DNA from: Siphonodentalium dalli | Lineage: Eukaryota; Mollusca; Scaphopoda; Gadilida; Siphonodentaliidae | Assembly (NCBI GenBank): GCA_032622095.1 | Contig: CP136068.1 | Location: 127,851,989 to 127,915,988, forward strand | Direction of reading: 5' to 3' | Length of the DNA stretch: 64,000 bases | Shown here: piece after piece, positions 1 through 64,000 of the stretch | How positions within the stretch are numbered: position 1 is the stretch's first letter | Layout of the letters: every line of letters starts with the position of its first letter | Translations under genes and position numbers: made by a program | Notes under the pieces: generated by a model | Database searches by the model: none | The model's input: the letters and a program-made list of their open reading frames with translations, nothing else | Told to the model about the DNA's origin: nothing

Positions 1-57
1 TCTCTTAGATATGCGAGGCGACCTATGTCGACTCGCATATATAAGAGAATGCATTGG
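1..57 (-). repeat. 67 bp hairpin cassette, copy 1 (truncated)
   Basis: The left 10 bases are missing at the window edge. One G is lost next to the loop and one stem base is changed (TTAGATATG for TTATATATG). Orientation is reversed (G-arm first), with CACAGGG following, as in copies 39796 and 56931. Confidence 0.9.
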
Positions 58-835
58 CACAGGGCATAACTGTAACCATCACAATGTGGTCAATGAACCG
101 GTTCCAATGATATCCATATTAGTGTGGTCGTCAGAGGGTTCGACCCGGAAGAAATTGGTATAGAAGCGGTTTTGGTGTCATTCGACGCGGGAGAATCTCG
201 TGTATAACATATCCAAAATCCGCTAAAATCCGCTTTGGGCAAAATTCAGGATCCAACATGGCGTCCAACATGGCTGCCGTTAGTCAAAAGATACTCTGAC
301 TGAGATTAATTCGATAACAGTGAGAACAAATGTTGTCATATGTATACAAATGTATACATTTTTGCAAAGGTAAAATGTTGTGCCACCTGTTTATGGCAAA
401 AATGGAACCCATCGTCCCAGATGGCCGCCAAAATGGCGGCCTAAACTAGAACATTTGAAGTTTTTGCCTAATATCTTAAAGATCAATTCCTGTTGTTTGA
501 TAATGGTTCAGACTGGCGACATTGATTAGTCATATTCATGTTAATTCATCATTGGAGCAATGAAAGATACCATAAATGGGGTCCCAGACTCATCTACACT
601 CTCAAAAATTCGATTTTACAGAACGCGGTATAAAATTCCACAAAACTCTCCATTGTGATTACAGTCATATATCAACAAGAAATGGACAGAACTGTACAAT
701 GTAAGTTGGGCATACCAATATCTATAAATACTCCAATTCAATGAAACCCAAATTGGCGCTTTGTCTCAAAATGGCTGCCAAAATGGCGGTCAAAATATGG
801 AAAATGGCGGATATTGATCACAGTGTCATTCAATC

Positions 836-3539
836 CATTATAAGTAGTGGTTGATGAATAAAATTGACTAAATAAATACGAATGGATACCTCTTTATGAT
901 GCCATTATGCTAGCTCTATGTAAAAACTTAAAAATCAGTACCAAAAATGGCTGCCAAAATGGCCACCCGATGTGAAAAATACTATTTTCTATCACTTCTG
1001 TTTATCACTTGTTGCTCTCTGAACTGGGAAACAATGGGTATATTCTTTCAATGATCGTGTCAACTGATCATTACAGCAATGACATTTCTAATAGATTATA
1101 TCATAGTTTACTCTGGTCCTTCACTAATAAGTTATAACGAATGTGGTATGAAATTTAACCAAAATCGACTTTGGAGTTCTGGTCACATTTGATTTTTAGG
1201 GATGAACAGATCTTGTCTACAAAATAATTGATAAAATAGACCAAATAGACAAAAAGAAACAATAAATTTTATCTAATATGGTTCCAAAACGAAAATGGTA
1301 GACTCTGCCCAGCTTATCACATAATGGAAGTTGTGAGTGGTGGATGCAGTTGATAGTTGGCTCATATACATGTATGTGGCTCATATACATCAAAACTATT
1401 TATTTTCAATCTTTTAGTGGCTTCCCGCGGGTTGACAAAATCTCGACTCATCAGTGCTATAATGTCGTATATCCATTTTGGCGGGAAATGAGTATTTGAT
1501 ACCATTCGAATCGTGAGAAAAAATCCAATCCGATGGGCCAAACTGTCCTTGCATTGGATGACAAATATTCGCACAAACCAGTGAAGTAAATGTCGTATCT
1601 CCAGCGATCTTTACAATTATTCGTGCTATGAGGTCGTATGTCCAACAGCAGCCAATCGGACGCTTCATGTTGTCCACGTGACTTCTGTTTTGTGTTTGTG
1701 AATTCTGAAATGTGTGCTATATGGCAGTATCTCCATGTTAGTCACGTGATCATTTGGTGATTTAAATTTTGTGATTGTTCCACACATTTCTGTATGATGA
1801 TGCACATGGGTGAATTTTCATAGTGTAGAATAGGCACTTTTTAGTTCATAGACACATGCGATTGCCACCATATTTAGCTTAATCTGCATTTATTAGCACA
1901 ACTTCATTATAGCACGGAAACGAATCGTCGCTGGCATGTCATATCTCCAAACAAGCTATTGCTTTTTAAAAGAAAACGAGGGAATACACAGAAAACAATA
2001 TGTGGTTCAATGAACAGCTAATGTCAGTTTTCATTGGGATAAATACAACAATACGTCATGCTTTGTCAACATTAGGAGAAATGTTGTCTAAAAACTTCAA
2101 CCTTCATTTTCTCGGAAAGTTGAAAATATGGGTTACATTATAGCACTGATGCGACGAAATGTTAACTATTCGGGCTCGGCCATCATTTTCAAGTTTCAAG
2201 CTGGAACTAAATGTAGCCCATGGATTCCCCATTCGACATGTAAGAAAAGTAGTTTTACTCTGATCTCTTCCCAGATATCAACTCTCCAGTAAATGGTGAT
2301 CTCGTGTGCCAAATACATATATGTATGAAGAAACTATCCCCATACATTGTTTACACATCGACTCCGTAAGTATGTGGAGGTTTTCTTGGACAAGCGGGAT
2401 TTTCAAACCTCGAAACCGTCCGTACAAACAATAAAATTTAATAGGAAATGACGTTGGATGTAGGTCTAGAGTACGTCGTCCGCATGAAATAGTTTTCGTG
2501 TCTTTAATTTACACATATTTCGTGCTCTGATGAGCATGGATGAACGCCTTATGTGGCAGTTTGATTGTCTAACATCCGGAAAATAACATGTTCATTGTTC
2601 ACATTTCTTAGACAAACATGTTGTTAATCACCATGTTCATGTGGCATTTCTATCCAATGACAACCTTGAAATGCCAGTTATTCAAGCTAAATGGTTGATA
2701 CCTTCAGATCCGGCCGTGATGCACATTGTGTCTACATATCATTGATGAAATTCACTACATGTGTAGAAGATATAGGTGCGTCTATATATGTACTAGAATG
2801 TTTCTATCCACATGTATATACCCACAATCGCATGACACGGAATTGTCACATAAAGTGTGAAGGGTATACAATGTACGTGCGAATTTTCATTTTTTCCTCT
2901 TGATATTGAAGAAAATAATTTTACTTTGAAACCCCCCGGCTCCGATAACCAACTTGCCCACCAATTAAATAAACCCCAGATTATTCGCTTTTCCCTCCTG
3001 TCCTTTTCACTTTCGCCAGCACTGGAACACCTATTATAGCCTGATGCTTCCGGACTACCACCGATGCCCATATATTTGATGTTCCGAATAGTCGTTATAA
3101 GTAGAAATGTTGACACTGTGTTTTCAAATAATCCAGATTCGTAGCAATTTAATTTCTTTTTAATTAATTTCCAGATAGTCCCTCGTAATAAGTGGACATC
3201 GTGTTGGATCCTGCAGTAGATACTGCTTAGTTGGAACATTTCGGGCTGAACTGATTGTGGAAGTAGATTATTGGCAACATGTTTAATAGGTCTCTCATCG
3301 TTATCTCACAACCGAAGTGTTGTTTCGGCTTTCCTCTGAGCAGAACTTAAATTTCGACAATTTTCGGTGGCCATTTTGGTAGCCATCTTAGCATTTTGAA
3401 TCGTGATTGGCTACTCATACCCACAAAAAACATTGATTTCAATCAATGATGTGTATTGGTGCCGAATTGGCGTTTTGTCGAATGGGTTTTCGTGAATAAC
3501 TACATATTTGCCATTTGCATTATTATTGGCGACCATGTT
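836..3539. other. Centre of the long-TIR element, no gene seen
   Basis: Non-coding as far as can be read. A loose phrase, GTGCTATAATGTCGTATCTCCA-like, recurs near 1456, 1590, 1623, 1712 and 1932. Another AAAATGGCNGCC/AAAATGGCCACC pair near 945-965 has an inverted match near 3366-3394. The open frames present are short and lack domain motifs. Confidence 0.6.
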
Positions 3540-3673
3540 GGACGTCATCTTGAATTCTGTATTTTCCCCAAAGCGGATTTTAGCGGATGTTATACACGAG
3601 ATTCTCCCGCGTCGAATGACAACAAAACCGTTTCTTTACCAATTTCTTCTGGGTCTAACCCTCTGACGACCAT
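3540..3673 (-). repeat. Extra internal copy of the long-TIR element tip
   Basis: The reverse complement of this segment begins GGTCGTCAGAGGGTT and follows the outer tip at 129-270 closely, including the CGCGGGAGAATCTCG and CGCTAAAATCCGCTTTG words. It sits directly inside the right arm in the same orientation as that arm's own tip, so the right side carries two tips in tandem and the left side one. Confidence 0.75.
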
Positions 3674-4594
3674 TCTAAATATCTGCCATTTTCCATATTT
3701 TGACCGCCATTTTGGCAGCCATTTTAAGACAAAGCGCCAATTTGGGTTTCATTGAATTGGAGTAATTATAGATAATGGTATGCCCAACTTACATTGTACA
3801 GATCTGTCCATTTCTTGTTGATATACGACTGGAATCCCAATGGCGATTTTTGTGGAATTTTATACCGCGTTCTGTAAAATCAAATTTTTGAGGGTGTATA
3901 TGAGACTGGGACCCCATTTATGGTATCTCTCATTGCTCCGATGAGGAATTAACATGAATATTACTAATCAATGTCGCCAGTCTGAACCATTATCAAACAA
4001 CAGGAATTGATCTTTAAGATATTAGGCAAAAATTTCAAATTTTCGAGTTTAGGCCACCATTTTGGCAGCCATCTGGGGCGAGGGGTTCCATTTTTTCTAT
4101 AGATATGTGGCATAATACTTTACCTTCGCAAAAATGTATACATTTGTATTAATATGGCAACATTTGTTCTCATTATGTCGAATTAATCTCAGTCAGAATC
4201 TCTTTTGACTAAAGGCGGCCATGTTAGACGCCATCTTGGATCCTGGATTTTGCCCAAAGCGGATTTTAGCGGATTTTGGATATGTTGTAGCAGAGATTCT
4301 CCCGCGTTGAATGACACCGAGATCGCTTGTATACCAATTTCTTCTGGGTTGACCCCTTTTTTTGCGTACCACGACCACACTATATTTGTATGGTGTTATT
4401 GAGACAGACCGAAGATATTTTAGGCTGTTGAAGCTTTATTTAGGCGTTTTTGGCCGTTTTGTTGGGTAAAGGGTTAAATATTTGCACACAGATGGGAAGC
4501 AGATACCTGTCGGAGCTGTTGTTATGAGTTTGCTTCTGATCATGCTGCTACCATTCCACTGTTTTTGGGTTGTATTATAATATGATGGAATATG

Positions 4595-4764
4595 TTAACC
4601 CTTTACCCAACAGAACGGCCCTGTGCCAATGCATTCTCTTATATATGCGAGTCGACCATAGGTCGCCCCGCATATATAAGAGAATGCATTGGATTAACAC
4701 ATTAAAAATTATAAAATTGTTAAAGAATGGCCAGTTTTGACCGGTTTGTTGGGTAAAGGGTTAA
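4595..4764. mobile_element. TTAA MITE family 1, copy B (170 bp)
   Basis: Bounded by TTAA at 4595-4598 and 4761-4764. The terminal inverted repeats read CCCTTTACCCAACA and TGTTGGGTAAAGGG. The interior is almost entirely the hairpin cassette plus an AT-rich tail. It is a short derivative of the 400 bp copy at 39617. Confidence 0.9.
4626..4692 (+). repeat. 67 bp hairpin cassette, copy 2
   Basis: Same 32-3-32 layout as the reference copy at 52204, with one extra substitution in the right arm (CCCCGC for CCTCGC). Preceded by CCTGTG and followed by an AT-rich tail. Confidence 0.95.
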
Positions 4765-5224
4765 ATAGTATAGAAAGAACCAGGCTGGTTATAATTGTGT
4801 TTCATATTATTCTGATTTGTTTACTAATTATTGGGGGGCGTTGGGTCCCAAGAAGTTGGCCTGGAAAAAATAAAAAATTAATGCACATAGGTTGGGAGTG
4901 GGTGGTCAGGTAGCGAAAATAATTATTTTTCAACCCTGTGTCTGCAAATTTTGTCACGATTTTTGTCTATATTATATGGGCGTAAAATGTGTCGTTCAAC
5001 ACAAATAAACTCATATATGCACTATTTAATCTACTTTTTTCGTCGATACGACTTACAAGATGAACGCTAGTTATAGTATAATGTGTGTCCACTGCGGCCC
5101 GCGCCATTCAACTGAATAACGGGTATAAGTTCTATATGAGATTATTTCCGAATCAAATAAGTCCAATATGACAATATGTAAATATTTAGGCCCTGTGTGC
5201 ACCTATTTGCAGGAAGATATGTGC
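4765..5224. other. No gene seen; fragment of a dispersed repeat
   Basis: Mostly unique AT-rich sequence. Around 5094-5135 it holds the CACTGCGGCCCGCGCCAT word that recurs at 9623, 10325 and, inverted, at 23808. Confidence 0.5.
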
Positions 5225-5490
5225 CAGCTTGCGGTTATTATGTCAACGCAGGTTTACTAGGTCAACGTAATATTAGTAGGTTAGTACTACTTTCATGACG
5301 TAATGATATCTGGAAATTGCGCAGGCAAATGGGGACACCGCTCTAAATAGTGTCATTATGATTCGGGACTTCATATTGTCCCTAATTCGAATTATTTACA
5401 TATTTTGAAACAAAATGTGTAAAACAGGAAATGGTTTTATTTTGAAACATTCAATCATAACTACTAGAACAAGGAAAGATTCAAGCAAAT
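5225..5490. repeat. Dispersed repeat F, copy 1
   Basis: Aligns loosely with 17935-18180, sharing TTATTATGTCAACG, an AATTNCNCAGG stretch and the ACTANNAGAACAAGG end. Diverged, with no coding capacity. Confidence 0.55.
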
Positions 5491-5935
5491 ATCAACGAAC
5501 CGTAGAACTATTTTCTTTCCCTTTGAACGCCGACTTGGCTGCGTCATGAATGCTATACTTCGTTGGACTCATACATGTATTGACATCATTGAATAAACAA
5601 ATGAAACACTTTGGAAAATGAAACTTATCTATACCAAATATTTTGAAACTTCCGTATATATATGTATATATATTTTTATCCTTTATAGACTCGAAAACTT
5701 CCTGTCTAAGGGTAAAAATCCACGGAAAGTGTCATCGCACCGCTTCCGAGAACGTCCGAGCACTCCGTCACCCTTCAAACTGCCACCGTAATGGGGATTG
5801 ATGGGTTAATCACGTGATAATTAATGAGCGTTTGTATATGAGGCGTCGCTATTAAAGAGCGTTTATCTACTTTAGTGAAAATACGGCATATAGTTTGACC
5901 GTCTCGGAAACTGGGGATATCAAGACGAAATTTCG

Positions 5936-6205
5936 TACTTAGGGATTCCAAGGGACGGGGGAGATTTTCTTCGGGTCAATTTGTCCGCCCAATGTGACAT
6001 TGACCTTGAAACGGGTACCCACAAATGACCTTGGGTGATATCTCTGTAGTCAGCGGTGACATCGATGTGAAATTTGTTATGTATGGTCAACTCGGGACGG
6101 GAAATATTTTTGTCGGGTTATTTTATCCACCCAACATGACCTTGACACGGGTACCCGCAAATGACATTGGGCGATATTTCGGGCCTCAGCGGTGGCAGCG
6201 ACGTA
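5936..6205. repeat. Short tandem repeat, about 137 bp unit, roughly two copies
   Basis: ACGGGTACCC(A/G)CAAATGAC followed by TTGGG(T/C)GATAT recurs at about 6011 and 6148, and CCCAA(T/C)(G/A)TGAC recurs ahead of each. The open frames across this stretch are by-products of the repeat. Confidence 0.65.
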
Positions 6206-7228
6206 CGGGGTTACCTTGAAAAACAAAAATTAATGGATCGACCAAAGCCATGGAACCAATCCCGCCAGTGTCGGGCTAATCTGCTAGTCCTATATAAAGG
6301 AGTGCGAATATTCATCCCCAACCAATATATAGCATTACATTTGAAGCTGCTTTATCAAATAGTCGTCCTTGTCAATATGAATATAGCAGATTACTGGTAT
6401 ACATGTACACGTGTACATATATAGGTTACAATACATCAAATGATTTGCATAGGGCTCAGTGTGAACAAATTCCACTGGCCTGTATTCTCAGGAAAGATTT
6501 GACCCTGCACGAGTATTAAAAATTAAAGAACGTTCTTTTAGACACACGAAAATGTGCCCAAAAGTACTTGTCAACGTATTGCGTCACACTGCAGTTTTGA
6601 CAAACGTCACACTACCCTTAAAATGGAGAAACAAATGACATCGAAAAAAAACACCAACCTCTCAAATAAATTGGACAGCCCTAACCATTCATCAAGTGGC
6701 TATATTTGATGTTTCTCGTCGGGAAACACGTTTGTGCATTTGTTCGTGCACATTTCATCCATGTAGTATTGACCATTCGGCTGCCAGGATGTTTGTTATG
6801 CTGATCCTACCTTGGGGGTCCCAGGGGAAATCACTCTACTGATTTGTATTTGGTGTATTATAACCCATATATGCATATAATGGCTGCACGCACGAGGCAT
6901 CCGATTCACAGATTTTCGTTAATTATCGTATAAAACGTGTGACGTTTGGGTGGTTACTGTCCGAGTGGAGATGGAGAAAAAAAAATCCACCATCTTAAAG
7001 TTGTGTCACTTACGCGACAATAAAGGTGTCGGTTGCCATACATCTATATACATGAATGCTTAGTAGTTCCCGCGAAGGGTCCAGCCCTAGTCATAAAGTG
7101 TATCGCTTCGCCAATATTGGTACACCTGAATGTAATCTTATACTACCTTGAGAATTGTTATGGTTTCTTATATACGTTTAGTGGGTCTCCGAAATTGTGT
7201 ACATGACTGTTCTGTTTTGTGCATATAG
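6206..7228. other. No gene or clear repeat seen
   Basis: AT-rich sequence without a long open frame, tandem repeat or inverted repeat that I can recognise. Confidence 0.4.
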
Positions 7229-7930
7229 TACAGTAGTTGGTCCTGTCAGTTTGGGATGGTAATTTCCGCTCGCGAGAAACAAAGATTGTCGGTTGGAATA
7301 GAAAATATAGTCTCGAAAAACAATGATACTTTCTGTTTATTGATCAACGTTCTCATTCACGAGGTTATTTCATCCGCACATTTTCAGACATTTCGCCCGT
7401 TAAATTCGGGGTATTCCAATTAACTAGCGTACAGTAAATAACTTCCTACTCGGCGCATCGGATTTAGTTTTTCTTCTATATATAAATGATTTCAATCGAC
7501 AGACCACAGGAAATAAATCAAATCGCGACTGACAATGCGCGAAAATAGAGAATATATACCACCGCGCAGAGTTTCTGTTAGGAAATTCCCCAAGGATATT
7601 CCTGTTCTAACAATCTATACGCACCATATATACGGGATTAAATTTGTAAACGACACTCGCTTGTGGTTCAAAATTCTCTGAAAACGTTAATATATGACCG
7701 TTTAGGCTACTATGATACATGTACCGTACGATATATCGTTGTTAATAAACTAACCTGGATAACTAAATCGACGTTTGGTGAGAAACATGTACCGCTGTTG
7801 TACTTGGAAGGCACATGGACCTTAGAATCGGATGGACACCTTTAACTGGACTATGACATTCTGCAGGTAGCCAATTATGTTGCGCATAGTATAGTATCTG
7901 GTCAAACATTAGTGTACATGCATGTACAAA
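7229..7930. repeat. Dispersed repeat E, copy 1
   Basis: The first 320 bp match 16806-17133 (shared TTCGCCCGTTAAATTCGGGG and TTTCAATCGACAG). The second part matches 8966-9330 and 16521-16760 (shared GGAAATTCCC and ATTCCTGTTCTAACAATCT). Confidence 0.75.
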
Positions 7931-8841
7931 CGCCATTTGTCAACTTTGTGGAGTCCTCGTTGCATTCAGATTGATGTTGGTATTACTCGTACGATTTCAG
8001 TGTGATTATTTTTTCCGATGAAAATCGAACATTTTGGCTGTCGTAGGTGCTGTGGTTGGAGGCAAGGCGGCGAAAACGTGGTGGAGGAGTCTTAGCTGCG
8101 GTTGTTTTGTTTATTTCTATTTCTCTGGAAGTCCAAAACCAACTGGTATCCGCCTTTGTGTGCATGGAGTCCAGCATTGTTGTGATAGCATTCGGGATTA
8201 TCGGTGGCGTAGTCATCCTGAGAGGTGGCGATCCTAACTCTCTGGTGGTCCGACCGATGGTGAATTGTGAATTGTCCCATTCAACACTGTCCACTGCAAT
8301 AACGTCCATGAAAAGTGAGAAGCTATTGAATTGAGCGTATATATGACTTCACGCTTTTGCAATCAGTTTATAACACCATAAAATAAAGCCCTTTTGTTGC
8401 ACAAGAAGCCATTTCATAAAAATCTATGTTTACTAATATGTGAGAGCATCTAAAGAATCCACCTCTAAACGATCATTAACTAATTGCCCAGGGCGTGAAA
8501 CCGACGCCCGATAATATAGCTAATCGAACATATCCGTAATCTCGTACTTCTCGTCAACTCTCGTGAATAACGTTAAGCCGTCTTCTGCTAGGAGGTTAAT
8601 TTCTTTTGTTTCCAATAAATTGTCGTCCAGTCCGCGGTCGACACGAAAAATGCCTGTAGCCATATTTTTTGCCACCAGAATATTTATGTTAGCCACTTTG
8701 TATTTTTTTTCGCAATTTGCTAAAATGGCTAACGGCAGGGCGAACACTGATTATGTGACACATCTAGTAAGAACACATGCACAAACACTAGATAGAAACA
8801 ATATACGAATCCTAGTATATATTAGGCTTATTAGTTAATTC
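7931..8841. other. Short open frames of uncertain meaning
   Basis: A GC-richer patch at 7983-8334 is open on both strands, and 8520-8747 is open on the minus strand. None has an ATG at its start, a domain motif or a convincing splice site. They are not called as genes. Confidence 0.35.
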
Positions 8842-9330
8842 ACTGCCAGTTTGGTATGGTAATTTCCCCTCGCGGGAATACAGAATGACGGTTGGAATAT
8901 AAAATATAGCCGCGAAGAGAAAGACAAATTACTGACTGCAGAACACACCAGCGCGCAGAATTGATGTTAGGAAATTCCCGACGGATATGCCTGTTATAAC
9001 AATCTACGCATCATATAGTACGGAATTAAATTTGTCAAGGACACTCGCTTGTAGTTAAAAATGCTCTGAACGTACGTAAATATATGACATTTTAGGCAAC
9101 TTTGATACTATACTTTGTATCGTTGTAAGTATTCGTTGCTAATAAACTAATTTGGATAACTAAATCGACTTTTTGTGAGATACTGCTCTTTTATTTGGAT
9201 GGTACATGGTCCCTAGAACCGGACGGACACCTTTAATTGGTCTATGAAATTTTGTGGGTAGTTTTTTTCGCGCATAGTACAATAGTAGTTGGTCAAACAT
9301 TCGTATACATGTACAAACGCCATTTGTCAT
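8842..9330. repeat. Dispersed repeat E, copy 2
   Basis: Matches 7229-7930 and 16390-16760 through CAGTTTGGTATGGTAATTTC, GACGGTTGGAATA and the GGAAATTCCC-to-TATGACAT stretch. It runs directly into the duplicated block at 9231. Confidence 0.75.
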
Positions 9331-9745
9331 CTTTGTTGTCCAGGCGATAGTGAGAGAGACAGATTAAAATCGAAATGGTCAGTTAACGTGTGTAGGATAA
9401 AACATGTTGCATATCAGCCTGTTCTCCCGAAAACCAACACATTAACTGCTTATACATGTAATAGAGCATGTTTTAGGTAGATAATCTGCTTAGAATCACC
9501 TAACATTTTAGTCACATTATCGACTCATAACGAGGGGTTCTAAGCAGATTATGTGCGGATACTGTCTGAAGAAGCCAACTCACGACTTTTCAGGTGTAGC
9601 CATTTAACAGGAATTTTGACTGTGGCCCGCGCCATAAAACGAAATAACGGGTAAAAGTCCATTATCAGATTATTTCATTATCAAATAATCACATGCACCG
9701 ATTTCACATCATATGTCGATTATGTGCGCATTTCCGCATTATAGC
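9231..9745. repeat. Tandem duplication, left copy
   Basis: Almost base-for-base the same as 9901-10442, from CTTTAATTGGTCTATGAAAT to TCGATTATGTGCGCATTTCC. The period is about 670 bp. It contains the TGCTTAGAATC/GGTTCTAAGCA inverted pair and the CCCGCGCCAT word. Confidence 0.9.
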
Positions 9746-9900
9746 GAACACGTGCACGCTCATGGGATTTATTCATTGAGAAACAAGTATCGCCCATGGA
9801 CCACTAATCGGATCTCATTCTGGGTTTAAATCAAGCTGACAAAGGGCCTGTATCTCAACACGAGTTCTGCAGGATGCTTTTCCCGAAAAGACAAAATTTC

Positions 9901-10442
9901 CTTTAATTGGTCTATGAAATTTTGCGGGTAGCTTTTTTTGCGCATAGTACAATAGTAGTTGGTCAAACATTAGTATACATGTACAAACGCCATTTGTCAT
10001 CTTTGTTGTCCAGGCGGTAGTGAGATAGACAGGTTAAAATCGAAATGTTCAGTTAACGTGTGTAGGATAAAACATGTTGCATATCAGCCTGTTCTCCCGA
10101 AAACCAGCACATTAACTGCTTATACATGTAATAGAACATGTTGTATGTATATAATCTGCTTAGAATCGCCTCATTTTGAGTTGATATAATGTGCTGAAAA
10201 TGAGAACATTTTAGTCACATTATCGACTCATAACGAGGGGTTCTAAGCAGATTATGTGCGGATACTGTCTAAAGAAGCCAACTCACGACTTTTCAGGTGT
10301 AGCCCCTTAACAGGAGTTTTGACTGTGGCCCGCGCCATAAAACGAAATAACGGGTAAAAGTCCATTATCAGATTATTTCATTATCAAATAATCACATGCA
10401 CCGATTTCACATTAAACATGTAGGTCGATTATGTGCGCATTT
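9901..10442. repeat. Tandem duplication, right copy
   Basis: Partner of 9231-9745. It differs mainly by an extra segment near 10168-10205 (TTTTGAGTTGATATAATGTG) and by a few substitutions, which indicates a fairly recent duplication. Confidence 0.9.
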
Positions 10443-10552
10443 CCGCGAGGATATGTGGTGCATATTATCTTCTCACTCTGTCGTGTGTCTCCGGAGTACA
10501 GCCATGAACTTGAACTAATCGTGACTCGCTCTTTGCGACCGTTTATTCCAGC

Positions 10553-10569
10553 GGGGGGGGGGGGGGGGG
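10553..10569 (+). repeat. G17 homopolymer
   Basis: An uninterrupted run of 17 G, the longest of nine G or C runs of at least ten bases seen in this window. Confidence 0.95.
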
Positions 10570-11983
10570 TCATCGACGGAAAAAGAGTGTTGATACACTT
10601 AAACTGTTATATGTATCTGTCGGATCCTCTGCGAGTGCCATCTGGCTCTTTTTTGTCTGGACTAATCGCGTGGATGCATTGGTTTTCTGTTTACGCACAA
10701 GCTTGTAGAACATAGTGTCCGGATTCGTCATTTCCGGTTCAAACCTCCGAGTTTAAACCTGATATAAACCTACATTGGCGGTCCAGCCAAACCGGGTCTA
10801 AGGGTGCACTTTTGTCGTTCAGTTGCCAGCTAATTGACAACTCTATTCGGCGATATGAACATGCTGTCAAACTACCCTGTTACCAATCGGACCAAAATGC
10901 AGGCCGATATAATGCTTGACACGCCACCAATGATAGCGAACGCGTGCCCGCTCATGAAATTTTTTCATTGAGAAACAAGTATCGCTTTGTTTGTGATAGA
11001 TTTTCTACAAGATGCTTTTCACGAAAAGAAAAATTTGGTGTATTTACATGTATATGTTTACATAAAAGAGTATAGGATCTAAAAAAAATTTATTAATTTG
11101 GCAGGATCCTATCACACAAAGGGGGCGCATGCCCCACTAACACTGAATAAATATCCCATAACCTAGTCAATCCTGGACCAAGAGGTCAGCAAGTAAAGAC
11201 AATTTGCTTATGAGTACATATCAGAAGCGGCATCTGAACTGTTGGAAGTGGGCAACCCGAGGGACAGGTTTGAATAAAGAAATATATTACATGAGTTGAT
11301 ATTTTCAATGTTATAAATTTCCCGTCATGCAGAAAATAAAAACACTTCCCCGGTTTTGAACTGGATGAATATTATGGGAATGTATGGGCGTAGTCAGAGT
11401 AGAGCTTTGTGGTATGATCTACACCAAAATAAGTTTTCAAATATGACCCATAAAGCAATATAATTGTAGGATTGCAAACTATGTGTATAGCATCGTTTGG
11501 TGTCAAAATTAAAAAGTTGAGCAGTTGCAAAAATCATATTGAAGGAACATGTCCATATCTGAGCTCGATTGCGAATGAATCAACTGTGGCATGATAACAT
11601 CAGTCGGCAGTCGCCACTTAGACACACCCTCACTAGAGATTATTTACAGCTCCACCCGTTGATCTGATTGTTTGACAATTCTAAACCGCGATCAAGAAAA
11701 GACGGATTCGTCATCTCAGGTTTAGCCTCAATAAAGCTGGTTTAGCTGGACCGTCGAATTATATGGTTTTGTTGCCGGTTTAAGCTTATAAAACGCGACA
11801 AAAAAAAATTCGAAATTGACAAAAACTTATCCCCACACCCTTTATAGGGTGAGTGCTTCTCGATTATAAATTTACAATCAAAATATGCTAGCTGTCGTAA
11901 TTATTGATTTTCGCAATCAATAAAACTCAGCGGTCCGAATTAAGAAAGAACGAATAATTATCTCGACGATACAAAGACACTGA

Positions 11984-14559
11984 GGTCCGAATCGGCATCT
12001 CCAGTTTAGACCTAGTTTAAACTACCAGTTTAAACTGGGTTTTAGCAGTAAAACCAAGTTTTTCTCCACCGCTGGGACGACATAGATTTGGTCGATTGCG
12101 TTACCTGTGGGCCACACTTATCCAATTGCAAGGATAGGAGGCGTGGTCTGTCTGTTTATTATCGCTACTTGTCAATGCATTGTCCGGTCACGCGACCTGT
12201 TGTCGCTATCTAATCTCCTAATCAGGCGAATAACCCGTGCGCTTTGAGAAATCACGACGAATGCACGGTCTGTTGTATAGCGGTTAGATATTATCTAATA
12301 TCATGGACGAACATGACTTTTGGAACTCAAAAATATCTCTTGAGGGCATGGGTGGGGGCCCGCCAAAAATACCCCATAGAAACACCACCACCCCCGGGGG
12401 TACCATATGGACGGGTGAAAATGGGGTATGGACCATTTTCAAGAACGGGAAGGATTTCGGCGAATCTGACGGCAAGAATGGGTGGTCCGCCCAAAATACC
12501 CGACAGAAACATTACCCCCTCACCCGGGATAACTGGGGTATGGACCATTTTCGAGAACGGTAAGAAGTTAGGCTAATTAATTTGGCAACATGAGTGGGTG
12601 GACCGATCAAAATACACCATATAATCCCCCCACCCACCCTCACCCGGGGGGGGGGGGGGATGCCACAAGAGGAGGTGGACATTGGGTACGCCCAAATACC
12701 GAATAGAAACACCCCACCCCTCACCCCCGGGGAAGGGTACCTCAAATAACCCATATCAACACCCCACCCTCACATCCGGGTGGGGTAGATTACCACGCGA
12801 GGGGTGAAGATGGGATATGAACCATGTAAGGAACGGTAATGATTTCGGCCAATTTGATGACAGGGGTGTGTGGTCCGCTCCAAATTTCTCCTAGAAACAC
12901 CCTACCCTCTTCCCTGGAGGGTACCACCCTGCTGGGGTGAAAATGGGGGAATGGAGCAATTTATTCATTATTTGCAAAAAAAACATGCCTCTGTCGGTCA
13001 ATATTACGGCATGTGTAGGTGGCCCGCCCCAAATACCCCATATAAACACCCCCACCCCTCACCCGGGTGTCGGAATGGGGTATGGACCGTTATCGAGACG
13101 GTAATGATTTCGGCCAATATGACGACATTGGTGGTCGGCCCACCCTCAAATATAGTCCATAGAAACACGCCCAATCCCCACCGCGGGTGATTCTACCCGA
13201 GCGGGTGAAAATGGGGTATGGACCCCGGGGTGCGGGTTGGGGTGTTTCTATGGGGGGCATTTGGGATGTGCCACCCACCGTTCTCGAAATGGTCCATACT
13301 ACATTTAACCCCCTCGGGTGGTACCCACGGGTGAGGGTGTTTCTATGGGGTAGTTGGAGCGGGCTACCCACACTCCTGACGTCAACTTTACCGAAATCCG
13401 TACCATTCTCGAAAGAGGTCCATACCCCATTTTCACCTCCTGGGGTTGTTCCCACAGCGTTGACGGGTGAGCTGTTTCTATGGGACATTTGAGCGGGCCA
13501 TCCATCCATGCCGTCGAATTGGCCGAAATCCATTCCGGTCTCGAAAATGGTCCATATCCTATGTTCACCCCTCCCTCGGTGGTACCCCCCGGATGTTAGG
13601 GTGGGGTGTTTCTATGGGTTATTTGGGGCGAGCCACCCACCCATACCGTCAAATTGGCCGAAATCCTTACAGTTCTCCAAAATAGTCCATACTCCATTCC
13701 CCTCAGGGTGGCCGTTGCCCTCCCCGGTGTGAGGGCTGGGGTATCTCTGGTGGGTATTTTGGGCGGGCCACCAACCCATGCGTCAAATTGACCGAAAGGG
13801 ACCTTTTCGTGAATTTGGAATCAGTTTCAAAATTCACGTTCGTGTCTAACGTGTCAAACTGATCAGTCCGATCCCTCCATGCTCTCAGCCGCCAAAGCGA
13901 CACCCGAACGAGCGAATTGCAAACGGACATATATAGCCATAAATCATCCATCACACTGGCATATATTTTGTTATAATTATCTCATAAGTACCGACATCGC
14001 CTCCCCGAATTCCACTAAGACTCTCCTGCATGTACATTAAGTGCAAACGCCCGCGCATAAACGCCTCCCCCAATTCAAATAAACACTCCCATATACGCGA
14101 AGAAACAACATCAATTCTGGGCGAAAACAATCGGCCGAATAATTAAACCCAAAAAACTAGGTTTTAGTAAAACCTGGGGTAGGGTGGTTTAACTTTGATG
14201 TTTTTTCAAAATATATTTAAAGGTATATTTTCGAGACGAGACGTATGGTACGTATATATCATATATACCGAAGCTTATACTGATGATTATATAGCCAATT
14301 CACCACAAACAATTAGTAATATTACCATATCTTTATCACGTCAATAAAACCTAGTTTTTAATTGAGATCGAATGCCACAAACTTAAACTGAGTTTATCAC
14401 AAAACTTGGTTTAACTACACTAAAACCCAGTTTGACTCCCATAAACCTAGTTTAACTACCGTAAAACCAAGTTTAAACCCTGCTTAAACCTAGTTTAAAC
14501 TGGAGATAAACCTGGTCTAGAATAAAACCTAGTCTAAACCAGAGATGCCGATTCGGACC
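11984..14559. mobile_element. Inner 2.58 kb TIR element carrying an inverted tandem array
   Basis: The 35 bp ends match as inverted repeats, starting GGTCCGAATCGGCATCTC. Subterminal regions are packed with short AAACCTAGTTTAAAC-type words (12001-12060 and 14150-14560). The centre holds the array at 12340-13800. No open frame resembles a transposase, so the element is non-autonomous and partly palindromic. Confidence 0.75.
12340..13800. repeat. GC-rich tandem array, about 130 bp unit, inverting near 13190
   Basis: From 12340 to about 13190 the units read CCATAGAAACACC, CACCC, GGGTATGGACCATTTTC, AACGGTAATGATTTCGGCC. From about 13200 to 13800 the same unit runs in reverse complement (GGTGTTTCTATGGGG, GGCCGAAATCC, GAAAATGGTCCATAC). 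I count about seven or eight copies in the first direction and five in the second, with unequal spacing. The many open frames here are artefacts of the repeat. Confidence 0.9.
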
Positions 14560-14711
14560 GGAATGACTGGATTAGGTTTAAACCAGAGATGACGAATGCG
14601 TCACTTAGACGTGCGGTCTCTGCTTCGAACCGTGGATTTAGCTGTCAAACAGTTGTTATTAACCTAGAGCTTTACGTTGTCCATGTATAAACCTGACGAA
14701 TCCGACCAGTG

Positions 14712-16310
14712 TCTTGCCAATTCTCGTCGCTCATCCTGATCTACCACATTCTAGTTGTTTCAGCATAGCTATGACACTTCTCCTGTTGTTGTAGTTGTTA
14801 TATGCAACCCTCGTTGAATTTAGTCAATGCGTGTCTTGTCTTTTTGCAGGTATGGACACCACACGGTTGATGGGTACTCGATGATTGGTCGTACTATCGT
14901 CTTATAGCATATCGATATGATCTCCGGTTTTGCAGTTGGACAGATGTCTTCCGATAAAGGCAGATGTTGAGTTTGCTTTTTAGCGATGTAATTTATGTGT
15001 GGGCTCCAACTCATGTCGTGGCGCAGATTTACTCAAGGTATTCGGCGTTTTTTGTCTCTTTAAGAGTTTGTCCATGGATCTTGTAATAGGTGATTATTAG
15101 TTTGTTGTTTGTGATCCGTAGCAGTTCGCATTTGTCTGGATTAAATTTCATGCGGCATGTCTCCTCCCATATTTGAACGTTGCTAAGGTCTGTTTGAAGT
15201 TGTTCGGTATCTTTTGCGAGCTGATGGTTCCATATACATGTAGAAGGCAGTCATCAGGGAGGATACAATGTGTTGATGTCACGCATTTTTGGAGGTCATT
15301 TGTGTAAATGTGTAAATGTCACACCACACTCTTTGTGATACTGATGCAGGTTTTGAATATTCCCCATCCAGGACAACCTGTTGAGTTCTGTCAGAGAGGA
15401 AATGCTCGACCCATGTTAGTAAGTTGTTTTTCATTCCGTACATCTCACTTTGATTGAGCAGATGCTTATGCTTCACTTTACCAAATGCCTTGGAAGGTAT
15501 CCAGAAGTCCTGTGTTGGAAAGGATACAAATTATTCAGTCCGCATCGTGACATGCACTTTTTCGATGACTTCTTCGTAAATGGTTTTCTGATACTGGTTT
15601 ATTTCTGTAGTCATGTGCTCCAAATTATATCAGGCAGATCACCTGAGATCCCGATTGTAGCTTTACGGTGTTTGTCACATAATTCCCTCAGTCTTGAAAA
15701 ACATTTGCCCTATATACTCTTGATCATTATCTGTTGGCGATAAATAGCCGCAACAATGAGTTCGCGGTTTCGTCCGCAGGAAATCTTTGTTGCAATAAAG
15801 TCTGTGTCAGTCAAGATAGATTGGCTGGCAAACGATATTTGATATGGCTGCTTTCAGAACGCCTCCATATTTTTCTTGTCACTATATTATAACCCTCAGG
15901 AAGCAATTCAGAGTTGTGGATTGTTGGATTTAATCATGTTTTCGTTCCTAATATATGTATGGCATCAAGTTTGTGTTGCTGATGAAATTTGACAGGTTCC
16001 CTCTTATGTTCCGTATGCTTCTGAAATTGATGGTAAGTACTCTCATTTCACCATGGGCTAGTGTTAGCTGGTTTTGTCTTGGTGATGATGTGTGGAGGGG
16101 AGTTCCGGGGTTGATTTGGGTAGGCGATACCAGTTCCGATCAAAGTTCTAATAGTATTCGTGTGATGAGTCGAGAAGTGAACAAGGATCAAACAAAGTTG
16201 TTGAGAAGTCCACATCTGAAACACATCCAACTGGCATCAGGGTTGGCATGTTCATCAAAAACTATCTTCTCCATGTCCATGCAGGTGCGGTACGTTTTCA
16301 ATTTGATTGT
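14712..16310 (-). pseudogene. LINE retrotransposon ORF2 remnant: endonuclease plus reverse transcriptase, internally deleted
   Basis: Read on the minus strand in broken frames. A cysteine pair (WMCFRCGL, about 16200-16260) precedes an APE-type endonuclease start (NFRSIRN, near 16030), then LNPTIHNSELLPEGYN (about 15900), ELIVAAIY (about 15750) and an ISGDLPDI block (about 15650). Reverse transcriptase follows: SKAFGKV, LTWVEHFLSDRTQQVV, a LPDD version of the catalytic box (about 15260), KFNPDKCELL, MSWSPHINYIAKK, IVRPIIEYPSTVWCPY, and a thumb-like tail down to 14712. Only about 130 bp separate the endonuclease block from SKAF, so the N-terminal RT segment is gone. Several frameshifts are visible. 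Motifs fit the CR1/Jockey group of LINEs. Clearly inactive. Confidence 0.88.
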
Positions 16311-16379
16311 GTGACACATATGAGAAGATACCACAAAAAACACTGGATAGAAAAAAATAGAAGAATTCAAGTGTATTGG

Positions 16380-16760
16380 GCTTATTAGTTCATCCACTGT
16401 CAGTTTGATATGGCAATTATCCTCGTGGTAATACAGATTGAGGGTTGGAATAGAAAATATAGTTGCGAAGTGCAAGACAACTACTGACTTCAGAAAATAC
16501 CACCCCACATAATTGATGTCAGGAAATTCCCCACGGATATTCCTGTTCTAACAATCTTCGCATCATATACGGAATTAAAAATGTGTGACCAACACGCCTG
16601 TAGTTCAAAATGCTCTTAACGTATAATGTATGACATTTCATGGAACTATGATACTTGAATAACTAAAGCGAATTTTGTGAGTTACCGCTGTTGTAATCGG
16701 AAGGTACATGTGCGTGGATCGTAGCATAGGACGGACACCTTTAAGTGGTTTATGAACATT
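16380..16760. repeat. Dispersed repeat E, copy 3
   Basis: Matches 8842-9230 (CACTGTCAGTTTG-TATGG, GAGGGTTGGAATAGAAAATA, GGAAATTCCCCACGGATATT). Confidence 0.75.
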
Positions 16761-16789
16761 CGATAGAAACAATACACAGATACTTGTAA

Positions 16790-17133
16790 ATTAGGCTTAT
16801 TATTTCACGCACTGTCAGTTTGGTATGGTAATTTCCACTCGCGGGAATAAAGATTGGCGGTTGGAATAGAAAATATAGTGGCGAAGAACAAGTCAAATTA
16901 ATGTTTATTGCGCAACGTTCCCACGTGGTTATTTCATTCACACATTGTCACATATTTCGCCCGTTAAATTCGGGGTATTCCAATTAACCAGCGTATAGCA
17001 AATTGACTTCATACTCGACGCATCCCATTGAGTTTTTCTTCTGTATATAAATGACTTCAATCGACAGCACTCCTGTAATTTTATTCTACAGACCGCAGGA
17101 AATAAATCAAAGCGCGACTGACAAAGCGTGAAG
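16790..17133. repeat. Dispersed repeat E, copy 4
   Basis: Matches 7229-7545 over its full length, ending in GGAAATAAATCAAA-CGCGACTGACAA. It follows copy 3 directly, so the two form a head-to-tail pair. Confidence 0.75.
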
Positions 17134-17559
17134 TACGTCCATTAGAGGTGATTGCAAAAGACGGAATAGCGACTTCTTATTCTCAGATGGAACGAGGCGA
17201 CACTTAAGAGATGGCCGTTAATTGAGTACCACTTAGATAGATAATACGATGTATCTGTCTGTGATTTAGCCAGTAAATGGAAGGCACTATATTGGCGACG
17301 GAATTCCGGGATGTTACACCGGTTTACACTTCTGAATTAATCGGAGTAATGGTCCTCATATGAAAGGCTTCACTTTAATGGAATAAGTGAAGCCATAACG
17401 CTAATCAGCCAGTGTCCATGCCCAGCTCAGAAGATTATAGTGCCTTTTGGTGATTCAAATTATCATGTTATTTAGAAACCTGCTCTGTCTGATGACGTTG
17501 TTATATGTACATCTTCAGTATTGTGATTATTAGGTATGATTTTGACCCATGCTCAAGTC
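17134..17559. other. No gene or clear repeat seen
   Basis: No long open frame and no recognisable repeat. Confidence 0.4.
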
Positions 17560-17890
17560 ACAATATATAGAGGATCTACAACGTGTCACCAGTTTATAGC
17601 GAAATTTACTGTGTATTTATTGCATATTTAATGGCGTAAATTTAATAAAATATCTGTTGGAACTAAATACACAATAGTAATACATCGCTTTAGCGTACGC
17701 AGCGCGTACGGAATGATGTAAACAGACGACATGCCGGGAGTCAACGGTCAGGTCTTCCCAACAATAATACAGTGGGTACTAGTTCTTGTTATACAATGAC
17801 CGTTGTGTATACCATTATTATAGAATGGGTTTAATGAATGGAGTAATGGTTGGATCGTGTAATAGATATATTTATCCACCGCTCCATATA
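17560..17890. repeat. Dispersed repeat G, copy 1
   Basis: Aligns with 23040-23280 (TATTTAATGGCGTA-ATTTAAT, TAGCGTACG, TATAGAATGGGTTTA). The ATATAGAGGATCTACAACG start recurs at about 19740. Confidence 0.6.
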
Positions 17891-17934
17891 TCTCTACATG
17901 TATACATTGTCTACATAAAGCCTGCCTGATAAAC

Positions 17935-18180
17935 GTTAGGTTATTACGTCAATGTAGCTTATTATGTCAACGTAGCTTTATTAGGTAGGTAACGTAATTA
18001 TATATGCAAATTACACAGGTAACTAGGGACGTCAACCGGCCTAAATGACATCATTGTTTTTGGGACGTTTTTAATCGGCAAAAAGTCACAGTAAGTGATA
18101 CAAAATGCGTAAAACGTATATGCGTTTTCGCTCCAAACATCTATAAACTATCAGAACAAGGTAAGTTTAGAATTAATGTT
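17935..18180. repeat. Dispersed repeat F, copy 2
   Basis: Diverged match of 5225-5490. Here ATTATGTCAACGTAGCTT is itself partly doubled (17945-17980). Confidence 0.55.
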
Positions 18181-18361
18181 AATAAAACAACCAACGACCA
18201 ATTTCGCACTAAGCTGAACTCAGGTTTTCCAACGTCACGATTACTAATTAGCTTTCTTGATCTCATCGTAATATAAAGGTGTCAACGAAGTGAAACAAAA
18301 CAAAACACTTAGGAAGTTTAAATAAAATATGTAGCTGATGTTGTCGCGTAATGTCCGCTCG

Positions 18362-18565
18362 TGTGATTCTCGATTCGGGACGCATCTATCGGCGATAAAG
18401 TAACGAAAACGGTTTCGCCATCGAGAGTCACTGAATTTAATTAATATATAATAACGGCGGTGTGTGTTGTCAGTTTGGATTTAAGATTTGTTAAAAATAA
18501 GGACTTTGAGCAAGATTATCCTCCATTTCTATTTGATCACCCTACCGGAGTGTTTCACATCACTT
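18362..18565 (+). repeat. Dispersed repeat D, copy 1 (partial)
   Basis: CTCGATTCGGGACGCA, CGGCGATAAA and ACCGGAGTGTTTCACATCAC are shared with 26416-26767, 49255-49625 and 63631-64000. Only the right half of the unit is present. Confidence 0.8.
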
Positions 18566-19932
18566 TAACAACAAATCTGTTCGATATCATGTTTTACCCT
18601 ATCCCAGCTGATTTGTTGTGATAACACATTAGTCTAATAGCTTGCTGATATCTTTGGAAAATATAGAAAACCGCGAATGTTAAAATTGCCAGGCGAGAAA
18701 TCGTTTTTCCGGCCCGCATATGTCACATAATATAAACATCGAAATATCAGTGGTTGGGTTAATTACCTAATGAAAGTCGCCTGTTCCATGTGTATGTCTC
18801 TGCAGCCAATACGCTCACGATTGGATAGCGAATTATACTTAATCGGGTTTCACGATTAGATAGCGATTGGTATAGGAATATTAGGAGGTTTGGATTGAGG
18901 ATCGGATTATTGACGAAATAACGGAGATGTTTTATTGACTTCAGTGTGGACATTCGTGGTATTTTAATTCCGTTTATAAGCATATGACTATTGTTCGACA
19001 TAATTTAATCCAGGAAATATCACAGTTCTAAGCAATACATCGCTTGGCGTATCTTGAGGCGTGTAACTTACGTGATTCTCGTCAACCATGTCTATGACTT
19101 AAACAATGACGAGTTTGTTCCTTATATAGGATATATTCAGATAATAAGTGCAACAAAGGAACATTTCTCACCAAAGAATATGACGCCCGCGCAACGACTT
19201 TTCGCCTCGGAGGCCCGACTCACGAATCTCACTCCCCGACGGGAGATTTCTCGTTCCCGCTTTTCGCCCAAAGAGTGGGAAACCGCGGACGCGAGGGCGA
19301 TTGCTTGCCTCGGACCGCCTGTTTCGCGCCTTCAGCACTTTTATTAAATTTTCGTCATTCTGCTGTCTGCCCAATCTTCCTGAACACCCCTCCTTATGAA
19401 TAATATACCAGTCCGATGTATACTGTTACAACCGCGTGGTAGGATCCACTTGGCATAGAAAGTGTTATTTAAGGTGGTGCAGGGGTGACAATTGTTTTCC
19501 ATTATGATATAATTCTCAGTTACTAACATCTGGGCGTGATGCCACTATATATATACGTAAGTACTGCATTAATAGTATACGTATAGTATGGACAACATAT
19601 TGAACTATACATAAAAGGGAGATAATTCATGAGCCCTAATATGTAACATGTTTTTAAGTAATTTAATTTAACTTGAGCTGAATCCTTATGAAAATTACAA
19701 AATACAGTTAACGAGTACACTCACTGGTCCATTGGTTCACATATAGAGGATCTACAACGAGTCCACAGTTTATAGCAGAATTAACAAAATGAGTCCAGTA
19801 AATAACTGGACGAGTTTTGTAAATTCCGCTGAAACTGGGGACGAGTTTTAAAACATATTTATAACATGATCCAAAACCTCGATAAAACATACTTAAATCA
19901 ACAAACAGGACTCGAAAATAACATTATACAGT
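18566..19932. other. Mixed tract: one short minus-strand frame and a GC-rich patch
   Basis: A minus-strand ATG frame (19001-18759, 80 codons) has no motif or signal peptide. 19180-19335 is unusually GC-rich for the region, without a recognisable product. 19735-19800 repeats the start of family G. Confidence 0.35.
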
Positions 19933-20090
19933 TGTCGCCCGCTGTCGAGGGAGACATTATACAGTTGTCGCCCGTTGTCGAGGGAGACATTGAGATTTAT
20001 CACCCGCTCGAGAACGGAATGTCTCCCGAGGAGCGAAGCTCCGAGGGAGACATTCCGTTCTCGAGCGGGTGACAAATCTCAATGTCTCCC
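19933..20090. repeat. Palindrome with GTCTCCCG/CGGGAGAC arms
   Basis: Two tandem about 42 bp units (ACAGTTGTCGCCCG, GTCGAGGGAGACATT) lead into a stem from 19982 to 20090. The left arm (19982-20027) and right arm (20045-20090) pair with a single mismatch, and the centre GAGCGAAGCTC is itself a small hairpin. Related arms recur at 21874-21922. Confidence 0.9.
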
Positions 20091-20096
20091 GAGAAG

Positions 20097-20216
20097 AAGG
20101 GCAACAACTGTTTTGTTATCCGATTATACCACAGAATAAAATCCTTGTCATCCATACGCACGATGTTGCACTGAGTCACGAGTGCTTTCTTTCCCGATTA
20201 TGTATATTGTCAGTAA
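20097..20216. repeat. Duplicated segment, partner of 21930-22046
   Basis: Shares GGGCAACAAC, GTTTTGTTATCCGATTA and CACGATGTTGCACTGAGT with its partner. In both cases it lies immediately after a GTCTCCCG-type palindrome. Confidence 0.85.
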
Positions 20217-21081
20217 AACCCAGTCTGGGTGAACGTCGACTCTATATTTGAAATATAGAGTCTGGAGCTTATGTCGCCAAAACCATTTCTATTCAGCGAA
20301 GAGCTTCCCCAAAATGACGTCACGGATTAAAAAAAATATATCGATGATTGACAGGTGTCCCCACGTGTTATTTGTTGTGCTTCGCAATAGCAATGGCCTG
20401 TGTCGCGACATAAACTTACAGCAGATAATATTTGTCGTGTGTGCGACTATTCTTTTTCGGGAGATGAACTCGCTGCATCAACCGGAAAGCTGCATCCGAG
20501 AGCAAAAAATAAGGTCGTCATCAAAATTGATGCTTTAGAACTATTTAAAAGCATAAAATTAAGTCATTTCCTCGGTGTTAACTTTCAGATGACTTTTTTA
20601 CGACAAATAATTTGATTTGCAAACCATGGTACAATAAAGTAAATCAAATACACGGACATGAGTGAGTTCTATTTATATTTATGGGAGGCCAAGTTGGTAC
20701 CATGCGCAGGCCTATCTATCAGGTTAGCACATCCTTCAAATTAATCCGAATCGTACCGAATATATAATTTCGAAGCCATTGTTTCTGTCTGTTGTATTTG
20801 CAAGCATCGCTTTCGATCGGAGAAATTCCGCTCTGTTACTATATTTAGAGGTGACATTGTGGGAGTCTCCGCCCACTAACACTTGTTTATTAACCCATAC
20901 GGTTTCATTGGACGGAAAATAATTTACGCAATCAATCAGATTACGGAATCCCGAGGACTTGGAAATGAGATAGCGATGTTATCCGTCAGACCTTATATTC
21001 AACGTTGTAATGAATATTTAGGTATGAGTTTACTCAGACTGAGTAAAACCTATCGTCCCATAGCATTTCTGTTCCATAAAC
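20217..21081. other. No gene seen
   Basis: A perfect 12 bp-arm hairpin (GACTCTATATTT/AAATATAGAGTC) lies at 20238-20262. Otherwise there are short open frames only. Confidence 0.4.
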
Positions 21082-21925
21082 GATAGTCAAGCTGTTAAGC
21101 GTTTGATAATCCGCGTTTATTTTCGATCAATTTGGTGGTTAAATCGTCAATATCGGTCCATGCAATGTAAACCAATAAGCCATATAGATATGTTCTCGTC
21201 TTCTGTAATGTGGCATTATTATTCAATGTCGTCTTGTGCGCGCAATTTACTCGCGATGTTCATTTCATAACGGTCGTCCCCAAAAGCTATTGGGAAGTTG
21301 TCAATTTCATAAATGTACATTCATATGTGTCAGTGCTCATGGCGGTCCTCACATAAAATACTTCTCTGATCACATTGCAGACATCGCGGGGGATAAGCGT
21401 ACAGTACCATTCATTCGCGACAAACGTATGCATTACGTTGTCTACCAGCAAACATTTATAACCAACCAACCTCAAGGGATCCTCTTTCAATCTTGCATCA
21501 TAATGTCGACATGAACAAATTGATTCACCGAGATGTTTCGATGTAAAAAGTAAATAATAACGCTTGTCCGATAAAAATATCAACTTAAAAGTTCGAATAT
21601 TAGTGTTCACTAAATATATGCAAATTAGCAAACACCACAACTGGCGTGTATTACGAATCCGTGGGGTATATAAGATCTATGATTTTTTAGTACGTGTAGT
21701 GATGTGAAATAGATGAGTTACTGCAGTGTGTGTTTGGAGATATTCTTGCAATATAACATCAGGCGGGCGACAAAAACAATGTCTCCCGGCTCAGCGGGCG
21801 ACAGTGTGATTTGTCGCCCGGCACGTGACAGGACATGGGCCAATCAGAAGGGTGGAAAATAGAGAGGAGGATAACAATGAGATTTGTCACCCGTTCTCGA
21901 GCGGGTGACAAATCTCAATGTTTCC
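21082..21925. repeat. Segmental duplication, left copy
   Basis: Parallel to 22082-22860: CGATAGTCAAGC, ATATCGGTCCATGCAATGTA, ATAAAAGTATCAACTTAAAA-like and GGCTCAGCGGGCGACAGTGT words occur in the same order. It ends in a CACCCG/CGGGTG palindrome (21874-21922) that is missing from the right copy. Confidence 0.85.
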
Positions 21926-21929
21926 CGAG

Positions 21930-22860
21930 AAGGGCAACAACAGTTTTGTTATCCGATTACTACAGATGAAAATCCTTTCCATCCACACGCACGATGTTGC
22001 ACTGAGTAACGAGTCCTTTCTTTACCGATTATGTATATTTTCAGTAACTTCGTATCATCCTATATGATTTCTGTTCTATAATCGATAGTCAAGCCGTTAA
22101 GCTAAGATATTCACCGTTTATTTACGATCATTTTGGTGGTTGAATCGTCGTCAATATCGGTCCATGCAATGTAAACCAATTAGCCATATAGATATGTTAT
22201 CTGCAATTTAGCATATTCAATGTCGTCTTGTGTGCGGAATTTGCTCGAGATGTTCACTTGATTACGATCTTCTCCCGAAACCTATTGGGTAGTTGTCGAT
22301 TTCATTAATGTACATTCATATGTGTCAATGCTCCCAAATACATGGTGAACCTCACACAAAATACTTCTATGATCACATTGTAGACATCGCAGAGAGGTCT
22401 GATATGGTGGATAAGCGTACAGGACCATTCGCGACAAACGTAGGTATTACGTTGTCCACCAGCAAGCATGTATAACCAACCAGCCTCAATGGATCGACTC
22501 GTTCAATCTTGTCCCATAATGTCGACATTATATATTGAATCACCGAATTGTTTCGATGTAAAAAGTACATAATAACGCTTGTCCGATAAAAGTATCAACT
22601 TAAAAGTTCGAATATTAGTGTTCACTAAATATATGCAAATTAGCAAACACCACAACTGGTGATTTTTTCGAACCCGTGAGTATATAAGATTTATGACTCT
22701 AGTACGCCGTAGTGATGTACAATAGCTGAGGTACTGCAGTGTGTGTGCTTGGATATATTCTTGCAAAAGCAATGTCTCCCGGCTCAGCGGGCGACAGTGT
22801 GATTCGTCGCCCGGTGCGTGACAGGACATGGGCCAATCAGATAGGTGTACAAATAAGGAT
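21930..22860. repeat. Segmental duplication, right copy
   Basis: 21930-22046 repeats 20097-20216 and 22082-22860 repeats 21082-21860. A minus-strand peptide block (PLRLVGY-CLLVDNV) is open in both copies, but nothing else supports coding. Confidence 0.8.
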
Positions 22861-23039
22861 GTGAAGTGAGTGGTTCGGGGGGCTAGCCCGGGATTGTCGG
22901 AAGCACCGAGTGGTAACTCCCCTTAATCCCTACAAATAAGGAGGAGGGTAACAAAGGCTTTTATAAGGCATGCGATCACGTTTCACGTAACTATGAGTTG
23001 TTTGCCCACGTAAAGAAATAGTCCCAGATAAATAAAGAC

Positions 23040-23280
23040 TCTGTGACGTATTTAATGGCGTATATTTAATGAAATAACTTTTCGGACTCTTTCATTCATT
23101 AGAGTGTGTTAGAAAAAAATATTGGAAGCCACAGTATTTTGAGACTTAGCGTACGGAATGTAAACAAAGGTCAACTGGCACTATTTCCTGTTATGCTACT
23201 AACGTTTATTATCACAATTTATAGAATGGGTTTATTGAACGAAATAAGGGTAGGATTGTAATAACTATTGGTTCATACTA
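23040..23280. repeat. Dispersed repeat G, copy 2
   Basis: Matches 17600-17890 through TATTTAATGGCGTATATTTA, TTAGCGTACGGAATG and TATAGAATGGGTTTATTGAA. Confidence 0.6.
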
Positions 23281-24959
23281 AATTTGGTAGAGGGCGTGGA
23301 CATTATTATACATTTTTTGCGCAAAATAGACCAGGACTTGCATTAGTTAAGTGATGTAGTTTTTCAATGAATCGATGACGTTGAAGATGTAGCTTCAGCT
23401 CTGGGAAAATTAAGTTTCTGAAAATTTGCCATGACCATCAATGTTGATATAATCCAAATCTGCGCGGCCTTAATTTTACAAATATAATACACCGACATAA
23501 TATTCCTCGTGCAAATAGGTTCATTAGACATAATTAATCGCATATGTTCACATTATAAAGAGCGTACATCTGGTAAGTGAAGTTAGGTTCATATAGAGAC
23601 CATAAATAATATTGCGATATAGGCTTATTTGTGTTCTTGAAACAAGTTAAATATGAGCCTATGTTCAGAACAGACAGAATACACATGTGGCTGCAAAATA
23701 TCCTCCTGAAAATAGGTTCACAATGTACCTTAAATTTAAATATTAACATATTGGACTTATTTGATTCTGAAATAAGACCACAGTGGACTTATACCAGTTA
23801 TTCCATTTTATGGCGCGGGCCGCAGTGAAAACACATTATAAAGAGCGATAATCTGGTAAGGGTGGATACACACATGCATGTAATCTCTGTATGTAAAATC
23901 CATGTATTTTACATGGTCACACCAATCATTGATAGCATTAATCGCATGCGCGTGATCGGTCCATTTAAACAGGCGAGACCAGTGAGTAGTTTTTAGCCAA
24001 ACTCAAACTAACTGCTATCAAGAGATTTCAGGCCAGTCATAACCATGTCTTCTTTCATGGGTGCCGAAATGAATAAATCCTGTATTATATCTGTTGCTGT
24101 TTTTCACGAGTTTTAGTTCATTTCGAAAAGTGGATTTGAGTCCGTCGATTTTATACTTGATTTGTTTCTCGTCATTTCTTGGAAACAGGGTCAATCCAAA
24201 ATAAAAATAAAATGTGCAGACTTTTGAAGCTCTTTTATGACGATTGTGATACATGAGTGTTTAATTTCCCACACACTGACTCCCAATTTGATCTCGTCCA
24301 GCAAAACCCGAACGGCTCTATGGCTCCACATTTTGGAAGTGCTATATTAATACACATGGCAATCAACTGACTCAAACATGGTGAATTCCATGCTAAGTGA
24401 TTTATCCTAATCGGACAACAAAATTAATGCAGGTACAGCGTTGAAAGAAAAAGGTGTCACCCACCCCCCCCCCATTTTTAACCCAGACTTTACAGAACAG
24501 TATATGTTACTCAGGCCAAAGGATGAACAGGTTCCTAACTGTCACAATTTTAGCCTGTTCAGTCTTGAATTATAACATTTTGGACTATAATCCATTATTG
24601 GGGGAGGGGGGTGGTTCTCGAAAGTTTCGAATAACTAAGGGATTTAGTTGGATGTATCGGCCGTGATTATCTGGGCAAGAATGTACAACATAATGTTTTA
24701 CTTAAATTTTCCATAGTTGTAAATTTTCGTATATAACATATGAGAGGAAAGGTAACGTAGTTGTGAACTCGTAGCTAGACAACCCTATTCCCAAATGAAG
24801 ACACACAGCAACACCACCTTCTATACCTTCAAATTTAAAGCTGTAATAATATGTTCATAATTATATGAATAGCATAAATTGCTGCATATGAGATTACTCA
24901 CTCATAGCAAACAAACACGACAGATATGACTGTCAACTACAATATTTACAAATCAATAG
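23281..24959. other. Repeat fragments, no gene seen
   Basis: CATTATAAAGAGCG occurs at 23551 and 23834 around a CGCGGGCCGCAGTG word (inverse of 9623 and 10325). A C10 run lies at 24464-24473, opposed by a G-rich stretch at 24600-24615. No credible coding frame. Confidence 0.4.
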
Positions 24960-24977
24960 TGGCTTCTTGTCCTCAGT

Positions 24978-25125
24978 GTGGGGTCAGGACTCAGTGTGTT
25001 ACATGGCCCCGTCGATGAAATATGTAGTGGTCAGTCCGGTAGCTTCCGGGATAATATAGCCCCCATGTTGGGGATCATAGCCCCTGCATTGGGGAAATCC
25101 TGGGACCATCTCTGGTACATAATCA
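24978..25125. repeat. Dispersed repeat H, copy 1
   Basis: AGCTTCCGG, TTGGG-ATC-TAGCCCCTGC and GGGGAAAT-CTGG match 44190-44275, which lies inside the 43242 element. Confidence 0.6.
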
Positions 25126-25882
25126 AGAAAAGACTGACAATGATATCAACAGAACGTCCAACATTTGGGTTATCGCGGGAACAATTATTTTAAGCGGCCT
25201 GACGACTTCGTCCAGTCAACGGCTCTATGTACGTTCTGAGCTTGACTCACTGTGGTCAAACATAGCCGCAATGATTGGGTTGTCAGCAGACACATATTAC
25301 ATGGTCTGTATGATCCATGTATAACGCAAAATACATGATATTTACAGAGATTACATGCATGTGTGTATCCACCCTAAGTCGTGTCGATGAAAAAGGTATA
25401 TTAAATAATACCAATATGTTTTATTTCGTATGTAAAGAGCCCACATTGGAGTGTTATAAAACTGCGTTTTAGGTCCACATAGAGCGTATATCGAGGTTAA
25501 TATGAGCTTATTTCGCTCATTAAAACTAAGCCCGTTATCTGCTTATTTTCACGAGAACAGGATGGCATATTGTCTTGTTGTCCGCATTAGCTACCATTCA
25601 TCTCCGTTACTTCGTATCTAAGTTGGACATTGCAAACAAGAAAACCATAATCAGAAATGGTAACGCCACCAAGATCATATTATTACACATAAATATAAAT
25701 TATAACTACACCTTTTACCGCATTCGGGTTAGCACTACAGCCTTTAATGCGACCCAAAAAACAATTATCTATTTATAAACGCCCATAGGACCACATATTT
25801 CTGTAATTTGTAGAACAGTATACACCGGTGGCGTTAATGAATGATGGGTGCAGGAAATTCGGTTTGTTGTGTTGGTACGTGT
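25126..25882. other. No gene seen
   Basis: AT-rich tract with fragments (TTATTTTCACGAGAACAGG at 25538) shared with 27068-27087. Confidence 0.4.
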
Positions 25883-26043
25883 TGACGACGATGATGATGA
25901 TGATGATGATGTTGACGATGATGATGATGTTGACGATGATGATGACAATGATGATGATGATGATGATTATCATAATAAAGATGACAGTTGTAATGATGAT
26001 GAAGTCACGACGACGATGATGACAAATTGAAGATGACGATGAC
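25883..26043 (+). repeat. GAT/ATG trinucleotide microsatellite
   Basis: An imperfect GATGAT run interrupted by GACGAT and TTGACG units. Poly-Met, poly-Asp and poly-Ile frames here are artefacts. Confidence 0.95.
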
Positions 26044-26415
26044 TAAGTTGTAAATAGTGTATTTATGTTTCTTCTTCGTCTCTTATTTCATTTTTATTCA
26101 TGATTAAGTTATTAAAGCATTCCATGTTTATTGACGTTTCAGCTGCAATGCAATTTGCCGTCGTTGTCAGTTTTATTATTGAAAGTAAGACACAATAAAT
26201 AGAACAGTATTCTTATTATGAAACCACTCCACTAATTATAAAAAACATGCACTCGTAAGTAATAAGAGCAACCGGTAATTTTTAGGCCTAATTCGCACAG
26301 GAATCATATGTATGGATAATAATTCTGCGCTTTTCTTGATTCGAACTTGATTCGCCATTATTGTGTCATCATTCACTTAAAGATCCACGTTCCAACTTGA
26401 CACCATGTAAATAAT

Positions 26416-26767
26416 TAAAGACATATTATGGACATATTCTGGTGCATGAAACTGATAAATTAGTACTTAGGCGCTATGTCAAAATTCAAAGAAATTGACC
26501 GTATATATAACTCCATAGAAAACACCGTCTGAACTACGCTCAATTGTAGATATTTTCATCTCGATTCGGGACGCAACAATCGCCGATAAACTAACGCAAA
26601 TGATTTCGCCATCGATACCTATTGCATTTAATAAATATATAAGACTGACGGTGTGTGTTATAAATTTGGATTAATAATATTCATATTCATAAAAATAAAT
26701 ACTTTGAGGAAGATTATGCTCCATTTCTATTTGATCACCCAACCGGAGTGTTTCACATCACTTAAAG
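26416..26767 (+). repeat. Dispersed repeat D, copy 2
   Basis: Full-length relative to 49255-49625, from TAAAGACATATTATG to GAGTGTTTCACATCACTTAA. Confidence 0.85.
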
Positions 26768-28516
26768 AATTTTCCGAAGCCGATTTTCCGCTTCCCATGC
26801 AAATTAAAATAAAAAATAGTTGCAATCCCCATATCATCATACAGGCATCGCGAAAATCCTCAATATAATCTATAAGTAATCAGCCTGTATACTCGTGAAA
26901 ATATAAGCACAATACGGGCTTATTATATAATTGCTCGAAATATTTCATATTGACATTATTTGAAAACTCAAATACGCTATATATGGGCCCAAACGACGGT
27001 TATTTAAACATCCCTATATGGGACTATTTCAATATGAAATAAGACAGTGTTGTCTGGTGTTGTGCTTATTTTCACGAGAACAGGCTGAAAAATAACACGA
27101 ATAAACCAACTCACGACTTACCATATGTACGCTCTTTATAATGTTTTTTCACTGTGGACCTCGCCATGGGCTTATTTCAGAATAAAATATGTCCGTTCAG
27201 AATAAAATATGTCCATCATGAACATATGTGAATATATAGGTCCAATATGAGCACATTTTTACGAGGATTTGTTGAAGTAAAACGTTGAAAACGAGCACAA
27301 AAGCGCACAAATAAGAACGCTCTTTACTATACACGGCTTTTGTGCGACGTAAAAATGAACGCTCTTTATAAGTGGCGATCATTGGAATGTTTGCCAGGCT
27401 TACACAGTTTCAAAACGCCTTAAATCTGATGTCGATAGTCGATTTCTGGCTATCAGAACCGAACATTAATTGACTCAAGGGTCCAAAACAATTATAGAAC
27501 ACGAACAGGTAGTGATTTAGTTGTGTCAATTCTGACAGGGAATCATTAGTTTAGACTTTGGTATTGAGTTTATGCCTTGGTTTTCGGAAACGAAAACACG
27601 GTTTAATATGAAACGCGCTACGACTTTTCTCTTGCCTGAACCAGGTGTGAGCTGCATACCTCATACATGAGCCAAACTTCGAGGTACAACTAGGAAATGT
27701 AAGAACTCTTAAAATTCGAGTTATAATACAGTTATCCGTATCAGTTGATTCATCGAATCTAATTATGTCATGTACTAACGGTTGTAGACAAAATTGAACT
27801 TGTCGTCAGCTGCGGTTAGACGCTGACAGGCGGACAGGACCCTGCATACATTAGCACAATCTACGCCCATATACCGTCATACGTCAATGTCGACAAACGG
27901 AAGTAATTATTTGTACAGTCGCGTAATACTGTATTCTGCGCTTTATCCTGTTGTTAGCAGGGGGGGGGGGTCGCGGATTTTTTTTTTTACATATATAGCG
28001 CGAAAAAAATGTTTTTTGCCCCACTCGGGGACCCACCACCCCTCTACCTGCAATTTTTTTCTTTTTTTTTCGCCCAATTTTTGGGACCCACCCCCAAAAT
28101 CTTACAAAAAACATAAAATATTAACCAAATCATAGCCTAGCAAAGAATTGTTCCGTTTCTTATTATCTAATACTATTCCCAGTATTTTAATAAACCTCTA
28201 AACTGCTCTAAAGGGAGATAATTATATTAGTATAAAATGTGGAAATGCTGAATGCATGCACTTAAAAACATTGGGCATAATGCCATAAAACATAATAATT
28301 ATGAGGTAACACATGTCCTGATATCCTCAATAACTCCATATTATTTTATATAACAATAGTATAAGATGTTTTAGAGCCAAGGCCCAATAGTAATAATGTA
28401 GTAATAGGGGTAGAACAAATTTCATCTCCCCTATTTCTGTGATATATATCTGCACATGGGTATGATGGGACCCAAGGAAAGTCACACTCACAGCAGCTCA
28501 CAGTCTAAATACATGT
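26768..28516. other. Repeat fragments, no gene seen
   Basis: Holds three ACGCTCTTTA words (27129, 27317, 27359), a CACTGTGGACCTCGCCAT relative of the CCCGCGCCAT family and a G11 run at 27960-27970. Confidence 0.4.
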
Positions 28517-28801
28517 ATGTATGTCATGTTGGTGTGCAGATTGACATATACCAATATTAGTGAAGAATTGGTAGTATTATTAACTTATTATCAGAGTATA
28601 AAGTTTAGTTTAAAGCCAGCGGAGATATCCAAGCCACGGTCACCTTGTACAAACCGTCCGTATATATGTGGGTGCCCCCTGTGCAATGTGGTTTACTGGA
28701 CGTATCACATGGAAACCCATTATAAGAACAAGCATCCTGGATCAGACTGTCCAGTTGAGATATGTGACTCTGAGAAAGTTCGCATGAAGAGAGTTGCATA
28801 G
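28517..28801 (+). CDS. Possible exon with a C2H2-like zinc finger
   Basis: An ATG-initiated frame of 94 codons. Its second half reads CPLC, 11 residues, then H-YKNK-H-P (C-x2-C-x11-H-x4-H), followed by an acidic segment and VRMKRV. From general knowledge, this W-x-Y-H-M-x2-H-x4-HP layout resembles single fingers in uncharacterised invertebrate and transposon-derived proteins, which is recall and not a search. A plausible acceptor (ACTTATTATCAG, ending about 28594) would make the real exon start inside the frame. A donor-like CAG/GTTAGT lies at about 28824, just past the stop. It could also be a decayed transposon fragment. Confidence 0.4.
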   Translation: MYVMLVCRLTYTNISEELVVLLTYYQSIKFSLKPAEISKPRSPCTNRPYICGCPLCNVVYWTYHMETHYKNKHPGSDCPVEICDSEKVRMKRVA

Positions 28802-28824
28802 ATTACCTGTGCAGTTTGATCCAG

Positions 28825-29970
28825 GTTAGTATGATTTATAATTAGTTTCAAGAACAAAGTTCATATTAGTCATGTTTATATTCTAGCTTTATGTTGCATA
28901 TGGAATAAGTTGAGACTTTAATACCAAAAGCTACTTGTATAGTTACATTGCTCTATCCTGCTATATCCTAAATTGAATATCGAAGCAACCAATAATGAAC
29001 AAGCAACTAATAATTACAATACCATATGTATTGGCAGTCAAATAATTGGAACTCCAGATATACTACCTTACTACATGTATCTGTACAGTACGTAACTGCT
29101 TAGACTTGTGAATAATAACTGGTTGAATTAATATCACAAAAGGCTAAGCTTTCATATTGTTATCCAAATAGTATGAAATTTTTGTATGAGTTATTTTGTT
29201 TTATAGTTTTATACCAGTGGAATATAGTGGAATTGTTATTTTTGTTTGTATCATCAAGTTTATCTTGATAACAAATAATATCCATTATATATATATCTAT
29301 GTTATAACAGTAAACAAATTTGTCAAAAGTAATTGCAAAATTCATCACAGAATTCATCAATATAAACTTATATTTTGTTCAAACCCTTAAAGGAATACAC
29401 ATGTGTATATATATAGCTATACCATACACTTTGACATCCAATTGAAAGGCTATCTTGGATATGCATATTATAAATGTTTGTTCTTGTGTTTTAATGTTTG
29501 TTATATGATTTGTTTATATATATATATAATATATCTTTCATCCGTCGAAATCTGGTACATTAATTTTGACATACATCAACATACATACACCCCTAAATGG
29601 TAGTTACTAGTTAGTATGTTTTAAATAGCCTAGTGTGTCATATGGTTGATATTAACAGATTACATGAGCACAATAACTGATTTTAAGTGGAGGAAAAATT
29701 TTCATTTTTGGTCATTTACGCATTTTTTCCGGGTCCAAATGACCCACCACCCCCACCCTATATATGGAATTTTTGTACGCGACCCCCCCCTGTTGTTAGT
29801 GGTAAGTTCAATTGTCCCCTTTCCCGTTTCTTTCCCTTCATCTAAACTTTTTATTCGGACCATACAGAACCAAACACCGTCTGCTACACCCCACTGGTAT
29901 CTATTCCAAGATACCTGGGGTAACATATATTTTCCGAGGATAGGACTTAAGAAAACCCTCAAAGCTTGTT
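28825..29970. other. AT-rich tract, no gene seen
   Basis: Very AT-rich, with TA-runs near 29290 and 29515-29530. 29700-29800 shares a CCCACC-rich, TTTTT-flanked style with 27960-28100. Confidence 0.4.
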
Positions 29971-31272
29971 CACTGGGGGGAAACCGTTTCACCAGAATCG
30001 ATTCTATCGCCCTTCCGGTTCCGTCTCTACCGAATTAAGTTCCGACTCTTTCGCGATTTCTAAAACATATTTTCAAAGTTTTTACCGTTGTTTATATAGA
30101 CTGAATGTCAAAACAGAATGTATTCTCCAATAACAATCGACAGATTATGTCTTTATACGTGTTTATTGATGACAGTAATGCAAAATCGGCTGCATGTTGT
30201 GCACAGTTAGAGACGTAGTGCATTTGGGTGCATTTCCCATGAAAATTAAGCAGCACTTTGATGCTCAGATTATCGGCCTTGTCTACTTTAAATTGGACTG
30301 AAACTTGTCAAGTTCTATGGTTGAACATTAGATAATTATAATACAATGCATCCCGACGGTTCCTCGCCGTACACGTCCTTCAAATTAGTGCCTCAAAAAG
30401 CAACAAAAGGTTCCGATTCTATTGTGATGTTTATGTTCACGATCGGTTCTTTCGTTCCTGTTTACAGTACATTTATATTCGATCAGATTATTTGATTGTA
30501 CATCTATAGTTGCCCAATGACAATACATGGTCATATATGGTTTAAAATGTAGCCATAGTAAATCAATAGATGAGTTTTAGTTAGTGGTCCCAAACGATCA
30601 TAGGTTAGATATTAAAGAAGATCGACCGATAATCTTTAATATCCAACCTATGATGCTTTGGGACTACTGAAAAACTCATATTGGTGTTGCTGTGACTATA
30701 GTTTAAACCATATATGGTAATATGGCAACTAGAAACACAAATTAACTATCTGGTCGAATATAATATTGCATTAAACGGGGGGGGGGGGGGGGCGAAAGAA
30801 CCGATCGTGAACATAAGAATCACATTAGAATCGGAACATTGCGTTGCTTCTTTTGATGGATTAATTTGAGGGTCTTTTACTGTGAAGAGCCATGAGAGCT
30901 GTGCTGTAATCGTGTCCTGGTGTTCGATCATACAAGAAGACATATTTCAGTCTAATTAAAAGGTAAAAAGGCCGATAAAAGGAGCATCAAAATGCTGCTT
31001 AATTACAAAGGAAATGCACACAAACACATTACTCTTCTAACTGTGCAAAAAATAGCCGACTTCGCATTATTATCACCAATAATTACACACAAAGACACAA
31101 TCTAGCGATAGTGTTTGTAAAATACGTTCTGTTTTAACATTTAGTGTATAAATGGAGGTCAAAACTTTGAAAACATTTGTTTCAAGTCGCGAAAGAGACG
31201 GGACTTAATTCGACAGAGACGGAACCCGATAGGCGATAGAATCGATTCTTGTGAAACAGTTTCCCCCCAGTG
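29971..31272. mobile_element. 1.3 kb palindromic (foldback) DNA element with 5 bp target duplication
   Basis: The ends are CACTGGGGGGAAAC and GTTTCCCCCCAGTG, flanked by TTGTT on both sides (29966-29970 and 31273-31277). The two halves pair almost throughout, meeting near 30618 at ATATTAAAGAAGATCG / CGATAATCTTTAATAT. A G16 run (30777-30792) is present in the right half only. No transposase. The CACTG tip and 5 bp duplication do not settle the superfamily. Confidence 0.88.
30777..30792 (+). repeat. G16 homopolymer in one arm of the foldback
   Basis: The opposite arm near 30445-30460 has no C run at the corresponding place, so this tract expanded after the two halves formed. Confidence 0.95.
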
Positions 31273-31511
31273 TTGTTATCCAATCCTCTTTTGAACAATT
31301 ATATCATATATTTCATATCCATGTATTATTTGTACCTTTGTTCTGTTTAGTTCAATTAAAATATTGTTTGAATTAACGTACTATTTTCTCGCAAAGGAGT
31401 AGCACGATGTCGTCGGTGTCTCGGCATAAAATCGCACAGAACGTGGACTCTATAATATCTCCAGTATCATCTATAGGATGTTGAAATCTGCATGGGTTTG
31501 TTGTTATATAT

Positions 31512-31687
31512 TTAACCCTTTCAGTGCCAAGTCCGATTTTTGTATCAACCCATATTTCCTGGATCATGTTTCAAATTTATTGATTATAATAATGTGATAC
31601 ATTGATGGAAAGAGCTCTGAGAGCATGAAACATGATCCAGGAAATATGGGTTGATACAAAAATCGGACTTGGCACTGAAAGGGTTAA
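31512..31687. mobile_element. TTAA MITE family 2, end-duplicated palindromic form (176 bp)
   Basis: TTAA at both edges. The terminal repeats start CCCTTTCAGTGCCA and extend as about 65 bp of nearly perfect inverted sequence (CCGATTTTTGTATCAACCCA on each side). Other family 2 copies have this sequence at only one end, so both ends here derive from the same end. It lacks the 67 bp hairpin. Confidence 0.92.
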
Positions 31688-31939
31688 TACAATTGTTTTC
31701 TGCTGACCCGGTGTTATCGCCCACTGTACCGATAGTATACCAATCCGCCTCGAAATACATTGCATGTACATGTACAACGAAAACGTTACACATAACTACA
31801 TCCGTTCAACCACAGTACAAGTGGGAGTATTTCATATTGTTAGTATAGTCACGAGTTACCGGAAAAGCTGCGTCGCTTATACATGTACGGGACTGTAACA
31901 GGAATTATGTTCCCAGCATGAAACTGTCACACTCATGGT

Positions 31940-32396
31940 CAAGTGGTCCTGCTGATTTGCTATGATGCTGGTGATCCTGTGGAATTGCTATGATGCTGGT
32001 AGGGCAAACTGATGAAAGTACCGTTATTTTTTCTAAAGTTGTAATTTTCGCTGTGTTTGGCTAATCCGGGCGATTTGAAAAAAATCCAGTGTCTGGATGA
32101 AACATTCAAGAACTTACGTGTATATATGAATAATGACTGCGCAGGTGTTTTCAAATGTAGTCGATTTGAAACAACTAATACGACCAGTATTAAAATGTAT
32201 CGCAATGTGTAAGTTTTTGAATGTTTGATACACATAAGGCTTTTCATGGATATGTTCAGATTGACCAAACACCGCGAAAATGAGAACTTTAGAACAAATA
32301 CGGGTAATTTTTCTTAACATCATCAGTTTGCCATAACAGCATCATAGCAATTCAGCAGGACCCACCAGCATCGTAGCACATTGGCAGGACCACTCG
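31940..32396. mobile_element. 457 bp TIR MITE
   Basis: CAAGTGGTCCTGC on the left is mirrored by GCAGGACCACTCG on the right. Each side also contains doubled TGCTATGATGCTGGT or ACCAGCATCGTAGCA units. The inner parts also pair (AAACTGATGA...TCATCAGTTTG). A target duplication is not evident. Open frames inside are incidental. Confidence 0.8.
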
Positions 32397-32689
32397 AGTA
32401 GGGGGGGGGGGTGTCAATGACACTGAAGTTCAAGCTGATATTGGCAAGATGCGGAAGGGTTTGCCATAATCGATTTTGATGAAGAATTTAAAGAACACGC
32501 GGTGTGCATCCATTGTAATTACTATCTAACAGATAACAATCTGTTTAATTAAATATAAATGGATCAGAATCGCGGACAGTAGTCCTTGTTATAAACAATG
32601 TGAACGTACTGGATTGAAGAGAGGATGCAGTCGTAAATCAATAGCAACACTGATTGTGATTGGTTGGAAGTGAGATGTATTTGTAACAT

Positions 32690-33615
32690 CGATTTATTTA
32701 TTGGGGTTTAAAGGTACGGTTGGCCTTGGCGGTGGGTATCCTGTGAAAATATTTCCACCCATCAAAAACCGCCACAAACAGATAGAACATCAAAATTTAG
32801 ACAGACTTTGTCCGTATACAAATAAGAAATATCGCATAAACAGTATGTTATTGTCATTTGTTTGACCATTGTTATGTAAATAAAAGCATAAAAAGTTACT
32901 TTTCTGGTGTTTGTTTATATTATGATGGTAAACATAAAGAGCGTTCTTTGTTGCTGAATTCCTGATATGGAAGTAATAAAGAGCGTTTATATCATTTGTG
33001 TGTGATTAGCCAGTGACACTGTGTTGTCTTCTGTAACATACTCAGGCTCTTGCTTATGTAAAATATAGTAAGTCTTTATGATAGCATGCTGTTTACGCGA
33101 TGGTAATGGTATACATGAACGAAACTGTATGCGTTTTAATGTTTGTCTGTTTATGGTGTTTGGAACAAATATGAATATTTTCGACAACTAAGGCCAACCG
33201 TGCCTTTAACGTCACTTTTAGCAGCCAGGGTTATATCACGACGTAGTGGAGGGAAAGTGAGTGGACGGAGGTAAATCGGCCACTGGTACTGACCGGGAGG
33301 AGCAGAACTCGTCCTGCCCGAGGTAAAGACTGGTACGGTGCCATTGTGTGTGTCATAAGATATCAGAATGCTTATGATACACATATTATATATAAAATGA
33401 TATGAATATATCATTGGCTGAAGGATTGACCCATTAATGCACGGCCAGGCCACATACCATGGGGGAGTAAATGCCAACTCCCCAAGATATGGGATACAAA
33501 GTCAGCGATGACTCCACCGGGAATTGAACCCATAACGCCATCGATGGAGAGCGAGTCGGTCTAGAAGAGATCCGAGCCCCCATGCGTAACATCGAAAGGT
33601 AGGGATATATATTCA
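32690..33615 (-). mobile_element. tRNA-derived SINE, minus strand, split by a TTAA MITE
   Basis: Read on the minus strand, a tRNA-like head (about 33615-33510) holds an A-box-like GGGGGCTCGG and a good B box, GGTTCAATTCCC (about 33525). A body then ends in CTGGCTGCTAAAAGTGACG. The tail continues after the MITE as TTAAACCCCAATAAATAAATC (32711-32690). The GACGTTAAACCCC-AATAAA tail is, to my knowledge, typical of molluscan SINEs. Head limits are approximate. Confidence 0.72.
32708..33209. mobile_element. TTAA MITE family 4, inserted in a SINE tail (502 bp)
   Basis: TTAA at 32708-32711 and 33206-33209. The inverted ends read AGGTACGGTTGGCC and GGCCAACCGTGCCT. The interior is AT-rich with two ATAAAGAGCGTT words and no gene. 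Removing it joins GTGACG-TTAA-ACCCCAATAAATAAATC on the minus strand, a normal SINE tail, which fixes both the insertion site and the 4 bp duplication. A relative forms the right part of 52152-53111. Confidence 0.92.
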
Positions 33616-34090
33616 ACCAAGCCACGGGGACGCCGATGTTGAAAATAGGCTTACTGCCGACAATAATACACAATCCAGCTATACCGTCAACCAGTCACAT
33701 ACCATTCTTATTCGTATGTGTGGTTTCTGCAGACAGTCGTGATTTTCCATGGGTAATTGACATTTCGTTTGACAGACTGCGATACTTCGATAATATAACA
33801 TATTATGGATAGTCCTTTCATTTGTAAAGATGTTTAGATAATCATATTACAACTACGTGAACATGTTACGAAGTGAGGTTCAATTAAATACGCATAGTCG
33901 GATTCCTTATGTCATTTTGCATTTTTGGTTTGTTAAAAGCGATCTGAAAACGGATTATGTATGCCTAGTAGGTGTGTTTTCAGGATTGAATTGTTTCCAT
34001 TCTTGAATTTTGGCGGGTCGGCCTAAATCGGGGTCAACATAATTTAGAGAGCGTTTCGTATTTACAGAAATCGATAGATGGTGCCAGCTG
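33616..34090. other. No gene seen
   Basis: Unique-looking sequence without a long open frame. Confidence 0.4.
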
Positions 34091-34440
34091 GCATGTGGTA
34101 TTCGGTGCGATTTGAAACTTCTCCAAACTACTAGATATGACCGTTACATGTATTTTAATTTTTTTTGATGTGATCGGTTCATTCTTGTTGGCTACAGTTG
34201 TGATCAAAATTTAACACTGAGCCCTATGGAGATTCTAGTACTTTGGATAAATGGCGCCATTTTGCGTATTATGATATGCGCGTACTGATATTCCTAAAAA
34301 AAATTACTAAATATGAAACACAGACGTAGTTTTAAAAAGAATGGATGTGATCAGATGATTATTGCTAGGTACAGTTGCGATAAAAAATTAACACTTAACC
34401 CTATGGAGAATTTCGTGTTATGCTCAAACATTGATTGTAA
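34091..34440. repeat. Diverged tandem duplication, about 170-180 bp
   Basis: GATGTGATC, TACAGTTG-GAT, AAAATTAACACT and CCCTATGGAGA occur in the same order at 34168-34238 and 34346-34412. Confidence 0.65.
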
Positions 34441-34684
34441 TATATCTTATTGGAAATCGTGCGCAACTACATATGTAGACTAACACTCGTGTTTGACCCA
34501 CTGTAGCTATCCGTGATTTAATAGATGCAATATATGATATAGTTATGCCTCAAGATACAGACATTGGCAAAAATAAGTGTCGAATGGTTTTGTAATTTCT
34601 ATAATATGCAGCATGTTGAATCAAACGAAAATAATTACAACAAGACTGTTCACGATGTGATTATTATGTTATCATCGGAGTCTA

Positions 34685-34966
34685 TCACACATGCACTGAG
34701 AGAATCTGTGTTTTCGCAGGATTTGTGCTACTGATAAATGGACATTTTTGTGCAGCTGAGATCTTTACTATAGCGGTATAGGCTTTGCTTTCACACTTCC
34801 CACGCCAGTTACATTTGGCCAACTTCAGTACAGCGACTGAAACCCAACATTCACCATCAATATTCTGACCACAGTTAATCTCCACGCTTCGTGTATAGCT
34901 GTGAAAATTCGAATTTCCACTAAAGTAGAGCTTAATGAGTAAAATAGATATCAACCATATTTGCAT
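34685..34966 (-). CDS. Candidate small secreted cysteine-containing protein (93 aa)
   Basis: From an ATG whose first base is 34966, the frame encodes a hydrophobic N-terminus (MQIWLISILLIKLYFSG) that looks like a signal peptide. A mature part of about 75 residues follows with five cysteines (NCG, ECW, KCN, KCE, KCP) and ends at a TGA. Just upstream on the minus strand, GGAATTTGCAG/GAAAATG looks like a splice acceptor, so this may be a non-first exon. The frame stays open upstream to 35104. I do not recognise a family. An odd cysteine number and the absence of other homologous evidence keep confidence moderate. Confidence 0.42.
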   Translation of the reverse strand: MQIWLISILLIKLYFSGNSNFHSYTRSVEINCGQNIDGECWVSVAVLKLAKCNWRGKCESKAYTAIVKISAAQKCPFISSTNPAKTQILSVHV

Positions 34967-35039
34967 TTTCCTGCAAATTCCGAGTAGGTGCTTAGTAACC
35001 GTTACTAATGAGCTATCGGAACCGGTGGAAAAGTCTCCC

Positions 35040-35490
35040 GATCTTATAATGATCAGTGGCCTATGCAGAGCATGGCTGCATAGTTTAAACATACGTGTGC
35101 CCAACTTTGAACAAAACCAGCACCATGCAATTAAACACTGACTAAATTAAGGCAATACGAATGAATGATTAGTACACCATTGTGGCATTTGATTATCAAC
35201 CGTTGCTAACCTTAAATAAGACATATATGGTTCACTTTGACGGCCAGGTATATATCAAATTTCACATTTGGGTATTAACTACATCGGAAACGCAAACGTT
35301 GAATTACGACCCTATCAATTACAATTGCAATTTCCAGTGAATTCCCAGTAATTTCCTAGACTAAGTTTCTCGATCTTATAATGATCAATGGTCCAATTGG
35401 CACTAGCATGTACAGTTTCATATCTGTGTCACCATTTGAACATAACCAATACCATCCGACTATAGACACTATCTAATTGATGGGAAAATA
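35040..35490. repeat. Local duplication upstream of the candidate secreted ORF
   Basis: TCGATCTTATAATGATCA-like sequence, then TGG, a GTTTNANAT stretch and GAACA-AACCA-CACCAT, appears at about 35038-35150 and again at 35375-35490. This suggests partial duplication of the exon neighbourhood. Confidence 0.6.
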
Positions 35491-35514
35491 ACACGGCCCA
35501 GAGCGTTGATCGGT

Positions 35515-35724
35515 TCAAAGCCATGCAAGTATATTATTGGGGTGAGAACGATCCATTAAGCCTAAGTCGATAGTTTGTTCACAACGGATGGAGTCATGAT
35601 ACATTATGAAGGATGGTGGAAGGGTCCCCTCAACTATGTTCTTCGACACAGCATTGTCCCCGCACTGTGCCACTTGCATCTGACTGTGTTGTACTATATA
35701 TAAGACCAAGCACATAATGCACAT
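35515..35724 (-). CDS. Unrecognised ORF, 69 codons, possible exon
   Basis: Starts with ATG (35724). It has a hydrophobic beginning (MCIMCLVLYIVQ) and four cysteines, and ends in TGA at 35515. It lies on the same strand as 34685-34966 and 35844-36173. No domain is recognised. It may be an exon or pseudogene remnant of a secreted protein, or chance. Confidence 0.25.
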   Translation of the reverse strand: MCIMCLVLYIVQHSQMQVAQCGDNAVSKNIVEGTLPPSFIMYHDSIRCEQTIDLGLMDRSHPNNILAWL

Positions 35725-35843
35725 TATCTTCTTATAAATAAATTATCTCTTAGAAAGTGTCCAGAGATGTCTTGCCTATTTATACTGACAATTTATTTTT
35801 ATTCCTGTGGCAAAGGATTTGAGGGAGTGATTTGTTATGTTGA

Positions 35844-36173
35844 CTAAGGTGTAAATTTAGTATGTGAAACATGTATCACGGGGGTGTATATCGAGTGGAC
35901 GGAGAAAGCGTTTTCTTTATCATCAGATGAACATAATTTAAACTCCCAATTTTGAAAAACCCGACCAGGAATTATAGAACAACCATCTATATATGCCCAG
36001 CAATATTTAGCAATACATATGGACATGATAACATTGTTTAACATCTTTAAACAATACCACCCTATAGCCACATGTATGGCTAAACATATCATTGGCATAG
36101 ATGAGTTGTTGTAGTTGTTACATTGATGCTGGTCGGGTTTCTCCATATTTAATACTAAAACAGAATGATCCAT
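35844..36173 (-). CDS. Unrecognised ORF, 109 codons, possible exon
   Basis: ATG at 36173, stop at 35844. Cysteines are spaced through the chain, with a CIAKYCWAYIDGC block at mid-length and FKLCSS near the end. The spacing is loosely like lectin or PAN-type extracellular modules, but no diagnostic motif is complete. It would be the 5'-most part of a minus-strand gene if the three neighbouring frames belong together. Confidence 0.27.
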   Translation of the reverse strand: MDHSVLVLNMEKPDQHQCNNYNNSSMPMICLAIHVAIGWYCLKMLNNVIMSICIAKYCWAYIDGCSIIPGRVFQNWEFKLCSSDDKENAFSVHSIYTPVIHVSHTKFTP

Positions 36174-36190
36174 AAGCTACGGTGGATGGT

Positions 36191-37286
36191 TTAGGACATG
36201 GAATTTTTATTTTTTTTATTTCATGGCCAGGAAATACTAATTCGTGGCGAATTATACCTAATTGACCTTTGCATATATCCAGATACCTTTACGGTATGGT
36301 TACACTTGATGATGTTTTAGAAACAATGCGTACGATAGCAGAGAAGCTACTATAAACCCCTTATGGCGTGGGACCCGCGCTCTATGGGGATATGAACGTC
36401 CGATATAAACTATAGCCCAGATAGAACGGGGAAACACGGGTCAGGTGGCTCCAAGACAAACTGAATATTCATTAGTTTTTACCACAAGGGATCGAATGGG
36501 AATGACATTTCACTCGGCATATTGGCCGTTTTAAATCAAATAAGGGGTTTTGTATGGTGGGCCCAAAAACAAACTTATAAATATTCACACCTTTCAACCA
36601 TACCCAATCCAAAATGGTCGCCGCTCGGAAGGGGTCAAATAGGGTACACATTATTTCTCGGTCACTTGACCGATATAGATCAAATAAAGGGTGCTGTGCG
36701 GTGGCTCGCAAAGCAAGCTAAATGTTCACACCTTCAACCCATTCGAGCGAAAATGATAACTGATCAGAGGGGTCCATATATGGTACCATGCAATTGCCCC
36801 CCCCCCATTTTAGGTCGAATACAGTGGGTTGTAGGGTGACCCCTGATGAGACAAACTAAATATTCACCCGCTTTCACCACCCCCGATCCAAAATGGCCAC
36901 CCAGATGGGTTTAAATATGGCACCTATACAATTTATCGGCCCCTTAACCGTTTGATGTGGTATAATTGGTGCTGTAGGGTGGCACCAAGATATACTGATG
37001 TCGTGGGTGCCCTATGTGGCCCACCCCCAGGACGGCGGCAACTTTGGATCGGGTTGGTGAAAGGGGTGATTACTGAATTTGTTTTACGGGCCATCCTACA
37101 ACACCCTTTATATCAAATAGCCGTGGCTCATGCCAATATGGTGGACAACTACAACCAGATCATCTCTATCCGCTTCCATTACAACAATGGGACTGACGAT
37201 CGTATATCACAATTAGTTATTTCGTGGCCACGAATTAGTTATTTCGTGGCCACGAATTAATAAAAAAAATATTCCCATGTCCTAAA
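36191..37286. mobile_element. TIR element (1.1 kb) with an internal tandem array
   Basis: TTAGGACATGGAAT on the left is mirrored by ATTCCCATGTCCTAA on the right. Next to each end are TTCGTGG-type words, and on the right the palindrome TTCGTGGCCACGAA occurs twice (37221-37256). The interior is the 138 bp array. No transposase and no clear target duplication. Confidence 0.7.
36420..37040 (+). repeat. Tandem array, about 138 bp unit, about five copies
   Basis: A (GGTGCTGT)-GGGTGGC-CC marker recurs at about 36431, 36560, 36700, 36834 and 36976. Each is followed by AAACTNAATATTCA and, in better copies, CCAAAATGG(T/C)C(G/A)CC. Open frames across it are repeat by-products. Confidence 0.8.
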
Positions 37287-37785
37287 AGTTTTGACTGACA
37301 CTTACAGAAATATGACTCGCAGAATTGTTAGCACACAACTCCGTCTTATGCGGTACTTCGTCATGGCAATAAACATTAATTTTGTCAATTGATGAAAAAA
37401 AAAACATCAATCAATTTTACAACGACATCCTGAAACTTTAGTCATGATAAACATTACATTTGTAGAATAGTGGACATTATCACTGAGGCACGTGATTGTG
37501 ATGTATATGATTGATGTGAGCCACATTTTTATCAACTATTGTATCTGGTGTCCTGACTATATTGCAAGTGAATTTGTAGTTACGATAGATTACATGTAAG
37601 AGCCATGCATATATGATAGTCAGTAAGTTCCACCACTGAACATTTGAGTAAATTGTCAAACTCTCTATTGGGTCCAATGTTAGTTTTCCAACTATAGTAC
37701 ACTTCCCGCGGAGACTTATCTGACGACACCATTCTCAAAAATACATTTCAGAGTCATACTTGACATATGTGCATAATTCCAACTC

Positions 37786-38045
37786 GCACCATTCATGAAA
37801 AAGCTAATCGTGTTAGTTTATATCTGTATAATCAGGAAACGCTCTTTAAATTTTTTAAACCGTCCAAACAATTTGTTTCTACTAAAATGTCAGACTGGAA
37901 ACAAGTAGACTCTGAAAGTAGACCGCCATATTTGATAATTTTGTTAATTTCAACTCGGACATCCACCAGAAGGTTAGTTATGAGGATTAATATTTGTATA
38001 ATAAGCAAACGCTCTTTAAATTATTAAAACAGTCCAAAAATTCTT
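37786..38045 (+). repeat. Diverged direct repeat, two copies
   Basis: AAACGCTCTTTAAATT-TT-AAAC preceded by TNTGTATAAT occurs at 37839 and 38009. The stretch between, TTGTTTCTACTAAAATGTC and ACTGGAAACAAGTAGACTCT, has a further relative at 38402-38450. Confidence 0.6.
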
Positions 38046-39134
38046 TACCAAAAATCGATGTATCGAAGTTTTGTTTGTGGCATATGATCAAGATATCCTT
38101 GTAGATTGTTCATGTTCGTCTATATGTGATGTAGCTGATTTTAAGAATATACAATACCTTAATATTTGGGAAAGAAAATTGAAAATGCAGTCATAAATAC
38201 AATTCATCTGATGATTTTATGATAAAATTCCACATTAAGATATGTAATTAAGTAATTTGTGGAAAGATCTCTCCATGTTTTCCGATTTCTAAGAACAAAG
38301 AAAGCCACTTACCGAACTTGCTATGCGTAATAGCATGTTTTGTATTACCAGGTGGACGGGGAAAAATAGAGGGGTACACAAACAAAAGCCTCACACAAAC
38401 CTGTTTCCACTGAAATATCAAGCTGGAAACAGGTAGATTCTGAAAATAGACAGACTGGTGGTATAGAAACTGTTCTCATATCGCTTTTAACATTCCGAAA
38501 ACGCGCGACCATTTTTTTCGACATAAGGAATCCGACTAGCATGTACGTGTACACATTAGCTGGTATCCGGCTATTAAACCGCTGTAAAGGAAGCCAGTCG
38601 GCATTTATCACTCCACATGTGTATAGTGCATTGTTCCAACAGTCAATCGATTGCTCTCAATTATTTTCACAAACGCATGTCTAAAATAGTTTCCTAATTA
38701 ATTCCCCTGATATCCGATTCCGATGGCTCAGCTATTCTATAAATGGTGTGCATAATCAAATTAAGTATATTAATCAGTCGTTTTGCCACGTTAGTGGGAT
38801 GAAATGTTCGACGAATACCTAGTTCGTATTTAAATTCGCGCATTAGTTTTAGCGGACCTATCTGTGCGCAAATTTAAAACTGAGAGATAAATTGCACAGC
38901 CCAAAGAGTTTAACGAACAAATATGAACAATAAATGGTTCGAGTATTAATCGATATATACGTAAACTATATACATGTACGAAGTTACATTTCAGAAGTAA
39001 ATAGTCCATTGATGTTTTATAGATCGTTGTTAGCAAAATCGATTGTTTATTCCATGAAGACCTTGAACCATTGATGATATCCCGTTCCCTAACAGTCTAT
39101 AGGGACGTTGTACCGCAAGTGATTGTGGACAAAG
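38046..39134. other. No gene seen
   Basis: Apart from the repeat relative at 38402-38450 I see only short unrelated open frames. Confidence 0.4.
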
Positions 39135-39569
39135 TTAACCCTTTCGTGACGGGAGCTGCACTGGCGCAACATTAAAGACCCTGTGCCAATGCATTCTCTT
39201 ATATTTTCGAGTCGACCATAGGTCGCCTCGTATATATTAGAGAATGCATTGGCAATACAATCTTTTATCATTTTTTATCATGTTTTCTTACATTCTTTAA
39301 TATATTTTTTTTATCATTTTTTCTTACATTCTTCATAAATTTTTATCATTTTTTTTATAATATTATCTTACATTCCCTAACAATTTTTTATCATTTGTCT
39401 TGTATTCAATAACAATTAAAAAAAAAATCATCATTGTTCCTTACATTCTTTATCAATTTTTATCAATTGTTCTTACATTCTTTAACAATTTTTTTGATTA
39501 TTACTTCTTAATGCATTGACATGAGGGTTTTAGCAAAAATTCAGGAAGCTCCCGTCATGAAATTGTCAA
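39135..39569. mobile_element. TTAA MITE family 3 (435 bp)
   Basis: The left end is TTAA-CCCTTTCGTGACGGGAGC. The right end, GCTCCCGTCATGAAATTGTCAA, is its decayed mirror (GGGTTAA changed to TTGTCAA). It contains hairpin copy 3 and an extended AT-rich tail in which ATCATTTTTTCTTACATTCTT-type units repeat about five times (39255-39500). Confidence 0.85.
39186..39252 (+). repeat. 67 bp hairpin cassette, copy 3
   Basis: The most diverged full-length copy: TATATTTTCGAG on the left arm and CTCGTATATATTAG on the right, so pairing is slightly weakened. The asymmetric centre mismatch is kept. Confidence 0.95.
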
Positions 39570-39647
39570 GTCACGAGAAGTACTCCTTTTGCTAGAGCTT
39601 GTAGAATAATGCGATGTTAACCCTTTACCCAACAGAAGGGCCCTGTG

Positions 39648-39714
39648 CCAATGCATTCTCTTATATATGCGAGTCGACCATAGGTCGCCTCGCATATATA
39701 AGAGAATGCATTGG
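39648..39714 (+). repeat. 67 bp hairpin cassette, copy 4
   Basis: Identical to the copy at 52204 although the surrounding element belongs to another terminal-repeat family. Confidence 0.97.
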
Positions 39715-39795
39715 CTTAACACATTAAAAATTATAAAATTGTTAAAGAATGTAAGAAAAAATGGTAAAAAGTGTTAAAAACAGATTTTGTTTAGG

Positions 39796-39862
39796 CCAAT
39801 GCATTCTCTTATATATGCGAGGCGACCTATGGTCGACTCGCATATATAAGAGAATGCATTGG
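39796..39862 (-). repeat. 67 bp hairpin cassette, copy 5 (reversed)
   Basis: Exact reverse complement of copies 4 and 6, including the position of the mismatch. It is followed by CACAGGGC, the mirror of the CCCTGTG that precedes copy 4. Confidence 0.97.
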
Positions 39863-40016
39863 CACAGGGCATAACTATAACCATCACAATGTGGTCAATG
39901 AGCCGGTTCCAATGATATCCATATTTGTGTGGTTTTATGGAGACAGACCCAAGATAATTTAGGCTGTTGAAGCTTTATTTGGCCGGTTTTGGCAGGTTTG
40001 TTGGGTAAAGGGTTAA

Positions 40017-41959
40017 GGGATTCATGGAGATGTAAGAAATATTCAAATATAAAGTTTGTGGAGGTGTATCTGGACAGACAGCTAAGTGTTTTGCTAATAT
40101 CTTAGTGACCTCCAACCAAGGTGAGTGTAATGTCCAAATCAAATGCAAGAAATAATGTTAGTACGATATACTCAAGAGGAAGGCAACTGGTTCAAAATGC
40201 TCTTTGGTAGAACCAGATTTGTGTTGATGTGTTGATACACATCATAGTTCAAATTCCCCGAAAAGAAAAGGCTCAAAGACTATATTATGTTATCGTCCCA
40301 AAGCAAAGTACCAATACACGGTCTTTATGCATGGTTTCAAGGATCGGATACCAGAAGTTTATTGAGATGATAATTGCACTTCTGCGAACAGAGACATGGC
40401 TAGAGGGTCTTCGTTGGGAGGGGGTGCCCACCTTGAAATTTACATCTGCATCCCCTTTGAACCAGACCAAACTCCCATGCACATGTAGTGCGAAATGCCA
40501 TCTGATCTTTGAGTTGGGCCTTTCCAACTGGTTTCTGAAACATTCCAATTGTTAGACAATTTCCAACAGTTTTTTTTTTATTATCCCTTTTACGGGAGGT
40601 TTACCCTTTCCTGTGGCTTGCGAACCACCTGAAGTCCCCCTTCAAGAGGAGCTCCACCCTTACGATATTGTAAAACAGCCCATTCCCATGTGTCCGAGCC
40701 CGAATACCGACAGTCAGTCTGTCAGAGTCAGTCGTCACCACTCGTCCGCCTCAGGCTGTGTCAATTTTCAACTGATGTCAATTTCAGACCAAATGTTTTA
40801 CCAAAGGTAGAAAGATATGCTGCCGTTGGTCGAAAAACAACATATTCCCCACTGATTGCATTGATAATAATTTGGTGTAATGTTCCAACTAATAACATTT
40901 CCAAAGTTGGAGTGATACAACCCACCCGTCGCCGCGTCCCTGTCTGCTAGTCTTTCCAGTCATATAGAATCCGCACATTAGTATATTATACATGTATATT
41001 GATCCGCCTAGATCGATCCGTGGGACGCGACAAAAGCGAAAACAATCATACTTGGTTTAAAGGGAAATAATGCATTCCCGGTGGGTAAATGTGAATATCA
41101 TCTCTAAGAAAAACATAGACACAAATATATACTTTGTTCTTATGATATATTTCCAATGACGAGATTTCTCGAGTTGAAATTATTGTTTTATAAACATTAC
41201 TGTTACAGTGTCAGCAAACATCGCCAATAGCATAATGATGCAAATCAAAATGCTTATGAGAAAATATGTTATTTTCTGGAATATATTACATTGACATGCA
41301 TGGCCTTTTGTAAAGTAAACCTTCATGATTTTATCAGAATTTGTTCAACTGTCTGTGATATGATGTGGTCTGAAGTCACGTGAGATAGTTTCGCGTAAAA
41401 GGTCACGAACTTAGAAGTATTTTGAGACATACAAGTAATGCAGTCTGTTGAATTTATTTTTCACCAAAGTTGAGCACCAAACGGCTTATCCCTGTTAGTT
41501 AATTTCCTATGCATGATGCGAGCACGTTAAATTAGACACTCAATATTACTTCAGCTGCAGCAAATTTCGGAATATGCTGTGTCCTAAGACCCATACTATC
41601 TTATGTTATAGTGGGGGCGACGAGGTTGAAGATGAGCTCGAAGGTGTCAATGTCACACCCTGTTACCGCCATTTCACAACCATGTCGTACATGTATGGTC
41701 TATCGACAGTCATGAACATTCTTGAGATGTCAAGAATGAGCAGCATAACATGTTATTGGTTTCCGTATTGCGTTGTTCAACGTAAATTAAATCGCAAAGA
41801 AACACACCGTCGAGAGATAATAGGTGGCTCGATGTCCCTTGCGTCGGAGGTTCTAGACGTAAACATGGTATTTGTTGCATGCCTTTCTGACCAATGACAA
41901 TAGACGTTGTTTCATACTGGATGCACGCCTTTCTGACCAATCACAGACACTGTTTCGTA
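40017..41959. other. No assignable gene
   Basis: Short overlapping frames on both strands at 40229-40555 and 40613-40950 look slightly protein-like but carry no motif. The rest is AT-rich non-coding sequence. Confidence 0.35.
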
Positions 41960-42190
41960 TTAATGTATAGCATTTGTAAAGCGCCTTTCCCATGAGGCCC
42001 AAAGCGCTTAAAGTTTTTACAATTATTACCCTGATGAGCCTGAACATTCAGTAACCATCTACTGCTCCCCGGGGACAGGGGGAGGTACAGCCGGGAGTAT
42101 GCGAGGATACCATATGGACCATTGGAGGCGAACATAGAACGCCAGCATGTTGATGCGACCCCTTCAGAAAACACATTCGTTTTCAGATAC
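41960..42190. repeat. Possible dispersed repeat of the AAAGCGC class
   Basis: GTAAAGCGCCTTTC and CCCAAAGCGCTTA form a short inverted pair. From memory, similar GCGCTTT-containing repeats are common in marine invertebrates, and a weaker relative (CATATAGCGCTCC) occurs at 62023. Confidence 0.4.
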
Positions 42191-43241
42191 GTCTACATGT
42201 AACGACCATGCTTTTATGGCTTTAACCCTTATGGACTTCGAAACTTTTTTGTTTTGTGCATTGTTTTAACCTTCGTTTTAGCCACTATATGCTCAAAACA
42301 ACGGCGTTGTTAGTTCTAGGGTGAGAGAAACATCGCGCATATGTAAATTTCACGGGAATAAATCTACTGCACGTAGTAACCACCGATCAAATTACACGAG
42401 AAAGGTTACATGATCTTCGATCGGGTCACAAATCCGCGCTGATAGGGCTTCATTATCGATGGGTGGCTTATGTTGGACTAACGAGCGAAGCACATTTACA
42501 GCTGAGCCCCCGGAGGAATGCACGTCACTAAATTTACAAGGAGAGTATCATTCTTAGTTGTTCAAATTTAGGTGCACAAAATAAAATGTCCAATGGTCAT
42601 TCGAAAATGCAAACGTTGCTAAATCGCTATGTTACTATATGATGTACCTATAGGTACATGTAATTCATATTTGGTCCAGTCAGGAAGGCGTAAAAGGTAT
42701 CGAGACGCGAGAATGTACACGTACATACTGCATACTAGGAAAGTTTTTAAATTTTGCGCTATTTCGGCCGAGATTATGCCTAAAATACACATGTGTTTAG
42801 CTGTTTTTTAACGTTTATACCGACTTTCTAGCGGAAAACCAGTCACGTCCGACAGATACATTTTAGACAAACTTGGACCCCTTTCAGAAGGATTTGAAAA
42901 TGTTTTCAATAAAAAGAGAAAAGAATTGAATAAAACGATCCTATTTATCACTGAACGGGTCGGAAGATAGAACCCAAAAGATAAAATGCATTTTATCGAA
43001 AGATTCAAGATAATGACCAATTCCATGCATCAGTAGCCATGTTTAGTCACATGTACGTATAACTTGCAACGTGTGTTGCTATTGCCAACGAAAGTCACCT
43101 GCCACACGTGACCATTTCGCTTACAAGCAAATGGCCGTTCCCATCAGATGTTTGTCTCCAACGGTAGCATACGGAACGTTTGAAAATAGGAATAATCCAA
43201 TCTGTTAACATAATTAGTAATCAAAGCTATACATGTACATA
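42191..43241. other. No gene seen
   Basis: No long open frame, tandem repeat or clear inverted repeat recognised. Confidence 0.4.
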
Positions 43242-43859
43242 CCATAGGGGTCCGGGAACAATTTTTTATATTTTATTATATTAGTTTGAGAAGGGTCACA
43301 GCTGGAGTTTTCGAGAAAATCACACCAATTCTGAGACAATGGATTAAAAAACGTCTTTTTTTCTCCAAATTACCAACCCAGTAGACTGTTTTACCCTCTT
43401 CCGTAAACATTATTATTCAGCATTAATAACAGTCGAATATGATTGCCTAAACAACCCCAATATATCACAACTCAAACTTCCGATAAGCAACCCATTTCTC
43501 AAACTCATTTCTCCCTGTTCGTGGGATAGCATTATTATAAACTAAATTTTGATCAACAATTGTTAAAAATACGCCGCATCCCGTCATATCTGAGGTGTAT
43601 TTTAATCATAATCGATAACCCATTGGTTCTAGATATCGCCGTTAGACCCACGATGTGTATACACATGAAACTGATTTTAAAACGCTAAATTATAGTTTGA
43701 TTTTCGTCAATATTTTGACTGGATCGGCCATCATTAAATTGATCAGCGCCGGGCGGAATGTTGATAAAGTGATATCCAAGGCTCCGAGAGAAAGCTCGTT
43801 TGCGATTGGTTGGAAAATTGAAAGTAATTTTGCAATGCCAGGTGGATAAACAGACATGG

Positions 43860-44085
43860 TTAACCCTTTCTATAACTAGATTTTCTCAGTCAGTTAAAAG
43901 GAAGTGGTCTATTATTGAATATGATAAAAGCAGACGACAGATAAATAAAAGTGCAGAAGGAGCAGGATGCACTATTTATTCAGGGAAATGTTTAGATAAT
44001 ATCTGAACATTTAATTTACGTAATATCTGAACATTTATTATTGGATAACTACTCATCAATGATCCTTTTGTTTTAAAAGGGTTAA
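43860..44085. mobile_element. TTAA-flanked short element (226 bp)
   Basis: TTAA-CCCTTTC on the left and AAAAGGG-TTAA on the right. The inverted match is only about 10 bp, so this is a weaker call than the other TTAA elements. A doubled AATATCTGAACATTTA lies at 44000-44036. Confidence 0.6.
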
Positions 44086-44159
44086 ACATACAGGGGTGGC
44101 ACCATGGAGGGGTCAGGGGGCTACATCCAGCTTTCGGGGAGGGTTAGCCCGCTCCGTCC

Positions 44160-44285
44160 CCATCGGGGGAAATCTGCAATGGTCGGCCCGGTATCATATC
44201 AGCTTCCGGTATCCTATATCCACCCTGTTGGGCATCGTAGCCCCTGCGTCGGGGAAATTCTGGCGCCAACTCTGAACACATGTGT
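44160..44285. repeat. Dispersed repeat H, copy 2
   Basis: Partner of 24978-25125. Located in the interior of the 43242 element. Confidence 0.6.
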
Positions 44286-45788
44286 AAACAAAACCCTTTA
44301 TATGGGACGTTGCGACAGGGGGTTGGGTGGGGTGTATCACCGAATAATCACAAACATTGGTCAAATTTTTCAACAGCTGGTCGTTTGATTTTCTAACGAA
44401 TAATCAGAGGAGATTTGTTGTTTTTATACAGGCCAACAGTAATATATTTTCCTGCGTTTGGACACATTTTTTTTCACTGAAATGGCCATCAATTGGAAAT
44501 GTTCCAACCTTAAGGGGTGTGAGGTCGGAAATTTCCAACACTCGGAGAGCGATGATGGTGCTAATCTAGACAGGGTACTAGTGTTTTGCAGTTTTCAGGT
44601 TCAGATTTCAAAATGTTCTCCCACTGGTCTGAGTCCTGGTCACTCCACGGTAGCCAGTCAAAAACTGCTAATCAATTTTTAGAAATCAGGCATGAATTGT
44701 CAGACTTCTAAATACTAGGATTTTGCAGTTTTCAGGTTAAGATTTGAAAATGTTTTCCCATCTGGCCGACCGCGGTCTCATTTCCTCCCCGGTAATCATT
44801 CGAAGAAAATAATCGATTTTTAAAATAAATCAAATCAGGGCTGCATGTGAGGTGTCAGTTGTAAAGTTTGAAGCCAAGGAGGGTGTGCGAGCAATTGGTA
44901 TTACGCGAACAAGGAGTTTGACCCGGTTCAGTGGGCGGAGGGGGGGGGGGGTGGGGCTACAGTTTGAAATTCAAGGTGGACCCCCGCCCAAATTAAACTC
45001 TCTAGTCCCTATAGTCTCTATCGTCTTGCCCCACATCACCCCAAAATATGTGTAAATACATGTACACGTGGCCCACGTAAAATTACATTCACCCACGCAC
45101 ACCACCACCACCCACTGCTCACACCAGTCCATAATAAACTTTTTCCAAGTTTTATCAATAGCGTGAAAGTTATTGGTTTATATGGCACCGGACGGGGAGA
45201 CATTCATTTTCACGAGTTTGAGAAATGAGTTGATTGTCGGAAGTTTGAGTTGTGATTTTTTAGGGTTGTTTCCGCACATTCATATTAGTTAGCTGTTAGC
45301 GCTGAAGAATAATGTTAAGGAAGGGATAAAACTGTCAACCGGGTTGGTATTTTGACAACAAATTCTTTTGAAGCCATTTTCCTAGACTTGGTGTGATTTT
45401 CTCTAAAATTCTAGCTGTGACCAATCTCAAAATAATATAATAACATAAAAAACAAATTCCAGGACCCTCTTATGGCAGTGGGGAATGGGATTTAAGGAAA
45501 TTAAGCGTATCGTTGTTCGCTGTGTGGACAGCCTGTCCTCACTCCCGACTATAAATTGTTTACATGTTATTTTCCACTTTGGGCCGATATCTCTAAGCAT
45601 GTAGGTTTGGTGCCGTAAAATAATGTGACTCTTCCCACCAAATACAGGATGTATCTCCACAGCAATTCCATAGAAACACACATTACAAGTTACCCTTCCT
45701 TGTGGCTAAACATGGCTAGCTAATTGGCAAACAACATAATTAAAACACATATTTGTTGAAGTCGTTTTTTGTGAATAGTTAATCCGTG

Positions 45789-46268
45789 TTATACATAGAA
45801 CTCCTTTTCTGAACTGTTTTTGCACGAGAACGTATTTTTATCACAATTAGTAGAAGAAAGTTGCAGATTACGATAGTAAAACTTCCTCGGTGGTAGTTTG
45901 TTTGTATCCTCGGACTCACTAGTCCTGTCACATGACTTGATCGAATTATCACGTGACAACTTAACGTTGTCATTTTGATCCAAAAGTTCCGTCCGCTCGT
46001 CCGAGTTTTTATGCCCACGATACATGCGGATATCACTGTACTTTCGTCGACACTGCAAAAGGACGTAAACTAAACATCCGAACACAATCACACAACCTAT
46101 AACAATTACCAATCCAAGTTTGATTTCGTGTATCAGAATTCGATTGTGCTGAAGGTTGCGGTCATACTGTTCTTGGTACGTTGGGTCGTCAAGGTTACTA
46201 AACGTACCGCGGGTATCGGACTCCCCATGTACTTGATGCGGGAAAATAAACAATCCCAGGATAGCCAT
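45789..46268 (-). CDS. Candidate single-pass membrane protein (159 aa from the first ATG)
   Basis: The frame from the ATG at 46268 encodes a hydrophobic start ending PHQVHG (residues 1-15) and a short acidic ectodomain to about residue 46. A strong transmembrane segment follows (LGLVIVIGCVIVFGCLVYVL, about 47-68), then a basic stop-transfer CRRK and a polar, Ser/Asp-rich cytoplasmic tail. The last residues, EFYV, fit a hydrophobic-x-hydrophobic class II PDZ-binding end. The frame is open a further 25 codons upstream and adds more hydrophobic residues (SILFTCSLLFVPFELLLS), so a fuller signal peptide may begin in an upstream exon. A TATATATA lies on the minus strand near 46785. I do not recognise a family. 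It has the most gene-like layout in the window. Confidence 0.6.
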   Translation of the reverse strand: MAILGLFIFPHQVHGESDTRGTFSNLDDPTYQEQYDRNLQHNRILIHEIKLGLVIVIGCVIVFGCLVYVLLQCRRKYSDIRMYRGHKNSDERTELLDQNDNVKLSRDNSIKSCDRTSESEDTNKLPPRKFYYRNLQLSSTNCDKNTFSCKNSSEKEFYV

Positions 46269-46316
46269 GCTGAGTAGAAGTTCGAAAGGTACAAATAACA
46301 ACGAGCAGGTAAACAA

Positions 46317-47455
46317 AATACTCCTCCAGGTGTCACTAACACCTCAAGAAATACTTCGAAAACAAGGATTTTCGCAGCTATTTCAAAATCAATAATCGCA
46401 ATACGAAGTTATGACAATTTCCGGTATAAAATATGAGACAAACATGATGGCATCGAAATGTGGTTCCGGTTGTTAATTGAGCGGAGACTTTCTGAAGCTC
46501 TGAGTCTTTGTTCGCTGATCTTATACCTGAGCTATAGCAATCTACACTATAAGGGTGATTGATTAAGAGCACGAGTTACCACTTGATTTGTCGCTTCTTC
46601 GCTCACCAGACATCACATATCAAGGAAACACAGTCAACTTAACACCAGCTTCTAACTCAGCCGTTCTCGCTGAGAACGGGAAACGCCATGACGATTACGT
46701 CCCGAGAAGCTGAAGTTGTCTGTTGATTAATTGGAGTTGATAAATTAATTATACACCAGATTCTGTTGGTTGCTGAACAACTATATATACGAGGCAATCT
46801 GGCATACTCTAGCAGCGAACTGTAAGAATGAAACCACAAGTTTCTTCTCGAGACAGCGGCAACGTGACACTTGAGTCAGTCTGTCAAGTATTCACAGAAC
46901 AGCGTGTTACTCCACGGTTAACAGGATGCTTCGATCGAAATTTGACCAATCGTTTCTCAGTGTCTATTGGCGTTCCGAACTGGAATTGTCTGTCGACTTA
47001 AAAAGTACCCTTTATCGTGTGCTCAGTCCAATAGCTTTTGTGTAGATTTAGATATATTCCAAAGCAGCAACAGTTATATTAAGCACTGTCGAACGCCGTG
47101 TCATTCAATTCTCAATATGGCCTGATGAGCTACGATCCGAAGTCAATCAGTCGTTCACGAGTCGTGTACTTCAGATCTAGAATTGTTTGTAAACTTAATA
47201 AAATCCTGTAAAGTGTCGTCGATCCGATAAATGAATATGTGTAACTTATATATCCCTTAGTAGTATTACATTGGCGGAAACATTCACTGTCAGCATCAGT
47301 GAAGCCACGTGCGCGCAGAGACCGCTCTACAATCTATATATTTCCATACACCACCAATGAATATCCGGCGCTGGGACACGAAAACTCCTCTCCAATGGTC
47401 TATACGCTGCCAGTTATAGGAAAATATCCGATCGAACAAACGCTGTGTTGCACGA
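46317..47455. other. Possible shared 5' region between divergent ORFs
   Basis: Unique-looking, relatively GC-rich sequence between the minus-strand membrane protein ORF and the plus-strand frame at 47456. TATATATA near 46783 reads as a TATA box only for the minus-strand gene. Nothing else can be supported. Confidence 0.3.
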
Positions 47456-47704
47456 ATGGCCAGCAGCCGAGTCGGTTATCATAAAACCGCTCGCTTCAGC
47501 AGCGATGGAGATTACTTCGATAACACTGTCACGGCCCTGGCTTCGGTCATGAATGGCATGCATACGCAATCCGCAGCCCAATCAGACCATTACGCCGGAA
47601 GATATGACGGATACATTCACTATTCCATAGACACATATACACACTTAATCAGAAAGCTTTCAAGTTCAGTGTTTTGCAGTGCGGTTGGCTATGCCTTTCT
47701 ATGA
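47456..47704 (+). CDS. Unrecognised ORF, 82 codons
   Basis: Starts ATG in an acceptable context (CGAATGGCC) and ends TGA or TAG-type stop after VGYAFL. The composition is balanced, rich in Ser, Tyr, His and Asp, with no transmembrane segment or motif that I know. It lies divergently from 45789-46268. It could be a first exon or a chance frame. Confidence 0.27.
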   Translation: MASSRVGYHKTARFSSDGDYFDNTVTALASVMNGMHTQSAAQSDHYAGRYDGYIHYSIDTYTHLIRKLSSSVFCSAVGYAFL

Positions 47705-48427
47705 TTAGTTGGTTTTAAGACTGACCAGCTACTCACATAAATTGCTGCACAATCTAGGATCCCGACAATGGTTATTTTGAACTATGTCTAAGTTATCAAT
47801 ATTTCAGCACGTTAGATGTCTTTGCTTGAGATATATCTGATTAACTGTCGGACGCTACATCATTATCCAGACCCCGGAGGTATGAACCTCTTCCGATTTA
47901 GACTATAATTGAGGGCTTGAGGATGTACACGTACACTGGACCGCACAGCAATTTCGTTTCGTTAAAGCATGCACTCCCTAGATTTACTCACAGAACAATG
48001 TAGAATAAAAACTTCCGTTCACATGAAATAAAACGGCGGGAGCATCACTTCCATAGCCATGTTTCTCTCAGATAATAGTGACATAACATGGTCAGCGTAC
48101 AACAAGTTTGGCCTCACCCGTGCGGTGATATCCATGGTAGTTGCTGGAATAGCAGGGCCATCTGAAAACGATTTTGCTCACACTTACGAGTCCAACCACG
48201 ATGTAGTCCGCTATTGGTAAATTAGGGGAAGTAGGAAACAGTCTGGGTTCATATATAGGCCTACTATGTATAGGATCCTGTCAACGATATATGCACCTGC
48301 TCAAGATTGATGATGTCAGCGAACACTGTTCGTGTTCATGTGTATCCGTCGGTGTTCACGTGTTCAATCCTGTCCCCGATGTATGTAGCTGTTTGTATAG
48401 CATGTTCAGTAGAACGTGTTGATTTAG

Positions 48428-49147
48428 GCTCACTTGTACGCGGTTTTGTCCACGATATCCGCATCCGTTTTGGCCGACGTGTTCAACATATCCACGTTGG
48501 CTGGAGCTGTTGGGTTAGAAGGGTCCTTGGAGAACGCACATTGGGCTGACATGTACGATACTGTCAACGAAACCTGGAGTCACTGGGACACCAGGATAAT
48601 TGAAAAACGCCTGGCTTATGTGTATGATCCAGTCAGTTGTGCCCGGTGTCTTTGGAACAGTAGTGTAATCAGAAAATGTGTATTGGACTCACATGTGCGA
48701 TCCTGTCCACATTATCGGAAACTGTCTCACGATATCACCGCGATCCATGTGCCCGGACCGGTCCCCGCTTACGGTAAATCCACAATGATAATAGCAGGCG
48801 CTATGGCGTTATCCGGTGCGTTCTATCTGGTGATCCGTCTCAATCACTGCGGTGGTTCTAATGACAGAGCGACGGCGCCAGTAATTCCGAGCTGGGTTTG
48901 GTGGCGTCGTATGACAGCGGATCCATGCGGAATATCCCGTGTTATTGTTACCATATACACATTCACTGATCTTATTCTATATCATCACGCGCTGTTGCGT
49001 CAATCGATTTCCTCCCATTCGCGATACAGCAACTGCGTCCCGCAGGCGACTGTATATGCCTCGCGAAACCAGCTTTACGGGAGTGCATGGTATACACGGC
49101 AGATGCATGGACTATGCAGACACCTACTGTATATATATGGCAGGTGA
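48428..49147 (+). CDS. Longest open frame in the window (240 codons stop to stop), unrecognised
   Basis: Open from just after a TAG at 48425 to the stop at 49147. The first in-frame ATG is at 48551, giving 198 residues. It holds three N-glycosylation-type sequons upstream or near the start (NIST, NETW, NSSV), a hydrophobic stretch that could span a membrane (MIIAGAMALSGAFYLVI) and eight or so scattered cysteines. No domain is recognised. The first half overlaps a degenerate periodic DNA motif (GATCCTGTCCACGAT-like, see findings), which argues that the frame may be partly a repeat by-product. Local GC content near one half also makes long frames more likely by chance. Confidence 0.33.
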   Translation, partial: AHLYAVLSTISASVLADVFNISTLAGAVGLEGSLENAHWADMYDTVNETWSHWDTRIIEKRLAYVYDPVSCARCLWNSSVIRKCVLDSHVRSCPHYRKLSHDITAIHVPGPVPAYGKSTMIIAGAMALSGAFYLVIRLNHCGGSNDRATAPVIPSWVWWRRMTADPCGISRVIVTIYTFTDLILYHHALLRQSISSHSRYSNCVPQATVYASRNQLYGSAWYTRQMHGLCRHLLYIYGR

Positions 49148-49254
49148 TTGGTTGGTCGATTGATTGGGATATAACTTGTCTACGGGTTATCTACACTAAA
49201 GACACCTAGGCCATACATAACACGTCTACATTGCACGTGCAAGCGAGGCCTATA

Positions 49255-49625
49255 TTAAAGACATATTATGTAATTGTTCGGATGTGTGATACTGATAACT
49301 TATTACGCAGGTGCTATGTCAACTGGGGAATGTAGCATTCTACTAACAATCGCCCAAAATCTCAAAGAAATCGACAATACAACTCTATAGAAAACAGCGT
49401 CTGAACTACGCTCAATTGTAAATATTTACATCTCGATTCGGAACGCAACAATCGGCGATAAACTAACGTAAATAATTTGCCATCGATACTCATTGAATTT
49501 AATAAATATATAAGACTTTCTGTGTTGTAAAATTTGGATTAATATTCACAAAAATAACTACTTTGAGCAAGATTATACTCCAGTTCCAATTGATCACCCA
49601 AACCGGAGTGTTTCACATCACTTTA
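49255..49625 (+). repeat. Dispersed repeat D, copy 3
   Basis: Reference full-length copy, about 370 bp: AAAGACATATTATG, GGTGCTATGTCAAC, ATTTACATCTCGATTCGG, then ACCGGAGTGTTTCACATCAC. It has no coding capacity and no inverted ends. Confidence 0.88.
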
Positions 49626-50301
49626 AGATTTTCTAAATTGATGCACTAAATAATATATACAAGGTACACCAATAGAGTCAATACATCGAAATGTGAATGG
49701 AAAATAGTTGTTTGAATTCTATATGCAAGAAATATATACTAGTAATATATACTATATTTTGTTTGAGTTTTGTGTTATGCGTTATCATGTTTGTTATATA
49801 TCACTAAATAAAATTGAATTAATTAATTAAAAATATAAGGTAAACCAAAGGCGCATACATGTGTGTGGAAAAATACCGCTCTTTGATGATCACATATACA
49901 GAGCATGCGTCCCACAAAGGGTCTATCAATGCCTTTTGAGACCAGCCACGCTCTACATGGTATCTACTCATGTACATGGTACAATAAATATATCTTCTGT
50001 ATAATTAGACTAGGTGGCATAAACCGCTCTGTTGGATTTTGGTGATATTTCATTGGCTAAGCCAGATACCGTGCCGTTGCTATTTGTATTGGCGACATGA
50101 AGGCAAGACGGATGATGGAGTTCACAGGAAATATACATTTTTTTTCTTAGGCCACTTACGTTGAAAAACGTTATGGCGAGAGCGATGCGGAGATTTTGAC
50201 ATTTTCTACTGATCATTCTTCTGACTAAATGTCAGATTGATATGAATGACCAGGACTGTCGGCAGAACAAAAACGTTGGTGTGGTGAATTGACGATAACA
50301 T

Positions 50302-50443
50302 CAGAATTATGGGAAATTTTTCAGGATTTAGTCGGAAATATGACTTGTTGCCATTCATATGAAAGCTCTCTCTCTATCTCTTTCCGATGAATGGTAACAA
50401 GCCATATTTCTGACTAAATCCTGAAAAATTTCCCATAATTCTG
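50302..50443. mobile_element. Hairpin MITE, 142 bp
   Basis: CAGAATTATGGGAAATTTTT and its reverse complement bound 57 bp arms that pair with few mismatches around a CT-rich loop (50359-50387). The flanks show no clear target duplication. Confidence 0.82.
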
Positions 50444-52151
50444 CTGTGGCTAAAGGGTCATATACTTTGAGCATTACTGTATAAGTTCTGCAATGACACG
50501 TGTAACTGAATCAATTGAAAAATTGAGTTTAGAAACTCATAAATCAAATTAAGCCAGAAAAAAACAAGCAGACATAATAACACAGAACAGAACGGAACAT
50601 AACAAAACATATGTAGTCAACTATACTTATAACAACATAACAGATCGATGCAGATACTGAAAAACCATACACATATACTAGGTTCTAGTCACGGTCATGA
50701 TTATCTGACTACTATCCGGATGACCTTGGGCCATACTGTAGTCATTTAGAATTCCGTATGGATTGAGAAAATCGCCCTATTGACCCGCCCTTTCGGGCGG
50801 ATTTCATTTATTCATATTCAATTATACTAGAGCCAACTTATTACCAAGACATTGAACAGTGATATTCATCAGGAACTAAATACGATCGTGGTGGGAATAA
50901 GTGCCATTAACATACAGAAGATAATCTAACTTAGCTGTCTGATCCTCGACCTCTGATCGGATTCTCATCAGTTCTGATTCTCGAAAAAATGAGCTTGAAT
51001 TAAGTGGCTTGCTTCGTCGGGCATCGATGTTACTGCGAGGAAATTACTATCTATTTGGGGCATCAGTTAGAGACAACGAGAAATATTGCATCGAGAAAGA
51101 AAGGACATTGAAGACGCACTGCGGCTACTTTTGGCGGAACACAAGTTACCCGATAAATCGCGATGATCTTGATTGGAATAAAACTTCCACCTTAAACATT
51201 TAATAAGCAGTGATGCTCGATATGATCTCATTTATAAAATATAAATTTTGACTTTTGGATTTCATTCATTGAGATATTTTGGTGCGTACGTCAGCTGCGT
51301 ACGTTCAAAATTATTTTCCAAATTTTGTAAAACCGCTCCGGGCCACTGCTCTCCATCCTAAAATTATGACAAGTGAACGAGGAATCAGGTATCTGCACAA
51401 AATTGGGTCACTGTTCCCTTATTTTGTTACCCCCACCCCTATTTTCATATGCTTTGCAGATTCCCTCTTCTTTCACTTGTTATCCATACATTTGGTACCA
51501 ACTTCACTTTGTGATTAATTGGTTTCAGGCCGTTTTTCTTTCAGATTATTCTAATTTGACTTATCAAAAAGCCGTCGGGCCGTCAGCCATCATTTCATTT
51601 TGACTTTTTACTGTCACCCCGGGATGCTAGGTGTAATTTTCGCTAACCCTACATGATGTGTTACCTGGTCAGACACCCACTTACCTCTTATTGGTTACCC
51701 AAAAAAAAAAAAATCGATATGGTCTTGGTATGTCTCAACCCCACAAATATTACCAACAGTTGAAAATGTCGTGCCTGACAACATTGTTGAAAATTTCAGA
51801 CCAAAAGTAGGTTGAATTTTTTCACACAGTTTGATATACCAATGAATTTTGTTTATTGTTATACCAAAATTTCCCACTTTCGGTCATTAGTTTTGGAATA
51901 AAATGGCAATTACTTGGAAAATTCCAACCATAATGTGGGTCTTAAGTTGAACATTTACACTAACATTTCCAATAGCTGAGAAATCTTAGGTATTGGTGGA
52001 ATATTCCATCACAAGGAATAAATCTGTTTTAGAAATTATGTCTGCTTCGGAGTGCAGTTGGAAATGTCAAGGGGGACATAAAAAAGAAAGGAGATCATGT
52101 ACTGTATATAACCATAGGTCCTGACATTATATCCACTTCACGAACATTGTA
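50444..52151. other. No gene seen
   Basis: Short hydrophobic frames at 51279-51603 overlap in two registers and have no motif. A CCGCCCTTTCGGGCGG mini-hairpin lies at about 50784. The rest is AT-rich. Confidence 0.4.
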
Positions 52152-53111
52152 TTAACCCTTTCAGTGCCAGGTCCGATTTTTGTATCAACCCATATACCCT
52201 GTGCCAATGCATTCTCTTATATATGCGAGTCGACCATAGGTCGCCTCGCATATATAAGAGAATGCATTGGCCTAACAATCTTTCATCATTTTTTACAATT
52301 TTAATAATTTTTTCTTATATTCTTTAACAGACTTATTTTGTAGTTTTAGTGCCAGGGAATCTTACGTTTTTCATGGGCATCAAAATTATTGCCATGAATA
52401 CTTGGTGATAGTTTTGACTTATAACATGCCCCTAAGGTTTCATTCAGTTTGTTTTTAAATTTGCTGTAGCATACTTAAGCATACCCAAAAAAATTCAACA
52501 CAAAAAAAAAACTAAAAATTATAATTTTTAATTTTTTAATTTTTGTAGGGCCGATTTTACAGACCGTAAATTAGGGCCGATGAGATCGGCCCCTGGCACC
52601 GTTGGCGGTGGGTATGCTGTTAAAGTATTCACCTCCGTCAAAAACCGCCATAAACAGAAATAATAGTAAAATATAAACAGACCTTGTTCTTATACCAATC
52701 AGAAATATGTCATAAACAGTATGTTATTGTCAAATGTTTACCTTTGTTGTGTAAACAAAAGCAAAAAACCTTACTTTTGTTTAGATCCGGATATGGTAAA
52801 CAGAAAGAGCGTTATTTGTTACTGTTGTCCTGATATGGAAATAATAAAGAGCGTTAATGTCATTTGTGTGTGAATACAGTGTGATTAACCACTAGAATTG
52901 CGCTGTGTTATGTAAAAAGAAGCAAAACTTCTGTAACACGAGCAGGCTCTTGTTTACGTAAACCATCGTACGTATTGACGACCACATACTATTTACGCGC
53001 TGATTATGTTTGTCATATGAACACAACTATATATATATTAATATTCCTTCTGTTGATGGCGATTTGAACAAATATGAATATTTCTGTAACGAACGCCGCC
53101 CGTGCCTTTAA
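52152..53111. mobile_element. Composite TTAA element: family 2 left part fused to family 4 right part
   Basis: The left edge TTAA-CCCTTTCAGTGCCAGG (52152) and about 447 bp of family 2 sequence with hairpin copy 6 run up to CCCCTGGCAC (about 52599). The sequence then continues as family 4 (CGTTGGCGGTGGGTATG, matching 32722 onward) to GCCCGTGCCT-TTAA at 53108-53111. The lost family 2 right end and lost family 4 left tip meet at a shared GGCAC. Only one TTAA is present at each outer edge. Confidence 0.85.
52204..52270 (+). repeat. 67 bp hairpin cassette, copy 6 (reference)
   Basis: The left arm starts CCAATGCATTCTCTTATATA and runs 32 bases to GAGTCGACC. The loop is ATA. The right arm GGTCGCCTCGC... 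ends GAGAATGCATTGG. The arms pair at 31 of 32 positions. The single mismatch (T in GAGTCG against C in CGCCTC) gives the hairpin a direction. Confidence 0.97.
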
Positions 53112-54522
53112 CCTATATGAATCGATCGGCAGAATAATGTTTTTATGTGCGCGGCCATAGACTAATCCGTCGATAATTCACGGGTAGAATATTGGGCTAA
53201 CTTACAGTGTCGCATGGTATAATATCCAAGCTGCAGATAGATTTAAGAAATGTCATTTAGCTGAGTTTATAGAAATGAATAAAGAAAAGGCAATATAAAT
53301 ATATAGAGCCTGATATAACAACACAAGCGTGTGATCTGGTCAACGCTATTGTACGAATTTGTTGAAACACGATAGTAAACAAGAAACGTTCATGTGTTCT
53401 CACAGAGGTATGTTCTTTGTTTATTGCACACTCTGAAGAGTGTAGCTTGTAATATACTGAACTTTATTGTTTATTTTCGATTTTGTTTCATGAAATTAAA
53501 CTATTTGCTTTATGTAGACTATATCTCGTAATTTAGTGAAGAACTTTTCGGTTAAATGATGTTGACAAAATCGGATCGCATTGTTCAAGAATAACACAAA
53601 TAATTTTATAGAACGTTTTGAAATATTCTGTATTTTGTCGTTTGTCGCAAACAAAAATGGTGTGCAATATATGATAGGAATGTAGTAAGAGTGTGTATTA
53701 TTGGGAGCACATTTAGTATGAATCGCGAACTTTAATGACAATCATTTATTAAGTGAATACGACGGAAAATTTTCATGAAAGTTATGTTTGTATATTATTG
53801 AAATTTAATGTGTAGCTACCCGGTCATATTAAATCAACGTCACTTCTTATGCAAAAAAAACAAACAACCGCAGCTGAGTAATACGCCACTTATAAGATTA
53901 ATTATACCTGATTATACCACAGATTTAATCAAAGAAAAGTTTTCCTCAGCTCAAAACACATTCCCTCCCTAGTTTTGGCCTGAGAATATAGAGATAATGT
54001 TATTTTAACATCAAAACTGCCTTTAGACAGTCAGATTGTGTCTTGTGTATATGCCAGTCTGGTCATTCCGAACATAAAATGCATGGACACATTGCATACG
54101 CAACCACTGCTTGTCAAACTGGGCTAATCACACACACCACCTTGCTAAAGCGAAAACAAATTTGGTCGAGGGGTCGGTGGGTTCCAAAAATGGCCAAAAG
54201 TACAAATAATCGACTCCCAATTGAAATATACAACTGAAACATACTTCTAAAGTAATCCTAGCTATGAAAAAATAATAAAACAAACATGTTGAAGATAGAT
54301 TCGTATAGGAAATAGTTACCAAAAGCATCCATTTAGATAGTTTAATTGAATCTGCATACCCGTGAAACAAATGACAAAACGCAGCTTTCCCAGCTATATT
54401 AATTATATATTAATTTATATTTTCCATACTATCATTTTGAATTATTTGTATCTTTATTTGTGTGAATTATCTCATATTAATTATCAGTATTTGTTTTACA
54501 CGTGTGTTGACATTGTATTTAG

Positions 54523-54526
<4 letters not shown>
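53112..54526. other. No gene seen
   Basis: AT-rich. A frame at 54043-54237 has no supporting motif beyond a chance-level resemblance to a LINE tail. Confidence 0.4.

Positions 54527-54575
<49 letters not shown>
54527..54575 (+). repeat. (AT)n dinucleotide microsatellite
   Basis: Uninterrupted AT run of 49 bases. It follows GAGAGA. Confidence 0.97.
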
Positions 54576-54576
<1 letters not shown>

Positions 54577-55448
54577 CATGTATTGTCTACCTCCGTCCAA
54601 TTCCACAGAGAAGTGGACCGAATTAATAAAGAAATTGAGCTTGAATATTGATATGGGTTTAGCGGTATGGCTAATAGAGTGAGTTTGGCCATCATTGTTT
54701 ATTGAGAAGTCAGCCGGTTATCGTACCTTTCAAGGTATATATCAAATCAATCGATCAATATAGATTTATCGCTGGCACCGCCACACCGCGATCAAATCAA
54801 TCAACCATATAGATTTATTGGCGACACTACAAATCCAATTCCACCGGCTCGTGTGATCAGTAGCGGATCAACAAACGAGGTTATCTAAAGAAAACGGATT
54901 CCATGCACTCATCAACGCAATGAAGATGCAATCTCTCCCTGTGCGCTGTAAAATAACACGTTGTCTATGGAAACGTCATGAATAAAAGATGCAGCTCCGG
55001 TATGCGATCCGCACAATGCACGCCGGACTCGGTGCATGTGACACACCACGTGACATTGTCGGCATATAGATATCATCACGACTGTCTGGTCCGGTTACGT
55101 CTGCGATGTTCGGTGATTTGCTATAAGGGACGTGACTAGAGGTAGGTTAGCGTCTAATACAGACATGGGAGAGCTGTAATAAGCATGACGGTCGTATACT
55201 GTTAGAAGTTATATGACAACAATTGTGCGATTTCTCATCGTAATCTCTATTATATAACCAAGGTTTAAGGTCGAAACATGGCCGTATATTGTTGTTAGAA
55301 GGTAGACGCCAGCTTAGTGTCTGATATAAACAGCGATATATCATCACGACTGTCTGGTCTGGTAACGTATGTTACGTTCGATGATTTGCTGCCAGTGACG
55401 CACCAAGAGATCCTCCGTTAGGGGATCCCTATCAGCAACAATGGGATA
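54576..55448. repeat. Short direct repeats related to the 58-60 kb satellite
   Basis: ATCAAATCAATC-ATATAGATTTATNG occurs twice (about 54744 and 54792). ATCATCACGACTGTCTGGTC-GGTNACGT occurs at 55070 and 55342. Between them, TGTTAGAAGGTAGACGCCAG and TTAGTGTCTGATATAAACA match the satellite unit. Confidence 0.65.
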
Positions 55449-55878
55449 CTACTGTACCAGTAAAAAGAAGTGGTATATTAAGCGCGCTGTTTTCGCGCCC
55501 AATATCGCAATAACATTGCAAAATTTCGCGCTTAATATTGCGCTCAAAATTGTGATATTTAAATCAAATTATTGCTTCTTCTATATTGTTTATTGCATAA
55601 ATAGATTTGTATATAATTATAGTTGTAAATGCTATATGTACACTATATGTACACTATATGCACATTATTTATCTAATATAAATATAACACTATCGGGGTC
55701 TGTTCTGAATTTAGCGCGCTTAGTATATATCGCAATATTTTGCGTTCAATGTCGCAATAATAAGCGCGACAGATTTTTGGTATTGGGCTATAATCGCGCC
55801 TTTTTCGAAATTAAACGCACTCAATATCACAATAAAGGCGCGCCTCAATATACCACTTCTTCTGACTGGTACTGTAAC
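55449..55878. mobile_element. Foldback element with GCGC/AATATTGCG-rich arms (430 bp)
   Basis: GTACCAGTAAAAAGAAGTGG then TATATTAAGCGCG on the left is mirrored by CGCGCC-CAATATACC then ACTTCTTCTGACTGGTAC on the right. Both arms are full of GCGCGCTTA and TATCGCAATATT words. Nested tandem TATATGTACAC units lie at about 55632-55660. Open frames on both strands are incidental. Confidence 0.78.
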
Positions 55879-55879
55879 A

Positions 55880-56109
55880 TTGTAATCGAATAAGCTCTCA
55901 TATGTATTTATGCGGACATGGTATATGAATTCATAAATTGCTTTACTCCCAGTACGAGCCTTTACATACATAAAATGTTTCACTGGATGTGTCTTCGACA
56001 AATCAACATTGGAATTGTCAACTTCACCAGACCGAAATATCCACGTTCGAGGAATACCAACTGCACCCCCTTGAGTTGGAATTTCAACTGTTCTAACCGA
56101 ACACCCCAT
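55880..56109 (-). pseudogene. Unrecognised coding-like segment, paralogue of 57590-57925
   Basis: On the minus strand it reads SKTHPVKHFMYVKARTGSKA and then IYEFIYH, closely matching the frame at 57635-57735. DNA similarity runs over about 150 bp, including GTAATCGA-AAGCTCTC and GAATTCA-AAATTGCTTTACT. Nonsynonymous differences outnumber synonymous ones in the part I compared, so present selection is doubtful. The family is not recognised; a duplicated exon or a repeat with an open frame are both possible. Confidence 0.33.
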
Positions 56110-56344
56110 AGGTTGGATGATTTCAAAATTATAGCCATTTCAATCGACATTTTTGACAAAAAGTAAGAAATTATGCGACTGTTTGTCTAAAACAACAAAT
56201 TGCCCATTAACTGCTGGTTGGAAAATCAAACAATGAGAACTTTTTCAACCTAATTTTTATGCGAAATTTTTAACTAATATTGTGTCATCCATGAACTTTC
56301 CAACTATTAAAACGTTTGATCATTGTTGGGGTGCATAACTCCCA

Positions 56345-56618
56345 AACCCCTTGTCCGTGAATGGAATCCTAAGGGCAGGTCCTAATGACAATAGCGACAA
56401 TCGGATGCTAATCTAGATAGCTGTATATGAAGTCTATGGAATATGAGCGTGGGGATGCTCTGGGTTCCAAAATCAGAGGTACGCCTGTCTTGGACATCAG
56501 TAGTGGATAACATTACCAATGATGCCCGGAGCACACGAACACAATCCCCCAAAGAACCTGGTGTAGCCTGGTGTAACTCTTTATTTTACGCGGTAGCTTC
56601 TGGGCTTCATCGAGAGTT
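56345..56618. repeat. Diverged local repeat, relatives at 57112-57245 and 57536-57600
   Basis: The words AATGACAA, GCAATCGGATACTAAT-like and GAGTACGGGGACGTTC-TGG-like recur in the same order in the three places. This points to an older local duplication spanning this region. Confidence 0.5.
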
Positions 56619-57049
56619 TTAACCCTTTCAGTGCCAGGGGCCGATCTCATCGGCAATAATTTACGGTCTGTAAAATCGGCCCTAAAAAAAAAAAAAAAAA
56701 AACCTTTGTTTTGGGTATGCTTAAGCATGTTATAGCAAATTTTAAAAAAAAATGGATAAAACCTTAGGAGCATGTTATAACTCAAAACTATCACCAAGTA
56801 TTCATAGTAATAATTTTGATGCCCATGAAAAACGTAAGATTCCCTGGCACTAAACCTACAAAATAAGTCTGTTAAAGAATATAAGAAAAATTTATTAAAA
56901 CATAATAACAAAAGATGAAAAATTGTTAGGCCAATGCATTATCTTATATATGCGAGGCGACCTATGGTCGACTCGCATATATAAGAGAATGCATTGGTAC
57001 AGGGTATATGGGTTGATACAAAAATCGGACCTGGCACTGAAAGGGTTAA
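56619..57049. mobile_element. TTAA MITE family 2, full copy (431 bp)
   Basis: TTAA at 56619-56622 and 57046-57049 with CCCTTTCAGTGCCAGG / CCTGGCACTGAAAGGG ends. It is in the opposite orientation to the family 2 part of 52152-53111, with the same internal order (GATCTCATCGGC end, AT-rich middle, hairpin, CAACCCATAT end). Confidence 0.94.
56931..56997 (-). repeat. 67 bp hairpin cassette, copy 7 (reversed)
   Basis: One substitution in the outer arm (ATTATCTTAT for ATTCTCTTAT). The centre and mismatch are conserved. It is followed by TACAGGG. Confidence 0.97.
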
Positions 57050-57323
57050 AACTTTTTATGTTTAACTTGAAAAAATAGCAAAATAAGCTTCTTGATATAC
57101 CGTATGACACGCACACGAAGCAAGTGGAATTGGATTGACAGTTGAATCATAATGACAACTGGGGCAATCGGATACTAATATCGTTACACTGTTCTTTTGT
57201 TTTATGTACCCCATCATATATGAGTACGGGGACGTTCTTGGTGCCAAAAAAGTGGTAGACACTGTCAGTGTATTTGACATCGACTGACATCACTAATACT
57301 CAATAATGCTGATCAGATCATCG

Positions 57324-57348
57324 CGAGAGAGAGAGAGCGAGATAGAGA

Positions 57349-57435
<87 letters not shown>
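57324..57435 (+). repeat. (GA)n dinucleotide microsatellite
   Basis: About 110 bases of GAGAGA with a few early interruptions (GCGAGATAGAG, GGGAG). Confidence 0.97.
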
Positions 57436-57437
<2 letters not shown>

Positions 57438-57589
57438 TTCTATTCCTGATGTCTAGCTATTCATTCATCGATGTTTTACAGACTTGTAATATTAACATAA
57501 AACGCTCTTTATGTGTCGCTTGATACCACATTCAGCAAATGGAAGTGCATTGACAGTCGAATCCCTATGACATTAGCAACAAATGGGAT

Positions 57590-57925
57590 ACTAAAATTGT
57601 AATCGATAAAGCTCTCCGAGTTATCTATGCAGATTTATTCGTGGTATATGAATTCAGAAATTGCTTTACTCCCATTAAGAGCCTTTAGAGAAATAAAATG
57701 TTCCACGGGGTGTGTCTTAGACCAGACTTGTCTCAGTTTTAAACCATAGGGTCTTAGCTCTAAATAGAAAAAGCTGCTTTGACTTCCAGTCACATTGACA
57801 ACCGTTGATTTACGCATGGGGCCGCTCGGATTTGAGGCAAATGTCAAAGTGTATTGTGCTCTCCAGAGAATGTTATTTGTCATTTTAACGTCATTTGAAA
57901 TTGAAGCTGAAGAGCGGCGAGCCAA
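57590..57925 (-). CDS. Unrecognised ORF or exon, 96 codons open
   Basis: Open from 57925 to a TAA at 57635. The first ATG gives a slightly shorter chain. A plausible acceptor (CGCCGCTCTTCAG/CTTC) lies near its start. The chain alternates hydrophobic and polar residues (SSFFYLELRPYGLKLRQ) as a beta-rich extracellular domain might, and ends SKTHPVEHFISLKA, NGSKAISEFIYHE. The last part has a paralogue at 55880-56010. The family is not recognised. Confidence 0.38.
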
Positions 57926-58019
57926 TTAGTTTCCCCCAATGTCTGCCACATATGGCGGAATCCGATGAAGCAGTGCGCGGGCCGATTGTATGCTATACCG
58001 ATCGGATAACCTCTGTGAC

Positions 58020-60290
58020 GGTCGTGTATTGTTTGAAGGTAGACACAAGTTATTGTCTAATCTAAAGACACGAGAACATAAGAAAATACGACCGTATAAC
58101 GCTTGGAGGTAGGCGCGAACTTAATGTGTAATATAACCCGAAAGAGCCTCGGTAAACACGGCCATATACGCCAGAAGGTAGACGCGAGTTTAATGGTCAT
58201 TACAAACACACAAGAAGCTCCGTAAACACGGCCAGACAATGTTAGAAGGTAGTCGCGAGCTACGTGTCTCATATAACTCGAGAGAAAGTAAACTCGGCCA
58301 TATACTGATAGAATATAGTCGCGAGCTTAGTGTCACATATAAACACGTGATAACCAAACTGAATGTTAGTAATGTTAGAAGGAAGACGCGGTCGTAGTGT
58401 CTAATATACAAGCCTGCGTGTCTGTCATTTGCAGAATGAGGTCCACAGAGGGTAAATTTAGTGACGCTATCCCGCGAAGCGGGCTAGCATCACTAAATTC
58501 ACCCTCTGGGGGCATCATTCTGCTTAGGCCATCAACTGCTGAGTATGGTAGACCTAGGATCAGATTGAAGTTCCCAGTTGAAGTTGGTGATGTTCACCCA
58601 TTGGACAGAAGGTAAAAAGTAACTAAAACGAATGTTAATTTGATACAATAGATACTTCCAAGAAGATGAGGCCTAAGCAGAATGAGGTCTTCAGAGGGTG
58701 AATTTGGTGATGCTAGCCCGATGTGCGGGATAGCATCACTAAATTCACCCTCTGGGGACCTCATTCTGCAAACGACAGACGCGCTATTTGCAGGCTTGCT
58801 AATATAAACATACACGAATCTCACTAAACACGGAAATATAATGGTAGAATGTAGACGCGAGCGAACGGTCTATTATAGACACGCACGAATCTCACTAAAT
58901 ACGACCTATATTGTTAGACGGTAGACGCGAGCTTAGTGTCTGATATAAACACACGAAAATCTCATTAAACACGACCAAATAATGTTAGACTGTATAGACT
59001 CAAGTTTAACTTCTAATATAAACACAGGAGATTCGAACTTCATTAAACACGGCTATATAATATTAGACGGTAGTCGCGAGGATAGGCTCGAGTTAAACGT
59101 CTAATATAAACACATGAGGTTCGAACCTCATTAAACCCGGCTATATAATGTTAAACGATAGTCGCGAACTTAATGTCTGGTATAAACACATGAGAACTTC
59201 CGTAAACCTGGCCATATAATGCTAGACGATAGACTCGAATTTAACGTCTAATATAAACACATGATATTGGAACCCCAATAAACAGGGCCATATAATGTTA
59301 GAGTGTATGCGACAGCAATATTTATACGGTTCTATTTGTCATCGTCATCTCGAGTATAGGACACAGGTTAAGAATCGAAACATGGCCGTATATTGTTTGA
59401 AGGTATACCTAAGCTCAGTGTATGATACAAACAGCGATAGCCTCAATAAACACGACCATATAATGTTAGACGTCAGACTCGTGTTTAACGTCTAATATAA
59501 ACACATGAGATTCGAACCTGAGTAAACCGGCCATATAATGTTAGAAGGTAGTCGCGAGCTTAATGTCTGATATATACACGTGAGAACCTCAGTAAACCCG
59601 TCATATAATGTTAGAAGGTAGTCGCGAGCTTAATGTCTGATATAAACACATGAGAACCTCAGTAAACCGGCCATATAATGTTAGAAGGTAGTCGCGAGCT
59701 TAATGTCTGATATAAACACATGAGAACCTCAGTAAACCGGCCATATAATGTTAGAAGGTAGTCGCGAGCTTAATGTCTGATATAAAAACGTGAGAACCTC
59801 AGTAAACCGGCCATATTATGTTAGAAGGTAGTCGCGAGCTTATCGTCTGATGTAAACACGTGAAAACTTCAGTAAACCCGGCCATATAATGTTAGACTGT
59901 AGACGCGAGCTTATAATGTCGGATATAAAAATGCGAGAACTTCATTACACACGGTAATATCACGTTAGAATGTAATTTACAGCAATGTTCATACGTGTCC
60001 GATTAATCACCGTCATCTCGAGATTAAAACAGAGGTTTAATGTCGAAACACGCTGGTATATAGTTCGAATGTAGACGCGAAGTTAGTGTCTAATTGAAGC
60101 AAGCGATAACCTGAGTAAACACAGTTATTATAACATTAGAAGGTAGAAGCGAGCTCAGTGTCTAATATGACAATCTCAGTAAACACGACCTTATAATGTT
60201 AGAAGTTACACGACAGCAATGTTTATTCTGGTCAGATTTGTCATAGTCATCTCGAATATAACACCAAGGTGTAAGGCAGAAATATAAGGT
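58020..60290 (+). repeat. Satellite array, about 68 bp unit, about 30 copies
   Basis: The unit reads AACCTCAGTAAACC-GG, CCATATAATGTTAGAAGGTA, GTCGCGAGCTTAATGTCTGA, TATAAACACATGAG. Copies from about 59520 to 59880 are nearly identical, while those toward either edge are diverged and vary in length. Longer inserts (ATCGTCATCTCGAG-type) recur near 59340, 60010 and 60240. The array is interrupted by the hAT-like element at 58409-58798. Confidence 0.93.
58409..58798. mobile_element. hAT-like palindromic MITE with terminal hairpins (390 bp)
   Basis: The ends are CAAGCCTG and CAGGCTTG, flanked by exact 8 bp duplications CTAATATA (58401-58408 and 58799-58806). An 8 bp duplication fits the hAT superfamily. 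Inside each end is a roughly 90 bp hairpin (58433-58526 and 58672-58769) built from GCAGAATGAGG, CAGAGGGT(A/G)AATTT and CTAGCCCG arms. The two hairpins are themselves inverted copies of one another. No transposase. Confidence 0.9.
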
Positions 60291-60390
60291 TATAACATAT
60301 ACACATTCCTCTGAAACATTCGAGGCATTGGCGCCCTATGAGTGTCCATTACTTCAATGTACGTGCAATATTCTAATTTATGATCGCTAT

Positions 60391-60907
60391 AGATCATGCC
60401 ATGAATCACTACTCTAGACAACGCTCATAGAGATCACATTCCACCTGTAAAAAACCTTGGAACGTTTTGAAGTTTAGACAGGGAACCTTATAAAGTCGAA
60501 AAAGTAATGCGGCGAATATATTTCTTTGTTATGATCTGTTCCTTACTTCACTGCAGGTGATGGTCCCAACTCAAAATTCATCATTTAAGTGACTTTGTAA
60601 GCGATTTTGCTTTCCGTCATGTTCACTTATAGAATTTCTCCTGGGTAATTAATTCATAGTTTATTGCGACATCGACTCAAAAAAGTTGCCGAAAAAGCAT
60701 TCAATTTCGAGTTGGGAATTTCACCTACAATGTAGTATATTATTAAGGAACAGATAATAACTAAGAAATATATTCCCCGAGTTATTTTTTCGACTTTATA
60801 TAAGGTTCCCTGTTAAAATTTCAAAAAGTTCCCAGGTTTTGTACTGATGGAATATGATCTCTACGTGCGTTATATATAGCAAGAGTAGAGATTCGTGGCA
60901 TGATCTA
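60391..60907. mobile_element. Foldback element with probable TA duplication (about 517 bp)
   Basis: GATCATGCCATGAATC on the left is mirrored by GATTCGTGGCATGATC on the right, each next to TA. The arms pair for about 170 bp (GGAACCTTATAAAGTCGAAA against TTCGACTTTATATAAGGTTC). TA target plus these ends suggests a Tc1/mariner-type MITE. It is flanked by an about 47 bp direct repeat (GAGTGTCCATT-CTTCAATGT at 60340 and 60917). Confidence 0.8.
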
Positions 60908-60999
60908 GGTCCGTGTGAGTGTCCATTGCTTCAATGTGCGTGAATAAATTCTCATTTCTGATCGAAATGACCATGTATCGATTGGAATACAACTACAAA

Positions 61000-61440
61000 T
61001 ACACATGGTGGTAAATGAATTGAAGTATATATACATGCATGTGAACGTCTTCTACGATTTGTTCCAGACTTAAGCAAATATGGTCATGTATCAATCGGAA
61101 CAGAACATACAAATGCCCCAAACCCAGATCAAGCTTTAGGTGATGGAGAAGCTCGATCTTTTCGACCAACTACCCTCTTTATCAAGCTTGAATCTCGGCC
61201 CCGATTTTTCGATCATGTCAGGGTTAAAACCAACGACCTCCTCGTCTAGCACACACTGTTGTATAGTGGTAATCATTGTATCCGCGACCATGCGTACTGC
61301 TATATAGTGGTAATCATTGTATCCGCGACCATGCATTTTCGATTGGAATAGCTACAAACACATACGATGACGAAATGAATTGATGTACCATGTATATATT
61401 CACGAATGTCTTCTACATGGTGAACCAGACTTGCGCAAAA
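61000..61440. repeat. Local direct repeats
   Basis: GATTGGAATA-CTACAAA-ACA, AAATGAATTGA and GTCTTCTACNNGNT-CCAGACTT occur at about 61000-61080 and 61338-61435. A 48 bp unit (TATAGTGGTAATCATTGTAT, CCGCGACCATGC) is doubled at about 61261-61334. Confidence 0.75.
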
Positions 61441-61745
61441 ATAAATTCCTTGATATAATTGACATACGCTACCAGTGCGTGTCCGCAATAAGCATCCAGT
61501 TTAAGAAGCGGTTCAGTCCGCGTCAGCCATTCATACAAATATGTCAATGCTCTATTGCGGAATTCCTTCACGGTAAATTATTAACGAGCGGAGCCCTGAA
61601 GGCCCGACTTTATGTGATCGCACGCGATGATTCTGATTGGAACAGCGGGGTTTACATTATCGCCTGCGTACAATCTATATCACATGACAGCCGCGAAGTT
61701 CAGGGACGCAGTGCTCGCGGCAAGAAATTGTTTGCTGTCTGCTAA
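61383..61745 (+). CDS. Unrecognised ORF, 120 codons
   Basis: ATG at 61383, TAA at 61743-61745. The first 20 codons lie inside the local repeat above. The remainder (for example CSIAEFLHGKLLTSGALKAR, then DSDWNSGVYIIACVQS) has balanced composition and higher GC than its flanks. No domain, signal peptide or transmembrane segment. It could be an exon or chance. Confidence 0.3.
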   Translation: MYHVYIHECLLHGEPDLRKNKFLDIIDIRYQCVSAISIQFKKRFSPRQPFIQICQCSIAEFLHGKLLTSGALKARLYVIARDDSDWNSGVYIIACVQSISHDSREVQGRSARGKKLFAVC

Positions 61746-63000
61746 GATATTTCTGCCGGTCACCTCCCCGTGTAGGTAGAAACGGGACTATATACGCTGC
61801 GGTGATCCATGGCTATCGTTCGTGGGGCTGATTAATAGGAATCAACAGATATTCTGAAGGCTGACCGAATCACCGCGAACCACTCATAATCGCCGCAAAA
61901 AAAAACAAAAAAAACAAACACCCCCCCCCCAAACAAAACGAGAACTACTTATAATATTTACACCATTTCGAATTATTTTATAAAAGTATTAACTAAATAT
62001 TAATAATAATAATATATAACATTCATATAGCGCTCCATCCCTGATGTAGCTCTAAGTTATTGATAATTGTAGTTTTGACTTGTTAAAACTTTTAATGACC
62101 GCAAAAATGACAACTTGTTGAACTTGAGACAAATGCAATGCGATTCCCGTTGAATATATATATGGTTCGCAGTGATCCATGCATGGTGTGTCGCGGTGAT
62201 TCATGGTGGTATATACGTGCAGTGATGTTTCGATAAAACTACCATCATCATGTTGATAACATAATAGCGCTGGTTAATCCTCGCCACTCAAGATTTTGGT
62301 GTTGAATGGGTCACCGATAATTACTCTAAAACTGTTTATCGCACTCTCTTCACAACTGTATACGCTGCAACACGTAATTCACTAAATATGTTATTAAAAT
62401 ATATTTTCAGTCAACAACATGCACACATCGCTGATAACTAGTGTAGCACACATGTCTCGGTACGTGGAACAAAAATAAGAACATTATTTGCTCTCCAGTG
62501 ACTGCTGGCTGGCCCCTCTGACTCAAACATGTCACGTTCTATCCCGGAATAAATTTGGAGCACTGACAGAAGAGCACCGCATAACATTATTACACGTTGT
62601 TATTTTGATTGAACGCATGGACAATACTAATTGATACATTTACATAATTCACTCCAAAATATTTATTTCAACGCGCTTTACTATTCTCAATGACTCGGCA
62701 ACTTCCTTATACTTCGCTCGGAAATAACTCTTCCATAACTAGAAATCATATTCGCGCAATGCTAGAATACACGGCCCTGGTGATCAGGCAACGACCTTGA
62801 CTTTTTGGCACATAAAGGTAAATGGAGCAGAGTTTATTCACCACATTGCTGTACCAAACATCATCATGCATTGAATAGTGATACATGATTAATAATAACT
62901 AGCAAAAATTAGTTCATGTTTAACAGACGAGTCTCCGAGTCAACAGACGTATTTACCGGTAGTATGCACATGACCAATCACGCGTGATTGGAATAGTCCG
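61746..63000. other. No gene seen
   Basis: Includes a C10 run (61921-61930) after an A/C-rich stretch, and a CATATAGCGCTCC word resembling 41960. No open frame of note. Confidence 0.4.
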
Positions 63001-63013
63001 GTAGAGATGTTGT

Positions 63014-63430
63014 CTAGTTGTGGGAGAAGTTATTTCCATGTGGAAGCGGAATAATCTGATTCATCAAGAGCAACTTTTTTTTACAGATTATATTAAAACC
63101 AGGCCTTGTATTAGCCGGTATTTTCTTCACTTGCCAGATCATCAGTTCCCTTATATGGTGAAATTTCGAACAGCCAACCACCGTCACCCAATTGAAAAAG
63201 GGCGGTGGCAAAACAGTATACCTTGTAATACATGTGAACATTGCGGTAACGTGATAGGGACAAGTATCACCTTCTACTGATATGTGATGAACTTAGAGAT
63301 ATCCATGAGCAGTACATTCCAAGATGCCATTGGCTATCTTCAGCGCAAGAAAAGTGTTATGGCTTGATATCTATAGCTAATATATCGCCCCTGAAAAGGG
63401 TGAGTATATTTCTGAAATTAGCCTACAGAA
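63014..63430 (+). pseudogene. LINE ORF2 C-terminal fragment
   Basis: The plus-strand frame contains MVKFRTANHRHPIEKGRWQN followed by CEHCGNV, which matches the KFR-x2-NH-x-LP-x-E-x-GR-W plus C-x2-C signature at the extreme C-terminus of many LINE ORF2 proteins. A 1-base frameshift near 63250 moves the reading to DKYHLLLICDELRDI and YIPRCHW, the expected H-x3-C part and tail. The 5' parts (endonuclease and reverse transcriptase) are absent, consistent with 5' truncation. It belongs to a different LINE lineage from 14712-16310, which lacks this motif. Confidence 0.8.
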
Positions 63431-63630
63431 AATTGAGATAATAACTTACAACTATATATCACTATTATTTGTGTGAGTCAATCGATCGACAGAGATTCCT
63501 GATTTTTATAATGAATATATTACTTACATAATATAAATGTAATATGATGCTAAAATGCTTATTGAAATATCTCATGTACATAGCGTATATATGTTTGTGT
63601 AAGTTCCACCTTAAATTGTGGCTGTACGCA

Positions 63631-64000
63631 TTAAATACATATTATGGTCTTGTTCGAGTTCGTGAAACTGATAAGTTAGTATTCAGGCGTTATGCCAACA
63701 TGGAGAATGTAGCATTCTACTAAAATCGCTGAAAATTTCAAAGAAATGGACCATACCACTCAATAGAAAACATCGTCAAAACTACGCTCAGTTGTAAATA
63801 TTTACATCTGGATTCAGGTCGCAACAATCGGCGACAAACAAACAGAAATGATTTCGCCACCCAGAGTCAGTGCATTTAATTAATATATCAGAATGACGGT
63901 GTGTGTTGGCAATTTGGATTAATATTTGTAAAAAGAACAACTTTAAGCAGCATTATTCTCCATTTCTATTGGATCACCATACCGGGGTGTTTCACATCAC
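63631..64000 (+). repeat. Dispersed repeat D, copy 4 (reaches the window end)
   Basis: Matches 49255-49625 from AAATACATATTATGG to ACCGGGGTGTTTCACATCAC, which is the last base shown. Confidence 0.87.

Follow-up and report, generated by a model that had tools for sequence, protein, structure and literature searches.

A 67-bp hairpin with a conserved mispair, shared by several families of short inverted-repeat elements in the genome of Siphonodentalium dalli

The window (the whole stretch of 64,000 nucleotides that was analyzed) holds seven copies of a 67-bp hairpin, distributed among elements that we assign to families A, B, and C, as well as one B-type miniature inverted-repeat transposable element (MITE) that lacks it. 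The copy under study lies in a B element. The relevant features of the window are as follows:

1..57, minus strand: hairpin copy, the right-hand one of a long A element, clipped by the window edge (the TTAA end of the element lies ~200 bp upstream of the window; locus L001 comprises the left hairpin and this upstream end)
1..4477, no strand assigned: remainder of the long A element, with the end ..TTGTTGGGTAAAGGGTTAA and inverted arms at 135-815 and 3678-4357
4595..4764, plus strand: short A element with one hairpin, TTAACCCTTTACCCAAC...TTAA
4626..4692, plus strand: hairpin copy of the short A element (sequence match)
31512..31687, no strand assigned: hairpin-less B-type MITE, an inverted-repeat element whose 45-bp end is nearly the same as that of B
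39135..39565, plus strand: C element, with a left end TTAACCCTTTCGTGACGGGAGCTGC of the G-family type, a hairpin of the new type, an AT-rich tandem tail, and a degenerate right end
39186..39252, plus strand: hairpin copy of the C element (4 changes)
39617..40016, plus strand: typical A element of 400 bp, with TTAA at either end and two inverted hairpins
39648..39714, plus strand: left hairpin of the 400-bp A element (sequence match)
39796..39862, minus strand: right hairpin of the 400-bp A element (sequence match)
52152..52601, plus strand: B element with hairpin, TTAA lost at the right end
52204..52270, plus strand: the hairpin under study, in the B element (sequence match)
56619..57049, minus strand: B element with hairpin, TTAA at either end
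56931..56997, minus strand: hairpin copy of the preceding B element (sequence match)

The inverted arms of the long A element are 680 bp in length, 91% alike, and flank a centre. Three ORFs of this element were tested and gave no Pfam hit, and none of the five window ORFs searched against Pfam had a match over the cut-off.

The hairpin unit can be written as CCAATGCATTCTCTTATATATGCGAG-T-CGACC-ATA-GGTCG-C-CTCGCATATATAAGAGAATGCATTGG, that is, two 32-bp arms that flank ATA, with T27·C41 as the sole mispair. Folding returns the predicted stem both as RNA (-50.9 kcal/mol, z = -13.9) and as DNA (-33.2 kcal/mol, z about -14). An earlier note, made from the letters of the window, had claimed seven copies, at 1, 4626, 39186, 39648, 39796, 52204, and 56931, with one mispair common to them; all are found there, and T27·C41 is seen in seven of seven. 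The further claim that the arms pair fully except at that position holds for the copies at 39648, 39796 (in minus-strand reading), and 52204, which are identical over 67 bp, but not for the other four. Those at 4626 and 56931 have one change each, resulting in one further unpaired position each; the copy at 39186 is the most diverged of the window (four changes, three further unpaired positions); and the copy at 1, to which the genome adds nine bases upstream of the window edge, is missing one apical base. The identity of copies 39648 and 52204 despite their differing host elements (A and B, respectively) was thus correctly reported, and it extends to 39796. The CCCTGTG lead-in does travel with the hairpin (in the variant CCCTGTA at 56931), whereas the AT-rich tail, also said to travel with it, is present but differs from family to family.

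A search of the whole genome had been proposed in the earlier note. The genome that contains the window comprises 2.23 Gb in nine contigs, and pattern matching of a 25-bp hairpin core (≤3 mismatches) counts 161,144 places in it, compared with 0 for the reversed control pattern. Because of these counts, and because of the z of -13.9 for the RNA fold, a chance origin of the hairpin copies is excluded. Copies spread over the genome were drawn by a rule that asked for nothing beyond the centre of the hairpin and a short word at some distance from it. Sorted by eye, the 39 copies of this spread sample comprise 21 of A (including L056, for which the interior alone was seen), 11 of E, three of B, two of C/G, one A/E chimera (L059), and one E interior without E ends (L036). 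The hairpin is therefore common to at least four terminal-repeat families, where three had been claimed. Further sets were fetched as 20 of 60 A places, 20 of 23 E places (one local duplicate, and two for reasons of space, were omitted), and 20 of 26 B places. It should be noted that loci L004-L020, L140-L159, and L180-L199 are the first places listed, all on contig C1, and are not spread over the genome. On the same contig, at 742,000-926,000, hairpin pairs recur at a spacing of ~14.5 kb and then ~11.2 kb, a large tandem duplication.

The A element is ~400 bp long, has CCCTTTACCCAAC ends, and contains two inverted hairpins separated by 81 bp; TTAA flanks both sides in 17 of the 18 A elements with both ends located (20 were examined). 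B is also of the TTAA type, with CCCTTTCAGTGCC or CCCTTTGAGTGCC ends and a single hairpin, and measures about 215-480 bp when the hairpin is present. A fourth family with TTAA, G, has the ends CCCTTTCATGACGGGAGCTGC and CCCTTCCATGACTGGAGCTTCCTG and holds an older form of the hairpin as an inverted pair; many B and G ends start at TTAA. A and G have a common architecture (CCCTGTG-hairpin-spacer-hairpin-CACAGGG), and the C element of the window combines G-type ends with the new hairpin. Overall, A, B, and C/G fit the description of a TTAA-type (piggyBac-like) MITE, as they are short and non-coding, with terminal inverted repeats that start with CCC (ends CCCTTT...). The hairpin is placed near the element end, between CCCTGTG and the AT-rich tail; in A, E, and G there are two, inverted relative to each other.

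The E element (~457 bp, GTGACCCGCC ends, two hairpins) has a different target site. A 4-bp target duplication matches on both sides in 24 of 32 cases (mostly ATAT, two ATTT, one AAAT), where shuffled pairing expects 18.3, given that ATAT dominates; TTAA is read in one of 64 E flanks. Because the E target is 4 bp and ATAT-like and that of A and B is TTAA, the hairpin occurs in elements of two target-site classes. We also considered E as a TA-duplicating Tc1/mariner MITE. TA is present on both sides in 24 of 33 cases, yet the ATTT/ATTT (2) and AAAT/AAAT (1) cases, although few, fit 4 bp and not TA, which speaks against this candidate. Among 20 E loci, two full-length hairpins are kept in 10, one in eight, and none in two, often via internal deletion. 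Since only half of the loci keep both, an intact hairpin is unnecessary for an E element to persist. Internal deletions in the hairpins were seen by eye in L101, L102, L105, L108, L111, L112, L114, and L117, as is expected of unstable palindromes.

The hairpin consensus is the same at 67 of 67 positions for A-left, A-right (18 copies), E-left, E-right (5 copies), and B (6 copies), and this consensus recurs in 69 hairpins of A and E elements that were sampled through their ends. When the B end was drawn regardless of the hairpin (n = 26), the hairpin was present in eight cases and absent in 18. Twelve of the hairpin-less ends were among the 20 loci fetched, and in 12 of 12 there is no core within 6 mismatches over 661 bp; these loci include whole palindromes of about 215 bp (L166, L168, and L171 are hairpin-less B-type MITEs of 212-215 bp, each a nearly perfect palindrome over the whole element). 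In the eight hairpin-bearing B loci, the left 45 bp are almost identical and the sequence beyond is divergent, as is the right end where it could be located, which makes this a joined or chimeric element rather than a clean insertion. L059, one of the 39 spread copies, is an A/E chimera with its junction at the hairpin, and in L134 the hairpin is combined with a portion of the left end of B and with a different core. Within family A, L098 has three hairpins in tandem 147-bp units and in L099 the left hairpin is flipped; both testify to hairpin-to-hairpin recombination within elements. L084 had also appeared to be a three-hairpin element, but its third hairpin belongs to an adjacent A element, leaving L098 alone.

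It could be argued that all of this is plain common descent, with a single family that changes its ends and a hairpin that is merely a slow-changing old stem, nothing having been transferred. The architecture common to A and G, and the G-type ends with a new hairpin in the C element of the window, would fit such a history. We nevertheless regard it as distinctly improbable: the 45-bp B end also occurs without the hairpin (e.g., in the whole-palindrome MITEs), E differs in both its ends and its target site, and there are also the A/E chimera L059 and the L134 mosaic. The earlier note had proposed "a transferable or selected module" and not each family's own stem. This view is supported by the 67/67 consensus in A, B, and E, by the B end with and without the hairpin, and by the L059 junction, all of which bear on transfer, and, as regards selection in the source elements, by the compensated pairs that distinguish old and new forms, the retained mispair, and the absence of shared variants from the A hairpins (see below).

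Individual copies are a different matter. Singleton changes in A amount to 1.0% and 0.6% in the hairpins (with the flipped L099 counted) and 0.7-1.4% in the flanks, and in E to 1.2% and 1.1-1.3%, respectively. Because these rates are about equal, single copies are not conserved, and after insertion the hairpins decay as their surroundings do. A lower divergence of the hairpin was in part an artefact of choosing copies by the hairpin itself, and for singletons it was gone once elements were sampled by their ends. The earlier note had named, as a pattern that would speak against a module, uniform divergence along the element with all copies in one family. The first part does describe singletons within families; the second is not the case.

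Shared variants (present in several copies) we take as marks of source lineages. In A, where the cells are non-independent, these occupy 0 of 2,647 cells in the hairpins versus 36 of 4,667 in the flanks; in E, the corresponding values are eight of 2,290 and 35 of 5,809, a contrast weaker than that in A and again of non-independent cells. The fresh changes in the 69 new copies from end-chosen elements are 39 one-sided and 0 compensated, and arm-to-arm repair therefore does not act on fresh mutations, which points to selection acting on the source elements. The opposite reading, in which there is no selection and the arms are kept alike by palindrome repair from arm to arm, can draw on the flipped hairpin of L099 and the three hairpins of L098, both of which indicate recombination at the level of the hairpin. 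It is very unlikely in our view, given the 39 one-sided versus 0 compensated changes in copies not picked by the hairpin. Also, such repair would mend the mispair, yet T27-C41 is intact in 68 of 69 end-selected copies, as well as in 14 of 14 core-selected loci (the latter had been located by their similarity to reference sequences with T and C at these positions).

The older form of the hairpin has the apex TCTCCC-ATA-GGGAGC and occurs at 57,055 places at ≤3 mismatches, a count that possibly includes some decayed new copies. Its loci were first reached via adjoining core sequence and not via the hairpin. Outside the selected core, the old arms are 7.4% off their own consensus (17 of 20 loci; L189, L197, and L199 are omitted owing to arm indels, but retained with shifted positions in the pair counts below), compared with about 1% singletons in the new copies. 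Because of this greater divergence, G is the older host and a likely source of the hairpin.

The old left form departs from the new one at sites 4, 29, 30, 38, 39, and 64, which make up three compensated pairs, and the mispair is retained (this describes 10 of 20 old copies, those with G at position 4). In the remaining 10, the sites that set them apart are the four apical ones, and a three-copy consensus of the old form differs additionally at position 24. Across the 20 old copies, pair 4-64 is GC in nine, AT in six, AC in four, and GA in one, with the count shifted in three of the 20 by arm indels. This pair is less well defined than its two apical counterparts, as a clean GC or AT is seen in just some of the old copies. 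The two apical pairs are fixed by the search pattern in these 20 copies, but they are seen also in the core-selected loci. When six sites are drawn at random, three mated pairs result in 90 of 2,000,000 draws, and this is before complementarity is demanded.

We also scored an alignment of 31 copies (24 distinct), comprising 11 of 14 core-locus copies (three with indels were omitted), 16 of the 69 end-selected copies (hand-picked), and four copies from the window. The fraction of cells paired (93.4%) and the number of both-sided changed cells (18) each exceed all 500 shuffles, and the covariation score is 0.096 versus 0.049 when shuffled, with 0 of 500 shuffles as high. Neither the double-change pairs, 4 in number, nor the 12 pair types stand above the shuffles, of which 139 and 414, respectively, of the 500 are as high. 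At a few pairs the covariation signal is strong, and it stems largely from the two source forms.

Compensated changes suit RNA as well as DNA, and the RNA fold (-50.9 kcal/mol, z -13.9) would suit a hairpin that is transcribed and acts as RNA, whether as a small-RNA source or as a processed stem like MITE-derived microRNAs. However, a scan of the window, in which A, B, and C are all represented, yields no Rfam family at the gathering score, and a tRNA scan of the window is likewise empty. At a low threshold, five D/E loci give sub-threshold matches alone, mostly to microRNA models, and a long stem can explain these. In addition, a 3-nt loop is tight for known small-RNA processing. An RNA role is therefore doubtful, in our opinion, although compatible with the stem. 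A SINE with a highly conserved domain was considered and rejected, as the Rfam and tRNA scans of the window show no tRNA-, 5S-, or 7SL-derived head and none appears in the sub-threshold hits of the five D/E loci. Exact 30-mer scans of viral and prokaryote collections returned 0 matches. In a literature search that was thin on subscription journals, GCGAGTCGACC occurred only in papers irrelevant by title, the other sequence strings were without occurrence, and we found no published account of the hairpin.

For elements of the TTAA type with CCC ends, another explanation is that the hairpin is a transposase-binding palindrome, serving as an accessory site for a single transposase by which all of these elements are moved. 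The ends of piggyBac and piggyBat hold palindromes bound by cysteine-rich domains (CRDs), as described in PMC11707139. Those of piggyBac are 19 bp long and bound by CRD pairs, and by analogy this precedent makes a binding role possible for the hairpin. At least two piggyBac loci of the present genome (L062 and L064) have, by eye, short palindromes of their own next to TTAA (ACGTCCGTAACTATTACGGACGT; GGCGACGAGATATCTCGTCGCC twice). Several observations make this explanation unlikely, though it deserves consideration. From 128 PF13843 matches listed, 20 piggyBac transposase stretches (~4.2 kb each) were searched, and the hairpin core is found within 6 mismatches in 0 of 20; thus there is no autonomous element bearing the hairpin among those 20 loci. 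Moreover, the E target is ATAT-like and not TTAA, B ends that lack the hairpin outnumber those that bear it (18 versus eight of 26), and a 67-bp unit with 32-bp arms exceeds the 19-bp CRD site.

The many contexts of the hairpin might instead suggest a tiny mobile element (MADE1-like) nested in others. The case most suggestive of this is L036, in which an E interior with both hairpins and no E ends is bounded by perfect 42-bp direct repeats. A second such case was sought in 20 loci with odd flanks, and none was found, but this is a weak test, as most proved to be ordinary E elements (13 of 20 were scored, a left unit edge was found in nine, and 0 of nine were above their own shuffles; the last seven were read by eye). 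Against nesting, a CCCTGTG lead, at times as a near variant, and recognisable element parts accompany the hairpin in the 39 spread copies (one of them, L029, being broken inside the hairpin), and no target duplication of the hairpin's own is seen in them. The hairpin seems not to be mobile by itself, and we consider this possibility the most remote of those weighed here.

A separate stem-loop core of 75-80 bp (..GGAGCCCCTCACAGACATGAGCAGACGACAC..GGGGCTCC..) was encountered at 484 places at ≤1 mismatch (e.g., L121, L122, L125, L127, L129, L130, L135, and L139). In 15 of 20 loci it has a flanking direct repeat above 50 shuffles, 19-72 bp long in most, and some of the loci are tandem arrays of 107, 129, or 176 bp. 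Element E contains a diverged relative of this core.

We hold, with moderate confidence, that the hairpin is a structured DNA domain of non-autonomous MITEs that is constrained in the source elements and passed between families by recombination. Its origin would lie in the older TTAA family G, where it was already paired and where the C copies carry the new form. Families with other terminal inverted repeats may have acquired it when hairpin copies recombined or served as alternative templates, as could happen during the repair of a cut or stalled element from a second copy. Elements with a folded hairpin (a cruciform or a single-strand DNA hairpin) would leave more copies, and the hairpin would be kept for this reason. 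We infer that a DNA role in replication or in repair-coupled amplification is likelier than that of a binding site for one transposase. One caveat applies: the families are young (about 1% singletons), and could share an identical hairpin simply through recent transfer. A bolder version, in which the hairpin is a transposase-independent amplification domain made of folded DNA with a required mispair, raises the copy number of its carrier, and is taken up by families with different transposases and targets, we put forward only tentatively, as the less probable extension of the structured-domain reading. How certain MITEs come to be so much more numerous than their parents has long been asked, and the hairpin adds a concrete part through which an effect on copy number could be tested.

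MADE1-type palindromic MITEs are short, nearly perfect hairpins with microRNAs, but MADE1 is the whole element, whereas the hairpin described here is a domain within elements. According to the summary in PMC8268682, the stem-loop models that Izsvak et al. and Hikosaka and Kawahara proposed for MITE amplification and tandem growth have single-strand folding of inverted repeats drive copying or tandem growth, and L098 and the tandem cores would fit such models; as summarised there, they do not involve a single hairpin across families, or one kept by compensated changes. The palindromes of piggyBac and piggyBat, in the passages of PMC11707139 noted above, are similar in belonging to TTAA elements and lying just inside the end, but they are short CRD sites, unlike a 67-bp hairpin with a fixed mispair that occurs also in a non-TTAA element. 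Galileo, a foldback-like element, has long inverted repeats, exchange among subfamilies, and chimeric copies, according to the pertinent part of PMC3573991. It is, however, one element of the P superfamily, and here a short hairpin is exchanged, between partners with TTAA or ATAT-like targets. A further parallel is the MITE MER6, which carries and spreads V, a conserved domain from SINEs (PMC6887750). Both cases have a conserved domain spread by a MITE, with V common to elements of another type. V is SINE-derived and is found in one Mariner-derived MITE and its variant, whereas here a DNA hairpin occurs in several MITE families with different ends and in far more copies. The hairpin would be a DNA-transposon counterpart of the conserved domains common to unrelated SINE families.
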